IMG/VR virus record: IMGVR_UViG_3300032331_003997
Location: 1-27,148 of that record
Strand: one strand, 5' to 3'
Length of the DNA stretch: 27,148 bases
Source of the DNA: a virus
Shown here piece by piece: positions 1-27,148 of this stretch. The notes under the pieces were generated by a model. It saw only the letters and a program-made list of their open reading frames with translations. It did no database searches and had not been told where the DNA came from. How positions within the stretch are numbered: the first letter of the stretch is position 1; each line of letters starts with the position of its first letter. The position numbers and the translations under genes are program-made.

Positions 1-1
1 T

Positions 2-145
2 GATGGAAGATCAGTTGATAATTGGAAATGGGCTGGTGTTCAATCTAAGGAGGGTAAAGCCGATATGACAACAGTAAAATACTTTGAAGAAAAAGAATTT
101 ATGGAAGCTCTTGATTATATAGGCTTCTTTGAAAAGCAAAAATAA
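2..145 (+). CDS. 3' end of an unrecognised gene
   Basis: An open frame runs from the left edge (second base) to a TAA at 143-145, giving 47 residues that end in GFFEKQK. The piece is Trp/Lys/Glu-rich (NWKWAGVQ near its start), with no motif I can assign. It shares the strand and tight spacing of the glycan genes that follow: the next ATG is four bases after its stop. It is therefore probably the last part of another member of the same operon. The start lies outside the window. Confidence 0.6.
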   Translation, partial: DGRSVDNWKWAGVQSKEGKADMTTVKYFEEKEFMEALDYIGFFEKQK

Positions 146-149
146 TGTT

Positions 150-758
150 ATGCCTGCAATTAGTTATGCAATCACTGCTTGTAATGAGCATGTTGAGTTA
201 GAACGTTTATTATATCAATTAGATACTAATATTCAAGATATTGATGAAGTAATAATTCAATTAGATATTACTGCTACAAAAGAAGTAGAAGAAGTATGTT
301 ATAAATATCCTGCTTTTACTTTAATACAATTTTCTTTAAATGGTGATTTTGCCTCATTTAAAAACAATCTTAAAAAACACTGCACTCGAGATTATATATT
401 TCAAATAGACGCTGATGAATACCCCTCAGAAGAATTATTAGCCTCTCTTCCCGAAATACTAGAAATGAATCCTGAAGTTGAATTATATGCGGTTCCTAGA
501 ATTAACACAGTAGAAGGATTAACTTCAGAACACATCCAAAAATGGGGATGGTACGTTAATCAAGATGGTTGGATTAATTATCCCGATTACCAAACTCGTA
601 TACTTAAAAATATACCTGAAATAAATTGGATAAATAAGGTTCATGAGCGTTTAGTAGGAGCTAAATCAACAGTTCCATTACCTGAAGGATATGATTTAAT
701 CCATCCTAAAACAATAGAAAGACAAGAAAAACAAAACAATTATTATAATACATTATGA
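150..758 (+). CDS. Family 2 glycosyltransferase
   Basis: Predicted GT-A glycosyltransferase transferring a sugar from a nucleotide donor in the cytoplasm. The N-terminus (AISYAITACNEHVELERLL) is the usual GT2 opening strand and helix. QIDADEYP at about residues 87-94 is the DxD metal/nucleotide site. A later W-rich stretch with KVHERLVG is typical of SunS/WaaE-like GT2 enzymes. I chose the ATG at 150 because it follows the upstream stop by four bases; an in-frame TTG at 129 would add seven residues overlapping the upstream gene. At about 202 residues it is a minimal catalytic domain with no membrane segment. The stop overlaps the next start (ATGA). Acceptor and donor cannot be read from the sequence. 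Confidence 0.8.
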   Translation: MPAISYAITACNEHVELERLLYQLDTNIQDIDEVIIQLDITATKEVEEVCYKYPAFTLIQFSLNGDFASFKNNLKKHCTRDYIFQIDADEYPSEELLASLPEILEMNPEVELYAVPRINTVEGLTSEHIQKWGWYVNQDGWINYPDYQTRILKNIPEINWINKVHERLVGAKSTVPLPEGYDLIHPKTIERQEKQNNYYNTL

Positions 759-1159
759 GTACAAGAAAATATCTACCAACATTAAGTGAATTAGTTGATC
801 GTTTAAGTATTGTTCAATTAAAAGAAGTGTTTATTGCTGAGCATAAAGAAGAATATGCTAAAGAAATAGCTGATATAGTTCATGATATTCAACTATATTT
901 AAAAGAAAGTAAAGAACCAATTACAGCAGAAACAATTAGAGCAATTATAGTTCTATCTCAAATGAATTTACATATCTGGCATAATGAATCAAATTATCGT
1001 AAAGGAATTAAAGATGGTAATAATTTAGAATTAACTCATGGCCTAAATGGTATTCGCAACATAGCCAAAAATAAAATTCAGGAAGTAATGGGTGGTAGAA
1101 AAGATTATAAAATTGATTGTTTAGCTGCTGAATTTAAAGATTGGGAAATTAGTTGGTAA
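755..1159 (+). CDS. Unknown helical protein in the glycan operon
   Basis: A 134-residue, mostly helical soluble protein that I do not recognise. It opens with KYLPTLSELVDRLSIVQLKE, and HIWHNESNYRKG sits near residue 75. There is no signal peptide or membrane segment. It starts inside the stop codon of the upstream glycosyltransferase and is followed ten bases later by a HAD-type phosphatase, so it is translated with glycan genes. An accessory role in the same pathway is inferred from position only. Confidence 0.6.
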   Translation: MSTRKYLPTLSELVDRLSIVQLKEVFIAEHKEEYAKEIADIVHDIQLYLKESKEPITAETIRAIIVLSQMNLHIWHNESNYRKGIKDGNNLELTHGLNGIRNIAKNKIQEVMGGRKDYKIDCLAAEFKDWEISW

Positions 1160-1169
1160 AAATAAAATT

Positions 1170-1460
1170 ATGAAAATATACGTTGATATAGATAATACAA
1201 TATGTAAAACAGAAGGTAATAATTATATTAATTCTAAACCTATACCAGAAAACATAGAAAAAATCAATAAGTTATACAATGAAGGCAATACAATAATTTA
1301 TTGGACTGCTAGAGGCGCTGTATCTAAAATAGATTATACTGATTTAACTTCTAATCAATTAATAGAATGGGGGTGTCTTTTTACTGACCTAAAAATGAAT
1401 ACCAAACCAGCCTACGATTTATTAATTTGTGATAAAACTAAACGAATAGAAGAGATATGA
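1170..1460 (+). CDS. Small HAD-superfamily phosphatase
   Basis: A 96-residue HAD-like hydrolase. HAD motif I is at residues 4-11 (YVDIDNTI, giving the Asp-x-Asp nucleophile pair). Motif II is the Thr of YWTARG near residue 46. A late Lys (TKPAYDLLICD) supplies the remaining motifs. This short, capless form is common in capsule and LPS clusters, where members dephosphorylate sugar phosphates. Its stop overlaps the start of the nucleotidyltransferase gene. That position would suit a heptose-bisphosphate phosphatase step, but it lacks the typical GmhB DRDGT signature, so the substrate is open. Confidence 0.75.
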   Translation: MKIYVDIDNTICKTEGNNYINSKPIPENIEKINKLYNEGNTIIYWTARGAVSKIDYTDLTSNQLIEWGCLFTDLKMNTKPAYDLLICDKTKRIEEI

Positions 1461-1858
1461 AAAAAATATGGGTGAATGGTTCATTTGATATCCTTCATTT
1501 AGGACATATTAGATTACTTGAATATGCTAATTTGTTTGGTAGTGTTCGAGTTGGTATAGATACTGATGAACGAATTAAAGAAAAGAAAGGGCAAGATAGA
1601 CCATATAATATTTTGGAAGACAGAGTAGAGTTCTTATATTCATTAAAATATGTTGATTCTGTTGTTACTTTTAGTAGTAATGATGAATTAATTAACAGTA
1701 TTAGAGAATATGGTCCTGATATAATGGTTATAGGTGATGATTATAATTACCATACTATTATAGGAATTGAATATATTCCTTTAGTTAAATTCTTTCCTAA
1801 AGTAGAAGGCAAATCAACAACTAAAATTTTAAATTATGGAAAAACCAATAGTTTGTGA
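1457..1858 (+). CDS. HldE C-domain/TagD-like nucleotidyltransferase
   Basis: Cytidylyltransferase-fold enzyme of 133 residues. WVNGSFDILHLGHIRLLEYA carries the HxGH nucleotide-binding motif (HLGH near residues 14-17). DRPYNILEDRVEFL and KFFPKVEGKSTTKIL match the conserved RPY...R and the STT block of the RfaE2/HldC and TagD families. The family couples a sugar phosphate to ATP or CTP with release of pyrophosphate. A PfkB kinase resembling the other half of HldE lies at 14165-14953, so heptose 1-phosphate adenylyltransferase is the favoured role; glycerol-phosphate cytidylyltransferase is the alternative. It starts four bases before the end of the HAD phosphatase and overlaps the next gene by 23 bases. 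Confidence 0.8.
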   Translation: MKKIWVNGSFDILHLGHIRLLEYANLFGSVRVGIDTDERIKEKKGQDRPYNILEDRVEFLYSLKYVDSVVTFSSNDELINSIREYGPDIMVIGDDYNYHTIIGIEYIPLVKFFPKVEGKSTTKILNYGKTNSL

Positions 1859-2207
1859 GGGATGTAAAGTTCCTAAGGGCTGGGGTGAAGAATTAATTAT
1901 TGAAAATAACGATAAATACTGTGGTAAACTTCTTATATTCAAAGCAGGATGTAAATTTAGTATGCATTACCATATGATTAAAGATGAAACATGGTATGTA
2001 GATAAAGGCGAATTCACATATAAGTGGATTGATATTGAAACAGCAGATACAATAGAACAACACCTTAAACCAGGAGATATAGTAAGACAAAGACCAGGCC
2101 AACCTCATCAATTAATTGCTTTAACTGATGGAGTTGTATTTGAAGTGTCAACTCAACACTTTGATTCTGATTCATATCGTGTTTGGAAAGGCGACTCACA
2201 AAAATAA
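1836..2207 (+). CDS. Cupin, mannose-6-phosphate isomerase C-domain-like
   Basis: A 123-residue single cupin barrel. The first metal motif is HYHMIKDETWYV (two His and a Glu), and the second is the His of RPGQPHQL following the LKPGDIV turn. This pattern matches the type II phosphomannose isomerase barrel and related sugar-phosphate isomerases or epimerases. A product feeding mannose 1-phosphate to GDP-mannose would suit the dehydratase at 12360, but no guanylyltransferase is present here. Its first 23 bases overlap the upstream nucleotidyltransferase gene. Confidence 0.7.
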   Translation: MEKPIVCEGCKVPKGWGEELIIENNDKYCGKLLIFKAGCKFSMHYHMIKDETWYVDKGEFTYKWIDIETADTIEQHLKPGDIVRQRPGQPHQLIALTDGVVFEVSTQHFDSDSYRVWKGDSQK

Positions 2208-2212
2208 AAATA

Positions 2213-2434
2213 ATGGAAGGTGAATTTTTAAATCTTAACTCTACAGTTAATAAACAAGGAAAAACAGTAACTCAGATTATTCATTTTAAAGATGGAATTA
2301 AAAGAACCTTTAATGGCATTGTATCCGAATCTATAACACAGGGTCAATTTACCAAATTTTTTAAAAAAGATGGTAGTATGATTATGATTAATGATAGTAA
2401 TGTTTTATGTATAGAAGTTTTTAAAGAAGATTAA
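2213..2434 (+). CDS. Unknown 73-residue protein
   Basis: A small beta-rich protein with alternating short strands (TQIIHFKDGIKRTFNGIV and MIMINDSNVLCIEVF). I chose the ATG at 2213 because it follows the upstream stop by five bases in the AAATAATG context seen throughout this operon. An upstream in-frame ATG at 2183 would place ten residues inside the cupin gene. There is no catalytic motif, signal peptide or membrane segment, and no function can be given. Confidence 0.55.
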   Translation: MEGEFLNLNSTVNKQGKTVTQIIHFKDGIKRTFNGIVSESITQGQFTKFFKKDGSMIMINDSNVLCIEVFKED

Positions 2435-2435
2435 T

Positions 2436-3089
2436 ATGGCACAAGGAATTTATAAAATAACAGAAGATTTTGAAAAAGCATTATGTGATTATACAGGTGC
2501 TCCTTATGCAATTGCTTTAGATAATATGAGTAATGCTTTATTTTTATCATTGTATTATGAAAAAAACATTAAAAAAAGTCTTGTTACTGATATAGTTGAA
2601 ATTCCTTCTAGGACTTACCCTTCTGTTCCTTGCGAAATTATACATGCTGGGTTAAAAGTAAAATTTACTCCTATTGAAGGAACTACAATTAAAGGAGCAT
2701 ATCAACTTGAAGGGACAAACATATGGGACTCAGCTTTAAGATTTACAGCTGATATGCATATTCCTAATACTCATATGTGTTTATCCTTTACAGGACCTTA
2801 TAAAACACTTAAGTTAAGTAAAGGTGGAGCTATTATAACTGATGATTATCAAGCAATGTTATGGTTTAAAAGAGCTAGATTTAGTGGCAGAAGAGAATGT
2901 TCATATTATGATGATAACTTTGATATGCTAGGATGGAATTTCTATATGATGCCGGAACTAGCAACTAGAGGACTACTAATGATGACTCAGTTCTATAATT
3001 TAGATGGAACTAAAAAACATAATGTTGATATAGAGCATTCTTATCCTGATCTTTCCAAATTTGAAATTTATACTAAAACAAACAGATGA
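2436..3089 (+). CDS. Miniature DegT/DnrJ/EryC1-like PLP protein
   Basis: Resembles the large PLP-binding domain of sugar aminotransferases (DegT/DnrJ/EryC1/StrS fold). ALDNMSNALFLSL near residue 27 matches the phosphate-binding SGT.AL turn. WDSAL near residue 97 supplies the Asp that contacts the pyridine nitrogen. SFTGPYKTLKLSKGGAI aligns the likely Schiff-base Lys at about residue 123 with the usual spacing to the GG pair. The protein is only 217 residues, against about 370-400 for the family, and lacks the C-terminal domain. It ends cleanly and overlaps the next start, so it is not an obvious pseudogene. It could be a minimal aminotransferase or a non-catalytic paralogue. Confidence 0.65.
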   Translation: MAQGIYKITEDFEKALCDYTGAPYAIALDNMSNALFLSLYYEKNIKKSLVTDIVEIPSRTYPSVPCEIIHAGLKVKFTPIEGTTIKGAYQLEGTNIWDSALRFTADMHIPNTHMCLSFTGPYKTLKLSKGGAIITDDYQAMLWFKRARFSGRRECSYYDDNFDMLGWNFYMMPELATRGLLMMTQFYNLDGTKKHNVDIEHSYPDLSKFEIYTKTNR

Positions 3090-3970
3090 GTAAATCTAAA
3101 GTAGTTATACAGATTCTTCCTATGGTAAATGATATAGATTACCTAGAAAGAACACTGTTTATACTTAAACAAAACTCATTGTATGTTGATAAAGATAAAT
3201 TTTATATAATATTAGATGTAGCTTTACCTACATCTTCTTATCTTGTTGATTGGGATAATTCAATTTTAAAACAAGATTATTTTATTAATAAACTTAAAAA
3301 TTTAGAAAAATATGCTGATTGGTGTGATGAATATTATCTTTATGCTGATAATAATATAAAAGGGTGTGTTGATTATTGTATTAAAAACATCCACAAATAT
3401 AAAGAAGCAGATGATATGATTTGGTTAGATATTGATATAATGTTTAACCCTTATACACTAAGTACAGTTCTAGAATCATCATTAGAAACTAAATCAATCC
3501 AATCAAAATATATTATAACTCCAGAATGTGTTAAACTTTGGGATAATACTTGGGATGTGTTAACTAATGATTATTTTCAAGATAAGTCTTATGGATATGA
3601 AAGACAAAACGACCCTATAATAGACACCTTTAATGTATATGGTGATATTAGTTTGGAATCAACAGGAACATTTAAATTTGGGGGATCCTGGTTTACATTG
3701 TATTCAAAGGAACTTTTAGATTATATTGATTTTCCTTTAGGAATAGAAGGATATAGTCCTATAGATACTATAATAATGGAATTTTGTAAACGCACTCCTG
3801 AAGTAACTCAATATAAAATAAAAAACTTAATAATAGGTGAAGATTATAAGCATATTGATAGAACTTTATATAATCAATATGTAAAAACTATTGATAGAAG
3901 ACAAGATGAATTATTTCAAATAAGCTGGAGTAAAATGGTTGATCATTTGAAGAAAAAGTTTAATATATGA
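3086..3970 (+). CDS. GT-A type glycosyltransferase
   Basis: A 294-residue cytoplasmic protein with a GT-A pattern. The N-terminal strand VVIQILPMVNDIDYLERTL is followed by DDMIWLDIDIMFNP near residues 108-121, whose Asp-x-Asp is the probable metal/donor site. GTFKFGGSWFTLYSKELLDY resembles the acceptor-side loop of glycosyltransferases that act on long glycans. No membrane segment is visible. It starts inside the stop of the DegT-like gene and overlaps the acetyltransferase start by four bases. The donor sugar is unknown. Confidence 0.65.
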   Translation: MSKSKVVIQILPMVNDIDYLERTLFILKQNSLYVDKDKFYIILDVALPTSSYLVDWDNSILKQDYFINKLKNLEKYADWCDEYYLYADNNIKGCVDYCIKNIHKYKEADDMIWLDIDIMFNPYTLSTVLESSLETKSIQSKYIITPECVKLWDNTWDVLTNDYFQDKSYGYERQNDPIIDTFNVYGDISLESTGTFKFGGSWFTLYSKELLDYIDFPLGIEGYSPIDTIIMEFCKRTPEVTQYKIKNLIIGEDYKHIDRTLYNQYVKTIDRRQDELFQISWSKMVDHLKKKFNI

Positions 3971-4542
3971 AATTAGCTATTTTTGGATATGGAGGACACG
4001 CTCGAGAAGTTGCATCTTATATAGATGATCATATAACATTCTTTGTTGATGATCAATATGCTATAGAATTCCTTCAACCTCTTAGTTCATTTAATCCTCT
4101 AGAATATAAAATGATGGTTGCTGTAGGTGATTCTACAAATAGAAATAAAATAATATCATATTTACCTAAAGAAACAAAATTTGTTACTTATATTCATCCT
4201 ACTGCTTTAATAGGTCAAGATGTTGAAATTGGAGAAGGAAGTTATGTTGGTCCTTATTCTATTTTAACTACTAATATTAAGATAGGTAAACATGCTATTA
4301 TAAATAGGGGTAATCAAATAGGACATGATTGTATTATAGGAGATTATTTTAGTATGATGCCTGGAGCTATAGTTTCTGGGAATGTAAGTATAGGGAATAA
4401 AGTTTATATAGGTACTAATGCTTCTATAATATCTAAAAAATTTATATGCTCTGATGTTACTATAGGAGCAGGAGCTACTATAGTAAAAAATATTAACCTA
4501 TCAGGAACATATGTTGGTGTCCCTGCTAAAAAAATAAAATAA
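3967..4542 (+). CDS. NeuD/PglD-family sugar O- or N-acetyltransferase
   Basis: The N-terminal GYGGHAREVASYI is the nucleotide-sugar-binding segment typical of NeuD/PglD. From about residue 75 the protein is a left-handed beta-helix of hexapeptide repeats (IGQDVEIGEGSYVGPYSIL, INRGNQIGHDCIIGDYFSM, VSIGNKVYIGTNASI). The catalytic His is probably that of GHDCIIGDY. The C-terminus YVGVPAKKIK is the classical ending. The family transfers acetyl from acetyl-CoA to amino or hydroxyl groups of nucleotide-linked sugars. At 191 residues it is slightly shorter than usual. It abuts the neighbours on both sides, sharing bases with each. Confidence 0.85.
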   Translation: MKLAIFGYGGHAREVASYIDDHITFFVDDQYAIEFLQPLSSFNPLEYKMMVAVGDSTNRNKIISYLPKETKFVTYIHPTALIGQDVEIGEGSYVGPYSILTTNIKIGKHAIINRGNQIGHDCIIGDYFSMMPGAIVSGNVSIGNKVYIGTNASIISKKFICSDVTIGAGATIVKNINLSGTYVGVPAKKIK

Positions 4543-5405
4543 TGAAAATATTTTCTAATTTTATATCTGAAGATGATCCTATTTATGATGGTTTAAAAGC
4601 CTTAAATAAATCAATTACTTTCTTTTATGACTATATTCCTCAAAATATAGATCAACTAAATATTAACCCTATTAATATTTTAATGCTTCATGAACCTGAT
4701 GAATTTTTTGGGATGCATAGTTGGGTTTTAAATAATCATAATTTATTTACCTGTATATTAACATGGAATGATGAATTAATTAATAAATGTGATAATGCTA
4801 TTTTATTTCCGTATAGTTGTAATCATTTAGAATTAGAATATATTAATTCATTTCAAAACTTAAATAAAAAATTTGAAATAAGTTTCTTATCTGGGGCTAA
4901 AAAATTAGTAGAAGGCCATCAGTTAAGACAAGAAATTTATAAAATAGGAGATCAAATTAACATTCCTAAAAAATGGTTTTATGTGCTAGATGATTTTAAT
5001 TGGGATGATTTTAATAAGGGTGGAGTTGGAAGACCATATAGTGCTACTGGGCAGTCTGAAGGTAAACAAATATGTTATAAAGAACCTATGTTTCATGTGT
5101 GTGTTGAAAATGTAAATTATAACAATTGGTATACGGAAAAAATAAGTGATGCCTTTCTTACCAAGACTGTTCCTTTATATTGGGGATGTTCCAACATATC
5201 AGATTTTGGATATGATGAAAGAGGTATAATTAGATTTGGAAACCCAGAAGAACTTTTATATCTTATAAATAACCTTACAGAAGAAAAATACAGTGAGATA
5301 AAACCATACATAGATCATAACTATAATATAGCCAAAAATGAGCTTAAACTTAAAGATAAGCTTGAAATGTTTTTTCAAAATTTAATAGAATTAAATAACT
5401 TATAA
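4542..5405 (+). CDS. GT10-like (alpha-fucosyltransferase family) glycosyltransferase
   Basis: The C-terminal half carries the GT10 donor-binding signature: FHVCVENVNYNNWYTEKISD followed by AFLTKTVPLYWGCSNISD and GIIRF. It therefore has the ExN...YxTEK...vPvYWG series of alpha-1,3/4-fucosyltransferases. The length (287 residues) is near bacterial members. GT10 enzymes use GDP-fucose; the operon also encodes a GDP-mannose 4,6-dehydratase and fucose-synthase-like reductases, so a GDP-6-deoxyhexose donor is a reasonable inference. The start shares one base with the acetyltransferase stop. Confidence 0.8.
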   Translation: MKIFSNFISEDDPIYDGLKALNKSITFFYDYIPQNIDQLNINPINILMLHEPDEFFGMHSWVLNNHNLFTCILTWNDELINKCDNAILFPYSCNHLELEYINSFQNLNKKFEISFLSGAKKLVEGHQLRQEIYKIGDQINIPKKWFYVLDDFNWDDFNKGGVGRPYSATGQSEGKQICYKEPMFHVCVENVNYNNWYTEKISDAFLTKTVPLYWGCSNISDFGYDERGIIRFGNPEELLYLINNLTEEKYSEIKPYIDHNYNIAKNELKLKDKLEMFFQNLIELNNL

Positions 5406-6367
5406 TGGAAGATAAAAACATATTAGTAATATATAACATATGTGGTATTAAATTTGATAATATCAAAATGTGGATGAATCATCTTGAAGATATTATCAAT
5501 CAGAATTATTCAAATTTTAAAATAGTAGTTTCGGGATGTAAAGTTTCTGAGGGGAGTAAACAACAGCTTTTAAATTTTAAAGATAAGTGTAGTAATATTT
5601 CCTTTAATTGGGTAGATGAAATATTACCAATTAGTGTAACTTTTAATCAAACAGTACAAATATGTACAGAAGAATTTGGTTTATTTGATGCTTATTTCTA
5701 TATAGCTTCTGATGTTAAGTTTGGTAATGATAAGAATGTAATTTCAAAAATGGTAAAATTACATTTTGAAAGTAATAGTGCTATTACCTCAGCTATGGTA
5801 GATAACGATCATGGATTAGATGGTATTTACCATGATTGCTGGAATGATCTTGATGAATTATTAAATAATGATCATTTTTGTATCAATATAGGAAGAGGAG
5901 CAAACATGCATGCTATGATATTTGATAAAGAAATATACTTAAATTTTAACAATAAAATCATCCCAGATATATTTGCTTCTCATCATATTGAAAATACATT
6001 TGTTTATATTGCAGCTTCATTAAGTAAAAAATTTGTTGTTCATAGTAAAGATGTTATGCTAGGACATATAGGATTTGCTGATGGTCATGCGGTTGGCTTT
6101 ATGGATGAAATTAAATGGGATCATACAATAGCATGGAAACACCTATTTAAATCAAAAATACCTGCAGAAGAAAGATTACTTAATGATGAAGCTAAAAAAT
6201 GTGGGTTTGGGTATGGAGGAACTTTATTATTACCTAATGAAGAAATGTATGATGAAGATGAAAATCATAAAGACCCATCTCGATTACTTAGCTTTTTAAA
6301 ACCCTCAATTTACCTTTCAGATGATGAATATAATTACAAAGACATTACATACAATTTTATAAAATGA
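5405..6367 (+). CDS. Putative GT-A glycosyltransferase
   Basis: A 320-residue soluble protein. An N-terminal alternating strand/helix region resembles GT2 enzymes, and FYIASDVKFGNDKNV near residue 97 lies where a DxD motif would be (SDV here, so the metal site is altered). NIGRGANMHAMIFDKEI near residue 162 and the DIFASHHIENTF segment resemble the acceptor region of large phage and cyanobacterial glycosyltransferases. It starts at the last base of the GT10 stop and its own stop overlaps the RmlC-like gene. Donor and acceptor are unknown. The fold call is moderate; the enzyme class is inferred partly from context. Confidence 0.5.
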   Translation: MEDKNILVIYNICGIKFDNIKMWMNHLEDIINQNYSNFKIVVSGCKVSEGSKQQLLNFKDKCSNISFNWVDEILPISVTFNQTVQICTEEFGLFDAYFYIASDVKFGNDKNVISKMVKLHFESNSAITSAMVDNDHGLDGIYHDCWNDLDELLNNDHFCINIGRGANMHAMIFDKEIYLNFNNKIIPDIFASHHIENTFVYIAASLSKKFVVHSKDVMLGHIGFADGHAVGFMDEIKWDHTIAWKHLFKSKIPAEERLLNDEAKKCGFGYGGTLLLPNEEMYDEDENHKDPSRLLSFLKPSIYLSDDEYNYKDITYNFIK

Positions 6368-6840
6368 TATTTCCAGAAGTAAAAATATTTCAACCTGATT
6401 CATTTGAAGATTACAGAGGAGAACTATATACTCTATTTAAACAGGAAGAGCATGAATTAGTTTTTAATCATGATAAGGTATCTGTTTCTAGACAAAATGT
6501 TTTAAGAGGGATGCATGGTGATTCTAAATCATGGAAATTAATAACTTGTTTAAGTGGTGTAGTATATTTAGTTGTTATAGATAACAGACCCGAGTCTTCA
6601 AATTATTTAAAGTGGGATAGTATAGTTTTAAGTGAAACTAATAAAAAACAAGTATTAGTACCTCCTATGTTTGCTAACGGACATTTAGTATTAAGCGATA
6701 CCGCTGTATTTTTTTATAAATGGTCATATCCTGGAGAATATCCGGATGTTAAGGATCAATTTACATTAAAGTGGAATGATCCAAAAGTTAATATACATTG
6801 GCCTATAGATAATCCTATACTTTCAAAACGAGATAAATAA
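6364..6840 (+). CDS. RmlC-like dTDP-4-keto-sugar epimerase/isomerase
   Basis: A 158-residue cupin of the dTDP-4-dehydrorhamnose 3,5-epimerase family. DSFEDYRGELYTLF is the start pattern, VLRGMHGD near residue 46 is the RGLH motif with the catalytic His, and VPPMFANGHLVLSD corresponds to the VP.GFAHGF segment. The C-terminus has KWNDPKVNIHWPI, the family W.DP..gI.Wp motif. In related 3- or 5-monoepimerases and WxcM/FdtA-type isomerases the second acid/base residue varies; here the usual Tyr/His pair cannot be assigned with certainty. No RmlA or RmlB gene is in the window, so the nucleotide may not be dTDP. Confidence 0.8.
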   Translation: MIFPEVKIFQPDSFEDYRGELYTLFKQEEHELVFNHDKVSVSRQNVLRGMHGDSKSWKLITCLSGVVYLVVIDNRPESSNYLKWDSIVLSETNKKQVLVPPMFANGHLVLSDTAVFFYKWSYPGEYPDVKDQFTLKWNDPKVNIHWPIDNPILSKRDK

Positions 6841-6848
6841 ATAAATTT

Positions 6849-7484
6849 ATGATTAAAGAAAATTTCTATGGAGAAAATATAGATGAATTGTTTATATTTT
6901 TTAAAGTTAATGTAAAAGGAATATTACATATAGGCGCTCATAAATGTGAAGAATTAGAAACATATTTAAAATATACAACAACTGATAAGATACTATGGGT
7001 AGAAGCTATTGAATCTTTAATTAAACAAAATTTAGAAAAAAACTCTAATTTAAAAATATTAAATGCTGTAGTTAGTAATGAAGATGGTAAAGATATAGAA
7101 TTTAAAATAACTAATCTTACTAACTGTTCTTCTATTTTAGACTTAAAATATCATAAAGAAATCCATCCTAGTATTGAAGTAGTTGAAATTATAAAAATGA
7201 AAACTACAACTATTCAAACACTATATAAAGAAAACAATATTAACCCCTTAGATTACAATACTTTAGTAATGGATATTCAAGGAGCTGAATTATTAGCTTT
7301 AGAAGGAATGGGAAATGATCTAAATAATATTGATACTATCTATATAGAAGTTAATGAAAAAGAGCTATATGAAGGGTGTTGTGATTTAAATAGTTTAGAT
7401 AAATACCTTATTAATTTTGGATTTGAAAGAAAATACCTTACATTATTAAACGGATATGGAAACGCTTTTTATTTAAAAAAATAA
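6849..7484 (+). CDS. FkbM-family methyltransferase
   Basis: SAM-dependent O-methyltransferase of the FkbM family. GILHIGAHKCEELETY near residues 23-38 is the SAM-binding glycine-rich turn. LVMDIQGAELLALEGMG near residue 138 is the hallmark D.QGaE motif, followed by IDTIYIEVNEKELYEG. Length (211) is close to the family norm of about 220. FkbM enzymes commonly methylate sugar hydroxyls in surface polysaccharides. It begins nine bases after the RmlC-like stop and is followed after three bases by an oxygenase gene. Confidence 0.85.
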   Translation: MIKENFYGENIDELFIFFKVNVKGILHIGAHKCEELETYLKYTTTDKILWVEAIESLIKQNLEKNSNLKILNAVVSNEDGKDIEFKITNLTNCSSILDLKYHKEIHPSIEVVEIIKMKTTTIQTLYKENNINPLDYNTLVMDIQGAELLALEGMGNDLNNIDTIYIEVNEKELYEGCCDLNSLDKYLINFGFERKYLTLLNGYGNAFYLKK

Positions 7485-7487
7485 ATT

Positions 7488-8102
7488 ATGAATAACGAAC
7501 AAATTAAAACGGAACTTTTAGAAAATGGATATTCTATAATAGATAATTTTCTTCCTTTAGAATTAGCTGAAAAAACACATCAATTATTTGATCAAACCTT
7601 AGGATGGGATACTATAGAGCAAATTAGAGAAAACCACTTTGGCCATGTATTTAAAACAGTTTCCCCTTATCTCCCTAAAGAAGGAGAAGTATACACAGCC
7701 AGATTTAAACGTTCCGAAGAACTAGAAAAAACAGAACATACCCAGGGATTATTTAAAGATTATTTTATTCCTCTACTTAAACAAGTATCTCCGTTTGAAG
7801 TAAATGAATTTGATGTTAGGTGTTATAAATTAGGAGAGGGTGATCATTATAGAACTCACATTGATGATTATGCTGGGAAAATTAATATAATTTATTATGT
7901 TAATAATGATTGGAAATGGGATTGGGGTGGAATACTTAATATTTTATCTGATACTGATTTTGAATTTCAAAAATCAATCTTTCCTAGGTTTAACAGAATA
8001 GTACTACTAAATAATCAAGTATTTAGATATCCTCACTATGTAAGTACAGTTGAACCATATGCTAAAAACTCTAGATATTCAATTATATCTTTTAACAAAT
8101 AA
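7488..8102 (+). CDS. Prolyl-4-hydroxylase-like Fe(II)/2-oxoglutarate oxygenase
   Basis: A 204-residue double-stranded beta-helix oxygenase. The iron ligands are the His and Asp of THIDDY (about residues 124 and 126) and the distal His of [12 protein letters not shown] (about 183). The basic residue for 2-oxoglutarate is Arg196 in NSRYSIISF, or nearby Lys193. The N-terminal [17 protein letters not shown] is the usual P4H-type beginning. In phages these proteins hydroxylate proteins, nucleotides or sugars; between a methyltransferase and sugar-nucleotide genes, a sugar or glycopeptide substrate is inferred. Confidence 0.8.
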
Positions 8103-8140
8103 TTTTGAAAGGCCAAATAAATTCATTATACTCACATAAT

Positions 8141-8737
8141 ATGGGAAAGAAATATACAGCACAAGAGCTTATTGACTTTGAAACTAAAGTAAAAGAAGCT
8201 TATGAAGTAGGACAAATTAAAGGTCCTGTTCATCTATCTAAAAATAATGAAGAACAACTAATCAACTTATTTGAAAATATAAATGAAGATGATTGGGTGT
8301 TTTCCGCTTGGAGAAACCATTACCATGCTTTACTTCATGGAGTTGATCCTGATTACCTATTTAGAACAATTAGTGAAGGTAAAAGTATGGGAACTAATAA
8401 TGTTAAACCTAACTTCTATGCTTCATCTATTGTAGGTGGAATTATTCCTATTGCTTTAGGAGTAGCTCAAGCTCTTAAATTAAAAAATTCACCAAATAAA
8501 GTATGGTGTTTTATAGGTGATATGACAATGGAAACGGGTGGATTTTGGGAAGCATACAAATACTCTCAGAATTTCAATCTACCCCTTCAATTTGTAGTTG
8601 AAGATAATAATTTAAGTGTTCATACTCCAACTACAACAGCATGGAACACAAGAATGGAACCACCTAAAAATGTAATTTATTATTCATACCCTATGCATTA
8701 TCCTCATCATGGAACTGGTAAATGGGTTAATTTTTAA
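8141..8737 (+). CDS. Compact E1-alpha/transketolase N-type TPP protein
   Basis: The thiamine-diphosphate-binding half of a 2-oxo acid dehydrogenase E1/transketolase-type enzyme. KGPVHLSKNNEEQLI and RNHYHALLHGVD match the substrate-channel region of E1-alpha. GDMTMETGGFWEA (from about residue 126) with EDNN ending near 157 is the GDG-x(~27)-NN diphosphate/Mg motif, with Met replacing the third Gly. The protein is about 198 residues against about 320-370 for E1-alpha and ends soon after the TPP motif. I chose the ATG at 8141, just before the conserved KKYTAQELIDF; a TTG at 8105 would add twelve residues. The partner subunit follows after three bases. No E2 or E3 gene is present, so acyl transfer to lipoamide is unlikely. 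Confidence 0.8.
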   Translation: MGKKYTAQELIDFETKVKEAYEVGQIKGPVHLSKNNEEQLINLFENINEDDWVFSAWRNHYHALLHGVDPDYLFRTISEGKSMGTNNVKPNFYASSIVGGIIPIALGVAQALKLKNSPNKVWCFIGDMTMETGGFWEAYKYSQNFNLPLQFVVEDNNLSVHTPTTTAWNTRMEPPKNVIYYSYPMHYPHHGTGKWVNF

Positions 8738-8740
8738 TAT

Positions 8741-9277
8741 ATGAAGTATAAAGACGAATTAGTAAGAGCAATGGAATGGTTAGGTGAAAAACCTAATACT
8801 GTATTTACTGGTCAAGCTATAGCTTTAAGTGGCCATGCTATTTCAAATACAATGGAAAAAGTACCTAAAGAAAAACGTATTGAACTTCCTGTACTTGAAG
8901 AAACACAGTTAGGAATGGCTACTGGATTAGCATTAGAAGGATTTGTTCCTATTACTTGTTATCCACGTTTTGATTTTTTTATCCTAGCAATGAACCAGTT
9001 AGTAAATCATTTAGATAAAATGAGAGAAATGACTGAAGATAAAATGCAACCTAAAGTAATCATTAGAGTAGCAGTAGGATCTAAAAAACCATTTTCAGCT
9101 GGCCCACAACATACTCAAGATCATACTGAGGCTCTTAAATTAATGTTAACTGATATTGATGTTATTTCACTCAATGAACCTGAAGATGTATTCCCAGCAT
9201 TTGAGAAAGCATATAATCGTACAGATGGAAAATCAACCTTAGTAATAGAATACGCAGAATATTATGGCACAAAATAA
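8741..9277 (+). CDS. Compact E1-beta/transketolase pyrimidine-domain protein
   Basis: Pyrimidine-binding half of the same TPP enzyme. RIELPVLEETQLGMATGLAL (about residues 47-66) contains the Glu that activates the aminopyrimidine, and EGFVPITCYPRFDFFILAMN follows as in E1-beta. VAVGSKKPFSAGPQHTQDHT matches the substrate/cofactor loop with its His. At 178 residues it lacks the C-terminal transketolase domain that makes E1-beta about 325 residues. The two genes together therefore encode only the two TPP-binding domains. The stop overlaps the start of the ColD-like gene by 14 bases, suggesting coupled synthesis and a shared pathway. Confidence 0.8.
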   Translation: MKYKDELVRAMEWLGEKPNTVFTGQAIALSGHAISNTMEKVPKEKRIELPVLEETQLGMATGLALEGFVPITCYPRFDFFILAMNQLVNHLDKMREMTEDKMQPKVIIRVAVGSKKPFSAGPQHTQDHTEALKLMLTDIDVISLNEPEDVFPAFEKAYNRTDGKSTLVIEYAEYYGTK

Positions 9278-10436
9278 ATTTAGTTGGCCGTTAATTAACG
9301 ACAACATAACACAACAAGATAGACAAGTATTAGCTGATTTTTGTTTAAATGGAGAACGTTTTACAAATGGAGCTAAAGTAAAAGAATTTGAAAAAGTATG
9401 GTCTGAATGGCTTGGAGTTAAACACTCAGTAATGGTAAATTCAGGAGCATCTGCTAATTTTGTTTCTATAGCAATGGTAAAAGAACTAGCAGGTATAGGA
9501 GAAGTCATAGTACCTCCACTTGGATGGGTTTCAGATATTTCCTCAGTAGTGCAGCTGGGAATGAAACCCGTATTTGTGGATATTAGTATGAATAATTTTA
9601 ATATTACTGCTGAAAATATTAAACGTGCTATTACTAAAGATACTAAAGCAATTGTATTAGTTCATACTTTAGGCTTTAATGGTATGACTGATGAAATTGT
9701 TAAAATAGCAAAAGAAAATAATATTATATTAATTGAAGACTGTTGTGAAGCTCATGGTGCCCAATTTGGGGATAGGAAAGTAGGATCAATAGGTGATATT
9801 TCATTATTTTCATTTTATTTTGGACATCACATTACTACCATTGAAGGTGGTACTGTTTGTATGAATGATGATAAATTATATGATCTAGCTAAACTATTTC
9901 GTTCACACGGTATGACTAGAGAAGCATCTCCAGAATTACAAGAATATTATAAACTAACTAATCCTGATTTAAATCCATTATTTACATTTGCAGTAGCCGG
10001 ATTTAATATGAGATCAACTGAGTTAAATGCCGTGTTAGGCCTAGAACAAATGAAACGCCTAGATTTTAATATTCAAAAACGAACTCAGAACCTTCATACT
10101 TGGTTAGATAATCTAGATGGTCTTAAGTTTATCAAAGGATTTAGAACAGAAGGTAGTAGTAATTTTGCTTTGCCTTTAGTAATGCAAGGTTCTACAAAAG
10201 ATAAATTAAAAGATGTTTGTAATATTTTAGAAGAAGAAGGTGTAGAGTATAGATTAGGAACAGCAGGTGGAGGAAATCAAGCTAAACAACCCTATCTTAA
10301 AAACTTCTCTTATGAAATATGTGGTACTCTAGCTCAAGTTAATTATATTCACAGTAATGCACTTTATATAGGTAACCATCCTGAATTAAATGAAAGTCAA
10401 ATTATTAATCTCTGTAAAAAATTAAATAATGTTTAA
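9264..10436 (+). CDS. colD: ColD/RfbH-like PLP 4-keto-6-deoxy-sugar 3-dehydratase
   Basis: Full-length (390 residues) DegT-fold PLP enzyme. In FSFYFGHHITTIEGG the Schiff-base Lys of the aminotransferases is replaced by His (188/189). This is the diagnostic change in GDP-4-keto-6-deoxymannose 3-dehydratase (ColD, catalytic His188) and CDP-sugar E1 (RfbH). LRSHGMTREAS-type and FAVAGFNMRSTELNAVLGLE segments follow as in that family. Such enzymes use PMP to remove the C3 hydroxyl. There is no obvious [2Fe-2S] cysteine set as in RfbH, so the ColD-type mechanism is favoured. It overlaps the TPP subunit gene upstream and the reductase gene downstream, and a GDP-mannose 4,6-dehydratase at 12360 would supply the substrate. 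Confidence 0.85.
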   Translation: MAQNKFSWPLINDNITQQDRQVLADFCLNGERFTNGAKVKEFEKVWSEWLGVKHSVMVNSGASANFVSIAMVKELAGIGEVIVPPLGWVSDISSVVQLGMKPVFVDISMNNFNITAENIKRAITKDTKAIVLVHTLGFNGMTDEIVKIAKENNIILIEDCCEAHGAQFGDRKVGSIGDISLFSFYFGHHITTIEGGTVCMNDDKLYDLAKLFRSHGMTREASPELQEYYKLTNPDLNPLFTFAVAGFNMRSTELNAVLGLEQMKRLDFNIQKRTQNLHTWLDNLDGLKFIKGFRTEGSSNFALPLVMQGSTKDKLKDVCNILEEEGVEYRLGTAGGGNQAKQPYLKNFSYEICGTLAQVNYIHSNALYIGNHPELNESQIINLCKKLNNV

Positions 10437-11400
10437 AGATCAAAAAGTATTAATAACAGGCGGTGGTGGAATGATTGGCCGTTCATTAGTAAAATTATTA
10501 TTAGATAGAGGGGCAAAAATAACAATTGCGGATTTGACTAAGCCTTCTGATTTGCAAGATGGAGTAGACCATGTACAGGTTGATTTAAGATTCTTTGACA
10601 ATTGTCTTGATATTTGTAAAGATAAAGATTATGTATTTCATTTAGCGGGTGTTAAAGGATCACCTAAGATGTGTGCTGAGCAGCCTGTTGATTTTATGGT
10701 TCCTATGCTTCAATTTAATACCAATATGATGGAAGCTGCTCACCAAGCAGGAGTTAAATGGTATTTATTTACTAGTTCAGTTGGGGTTTATGCTCCTGCA
10801 GATGTATTTGTTGAAGATACAGTTTGGAGTACAATGCCTTCACCAAATGACAGGTTTGCAGGTTGGGCTAAACGTATGGGAGAATTACAAGCCGAAGCTT
10901 ATGGAATTCAATACGGAAAGAAAAACATATCAATTGTAAGACCAGCTAATGTATATGGTGATTATGATAATTTTAATCCTGCAAATGCAATGGTTGTTCC
11001 ATCATTAATTAGAAAAGCTCAGGAAAATGAAGTATTAGAAGTTTGGGGAGACGGATCACCAATCAGAGATTTCATTCATGCTGATGATGTTGCTTTAGGA
11101 ATGATATATGCTGTAGAAAAACAAATAACTGAACCTATTAATTTAGGATCAGGCAAAGGATACTCAATTAAAGAAGTAGTTGATATGGTTGTTAAACATT
11201 CAGGTAAACAACTTGAAGTTAAATGGTTAACAGATAAACCAGCAGGAGATAAAGTTCGATTATTTGACATGACAAGAGCTAAATCTTATGGATTTGATAT
11301 TTCAGTCTCATTAGATGAAGGTATTAAAAATACTACTGAATGGTTCTTAAACAATAAAGAAATACTAGATAAACGTTATAACGCATTTGTAAATCATTAA
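10429..11400 (+). CDS. GDP-fucose-synthase-like SDR, dyad Tyr replaced
   Basis: Extended SDR of 323 residues. LITGGGGMIGRSLVKLLLDR is the NAD(P)-binding GxxGxxG. VRPANVYGDYDNFNPANAM and WGDGSPIRDFIHADDVA are close to GDP-L-fucose synthase/colitose synthase. The catalytic dyad is abnormal: in FAGWAK the Tyr position is Ala144, with Lys148 retained. The epimerase Cys and His of GDP-fucose synthase (Cys109 and His179 in E. coli) are also absent: SSVGVY replaces SSCIYP, and DYDNF replaces HDNF. It is therefore predicted to act, if at all, as a 4-keto reductase without 3,5-epimerisation, or as a partner of the next gene. It overlaps the ColD-like gene by eight bases. Confidence 0.8.
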   Translation: MFKDQKVLITGGGGMIGRSLVKLLLDRGAKITIADLTKPSDLQDGVDHVQVDLRFFDNCLDICKDKDYVFHLAGVKGSPKMCAEQPVDFMVPMLQFNTNMMEAAHQAGVKWYLFTSSVGVYAPADVFVEDTVWSTMPSPNDRFAGWAKRMGELQAEAYGIQYGKKNISIVRPANVYGDYDNFNPANAMVVPSLIRKAQENEVLEVWGDGSPIRDFIHADDVALGMIYAVEKQITEPINLGSGKGYSIKEVVDMVVKHSGKQLEVKWLTDKPAGDKVRLFDMTRAKSYGFDISVSLDEGIKNTTEWFLNNKEILDKRYNAFVNH

Positions 11401-11401
11401 T

Positions 11402-12367
11402 ATGGAAAATTATTTTAAAGACAAAAAAATTGTAGTAACAGGAGGTAGTGGTTTTATAGGATCACATTTTCTACTTGAATTAGTAAAAAGAGGAGCTAAA
11501 GTAAAAACACATACTTATCATTCTCCTTTACAAATTGAAAGTGATAATATTGAAATAATACCTAATATAGATCTAACTAAACTAGAAGATTGTATTAAAT
11601 TAGTAGAAGGAGCAGATTATGTAATCCATTGTGGTGGAAAAGTAGCTCACCCTTCTACAGTACCTACCGATGTTCAGATAGGATTAGCACAACTTAACTT
11701 AATAGGAAATGTATTAGAAGCATGTGCTAAAACAGGAGTTAAAAAATTTCTTGATCTAAATAGCTCTACAGGATACCCAGATATTAGAAGACCACTTACT
11801 GAAGATGAATATTGGGTTGATGAGCCTTATAAATCATATTATGGATATGGATGGATGAGAAGATACAGAGAAAAATTAATGGAACACGTTTCTAAATTTT
11901 CAGGATTACATATTGCTCTTGCTAGGTGTACTGCTATATTTGGCCCATATGATAATTTTAATTTAAAAACATGTCATGTAGTTCCGGCTTTAATTAAAAG
12001 ACATTTAAGTGGAGAAGATCCATTTATTGTTTGGGGTAGTCCAAATGTAGTTAGAGATTTTCTATATGTTAAAGATGTAGTAAACGGTGCTTTACTTATT
12101 CTTGAAAAAGGAGAATCAATGAGACCTTATAATTTAGGTTATGGTGGTGGAATTACAATTGGTGAGATTGTAGATTCTATTTTAAAAGTAACTGGTAAAA
12201 CTCCTGAAGTAATTTGGGATGAAACTAAACCAACAACAATTCCTTTTAGAGCAGTAAGCACAGAAAGAATTCAAACAGAATTAGGATTCAAACCGGCTTA
12301 TACATTTGAAGAAGGTATTAAAGAAACAATTGATTGGTATATTAACAATAAAATAACTAATGAATAA
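11402..12367 (+). CDS. GDP-fucose-synthase-like SDR, dyad Lys replaced
   Basis: A 321-residue extended SDR, paralogous to the gene just upstream. VVTGGSGFIGSHFLLELVKR is the dinucleotide-binding motif, and IFGPYDNFNLKTCHVVPALI and WGSPNVVRDFLYVKDVV follow. The dyad reads Tyr149-x3-Arg153 (YGWMRR), so Lys is replaced by Arg, the reverse of the loss in its neighbour. The GDP-fucose-synthase Cys and His for epimerisation are missing here too (NSSTGYP and GPYDNF). It starts one base after the upstream stop and overlaps the dehydratase gene by eight bases. A 4-keto reduction of a GDP-deoxy sugar is the most likely reaction. Confidence 0.8.
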   Translation: MENYFKDKKIVVTGGSGFIGSHFLLELVKRGAKVKTHTYHSPLQIESDNIEIIPNIDLTKLEDCIKLVEGADYVIHCGGKVAHPSTVPTDVQIGLAQLNLIGNVLEACAKTGVKKFLDLNSSTGYPDIRRPLTEDEYWVDEPYKSYYGYGWMRRYREKLMEHVSKFSGLHIALARCTAIFGPYDNFNLKTCHVVPALIKRHLSGEDPFIVWGSPNVVRDFLYVKDVVNGALLILEKGESMRPYNLGYGGGITIGEIVDSILKVTGKTPEVIWDETKPTTIPFRAVSTERIQTELGFKPAYTFEEGIKETIDWYINNKITNE

Positions 12368-13370
12368 AGTATTAATTACAGGAATAACAGGAATGGTGGG
12401 ATCACACTTAGCTGATTATTTATTAGCTAATACTGACTGGAAAATATATGGTTTAGCTCGTTGGAATGATTCATTAGAAAATATTGAGCATCTATCTAAT
12501 GAAATTAATAGTAAAGAGAGAATTGAATTAGTATATGGTGATTTAAATGATTTAGCATCATTGTTAGTTGCTGTAGATAAATCAAAACCTAACTATGTAT
12601 TTCATTTAGCAGCTCAATCATACCCACAAACAAGCTTTGATTCACCTATTGAAACACTTCAAACTAATATCTTAGGAACAACTAATTTATTAGAAGCACT
12701 TAGGAGATCAGAATATAAAAATGCTGTAATTCATGTTTGTGCTTCAAGTGAAGTATTTGGTAGAGTACCTAAAGAAAAACTACCAATCAATGAAGAGTGT
12801 AATTTTCATCCTGCTTCACCCTATGCTATATCTAAAGTAGGAACTGATTTAGTTGGTCGTTATTATGCTGAAGCATATAATATGACTATTATGACTACTC
12901 GTATGTTTACTCATACAGGGCCAAGACGTGGAGATGTATTTTCAGAATCAACATTTGCTAAACAAATTGCAATGATTGAGGCTGGACTACAAGAACCAAA
13001 AATATATGTTGGTAATTTAGAATCACTTAGAACATATGCTGATGTTAGGGATGCTGTTAAAGCTTACCATATGTTAGTAACAGTTAATCCTACACCAGGT
13101 GAATACTATAATATTGGAGGTAATTATACTTGTAAGATAGCAGATATGCTTAATTTTCTAATTAGTCAATCAACAGTACCTAATATTGAAATAGTAACGG
13201 ATCCTGAGCGTTTAAGACCGATTGATGCTGATCTACAAATCCCAGATATTACTAAATTTTCTAATCATACAGGATGGAAACCAGAAATATCTTTTGATAA
13301 GACAATGAGAGATCTTTTAGAATATTGGAGAAATAAAGTTAAATCAGGACGTAAATTTTTAAAACGATAA
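12360..13370 (+). CDS. gmd: GDP-mannose 4,6-dehydratase
   Basis: Extended SDR of 336 residues. LITGITGMVGSHLADYLL is the GxxGxxG motif, HLAAQSYPQTSFDSP is the characteristic GMD segment, and HVCASSEVFG gives the Ser-Ser-Glu catalytic set. SPYAISKVGTDLVGRYYAE carries the YxxxK dyad, and TRMFTHTGPRRGDVFSES binds the GDP-sugar. The reaction converts GDP-D-mannose to GDP-4-keto-6-deoxy-D-mannose, the substrate of ColD and of GDP-fucose synthase-like reductases. Both types are encoded just upstream. The short bacterial form is similar in length to RMD/GMD proteins of A-band and colitose clusters. A related TDP-glucose or UDP-sugar dehydratase is less likely. Confidence 0.85.
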   Translation: MNKVLITGITGMVGSHLADYLLANTDWKIYGLARWNDSLENIEHLSNEINSKERIELVYGDLNDLASLLVAVDKSKPNYVFHLAAQSYPQTSFDSPIETLQTNILGTTNLLEALRRSEYKNAVIHVCASSEVFGRVPKEKLPINEECNFHPASPYAISKVGTDLVGRYYAEAYNMTIMTTRMFTHTGPRRGDVFSESTFAKQIAMIEAGLQEPKIYVGNLESLRTYADVRDAVKAYHMLVTVNPTPGEYYNIGGNYTCKIADMLNFLISQSTVPNIEIVTDPERLRPIDADLQIPDITKFSNHTGWKPEISFDKTMRDLLEYWRNKVKSGRKFLKR

Positions 13371-13373
13371 AAT

Positions 13374-14165
13374 ATGCAAAATAAAATCTATGAAACCTCA
13401 CCAGAAGGTTATGTATATGTAGACTCAAATTGGAATAATAAATTTAGAAATGAAACTTTAAGACTTTTAAAAGAGAAAAAAATTATAAGTGAAGATGCTA
13501 ATGATTTAGAAAACATTCATCAATATGTTACAGACAAATCATTAACAGATTATGATTTTAATTCTGGTGTTAATGGTATTACTAAGGCGCTTTATGATGT
13601 TGATGATAAATTTTTAAGTCTTTATAATGAGTTTCTTAAAGATTTATATGATAAATTAGGATATGATTTTTACTTTCAAGAATCACCAACTATTAGAGTT
13701 CACTGTCCTGATGCTGTAAATCAACACCATTATCCTAGATATCATAGTGATTGTTTTTATGGTCATCCACCTCAAGAAATTAATATTTGGTTTTCTCTAA
13801 CTGATAATAATCATTCTGGATTTTATTTTATGAATTACAATGACAGTAAAAAATGGTTAGATGAAGTTAATAATGATGATGAGTTGTTTATTGAGAAGGC
13901 TATTAATGATAAGGATTTTAATAAAAAAGCAAATGCATTGTGTTTTGAAGTAGAAGCAAATACAAATAAAATATTTTTATTTGATTCATTTTGTATACAT
14001 ACAAATCAACCTAGAACAGGAGATTCTCGAATTTCAATAGATATAAGAATTAATCCCGTTGAAGGATTTGTAGATGGATATATTGGAAAAGGAAGAATGA
14101 AAGCAGAATTTAGACCTGGTGGAAGATTTGGTTATGGTAAAAAATCAATAAAAGAATTGTTATAA
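13374..14165 (+). CDS. StrG-like Fe(II)/2-oxoglutarate-type oxygenase
   Basis: A 263-residue jelly-roll oxygenase-like protein. The iron site is predicted as His124 and Asp126 (YHSDCFYG), with His209 in FDSFCIHTNQP and Arg219 in GDSRISIDIRIN binding 2-oxoglutarate. The middle INIWFSLTDNNHSGFYFM segment is the usual core strand pair. The pattern resembles sporadic sugar-cluster oxygenases such as StrG. It lies between the dehydratase and the heptose-type kinase, so a sugar hydroxylation or oxidation is inferred. It is not closely similar to the oxygenase at 7488. Confidence 0.7.
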   Translation: MQNKIYETSPEGYVYVDSNWNNKFRNETLRLLKEKKIISEDANDLENIHQYVTDKSLTDYDFNSGVNGITKALYDVDDKFLSLYNEFLKDLYDKLGYDFYFQESPTIRVHCPDAVNQHHYPRYHSDCFYGHPPQEINIWFSLTDNNHSGFYFMNYNDSKKWLDEVNNDDELFIEKAINDKDFNKKANALCFEVEANTNKIFLFDSFCIHTNQPRTGDSRISIDIRINPVEGFVDGYIGKGRMKAEFRPGGRFGYGKKSIKELL

Positions 14166-14953
14166 TGACAAATAATAAATTAAAGAAACCTGAATTTAGA
14201 AATTATAATATATTAGTAATTGGGGATGCATGTACTGATGTTTTTATATATGGGCTTGCTGTTAGACTAGCTCCTGAAGCACCCGTCCCTATTATCAATC
14301 CAACATTTACTACTTCCAACCCAGGAATGGCAGGTAATGTATTTCAAAATCTTAAAGCATTAGGAGCAAACGCTATATCTCTTACTAATGCTGAAAACAT
14401 GACTAAAACTAGATATGTTGATGATAGAACAGGTACTATATTATTAAGAGTAGATGAAAATGATGAGGTTGATAGAATATCTCAAGATATTCTTGAACTT
14501 ATAAAAGACAATGAATATTTAGGTACTAAAATAGACGCTATTGCTATTAGTGATTATAAAAAAGGATTTTTAGAAGAAGATGATATAAAGTTTATTTGTG
14601 ATAATAATAAAAATGTATTTATTGATACTAAAAAAATGTTAGATAGCTGGTGTATAAATGCTTCTTTTCTTAAAATAAATAGTGGAGAATACGAACATAC
14701 AAAGTATTCTTTAAAAGATCTTAATATTGATGATAAATTAATTGTTACTTTATCTAATAAAGGATGTAGATATAAAAACAAAATATTTCCTGTAAAAAAA
14801 GTAGAAATTAGAGATGTATCAGGAGCTGGGGATACCTTCCTATCAGGACTAATATTAGAATATCTTAGAACAAATAGTATAGAAGAAGCCATCTTGTTTG
14901 CTCAAGAATGTGCTACTACTGTAATACAAAAACCTGGAGTGGCTACAATATGA
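14165..14953 (+). CDS. PfkB-family kinase like the HldE N-domain
   Basis: A 262-residue ribokinase-fold protein. ILVIGDACTDVFIYGLAVRL and APEAPVPIINP match the HldE/RfaE1 D-glycero-beta-D-manno-heptose 7-phosphate kinase signature. NPGMAGNVFQNLKALGA is the PfkB substrate loop, and DVSGAGDTFLSGL is the GAGD anion hole with the catalytic Asp. HldE kinase domains are about 315-330 residues; this one is shorter but retains both key motifs. With the adenylyltransferase-type gene at 1457 it could supply two steps of ADP-heptose synthesis. It begins on the last base of the previous stop and ends with an ATGA overlap. Confidence 0.8.
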   Translation: MTNNKLKKPEFRNYNILVIGDACTDVFIYGLAVRLAPEAPVPIINPTFTTSNPGMAGNVFQNLKALGANAISLTNAENMTKTRYVDDRTGTILLRVDENDEVDRISQDILELIKDNEYLGTKIDAIAISDYKKGFLEEDDIKFICDNNKNVFIDTKKMLDSWCINASFLKINSGEYEHTKYSLKDLNIDDKLIVTLSNKGCRYKNKIFPVKKVEIRDVSGAGDTFLSGLILEYLRTNSIEEAILFAQECATTVIQKPGVATI

Positions 14954-15828
14954 AAACATCAGTAATAACATATAATAGAAATGATGGATACAAAGAAACA
15001 GAAAGATTTGCAATCCATTTAAAAGTACTATTAGATACTTTTGATGAGGTAAATTATGTTGATTGGAACTCACCAACAAGAAGTTTTTTATATGAAGTAA
15101 TAGATGAATTACCTAAAACAGGTAGATTAAAACATTTTGTTGTTGCTCCTGAAACTCATAATTTTTTATTTAAAGATGTTCCCCTTACTGTCCCTAAAGC
15201 AATAAATAATTTAGCAGTTAATTTAGCAATGAGGAGAACAGATGCTGATTGGATTGCTCTTACTACTTCTGATAATATACCTCCATTAAGAGAAGAATTA
15301 GAAGAATTTATAAAAAATGCAGATAAAGATACTTTTTATACTTTTAGTAGAAGAGATATTGAATATGGAGATGTATTGAATAATCTTAACAACCTAACAG
15401 AATATAGAAAATACTTAGGAACAATAACAGAGCCTAGATACTTCCCTGCAAAGGTAACACCTAATGATAATTACAGCTTAATTAATTGCTGTGGTGATTT
15501 CCAGTTTGCTCCTAGAAAAATATGGATGGATATGAAAGGAACAGAAGAAGAAATGATTTATAATTGTTTTCTAGATACCAACATTCAGAAAAAAGCAGTA
15601 ATATATGGTTATAAATTAGTGCCTATTTTTGATATTCCAATGTATCATATGTCTCATAAAAATCAATTGCCTCAAGGTGGAAGTACCGCTAATCTACATA
15701 AAAATGCAGAAGAAATAGGTACACCAACGTATAATGATGCTTGGGATTGGATTGAAAACTTCACGGAATCTCAAAATACAGAATCATGGGGATTTGGTGA
15801 TACTGAAATTGAATTTGAAGTATTTTAG
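14950..15828 (+). CDS. Probable glycosyltransferase, last gene of the glycan train
   Basis: A 292-residue soluble protein. The first segment TSVITYNRNDGYKETERF and the FDEVNYVDWNSP strand look like a GT-A nucleotide-binding half. DADWIALTTSDNIPP near residue 97 lies at the DxD position without a clear DxD. FQFAPRKIWMDMKGTEE resembles the acceptor loop of GT2-like proteins. I start it at the ATG at 14950, which overlaps the kinase stop (ATGA); an earlier in-frame ATG at 14908 would intrude 45 bases into that gene. It ends the operon before a 36-base AT-rich gap. Confidence 0.5.
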   Translation: MKTSVITYNRNDGYKETERFAIHLKVLLDTFDEVNYVDWNSPTRSFLYEVIDELPKTGRLKHFVVAPETHNFLFKDVPLTVPKAINNLAVNLAMRRTDADWIALTTSDNIPPLREELEEFIKNADKDTFYTFSRRDIEYGDVLNNLNNLTEYRKYLGTITEPRYFPAKVTPNDNYSLINCCGDFQFAPRKIWMDMKGTEEEMIYNCFLDTNIQKKAVIYGYKLVPIFDIPMYHMSHKNQLPQGGSTANLHKNAEEIGTPTYNDAWDWIENFTESQNTESWGFGDTEIEFEVF

Positions 15829-15838
15829 AATTAATTTT

Positions 15839-15846
15839 ATATTTAT
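15839..15846 (+). promoter_or_regulatory. Candidate AT-rich promoter motif ATATTTAT
   Basis: ATATTTAT in the 36-base gap after the glycan operon, 18 bases before the ClpP-like start. Nearly the same element lies 18 bases before the gene at 16430 and 19 bases before the lipoprotein at 24156. The repeated spacing suggests a phage-specific -10 type promoter, but the AT richness makes chance occurrence easy. Confidence 0.35.
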
Positions 15847-15864
15847 GAAGGAAAATATAAAAAT

Positions 15865-16404
15865 ATGGCTTCTACTAAACAATTCAGCGCACCAAAACTT
15901 AGCAGGGTTATCATGTTGGGATACATTGATGAAGAATCAGTTAATGAAGTTATACAGTTAATATATGATATAAATGAAGAGGATATTAAAAAAACGCAAG
16001 TAGAGCCGATTAAACTAATAATTAACTCACCTGGAGGAGAAGTATATAGTGGATTAGCCTTAATTGATGTAATTGATATTTCACAGACTCCAGTTTATAC
16101 AATATGTCACGGAGCAGCAATGTCCATGGCTCTAATAGTATATGCTGCGGGTCATCATAGATTAGCAAGTAAATATGCTACATTTATGTATCATGAAGCA
16201 AATTATGGATTGGAAGGTAAAGTAGCAGTTCATAAACAAGAAATAAAAGAAGCAGATCGTACTGAAAAGATATGTGATGATTATTTGTTATCTAAAACAA
16301 AATTCACTAAAAAGCAGTTCGATGGTATTAAAAAAACATTAGGAGAATGGTATTTTGATGTGGAAGTGGCTAAGAAACATGGGTTAGTTGATGAAATTTT
16401 ATAA
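15865..16404 (+). CDS. ClpP-like serine protease
   Basis: A 179-residue ClpP/crotonase-fold peptidase. INSPGGEVYSGLALID (about residues 53-68) is the substrate-binding glycine loop. The nucleophile is Ser87 in HGAAMSMAL, and the His is His110 in FMYHEANYG. The acid of the triad is less clear: the family Asp in the D.yf..eEA pattern appears as Glu161 in GEWYFDVEVA. The C-terminus AKKHGLVDEIL is canonical. In phages such proteins often serve as prohead or scaffold proteases; a role in modulating host proteolysis is the alternative. It stands 36 bases after the glycan operon, and the downstream genes are virion-associated or unknown. Confidence 0.88.
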   Translation: MASTKQFSAPKLSRVIMLGYIDEESVNEVIQLIYDINEEDIKKTQVEPIKLIINSPGGEVYSGLALIDVIDISQTPVYTICHGAAMSMALIVYAAGHHRLASKYATFMYHEANYGLEGKVAVHKQEIKEADRTEKICDDYLLSKTKFTKKQFDGIKKTLGEWYFDVEVAKKHGLVDEIL

Positions 16405-16411
16405 TATTTAT
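16404..16411 (+). promoter_or_regulatory. Candidate AT-rich promoter motif ATATTTAT
   Basis: AATATTTAT directly after the ClpP-like stop, with the last T 18 bases before the ATG at 16430, the same spacing as the copy at 15839. Confidence 0.35.
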
Positions 16412-16429
16412 ACATAAACACACTATATA

Positions 16430-17050
16430 ATGGATATTAAAAGAATGCAAAAATTAGCAGGGTTGCTTAAAGAAAATGATATAGAAAATTTATTAAGTTC
16501 TATAAATTCTTTTGATCCAAATAACACTGAAAACGGAATTAATATAGGTTCAAATGTAGCTGTAATTAAACACGGTCCTGGAACTATAATTGATATAGAT
16601 GATGATAATGAAATGTATACAGTTAAGTTATTAGGTACTAAAAAAGAAATACAAGTACCTTTTAGAAGTGTGCAACCTACAAAATTACCTGAAGAATTGC
16701 CTGTTAAAGTTCAAAATAATATTGAAACTTTAAGAGATGAATATGAAACTTTTAAAAAGTATGTTGTTGATAATTTATTAACATCAGATGAAGAAGACTT
16801 TAACTATGAAAAATATAAACTACCTAACATAATTAATTCATATTTTACTTTAGGTAAACAATTATGGAATATATGTAAACAATATCCAGAAGCTGTACTA
16901 TATAGTGATGAATTTGAAGAATTATTTTTAGATGCTTTAAATGATTTAGTTACTATTAGTAAACTAGATGAAGAACAAGATGAAGATTTAAATAAATTAT
17001 TAGTAGCTTATAGAAAGATAAGCGATATTATAGGAGCAGGGGTTTATTAA
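16430..17050 (+). CDS. Unknown 206-residue acidic protein
   Basis: I do not recognise a named family. The N-terminus MDIKRMQKLAGLLKEN is an amphipathic helix of a kind common at the start of marine myovirus head-associated proteins. GSNVAVIKHGPGTIIDID with YTVKLLGTKKEIQVPF (about residues 41-75) reads as a small SH3/KOW-like barrel. The C-terminal half is helical and strongly acidic (LDEEQDEDLNKLL). There is no signal peptide or membrane segment. It is preceded by its own candidate promoter. Confidence 0.65.
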   Translation: MDIKRMQKLAGLLKENDIENLLSSINSFDPNNTENGINIGSNVAVIKHGPGTIIDIDDDNEMYTVKLLGTKKEIQVPFRSVQPTKLPEELPVKVQNNIETLRDEYETFKKYVVDNLLTSDEEDFNYEKYKLPNIINSYFTLGKQLWNICKQYPEAVLYSDEFEELFLDALNDLVTISKLDEEQDEDLNKLLVAYRKISDIIGAGVY

Positions 17051-17070
17051 AATAAAAAAAAATAACAATA

Positions 17071-17367
17071 ATGGCTGAAGTAAAACCTAAATTAAGAGTA
17101 GATGTAAATCATAACCCAACTAAAAAGGGTATTAAAGTACAATTTGTATTACCACAAGCTATTGAAGGTGATCAAAAAGCTGAAGCTACTCAGAAATTAC
17201 AAACTAAATTAAATCAAGGTTTGTCTCAATATAATTTAACAGTGAGTCAAGATACAGATGTTCCTTACTCAAATGTTATTGGTTTTTTGATTCCTATAGC
17301 TGATTTTAAGCTGTTCATTAAGAACGCTATCGGCGGAGGAGGATCAGACGCACCACCACAAGTTTAA
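17071..17367 (+). CDS. Unknown 98-residue protein
   Basis: A small soluble protein. The core alternates strands and one helix (KGIKVQFVLPQAI, EATQKLQTKLNQGLSQYNL, SNVIGFLIPIADFKLFIK) and ends in a flexible Gly-rich tail (AIGGGGSDAPPQV). It sits 20 bases after the preceding gene and 10 before the next. No function is visible; a structural or internal virion protein is possible from position. Confidence 0.6.
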   Translation: MAEVKPKLRVDVNHNPTKKGIKVQFVLPQAIEGDQKAEATQKLQTKLNQGLSQYNLTVSQDTDVPYSNVIGFLIPIADFKLFIKNAIGGGGSDAPPQV

Positions 17368-17377
17368 ACTTATTACA

Positions 17378-17677
17378 ATGAAGCGAAAAGTACCTGTATT
17401 TAGAGTAAATATAAAACCGGGTGCTTCATTCCGCCCACTTACGGAAGTACCGGAGATAAGAGAGATAGTAATAGAAGAAACAATAGTAGCAATTAAAGAA
17501 GGAATTAATAAGAAGAAAAAATCAATTTCATTATTTGAAATAGCTGGTGGTGATTGTTATATTGAACTAGGAAAGGATAAATGGAAATTATCCCTTGAAA
17601 ATGCTATTGAGTATTATATAGAGAAAGAAGATTATAATAAATGTATTGAGTGTAGAGATTTAATAGGTAAGTTATGA
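17378..17677 (+). CDS. Small protein with C-terminal UVR-like motif
   Basis: A 99-residue protein. The basic N-terminus is followed by ISLFEIAGGDCYIEL and a terminal helix pair: LENAIEYYIEKEDYNKC, then IECRDLIGKL. The helix pair fits the UVR (UvrB/UvrC, McsA, ClpC) consensus of a hydrophobic helix, an 'edY..c.ecRd.I..L' turn and a second helix. UVR motifs mediate protein-protein contacts. The layout is shared with the protein at 21574-21897, suggesting paralogues. It overlaps the next gene by four bases. Confidence 0.6.
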   Translation: MKRKVPVFRVNIKPGASFRPLTEVPEIREIVIEETIVAIKEGINKKKKSISLFEIAGGDCYIELGKDKWKLSLENAIEYYIEKEDYNKCIECRDLIGKL

Positions 17678-18096
17678 GTGAAGAACATACACAAGGAATA
17701 AAACAGTCAATTGAAAGTATTATTGGAACTGATACTACTTTAAGACGTAAACGTAAAACTGAAGAAGACCTAAATAGAGAATCATTTGAAAAAATAATGC
17801 TACTAATGGATGAAATCCAAGTTAGATCAGCATTATTACATTCTGAATTAGGTTTAGATTATTCTAATTATGATGAAAAGTTTTATGAGATAATAGATAG
17901 AATGTTTGCTCTTAATTTTGGAAAAGAAGCAGCTGAAATTATTTTCTTTTATGTATATGAAAGAATAAATCCTGATGGTACTATAAATGAATTATTAGAT
18001 CAAAATAATGAAGTAATTCCGATTAATAGTCCATCTGATTTGTGGTATTTAATTAACCACATTAAAAATAAGACTAAGAAAGTAGTTAAAAAATAA
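17674..18096 (+). CDS. Unknown 140-residue phage protein
   Basis: A basic N-terminal patch (LRRKRKTEEDLNRE) is followed by helices and FFYVYERINPDGTINELLDQ, then NNEVIPINSPSDLWYLINHI and a Lys-rich tail. The YerinpDGt...npsDLW pattern looks like a conserved phage protein, but I cannot name it. It starts inside the preceding stop and ends three bases before the HTH gene, so the three are probably co-translated. Confidence 0.6.
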   Translation: MSEEHTQGIKQSIESIIGTDTTLRRKRKTEEDLNRESFEKIMLLMDEIQVRSALLHSELGLDYSNYDEKFYEIIDRMFALNFGKEAAEIIFFYVYERINPDGTINELLDQNNEVIPINSPSDLWYLINHIKNKTKKVVKK

Positions 18097-18099
18097 GTT

Positions 18100-18699
18100 A
18101 TGCCTGCTGCTAAAACATATAGTAAGGAAGATATTCTGCGTGCAATGCGCTTCACAAAATCAAATCGCGCTGCTGCTCGCTACTTGGGATGTTCATATCA
18201 ACACTATAAACCATATGCTAAATTATTTAGAGTAGATGATAGTGATCACAATTCACCTACATTATTTGATACTCATAAAAACCAAAGTGGTAAAGGTATT
18301 CCTAAATTCCTTCCTAACAAACGAAGAGAACCAAACATCAAAAACATTATTGAAAATGGAACAGGATGGGAATCATTCACCCCAGAAAAAATTAAAACAA
18401 GATTAATAGCTGAGGGTTATTTAAAGGATGAATGTTACCATTGTGGTTTTGCTGAACGTAGAGTAACTGACTATAAAATACCATTATTATTAAATTTTAA
18501 AGACGGGAATAAACTTAATTATCTTATTAATAATCTTGAATTACTTTGTTATAATGATTATTTCTTATTAGTTGCAGATCCACTTACTCCTGATCAAGTA
18601 CGACATATTGAAGATAATACTACTGTTAAAGCAGTATCCCACGATTGGGATTTAGATGAAGCTCATTTGGAAAATATGAAGGCTTTGGGTCTTATATAA
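18100..18699 (+). CDS. HTH protein with a degenerate HNH domain
   Basis: A 199-residue protein. Residues about 8-45 form a helix-turn-helix (AMRFTKSNRAAARYLGCSYQ). Residues about 110-155 have an HNH/zinc layout: CYHCGF, then IPLLLNFKDGNKLNYLIN and NLELLC. In active HNH enzymes this region reads ldHinGd...NL.lLCpNCH. Here the catalytic DH is Asn132-Phe133 and the last C..H pair is Asp153-Tyr154. Only three metal-binding positions remain, so nuclease activity is unlikely. DNA binding without cleavage, for example in packaging or gene control, is the favoured inference. Confidence 0.7.
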   Translation: MPAAKTYSKEDILRAMRFTKSNRAAARYLGCSYQHYKPYAKLFRVDDSDHNSPTLFDTHKNQSGKGIPKFLPNKRREPNIKNIIENGTGWESFTPEKIKTRLIAEGYLKDECYHCGFAERRVTDYKIPLLLNFKDGNKLNYLINNLELLCYNDYFLLVADPLTPDQVRHIEDNTTVKAVSHDWDLDEAHLENMKALGLI

Positions 18700-18706
18700 T
18701 ATTTAT
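18699..18706 (+). promoter_or_regulatory. Candidate AT-rich promoter motif ATATTTAT
   Basis: AATATTTAT copy directly after the HTH/HNH stop, 37 bases before the virion protein start. This is a longer leader than for the copies at 15839 and 16404. A second AT-rich stretch (TATTTAAATTTTAATATAAA) lies between. Confidence 0.3.
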
Positions 18707-18743
18707 TCGAGAATAATCATATTTAAATTTTAATATAAAATAC

Positions 18744-20291
18744 ATGCCAATTCCTGTTACAAGTACTAGTACGTTTCTAGCTCCTTCTGAAAAAACAAGT
18801 GATGTTTTTGGTCGTCAAAAAATTACTATCCATCAAAACGTATATGAAGCTGACTTTGAATATGGCCCTCAGCCATTAAGGTGGGAAGGATTAACATTTG
18901 GAAGCGCTTCCATTGTACAAGTTCCTAGTCTAGGTGGGGTAATAATGACAATATCATCAGGCTCTAATGATATGGCAATTAGGCAAAGTCGTCCATATCA
19001 TCGTTACCAACCAGGTAAATCAATGTACATGGCTGCTAACATTAACTTTGGTGGAGCGGTTGCAAATCAATTTCAACGTTGTGGATTTTTTGATGATTCA
19101 AATGGTGTATTTTTTGAACAAGCTGCCTCTTCTTCTGCTAATCCTTTTGGAATATTTGCATGTATTCGTACAGACGCTAGTCCTACTGGAATGTTACCTG
19201 TTACTACAAGAGTTCCTTTAGATCAATTTAATGGTGATTTAGTAGTAGCTAGATCTATTAACTGGGCTTTAATTCAAATGATTTGGATTGAATATGCTTG
19301 GTATGGTGCTGGTATTATTCGTTTTGGTGTGACTTTAAATGGTGAACAATATCTATTACATACTCATAATACAGCTAATGCTAGTCTTACTCCTTGGGCT
19401 CGTACCGGTAACTTACCTGTTAGATATGAAATAAGAAATAGTGGCTCAATATCACCCCAAGTAACATCATCGATGGTTCACTATGGAGTATCAGTTATTG
19501 TAGAAGGTGGTAGAGATGCACAAAGAGGTTTTACTTACTCATATGGAGTTAATCCAACCCAACCAGTTAGAACAGTAGCTGCTAATAATATTAGAGTTCC
19601 TATATTATCTATACAAAATAGAACAATGGGTACTCAAGAATATACCCAAGTAGGAGCTGCTATAGCTTCATCTACTGCTACTAGTATGACTGTTAGTGGA
19701 ACTCCATGGACTGCTAATCAATGGATTGGTAAATTTGTTCATTTTCCACTTAGTGGATCAAATCCAATATCAGGTTCATTTGTTGCCCGCATTACAGGCA
19801 GTACAAATAATACTATACATTATGTAGATGTTGTAACTGGTTTAACAGTAACTGGATCTCCAACTCCTTATACTCCACCTGCTGGAGCTAACTATACAAT
19901 TGGTATAATAAATAGAGGCCAAATTCTACCACAATCACTTGTAATATCAGCTGATAGAACATGTGTTGTTGAATTAATATCAAGCACACCTGGAAACCCA
20001 ATTATACTCACTGGTTCTAACTTTATACCTATGACCCAATTAGGTTCATCTCAATCCTTTGCTACAAGAGACACCTCATCAATAGCAATGGCCACAGGAA
20101 GTGGTGAAGTAGTATATGCCTTCGTATCACCAGCAAACTCAGGTCTACAAGTATTTGATTTATCAAACTTCTTCCCACTATATAATACTATTAGAGGTGC
20201 AACACCAGATATTTTAACAGTCGCTGTAACAACAAGTGGTAGTGCTGCAAGTGTTGGTGCACACTTAGTAGGCCAAGAAGCAATGTCTTAA
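18744..20291 (+). CDS. Virion structural / fibre-type protein
   Basis: A 515-residue beta-rich protein without signal peptide. The N-terminal half (about residues 35-240) has the pattern RWEGLTFGSASIVQVP, RQSRPYHRYQPGKSMYM, CGFFDDSNGVFFEQ, INWALIQMIWIEYAWYGAGI, then HTHNTANASL and LPVRYEIRNSGS. This module recurs in tail-fibre or head-decoration proteins of large phages. The C-terminal half is Ser/Thr/Gly-rich, as expected for an exposed surface domain. It uses more G+C-rich codons than the glycan genes, consistent with high expression or recombination. A hairpin terminator follows. Receptor binding is plausible but inferred. Confidence 0.75.
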   Translation: MPIPVTSTSTFLAPSEKTSDVFGRQKITIHQNVYEADFEYGPQPLRWEGLTFGSASIVQVPSLGGVIMTISSGSNDMAIRQSRPYHRYQPGKSMYMAANINFGGAVANQFQRCGFFDDSNGVFFEQAASSSANPFGIFACIRTDASPTGMLPVTTRVPLDQFNGDLVVARSINWALIQMIWIEYAWYGAGIIRFGVTLNGEQYLLHTHNTANASLTPWARTGNLPVRYEIRNSGSISPQVTSSMVHYGVSVIVEGGRDAQRGFTYSYGVNPTQPVRTVAANNIRVPILSIQNRTMGTQEYTQVGAAIASSTATSMTVSGTPWTANQWIGKFVHFPLSGSNPISGSFVARITGSTNNTIHYVDVVTGLTVTGSPTPYTPPAGANYTIGIINRGQILPQSLVISADRTCVVELISSTPGNPIILTGSNFIPMTQLGSSQSFATRDTSSIAMATGSGEVVYAFVSPANSGLQVFDLSNFFPLYNTIRGATPDILTVAVTTSGSAASVGAHLVGQEAMS

Positions 20292-20318
20292 TATTTAATT
20301 ACATAAAAATAATAATAA

Positions 20319-20339
20319 GAGCCTTCCAAAAGAAGGCTC
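20319..20339 (+). terminator. Hairpin downstream of the virion gene
   Basis: A perfect 8-bp stem GAGCCTTC/GAAGGCTC with a CAAAA loop lies 27 bases after the virion stop. The downstream sequence AAATTATTTG is only weakly T-rich, so termination may be partial. Confidence 0.65.
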
Positions 20340-20354
20340 AAATTATTTGATATA

Positions 20355-20388
20355 GGCAAAATAAGGTTGTATATTGAATCTATAAATA
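20355..20388 (+). promoter_or_regulatory. Candidate promoter: GGCAAAAT plus TATAAATA
   Basis: GGCAAAAT (20355-20362) is followed by TATAAATA (20381-20388), seven bases before the ATG at 20396. GGCAAAAT recurs in the intergenic leaders at 24112 and 25146. TATAAATA is the T4-type late promoter core. Both assignments are inferred from recurrence only. Confidence 0.3.
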
Positions 20389-20395
20389 AAAAAAT

Positions 20396-20686
20396 ATGCG
20401 TTACGAACTAGCAGAACAATTTACAGATTACAAATTAAAGGATGAAATTATGTCAGCTTATAAAGCTGGTGTTCAATTAATTGGCTCACTTAAGTTTACT
20501 AAAATGATGATGTTTGCTAATGAAGTCAAATTAACTAATGATGACATTGATTATTTTGCAAGCCTCAAACCAATGCAAAATGAAGATGAAACACCAGAAC
20601 AATTCAGACAACGTTCTAAATTTGCTAAAGCATTAATTAAATATAGACCACATTTATACGATTATTCAGTATACGAAAAACAATAA
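20396..20686 (+). CDS. Unknown 96-residue helical protein
   Basis: An all-helical, charged soluble protein (YELAEQFTDYKLKDEIMSAY, FTKMMMFANEVKLT, EDETPEQFRQRSKFAKALIK). It follows a terminator and candidate promoter and is three bases from the DUF4494-like gene. No catalytic motif or membrane segment is seen, and no function can be given. Confidence 0.6.
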   Translation: MRYELAEQFTDYKLKDEIMSAYKAGVQLIGSLKFTKMMMFANEVKLTNDDIDYFASLKPMQNEDETPEQFRQRSKFAKALIKYRPHLYDYSVYEKQ

Positions 20687-20689
20687 TAT

Positions 20690-20896
20690 ATGGCACAATT
20701 CTTTCAAGTTAAAGTACAATTCACTGTTGAAGACAGTAAAGGTAAAGTAAAAAAACAAAACGTATTATATCTAGCAGATGCTCAATCAGTAACAGAAGCA
20801 GAAGCAAGAATAGTAAAATACCTTACAGATGCAGGTGAACAAGCGTTTGAAGTAAAAGCAGCTTCGGAGTCTCTTATAGCGGAAGTAATTAAATAA
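20690..20896 (+). CDS. DUF4494-like small protein
   Basis: A 68-residue protein. The order FQVKVQFTVEDSKGKVKKQN, YLADAQSVTEAEARIVKYL, then FEVKAASESLIAEVI matches my recollection of the DUF4494 family of Bacteroidota genomes and their phages. That family has K.kvT..YLvdA.SftEAEaRi..el then f.v..i...ei. It is about half the usual family length, covering the N-terminal part. Function is unknown. A hairpin begins five bases after its stop. Confidence 0.6.
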   Translation: MAQFFQVKVQFTVEDSKGKVKKQNVLYLADAQSVTEAEARIVKYLTDAGEQAFEVKAASESLIAEVIK

Positions 20897-20900
20897 AAAA

Positions 20901-20920
20901 AGCCGGCAGGTTGGCCGGCT
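20901..20920 (-). terminator. Rho-independent terminator for the minus-strand holin-like gene
   Basis: A perfect 7-bp stem AGCCGGC/GCCGGCT with a 6-base loop. Read on the minus strand it is followed immediately by six T and more T-rich sequence, a classic intrinsic terminator. On the plus strand it lies right after the 20690 gene but is followed by ATAAATAAG, so it would serve that direction less well. It separates convergent genes. Confidence 0.8.
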
Positions 20921-20945
20921 ATAAATAAGTTAAAACAAATAAAAA

Positions 20946-21113
20946 CTAAGCTGCCTTCTTCTTAGAAGCAACAGACCAACCAGCACCTACAAGTGTCATT
21001 ACAGCACCGATAATTTCAGCAGATAATGCACTGTCAACTAATCCTTTTGCAACGATAATACCGCCAACAAAGGTTAAAGCGTGTCTGATAAGGCCTAAAG
21101 TTTGATCTTTCAT
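20946..21113 (-). CDS. Pam3-gp28-like small holin candidate
   Basis: A 55-residue minus-strand gene. The protein starts MKDQTLGLIRHALTFVGGII, then VAKGLVDSALSAEIIGAV, then MTLVGAGWSVASKKKAA. Two short hydrophobic stretches (about 11-26 and 33-48) are separated by KGLVDSALSAE, with a basic C-terminus. This layout fits the Pam3-gp28-type phage holins, which let endolysin cross the inner membrane. Its codon use and composition match a real gene, and a strong terminator lies at its 3' end. It is the only minus-strand gene I support in the window. The start is the only ATG in frame, preceded by A/T-rich sequence without a Shine-Dalgarno. Confidence 0.7.
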   Translation of the reverse strand: MKDQTLGLIRHALTFVGGIIVAKGLVDSALSAEIIGAVMTLVGAGWSVASKKKAA

Positions 21114-21198
21114 AATAATGAAGTTTTAATTAAAAAAATACTGTCCAATATAAATATTTGAATGAGCAACAAACATGCAGTATCTTTATAAGACACAA

Positions 21199-21353
21199 TG
21201 TCAGGTGGTGAAAAGCGTACGCACGGAAGACATATCCGCTCGTCTAGCGGATGCAGAGAACGAGATAGATGATTAATATGGGTTGACCACAAAGCCGGCT
21301 TATTTTGTTACTCATTGAATCGCTGCGTGGAGGTTCGACTCCTCCCCTGACAG
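21199..21353 (+). ncRNA. tRNA-like element with an insert in place of the anticodon arm
   Basis: The 5' end TGTCAGG pairs perfectly (7 bp) with CCTGACA at 21346-21352, which directly follows a T arm GGAGG-TTCGACT-CCTCC (21329-21345). After the 5' strand comes TG and a D-arm-like GTG...CAC closely resembling that of the tRNA-Leu 280 bases downstream. No 5-bp anticodon stem with a T33 loop can be placed, and the element is 155 rather than about 75-90 bases. The insert holds a 6-bp hairpin (ATCCGC/GCGGAT, 21234-21252) whose loop TCGTCTA can pair with TAGATGA at 21266-21272 as a pseudoknot. It may be an intron-bearing tRNA, a decayed tRNA or a tmRNA-like RNA. No CCA is encoded. Confidence 0.5.
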
Positions 21354-21357
21354 CTGA

Positions 21358-21476
21358 TACGCACGACAACTTGGAATGGTGCACACTGAACAAGCTCTGT
21401 GAACGACCACGAAGAATACCTCACTGGTGCGTAGGTAAGTTTCAAGTTCTTCTGACCGAGGGGAAAGACCCTCTCC
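21358..21476 (+). other. Structured, G+C-richer RNA stretch between the tRNA-like element and tRNA-Leu
   Basis: No protein gene is supported here. Long complementary pairs are visible. TACGCAC (21358-21364) matches GTGCGTA (21427-21433). AACTTGGAAT (21368-21377) pairs with GTTTCAAGTT (21439-21448), with two wobbles. GAAGAATACC (21411-21420) can pair with GGTA plus TTCTTC (21434-21452). A 5-bp hairpin GAGGG-GAAAGA-CCCTC closes the region. The first two helices cross, so they form a pseudoknot or are alternatives. There is no T-arm motif. It could be a small ncRNA, leader or processing spacer. Confidence 0.35.
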
Positions 21477-21560
21477 ACCTGGGTGTTGAAAAGGTATACA
21501 AGAAGCACTTAAAATGCTTTGAGCTGAAAGCTCGTGTGGGTTCGAGTCCCACTCCAGGTA
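21477..21560 (+). tRNA. tRNA-Leu (anticodon UAA)
   Basis: A complete class II tRNA of 84 bases. The acceptor ACCTGGG pairs with TCCAGGT. The D arm is TTG...CAA. The anticodon stem AAGCA/TGCTT encloses CTTAAAA, giving anticodon TAA. A long variable arm is GAGC-TGAA-GCTC-like, and the T arm is GTGGG-TTCGAGT-CCCAC. The discriminator is A, as expected for Leu. CCA is not encoded. UUA is a very frequent Leu codon in the surrounding genes, so the gene would help translate this AT-rich genome. Confidence 0.9.
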
Positions 21561-21573
21561 CATAATTATTGAT

Positions 21574-21897
21574 ATGGCATGTCATTATTTAAATTTAAAA
21601 AATGCAGATGAATTCTACATGAGAATGAAGAATCGAGACGCTGATATTATTTTAAAAATGGCTAAGTGTGTTTTAAGTGCATTTAAAAGAAGTAAAGATA
21701 GTATTGATATATTTGATATTACCTTTAAAAATTTAGATGGAATGGTATTTACAGTTGATAAAGTACAATATAAAGAATTACTTAACAATTGTATGAATGA
21801 TCTAATTGTAATGGAAGAGTATGAATTGTGTGCTGAGATTAAGAAAATATTAGAAGGAAGGAAACGAGGCAGAAAACCAAAAGAAGAAGTTCTTTAA
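21574..21897 (+). CDS. Small protein, paralogue of the UVR-like protein at 17378
   Basis: A 107-residue soluble protein. SIDIFDITFKNLDGMVFTV followed by YKELLNNCMNDLIVMEEYEL and CAEIKKIL parallels the ISLFEI and terminal helix pair of the 17378-17677 protein. In each case a strand pair precedes an 'E-x-Y-x-x-C' helix turn. A basic tail (GRKRGRKPKEE) is added. It lies 13 bases after tRNA-Leu and ends five bases before the tmRNA. Function is unknown; the UVR-like part suggests protein binding. Confidence 0.55.
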   Translation: MACHYLNLKNADEFYMRMKNRDADIILKMAKCVLSAFKRSKDSIDIFDITFKNLDGMVFTVDKVQYKELLNNCMNDLIVMEEYELCAEIKKILEGRKRGRKPKEEVL

Positions 21898-21902
21898 TTT
21901 AT

Positions 21903-22289
21903 GGGGCATACCGGTATCGATTCGGATGATGAGATAATATCACATGCAGGCGTTTGGTAGAGTCGCCTTAGAAAACTGCAAACAATAACTGACGAAATGT
22001 CAACAATGACCTTCGACGACCTTATGGCGTTCGTAGGCGCCGACTACGCTTTAGCAGCCTAGTCCGCAAACGGGTGAGTGTAACCTAGGAACAGAAGACC
22101 TCCAAGTACTCACAATCGACTTGTTAAATAAGGACTGTGAATTAGTTTCTTGATGTCATAAATCAAGTGGTGGAAACGACCATAAAGGTCAGCCCTTACT
22201 GATCAGGAGTAATTCAGATCTAAGCATGTGATACGTTGGTATTATTGTCACTTCCGAAGACCTGGGTTCGAATCCCAGATGCTCCACCA
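21903..22289 (+). ncRNA. ssrA: tmRNA (ssrA)
   Basis: The 5' end GGGGCAT pairs with ATGCTCC at the 3' end and includes the G3-U70 wobble that directs alanine charging. The T arm CTGGG-TTCGAAT-CCCAG and encoded ACCA complete the tRNA-like domain. The 5' GGGGCATACCGGTATCGATT is typical of bacterial tmRNA. The tag frame ends in DYALAA followed by TAG at 22060-22062. With GGC at 22036 as resume codon the tag would be GADYALAA (eight residues); GCC at 22039 is the alternative. Total length is 387 bases. It rescues stalled ribosomes and tags the products for proteolysis. Confidence 0.92.
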
Positions 22290-22316
22290 TTTTTAATTAT
22301 GTAAATTGTTAACATT

Positions 22317-22409
22317 ATGAACACCATTGACATTACCGCTATACTAACTATTGTTATAGTAGGATCTATCTTAGGCTTTACTTTTTATAAGAGTAAGAAG
22401 TCTAAGTAG
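22317..22409 (+). CDS. 30-residue membrane protein
   Basis: A very short gene 27 bases after the tmRNA. The product begins MNTIDITAILTIVIVGSILG and continues FTFYKSKKSK. It has one hydrophobic helix (about residues 6-23) and a strongly basic C-terminal tail, giving an N-out, C-in prediction. The ATG follows TTAACATT, and a terminator hairpin comes after its stop. It is too short for homology; the small-membrane-protein context favours a real gene, perhaps a lysis or envelope factor. Confidence 0.45.
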   Translation: MNTIDITAILTIVIVGSILGFTFYKSKKSK

Positions 22410-22438
22410 TTATTATATTTATAGGTGTAAAAAAATTA

Positions 22439-22462
22439 GGTTGTATATGAAAATATACAGCC
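22439..22462 (+). terminator. Intrinsic terminator-like hairpin
   Basis: A 10-bp stem GGTTGTATAT/ATATACAGCC (one G-T wobble) with a GAAA tetraloop, followed by TTTCTCTGTTT. It lies 30 bases after the 30-residue gene. It probably ends the RNA-gene transcript before the 22488 operon. Confidence 0.7.
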
Positions 22463-22487
22463 TTTCTCTGTTTAAAAAATTAAAAGT

Positions 22488-22727
22488 ATGAAAAAATTCC
22501 TTAGTGAATTATTTAATGATAATAATTCTATCAATGAAAAAGCCGTTATTGGATTCTTAGCATTTTGTATGATGTGTATATTTGCAATAGCAGATATAGT
22601 TACAGGTACTATGAATAAACCATTAGTTGTAAATGAGTTTATTTACGATTCATTTAAAATAATAACAATTGCTTGCTTTGGTATAGCTTCTGTTGATAAA
22701 TTTATAAATAAAAAAGATAATAATTAA
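22488..22727 (+). CDS. 79-residue two-helix membrane protein
   Basis: Two predicted transmembrane helices: about residues 18-40 (AVIGFLAFCMMCIFAIADIV) and 52-70 (SFKIITIACFGIASVDKF). The ends are charged, and the C-terminus is FINKKDNN. Size and topology fit a class II holin or small phage membrane protein. It opens a tightly spaced run of membrane proteins, with 12 bases to the next gene. Confidence 0.6.
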   Translation: MKKFLSELFNDNNSINEKAVIGFLAFCMMCIFAIADIVTGTMNKPLVVNEFIYDSFKIITIACFGIASVDKFINKKDNN

Positions 22728-22739
22728 AAAACCAAAATT

Positions 22740-22991
22740 ATGGAAAAGATCCCAACTAAAAAAGTAGAATCTCTAATTGGTGCAGTAAAAGGTAAAAAAC
22801 CAGTTGTTATTATTGCTTGTGTAGTAATATTCATTGTAGGTATATTTGCCGCTAAAAAAGGATATATATCTGAAGATTTAGTAAACGTTGATACAATTGT
22901 ATCGTTTGTTAATAATGCATTTGCTAGTGATTCAACTAAAGCTGCTGTTGATACTGCTGCTCATGTGGTTGATAGTTTATCTATTAAGTAA
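22740..22991 (+). CDS. 83-residue single-helix membrane protein
   Basis: A basic N-terminus (TKKVESLIGAVKGKKP) precedes one membrane helix, VVIIACVVIFIVGIFAAKKG (about residues 22-41). A polar C-terminal region rich in Val/Ala/Ser/Asp follows (DSTKAAVDTAAHVVDSLSIK), likely amphipathic. N-in topology is predicted from the Lys cluster, with the C-terminal part periplasmic. It may be a lysis accessory; no family is recognised. Confidence 0.55.
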   Translation: MEKIPTKKVESLIGAVKGKKPVVIIACVVIFIVGIFAAKKGYISEDLVNVDTIVSFVNNAFASDSTKAAVDTAAHVVDSLSIK

Positions 22992-23000
22992 TATACAAAT

Positions 23001-23360
23001 ATGAAAAAATTAATTATCTTATTATGTTTGTGTTTAAGTATGTTTATAGTTGATGCTCAAACATCAAAACCAAAACCCAAACTCATTGAAGGATCTATTA
23101 TGGGATTCAGTAATGGTAAAGGTAAAGTTGGTATTGGTGGAGTATCATCTTCATTTTTAAAAGTAAATATTTCTAAAAAATTATCAGTAGGAACTGCATT
23201 AGCTCCTATTCTTTGGTTTGACACTGAAAAACATAACCACAGTTATGGTACAGCAGGTTTTGCTATAAGAGCTGATTATAAAAAGATTAGCATCGGTTGT
23301 AATTTATTAACAATTGCCGGTGTTGATACAAAATTTGTAGGCATCGGTGTTAAACTATAA
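23001..23360 (+). CDS. Secreted barrel-like envelope protein
   Basis: The signal peptide MKKLIILLCLCLSMFIVDAQ has a Bacteroidota-style cleavage before Gln. The mature part (about 100 residues) alternates Gly-rich short strands: GSIMGFSNGKGKVGIGGV, LKVNISKKLSVGTALAP, GTAGFAIRADYKKISIGC, KFVGIGVKL. The terminal aromatic/hydrophobic strand resembles a small outer-membrane beta-barrel or the end of one. An exported protein inside a phage membrane-protein run could block receptors or alter the outer membrane. It lies nine bases downstream of the single-helix gene. Confidence 0.6.
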   Translation: MKKLIILLCLCLSMFIVDAQTSKPKPKLIEGSIMGFSNGKGKVGIGGVSSSFLKVNISKKLSVGTALAPILWFDTEKHNHSYGTAGFAIRADYKKISIGCNLLTIAGVDTKFVGIGVKL

Positions 23361-23366
23361 CACCCT

Positions 23367-23681
23367 ATGGCACCTAAACAGTTAAATGATTCAACTGGTG
23401 TGAATCTAAATGTGAGATGGTTAATTCAAATAGTTGTTGTTGTTGCTATAACAGTTTGGGGATATTCTGAAATTAGTGGTAGGCTATCTAATCTAGAGCA
23501 TAATTACGATATGTTAAAAGATAAATTAGATAGAACTAATCAAGCAATTGAGGAAAGTGCTAATGGTCATAATGCATGGCCTATGGATGTTGAGCAATCA
23601 ACTAAAATTGAAAAATTAGAAGCTGGTTTAAAGCGTATGGAAGATTTTTATCTTCAAAACCAAATAAAAAATAAAAATTAA
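23367..23681 (+). CDS. Membrane-anchored coiled-coil protein
   Basis: A 104-residue protein. One N-terminal transmembrane helix, VRWLIQIVVVVAITVWGYSE (about residues 17-36), is followed by a long coiled coil (NLEHNYDMLKDKLDRTNQAI and KIEKLEAGLKRMEDFYLQN). The layout matches inner-membrane spanin subunits and some phage holin-associated proteins. With the lipoprotein at 24156 it could form a two-component spanin, but no family signature proves this. It begins six bases after the barrel-like gene. Confidence 0.55.
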   Translation: MAPKQLNDSTGVNLNVRWLIQIVVVVAITVWGYSEISGRLSNLEHNYDMLKDKLDRTNQAIEESANGHNAWPMDVEQSTKIEKLEAGLKRMEDFYLQNQIKNKN

Positions 23682-23692
23682 AAATTAAAAGT

Positions 23693-24097
23693 ATGGCCCA
23701 ACAATCACAACAAGAAAAAACAGCTGAATTAGAAAAATCAATAGCCATTGATAAAGGCAAATCAGACCTGATAGAAAAATTAGTATTCATTTTATTTCCA
23801 GTATGTGTATCAGCAATTGGATGGTTACTTACCCAAGTAAATGGTTTAAGTGATCAAGTAACAGTATTAGAAAATAAAGTAGCAATTGTAGTTAACGCTG
23901 AAAATAAAGCAATACCAGTTCAAGGAACAACAATTGAACTTGAACAACTAAGAGCAAATGCAATGCAAGCTAGAGCTGATATGAAAATGGAATTAAACGA
24001 AAAGATGACTACTATTCAAATTAATGCTATGCAAGAAAGAGCAGATATTAAAGCTCGTTTAAGTGTTGTTGAATCTAAAGTAGCATCTCATAAATAG
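23693..24097 (+). CDS. Second membrane-anchored coiled-coil protein
   Basis: A 134-residue protein. A charged N-terminal helix (EKTAELEKSIAIDKGKSD) precedes one membrane helix, LVFILFPVCVSAIGWLLTQV (about residues 30-49). A heptad-rich region follows, with the repeat NAMQARADMKMEL / NAMQERADIKARL near the end. The repeat indicates internal duplication in the coiled coil. It is comparable in layout to the preceding protein, 11 bases upstream. An inner-membrane spanin-like or holin-associated role is possible. Confidence 0.55.
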   Translation: MAQQSQQEKTAELEKSIAIDKGKSDLIEKLVFILFPVCVSAIGWLLTQVNGLSDQVTVLENKVAIVVNAENKAIPVQGTTIELEQLRANAMQARADMKMELNEKMTTIQINAMQERADIKARLSVVESKVASHK

Positions 24098-24111
24098 TAT
24101 AAGTTTGGTTC

Positions 24112-24136
24112 GGGCAAAATAATATTTTATATTTAG
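24112..24136 (+). promoter_or_regulatory. Candidate promoter: GGCAAAAT plus ATATTTAG
   Basis: GGCAAAAT (24112-24119) and ATATTTAG (24129-24136), the latter 19 bases before the lipoprotein ATG. Both elements recur in other intergenic leaders of the window. Inferred from recurrence only. Confidence 0.35.
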
Positions 24137-24155
24137 TGAAATAAATAATTATATT

Positions 24156-24332
24156 ATGAAGAAAATTACACTTATGGTTGCTGCTGCTATTATGTTTGCT
24201 GCTTGCAACGGGGGATCAAATCAATCCACAACTACAGACAGCACTATTGTTGATAGCACTATCGTTGCTGATTCAGCTGTTACAGCAGTTGACTCAACTG
24301 TAGCTCAGATTCCTGCTGATTCTACTAAGTAA
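24156..24332 (+). CDS. 58-residue lipoprotein
   Basis: The product begins MKKITLMVAAAIMFAACNGG, a full lipoprotein signal with lipobox FAAC and the lipidated Cys at residue 17. The mature 42 residues are a low-complexity Asp/Ser/Thr/Val sequence with repeated DSTIV/DSTV units (TDSTIVDSTIVADSAV). The Gly-Gly-Ser after Cys resembles surface-export-type or outer-membrane lipoproteins of Bacteroidota. It follows the coiled-coil membrane proteins, so an outer-membrane spanin is plausible; superinfection exclusion is an alternative. A strong terminator lies eight bases after its stop. Confidence 0.75.
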   Translation: MKKITLMVAAAIMFAACNGGSNQSTTTDSTIVDSTIVADSAVTAVDSTVAQIPADSTK

Positions 24333-24339
24333 TTCAAGG

Positions 24340-24358
24340 GGGGCTCGTTTAGAGCCCC
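24340..24358 (+). terminator. Rho-independent terminator after the lipoprotein gene
   Basis: A perfect 7-bp GGGGCTC/GAGCCCC stem with a GTTTA loop, followed by AC and five T (24361-24365). A classic intrinsic terminator closing the envelope-protein operon. Confidence 0.85.
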
Positions 24359-24371
24359 ACTTTTTAAATTT

Positions 24372-24740
24372 ATGGTTATGTGGAGAATAAGAAAATTCTT
24401 TAAAAGCGTTAATAATTTAATAAGATGGTTTCCCATTATCTGGAAAGATAGAGATTGGGACCATTACTATATTCTTGAAATACTTAAACATAAACTCATA
24501 TTTATGTCTAAGAATATTCGTGAAAACGGCAATCATGTTTCAGCTGAATATGATGCTAATAAAATGATGTTATGTGTTAGATTGATTGATAAGATTCAAA
24601 ATGAAAGGTATATGGAAGATCTCATTAATAAAGATAAATTAACAATAGACGATTTGAATAGAGGAATAGCTAAACAAAATAAAGCACGAAAATTATTATT
24701 TAAATCATTAGAACAAAATATAGAAAGATGGTGGGACTAA
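24372..24740 (+). CDS. Unknown 122-residue protein
   Basis: A mostly helical basic protein. The N-terminus MVMWRIRKFFKSVNNLIRW is amphipathic and aromatic-rich and may bind membrane. The middle is WKDRDWDHYYILEILKHKL, and the C-terminus is Lys/Arg-rich and ends EQNIERWWD. The pattern 'W-R-D-WDhyyil-ilk-KL' is familiar from phage hypothetical proteins, but I cannot name the family. A second ATG at 24378 is possible. It is separated from the lipoprotein by a terminator and overlaps the next small gene by 13 bases. Confidence 0.55.
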   Translation: MVMWRIRKFFKSVNNLIRWFPIIWKDRDWDHYYILEILKHKLIFMSKNIRENGNHVSAEYDANKMMLCVRLIDKIQNERYMEDLINKDKLTIDDLNRGIAKQNKARKLLFKSLEQNIERWWD

Positions 24741-24886
24741 TTCTATTTATAATTGCAATAGCAGCTTCACTTGCCTGGTTATGGACAGGTGGAATTGAAT
24801 ATATGATTAAAAATCATCCTGATTATAAAGGTAAAGATTTCTTAGATTGGGATACTGATGAAGAAGATAAAAACCAAATATTATAA
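24728..24886 (+). CDS. 52-residue membrane protein
   Basis: A short gene starting inside the 3' end of its neighbour in another frame. The protein begins MVGLILFIIAIAASLAWLWT, then GGIEYMIKNHPDYKGKD, then FLDWDTDEEDKNQIL. One N-terminal transmembrane helix is followed by an acidic cytoplasmic or periplasmic tail. The 13-base overlap and coherent topology support translation. No function is assigned. Confidence 0.55.
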   Translation: MVGLILFIIAIAASLAWLWTGGIEYMIKNHPDYKGKDFLDWDTDEEDKNQIL

Positions 24887-24922
24887 TTAAAGTACGTTTC
24901 TAAACTAATAATATTTATTAGT

Positions 24923-25144
24923 ATGATACGTACAACATTTATCAATGGTAAAGAATACTACGCTATATCAGCTTCAATTGAAGCTGGTAAAACTAAAGCT
25001 CCCATTCAGATGTATGTTGATGTTAGTAAATTAAATAATACAGAAAAACATACCATTCAAAGATATGCTGGGTTGTTATTGGAGCGTAATTTTAAAATAG
25101 AATCTTCAAAACCCAAACCTAAACCTTGGTATCAATTTTGGTGA
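24923..25144 (+). CDS. Unknown 73-residue protein
   Basis: A small soluble protein. The strand/helix start IRTTFINGKEYYAISASIEA is followed by APIQMYVDVSKLNNTEKHTI, helix RYAGLLLERNF and a Pro/Lys tail (KPKPKPWYQFW). An ATATTTAT element lies only four bases before the ATG, too close to be its promoter if a leader is needed. It is not recognised. Confidence 0.5.
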   Translation: MIRTTFINGKEYYAISASIEAGKTKAPIQMYVDVSKLNNTEKHTIQRYAGLLLERNFKIESSKPKPKPWYQFW

Positions 25145-25145
25145 A

Positions 25146-25153
25146 GGCAAAAT
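25146..25153 (+). promoter_or_regulatory. GGCAAAAT intergenic motif
   Basis: Third copy of GGCAAAAT, two bases after the stop of the 73-residue gene and 19 bases before the ATG at 25173. The other copies lie at 20355 and 24112. Confidence 0.25.
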
Positions 25154-25172
25154 TTTAATTTAAATTTAGGTT

Positions 25173-25439
25173 ATGACAGTTAAAGAATTAATTGAACAAT
25201 TACAAACACTAAATCCTGAGTCTAGAGTCTTTGTTCGTGGGTACGAAGCTGGTTATGATGATATTAATAGCATTAAACCAAATAAAATGGTTTTAGATGT
25301 TAATAGTGTTTGGTATTACGGTAAACATGATACATTAGAAAAAGAACATAAACGAGACAAAATATTAAATAAAGATACCACTCGAGATTCAATCGATGGA
25401 ATAATAATAGGTTATGATGAAGACTTTAATACTAGGTGA
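25173..25439 (+). CDS. Unknown 88-residue protein
   Basis: A small soluble protein. VKELIEQLQTLNPESRVFVR followed by GYEAGYDDINSI is a helix-strand start that I associate with conserved phage hypothetical proteins. It continues with a charged middle and ends IIIGYDEDFNTR. It overlaps the phosphoesterase gene by 26 bases, so co-translation is likely. No function is known to me. Confidence 0.6.
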   Translation: MTVKELIEQLQTLNPESRVFVRGYEAGYDDINSIKPNKMVLDVNSVWYYGKHDTLEKEHKRDKILNKDTTRDSIDGIIIGYDEDFNTR

Positions 25440-26154
25440 TACACACGGCCGCTCAAATTGGAAATTAGCCATACACCAGGAACAACCTGATAGGGTTATC
25501 TTTATAGGTGATTATTTTGACTCATTTGAAATTTCAGGTGTAGAACAAATTAATAATTTTAAGGAAATAATTCAATACAAAGAATTAAACCCACAAGTTG
25601 AGGTTGTGATGTTAATCGGTAATCATGATCATCACTATTTTCCGGAAGTTGGTTACACTGGAACTAGTGGTTATCAAGCAGGAGTTGGTCATTCAATTAC
25701 TCAAGTTATAGATGAGAATAGACATCATTTACAAATGGCTTATGGTTTTGGAGATTATCTATTCACTCATGCTGGTGTAAGCCCTGTGTTTTTGGATCGA
25801 GTATTTGGTAAGGATGATTGGTCTAAAGAAAGTGTTGTGGTTGATTTAAATGAATTATTTAGATATAAACCTAAAGTATTTGAATTTAGTGGACTTGATT
25901 CTTCAGGTGATAATACCACCCAAACCCCAATTTGGATTAGACCTAGATCATTGATGACTGTAAATAAGAATCATGAGAAAGGATTGAAGAAAGATTATAT
26001 CCAAATTGTAGGTCATACTCAAATGAGAAAGTTAGATCTTACAGGATCAGATAAATTCACAGGTGGTAGATACTATTTCATTGATACAATGGATACATCA
26101 GGAGAATATTTGGTTATTCAAGATAATAATCTTACCGTTAACTCAGTAAAATAA
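25414..26154 (+). CDS. Calcineurin-like metallophosphoesterase
   Basis: A 246-residue dinuclear metal phosphoesterase. The full ligand series is present: GDTHG (residues 8-12), GDYFD (about 32-36), GNHDHH (about 69-74), HAGVSP (about 119-124) and GHTQM (about 200). The order and spacing match the PPP/Ap4A-hydrolase side of the family, so a Ser/Thr phosphatase or dinucleotide polyphosphatase is likely. Phages carry lambda-phosphatase-like enzymes to act on host signalling or RNA ends. Two adjacent ATG codons (25414 and 25417) begin inside the preceding gene. Confidence 0.85.
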   Translation: MMKTLILGDTHGRSNWKLAIHQEQPDRVIFIGDYFDSFEISGVEQINNFKEIIQYKELNPQVEVVMLIGNHDHHYFPEVGYTGTSGYQAGVGHSITQVIDENRHHLQMAYGFGDYLFTHAGVSPVFLDRVFGKDDWSKESVVVDLNELFRYKPKVFEFSGLDSSGDNTTQTPIWIRPRSLMTVNKNHEKGLKKDYIQIVGHTQMRKLDLTGSDKFTGGRYYFIDTMDTSGEYLVIQDNNLTVNSVK

Positions 26155-26159
26155 AAGTT

Positions 26160-26567
26160 ATGGCACGATTTACATATCATACAGTAGGCTATGGTGTATT
26201 TAGTTTATTAGGTGAACGATACAGAATGGGTAGAATAGAAATATTCGATAACCAAGATGGTTGTGGCTATGCTACTGCAGAAGGTGACTATTGTATGCCG
26301 TTTGAAGCAGCAGCTAAATTTGAAGAATTTATAGAAGCCTTAACAACAGATCTACCAATACAAATAGATATTGGTTCAGTTAAATGGTGTAATAAGGAAT
26401 GTGCAATTGATTTAGGTATTGATCCTGAATTAATGCATGATGATGAAACTAAAAAAGCATATTATAGAAAGAAAAATGATAAATATGCTGTAGAGAAAGG
26501 TTATAAAGACTGGGATGATTTAGTAGCTCATTCAAAATTTGCATCTAAAAATAAAGGTTATGAGTAA
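26160..26567 (+). CDS. Unknown 135-residue protein
   Basis: A soluble protein. A beta-rich first half (YHTVGYGVFSLLGERYRMGR, IEIFDNQDGCGYATAEGDY) is followed by helical FEAAAKFEEFIEALTTD and a charged C-terminal half (DPELMHDDETKKAYYRKKND). Several Cys (WCNKECAI) are present, but there is no clear zinc pattern. It begins five bases after the phosphoesterase and overlaps the next gene by eight bases. Confidence 0.55.
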   Translation: MARFTYHTVGYGVFSLLGERYRMGRIEIFDNQDGCGYATAEGDYCMPFEAAAKFEEFIEALTTDLPIQIDIGSVKWCNKECAIDLGIDPELMHDDETKKAYYRKKNDKYAVEKGYKDWDDLVAHSKFASKNKGYE

Positions 26568-26778
26568 ACCAAAAGCATATCTAGCATTAGATTGGGATGA
26601 TATAGTTAAATTAGAGAATAGAGCAATTAAAATGCTTGAGTATAATAATGAAGGAGATGAAAAGTGGATTGAAGGCAAAGTAGCTTTAAGTATAATTAAT
26701 TGGATGAAGAAAAATGATGTTTATACTAGACCATTTAAAAGTGAAATAAATGACACGAACACAACAGAAAACAGATAA
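26560..26778 (+). CDS. Unknown 72-residue protein
   Basis: A small helical protein: LALDWDDIVKLENRAIKML, WIEGKVALSIINWMKKND, ending INDTNTTENR. I use the ATG at 26560, which overlaps the upstream stop by eight bases (TTATGAGTAA); a TTG at 26539 in the same frame is less likely. It overlaps the next gene by 29 bases. Confidence 0.5.
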   Translation: MSKPKAYLALDWDDIVKLENRAIKMLEYNNEGDEKWIEGKVALSIINWMKKNDVYTRPFKSEINDTNTTENR

Positions 26779-27067
26779 GGAGAGACTTATATTAAAGGAA
26801 TTAATTGATAAGATGTTTGAATTAGCAGGTCATCCTCTAAAGTTTGAAGACGTAGAAGGTAGAACTGATAATTGGTTTCAACAACATACAATGACTGAAG
26901 CTCAAAATCAAGAGTGGCGAGATTGGGGTACTAAATTTCTAAGTAAGAAACGTCGTTTTGGTATAAAATTAGCTGATCGTGAAATGAGAATGCTTGATCT
27001 ATATTGTGGATTAAAAATATCAGATTCTAAATTTTTAAATGATGAAAAAGAAACAACCAAAGCGTGA
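26750..27067 (+). CDS. Unknown 105-residue protein
   Basis: A charged helical protein. A basic N-terminus (TRTQQKTDKERLILKELIDK) is followed by EDVEGRTDNWFQQHTMTEAQ, WRDWGTKFLSKKRRFGIKLA and REMRMLDLYCGLKISDSKFL. It overlaps both neighbours in other frames, as usual in this segment. The basic KKRRFG stretch could bind nucleic acid, but no family is recognised. Confidence 0.5.
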   Translation: MTRTQQKTDKERLILKELIDKMFELAGHPLKFEDVEGRTDNWFQQHTMTEAQNQEWRDWGTKFLSKKRRFGIKLADREMRMLDLYCGLKISDSKFLNDEKETTKA

Positions 27068-27148
27068 ATGGTATATAGTACTAAGTGACTATGGTTACTT
27101 TAGTGGCTTAGCATTTGGAGGTGAACCACAATGGTCAGCACATATTAA
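27042..27148 (+). CDS. 5' part of an unknown gene running off the right edge
   Basis: An ATG at 27042 opens a frame that is still open at the edge. The product starts MKKKQPKREWYIVLSDYGYF and continues SGLAFGGEPQWSAHI. It overlaps the preceding gene by 26 bases. The YIVLSDYGYFSGL...G.PQWS pattern is reminiscent of small conserved phage proteins, but the gene is truncated and unassigned. Confidence 0.55.
   Translation, partial: MKKKQPKREWYIVLSDYGYFSGLAFGGEPQWSAHI

Follow-up and report, generated by a model that had tools for sequence, protein, structure and literature searches.

Probable remodelling and C-branching of GDP-heptose by a phage gene cluster with a miniature thiamine enzyme

In the biosynthesis of yersiniose A, a CDP-linked sugar, the TPP enzyme YerE follows a 3-dehydratase of the His type and takes a 3,6-dideoxy-4-keto sugar nucleotide as its substrate. 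Branching of 4-keto sugars at C4 has also been ascribed to enzyme pairs of the E1 type, and AviB1/AviB2 (avilamycin), Pau11/Pau12 (paulomycin) and EvdU5/EvdS3 (everninomicin) are the proposed precedents (PMC4425429, PMC4753412, PMC10338323). The GDP-3,6-dideoxyheptose pathway of Campylobacter jejuni HS:5/HS:11 (PMC10440746, PMC10680097) takes its GDP-heptose from GmhA, HddA, GmhB and HddC and employs DmhA, a PLP-dependent C3-dehydratase, a C3/C5-epimerase and canonical C4-reductases, with no TPP enzyme. Ions at 634.08 for GDP-heptose, 616.08 for its 4-keto-6-deoxy form and 600.08 for the 3,6-dideoxy-4-keto form have been published (PMC10440746). E1-type branching and dideoxyheptose pathways are each known; the papers searched included none that describes both together, none combining heptose, TPP and nucleotide sugars and none on phage capsular heptose.

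The window analysed here is a fragment of 27,148 nucleotides from a virus (IMG/VR record IMGVR_UViG_3300032331_003997), in which a phage cluster probably modifies GDP-heptose, a rare sugar of seven carbons, and extends it by a carbon branch through a thiamine enzyme of unusually small size. The best explanation rests on gene content, catalytic residues and conserved linkage, and was given a probability of about 0.55: the TPP pair of the cluster would add a two-carbon acyl unit to C4 of a GDP-4-keto-(3,6-dideoxy)heptose, which would yield a branched sugar of nine carbons. All six ORFs of the cluster were found to be present and intact on the + strand, in the order and with the overlaps described in an earlier reading of the DNA made without database searches (the sequence-only reading).

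The first two genes encode TPPa (8141..8737, + strand, 198 aa), an E1-alpha-type protein with the PP (Mg/TPP) domain only (E1_dh, PF00676, 1.8e-14), and TPPb (8741..9277, + strand, 178 aa), an E1-beta-type protein with the pyrimidine-binding domain only (Transket_pyr, PF02779, 8.4e-8). The start of TPPa at ATG 8141, as chosen earlier, is preferred since the alternative TTG 8105 (210 aa) adds 12 residues which are absent from most relatives. TPPa matches PDH E1 alpha in the PDB (4.6e-10), and all its relatives keep the GD of the Mg/TPP motif, nearly all also the Asn that follows. TPPb stops after the pyrimidine-binding domain and lacks the transketolase C-terminal domain, which is present in full-length E1 proteins of the AviB/Pau type. 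All 109 relatives compared share its catalytic residues Glu (E53) and His (H124), and the length of the TPPb relatives ranges from 173 to 245 aa with a median of 179. In the PDH E1 test both proteins were truncated and fell far below the equivalog cut-offs. The split TPP protein is a pair of the E1 type reduced to the two domains that bind TPP, with the catalytic residues retained, and an alpha2beta2 assembly would be expected. The earlier assignment to the E1 type is in accordance with the finding of E1_dh and Transket_pyr in two chains; YerE is a single flavoprotein of the acetolactate-synthase type, and a protein of that type was excluded here as Pfam detected no TPP_enzyme_N/M domain. The TPP gene of the cluster is not a chance occurrence, since TPPa relatives are encoded in 166 viral stretches.

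The sequence-only reading had set an E1-type pair against the acetolactate-synthase type, and in view of the proposed antibiotic precedents the use of such a pair is not new. Like AviB1/AviB2 and Pau11/Pau12, TPPa and TPPb are two PDH E1 alpha/beta homologues with TPP-binding and catalytic residues and are linked to makers of 4-keto sugars. The AviB, Pau and Evd pairs consist of full-length E1 subunits (325 and 345 aa for Pau11 and Pau12), far from the sizes seen here, and act on hexose- or pentose-derived sugars of actinobacterial antibiotics, whereas TPPa and TPPb lie in a GDP-heptose context.

The last gene of the cluster (12360..13370, + strand; GDP_Man_Dehyd, 3.9e-77) had been read as a GDP-mannose 4,6-dehydratase. 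Its product is nearest to DmhA, the Campylobacter GDP-heptose 4,6-dehydratase (7us5, E=1.1e-108, 52% identity), with E. coli Gmd at just 1.9e-41. An RmlC-like cupin epimerase upstream of the cluster (6364..6840, + strand), a gene missing from the earlier gene list, has its best solved structure match in 8dak, the C. jejuni GDP-D-glycero-4-keto-D-lyxo-heptose 3-epimerase (4e-45, 50% identity), the dTDP RmlC being clearly worse (7e-23), and it is a predicted GDP-4-keto-heptose C3/C5-epimerase. At about 50% identity, these two enzymes are far closer to their C. jejuni GDP-heptose counterparts than to the hexose versions; because few hexose enzymes are characterised, the likeness may be a general one to enzymes acting on GDP-4-keto sugars.

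The DegT protein (9264..10436, + strand; DegT, 1.7e-77) is a ColD-like PLP-dependent C3-dehydratase (ColD, 5e-56, 33% identity). It is assigned as a 3-dehydratase because the catalytic His of ColD is present, replacing Lys at the H188 position within an FGHH motif. The His occurs in all 40 DegT proteins of TPP loci, and a Lys-type aminotransferase making a 4-amino sugar was rejected on this ground. The absence of the 3-dehydratase from about half of the TPP loci counts against the best explanation.

SDR1 (10429..11400, + strand; Epimerase, 3e-45) and the related SDR2 paired with it (11402..12367, + strand; Epimerase, 9e-42) had been described as two fucose-synthase-like reductases. The fold was supported: the AlphaFold2 model of SDR1 has a pLDDT of 88.7, and the structure search with it returned only the general GDP-fucose synthase/epimerase fold. 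The residues were compared with S107/Y136/K140 and C109/H179 of Fcl (GDP-L-fucose synthase). At columns 107/109/136/140/179 SDR1 has S/G/A/K/M and SDR2 has S/T/Y/R/H, so neither has the full Fcl residue set, and both score far below the NCBIfam cut-off. SDR1 lacks the catalytic Tyr (S-A-K), while SDR2 keeps it but carries Arg where the catalytic Lys is expected (S-Y-R); no C4-reductase with an S-Y-K triad was found among the annotated core genes. With the canonical Tyr/Lys pair absent the reductase role is unproven, and the description as two reductases is unsupported by the active-site residues. The occurrence of SDR1 and SDR2 without the TPP pair in one locus type (L180, L181, L185) is a further point against the best explanation.

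The gene context of the TPP pair was then compared across viruses and cells. Two kinds of enzyme are known to make GDP-4-keto-heptose, the DmhA-like and the Cj1427-like, and at least one of them is present in 47 of the 51 distinct split-type viral TPP loci. Both occur together in only one locus, and they are nearly mutually exclusive (Fisher p=2e-9), the Cj1427-like GDP-heptose 4-dehydrogenase (Cj1427 being presumably PDB 6vo6/6vo8) replacing DmhA in half of the loci. Reciprocally, the miniature pair was found in 47 of 51 viral Cj1427-like loci, and an E1-type pair in 27 of 33 viral DmhA-like loci (15 miniature and 12 longer). In complete loci the longer pair likewise sits between RmlC and ColD. 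In 35 of 54 non-redundant viral loci a relative of the RmlC-like epimerase is encoded immediately before TPPa, and the viral gene order is SDRc7-RmlC-TPPa, tying the pair to 4-keto-sugar enzymes. The sequence-only reading had named homologues in unrelated pathways as evidence against itself; the split family was found overwhelmingly in GDP-4-keto-heptose loci.

HddA, HddC and GmhA almost never accompany the viral pair. In cells most relatives adjoin homologues of HddA, HddC, GmhB and GmhA, which include the heptose kinase and guanylyltransferase genes, and TPPa often stands directly beside the heptose-7-phosphate kinase HddA. Among 397 sampled Pelagibacterales genomes HddA is present in 14/14 TPP-positive genomes compared to 76/397 overall (p=3e-11), and among 384 Verrucomicrobiae genomes in 14/15 compared to 106/384 (p=9e-8). 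The miniature pair occurs in phages, SAR11, Verrucomicrobia and others. The likeness to the C. jejuni pathway extends from the shared DmhA, C3-dehydratase and epimerase homologues to these precursor genes in cellular relatives and to the Cj1427-like alternative in related loci. The 'transketolase central region-containing protein' of cyanophages S-SM2 and P-TIM68 (phrog_34187) belongs to the same family and also lies in a sugar-synthesis island. It holds both TPP halves in one fused chain of 402 aa, only 43-45% identical to the window protein; the AlphaFold pLDDT of the fused homologue was 46. This fused subfamily (S-SM2, P-TIM68, Parcubacteria) adjoins a zinc alcohol dehydrogenase and a PfkB kinase and not ColD/DmhA, therefore the wider TPP family may have other acceptors.

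The same chemistry starting from GDP-mannose would lead to a GDP-linked C4-branched 3,6-dideoxyhexose, a GDP analogue of yersiniose, as the sequence-only reading had it. GDP-mannose is the more widespread pool, and ColD, the best match of the dehydratase, acts on GDP-4-keto-6-deoxymannose. The C. jejuni C3-dehydratases are 62-67% identical to ColD-type enzymes, therefore the dehydratase does not discriminate hexose from heptose. This version was considered unlikely in view of the DmhA and heptose-epimerase similarity, the HddA/HddC/GmhB genes beside the cellular TPP pair with their genome-wide co-occurrence, and the Cj1427-like substitution. On the DmhA, epimerase and HddA evidence GDP-mannose was dropped as leading substrate, and a predicted GDP-heptose substrate is favoured with good confidence. 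Against the best explanation, HddA, HddC, GmhA and GmhB are absent from the window, itself a fragment, and its own supply genes resemble the ADP-heptose type (HldE-like); GDP-heptose would therefore have to be host-derived.

The adjacency of cellular TPPa to HddA and of the fused subfamily to the PfkB kinase would also suit a TPP pair acting upstream in a transketolase- or DXS-like manner, which builds a heptulose phosphate (or a deoxy variant) for the heptose kinase and never touches the nucleotide sugar. Sedoheptulose 7-phosphate is already supplied by host metabolism, the viral linkage is to 4-keto-sugar enzymes, and in Verrucomicrobia the 3-dehydratase gene comes after TPPb, leaving such a role little probability. 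It is also doubtful that synthesis ends at an unbranched GDP-3,6-dideoxyheptose, as it does in C. jejuni HS:5/HS:11, with the TPP pair serving a separate sugar or acyl modification in the island. Every C. jejuni step but the canonical C4-reductase is present and many other tailoring genes lie in the island; however, SDR1 and SDR2 lack the Tyr/Lys pair expected of C4-reductases, and the slot between RmlC and ColD is conserved and refilled by another E1-type pair when the miniature one is absent.

In the preferred C4-branching pathway, the DmhA-like enzyme would form GDP-6-deoxy-4-keto-heptose, the His-type DegT enzyme would remove O3, and the RmlC-like enzyme would invert C5 and/or C3 adjacent to the ketone. 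The gene content supports, as a prediction, the GDP-linked, 3-deoxygenated, 4-keto-sugar pathway proposed earlier, and the TPP reaction proposed there, attachment of a two-carbon branch, likewise stays the likeliest. In this key step TPPa/TPPb (8141-9277) would use TPP to decarboxylate a 2-oxo acid, with pyruvate the likeliest, and the two-carbon acyl anion would attack the C4 ketone to give a C4-acetyl-branched 3,6-dideoxyheptose, a nine-carbon sugar. C4 carboligation by the pair is considered reasonably probable, and the chances that the acyl unit is acetyl from pyruvate are about even. An acetyl branch would give an ion of about 644.1 (+44.03), and a hydroxyacetyl branch drawn from hydroxypyruvate or a ketose one of about 660.1. 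SDR1 and SDR2, with their non-canonical active sites, would act before or after the TPP step, and the glycosyltransferases and tailoring enzymes of the island would attach the sugar, probably to the surface of the host or to the virion, and modify it further. The surface sugar so made may be previously undescribed. A broader proposal is more tentative: phages, SAR11 and Verrucomicrobia could make an undescribed but widespread family of C4-branched nonoses from GDP-heptose with a TPP enzyme of PP and PYR domains only, the SDR pair without Tyr/Lys carrying out a new reaction on the branched product.

If this is true, a sugar chemistry hitherto associated with Yersinia LPS and with antibiotics of Streptomyces would also be at work on GDP-heptoses in bacteria abundant in aquatic habitats and in the phages that infect them, and surface nonoses would be expected which structural surveys could look for. 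A small TPP carboligase would become available for glycan synthesis, and phage-encoded glycan islands would be tied to individual surface sugars of the host. Since the genetics is modular, with alternative 4-keto makers and alternative TPP pairs, the idea can be tested directly with existing Campylobacter GDP-heptose reagents.

The neighbouring genes of the window were also annotated. An HldE-C-like nucleotidyltransferase (1457..1858, + strand; PF01467, 1.2e-14; phrog_7878, 5e-35) is possibly a heptose-1-phosphate nucleotidyltransferase, and a PfkB kinase like HldE domain I, heptose-7-phosphate kinase-like (14165..14953, + strand; TIGR02198, 1.3e-37), is of a kind present in 18 of 54 viral TPP loci. 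A 2OG-Fe(II) oxygenase of the 'sporadic carbohydrate cluster' family (13374..14165, + strand; TIGR04324, 3e-15, below the cut-off of the family) is a possible tailoring enzyme. The upstream neighbour of TPPa, a weakly FlmC-like 2OG-Fe(II) oxygenase (7488..8102, + strand; PF13640, 3.5e-11), is a candidate pathway member, and its kind is present in 11 of 54 viral TPP loci.

The linkage of the mini-TPP pair, the miniature split E1-type proteins TPPa (8141..8737) and TPPb (8741..9277), with sugar genes was analysed in viruses and cells. A viral scan yielded 80 TPP loci, 51 of them non-redundant and of the split type. A DmhA-like (23) or Cj1427-like (25) enzyme was present in 47/51 of these, and only 1 locus carried both (Fisher p=2e-9). 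The best solved structure for the Cj1427-like protein was 6vo6 (6e-115), which we take to be Cj1427, the GDP-heptose C4-dehydrogenase. As GDP-4-keto-heptose is the shared output of both enzymes, the TPP pair travels with GDP-4-keto-heptose. An epimerase-like gene was likewise found in 47/51 loci. In the reverse direction, the mini-TPP pair occurred in 47/51 viral loci retrieved with the Cj1427-like protein, and an E1-type pair in 27/33 retrieved with the DmhA-like protein. Two of the 6 pair-less loci (L167, L179) are truncated near the dehydratase gene. One locus type (L180, L181, L185) keeps the two SDR-fold genes, ColD and DmhA with no TPP pair visible. In a few phages (L158/L030 and L236) an HddA-like heptose kinase adjoins the TPP pair.

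In 12 of the 27 loci the E1-type pair was longer, with 276 and 309 aa in L157, and came with a DJ-1/PfpI protein, a cupin and a small uncharacterised protein of 128 aa. In complete loci the longer pair occupies the slot of the mini pair, between RmlC and ColD. This swap is seen at 3619-6940 of L157 and in the same slot of ten other viral loci; the catalytic Glu of the L157 E1-beta is apparently Asp. In some SAR11 loci (L085 7238-8984, L140) the mini pair is immediately preceded by another split TPP pair, either transketolase-type or of the longer E1 type.

A genome scan gave 19 cellular TPP loci, and further ones came from genome searches. The usual order in Verrucomicrobia was HddC, HddA, TPPa, TPPb, 3-dehydratase and B12-radical-SAM protein. 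In SAR11 the pair was surrounded by the same kit, to which an HddC-GmhB fusion, RmlC and a Cj1427-like gene were often added, and the Acidimicrobiales locus L094 read HddA-TPPa-TPPb-ColD. Most HddA/HddC matches were best hits, yet every one fell below the NCBIfam equivalog cut-offs. HddA was present in 14/14 TPP-positive Pelagibacterales vs 76/397 sampled genomes (hypergeometric 3e-11) and in 14/15 TPP-positive Verrucomicrobiae vs 106/384 genomes (9e-8), shared ancestry being ignored in both. The B12-binding radical SAM protein, which perhaps C-methylates the branched sugar, adjoins the 3-dehydratase or the TPP pair in most of the operons L097, L098, L137, L139-L141 and L146-L152.

The six genes at 8141-13370, which the sequence-only reading had assigned to a GDP-linked dideoxy, possibly two-carbon-branched, sugar pathway, were all intact and closely packed, and their family assignments were sound. 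The protein labelled GMD (12360..13370) is closer to C. jejuni DmhA, a GDP-heptose 4,6-dehydratase (52% identity, 1.1e-108), than to E. coli Gmd, which it matches at just 1.9e-41. The product of 6364-6840, a gene left out of that reading, resembles the C. jejuni GDP-4-keto-heptose 3-epimerase at 50% identity, dTDP RmlC being clearly more distant. The ColD-like 3-dehydratase (9264..10436) was borne out, as this DegT protein shares 33% identity with ColD and retains its catalytic His; of the DegT relatives encoded in TPP loci, 40/40 were of the dehydratase type. Raushel and colleagues established that GDP-3,6-dideoxyheptoses are made by a DmhA-type dehydratase, a ColD-like 3-dehydratase, an epimerase of this kind and a C4-reductase (PMC10440746, PMC10680097). 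GDP-heptose supply genes were not found in the window, which holds only HldE-like kinase and HldE-like nucleotidyltransferase genes.

TPPa matched PDH E1 alpha and TPPb matched PDH E1 beta, with the PP and PYR domains alone present. ATG 8141 is the best start for TPPa, giving 198 aa, since conservation sets in right after it. Across 109 aligned TPPb proteins, neither the catalytic Glu of E1 (Glu53) nor His124 varied. In TPPa, the metal/TPP motif has an invariant GD and an almost invariant Asn. Since these residues are kept, TPPa/TPPb should be an active TPP enzyme. Human PDHB and PDHA1 and E. coli WcaG served as alignment references.

The 3-dehydratase and the epimerase each require a 4-ketone, and no canonical C4-reductase was seen in the core. 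Two tandem SDR-fold proteins, SDR1 and SDR2, lie at 10429-12367 and are nearly always found together in relatives. They had been called two reductases, a description that fits poorly as both depart from the Tyr/Lys catalytic pair: every SDR1-clade member lacks the catalytic Tyr, and in SDR2 either the Lys or the Tyr is gone. With a 4-ketone needed and no such reductase seen in the core, the simplest interpretation is TPP-dependent carboligation by TPPa/TPPb, which would use up the C4 ketone, with a presumed acyl donor and acceptor carbon. The E1-type pairs AviB1/AviB2, Pau11/Pau12 and EvdU5/EvdS3, assigned to C4 acetyl branching (PMC4425429, PMC4753412, PMC10338323), provide a precedent for this proposed role. 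For the phage, the resulting sugar may serve to change the host surface, to exclude superinfection or as a virion glycan.

The TPPa tree placed the window within a purely viral clade (18 rows, support 94/95), with SAR11, Verrucomicrobia and other viral clades branching separately and at least 5 forced viral/cellular changes. The fused cyanophage/Parcubacteria subfamily forms a distant branch with different neighbours, and therefore the function should not be transferred to it. These fused homologues (L082 and L083, both 14995-16203, L101, L102), whose neighbours on either side are a zinc alcohol dehydrogenase and a PfkB kinase, are probably in a different pathway.

The left half of the 27,148-base virus record is a glycan island. 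A 217-aa DegT-like protein encoded at 2436-3089 has Lys in the catalytic region, and its C-terminal domain is apparently missing; similar shortened copies occur in L004, L007 and L030. A 2OG-Fe(II) oxygenase related to TIGR04324 ('sporadic carbohydrate cluster' family) is encoded at 13374-14165. The right half carries phage genes, namely head protease, virion protein, tRNA-Leu (21477-21561) and, near it, a phage-encoded tmRNA (21903-22289) with the tag peptide DEMSTMTFDDLMAFVGADYALAA.
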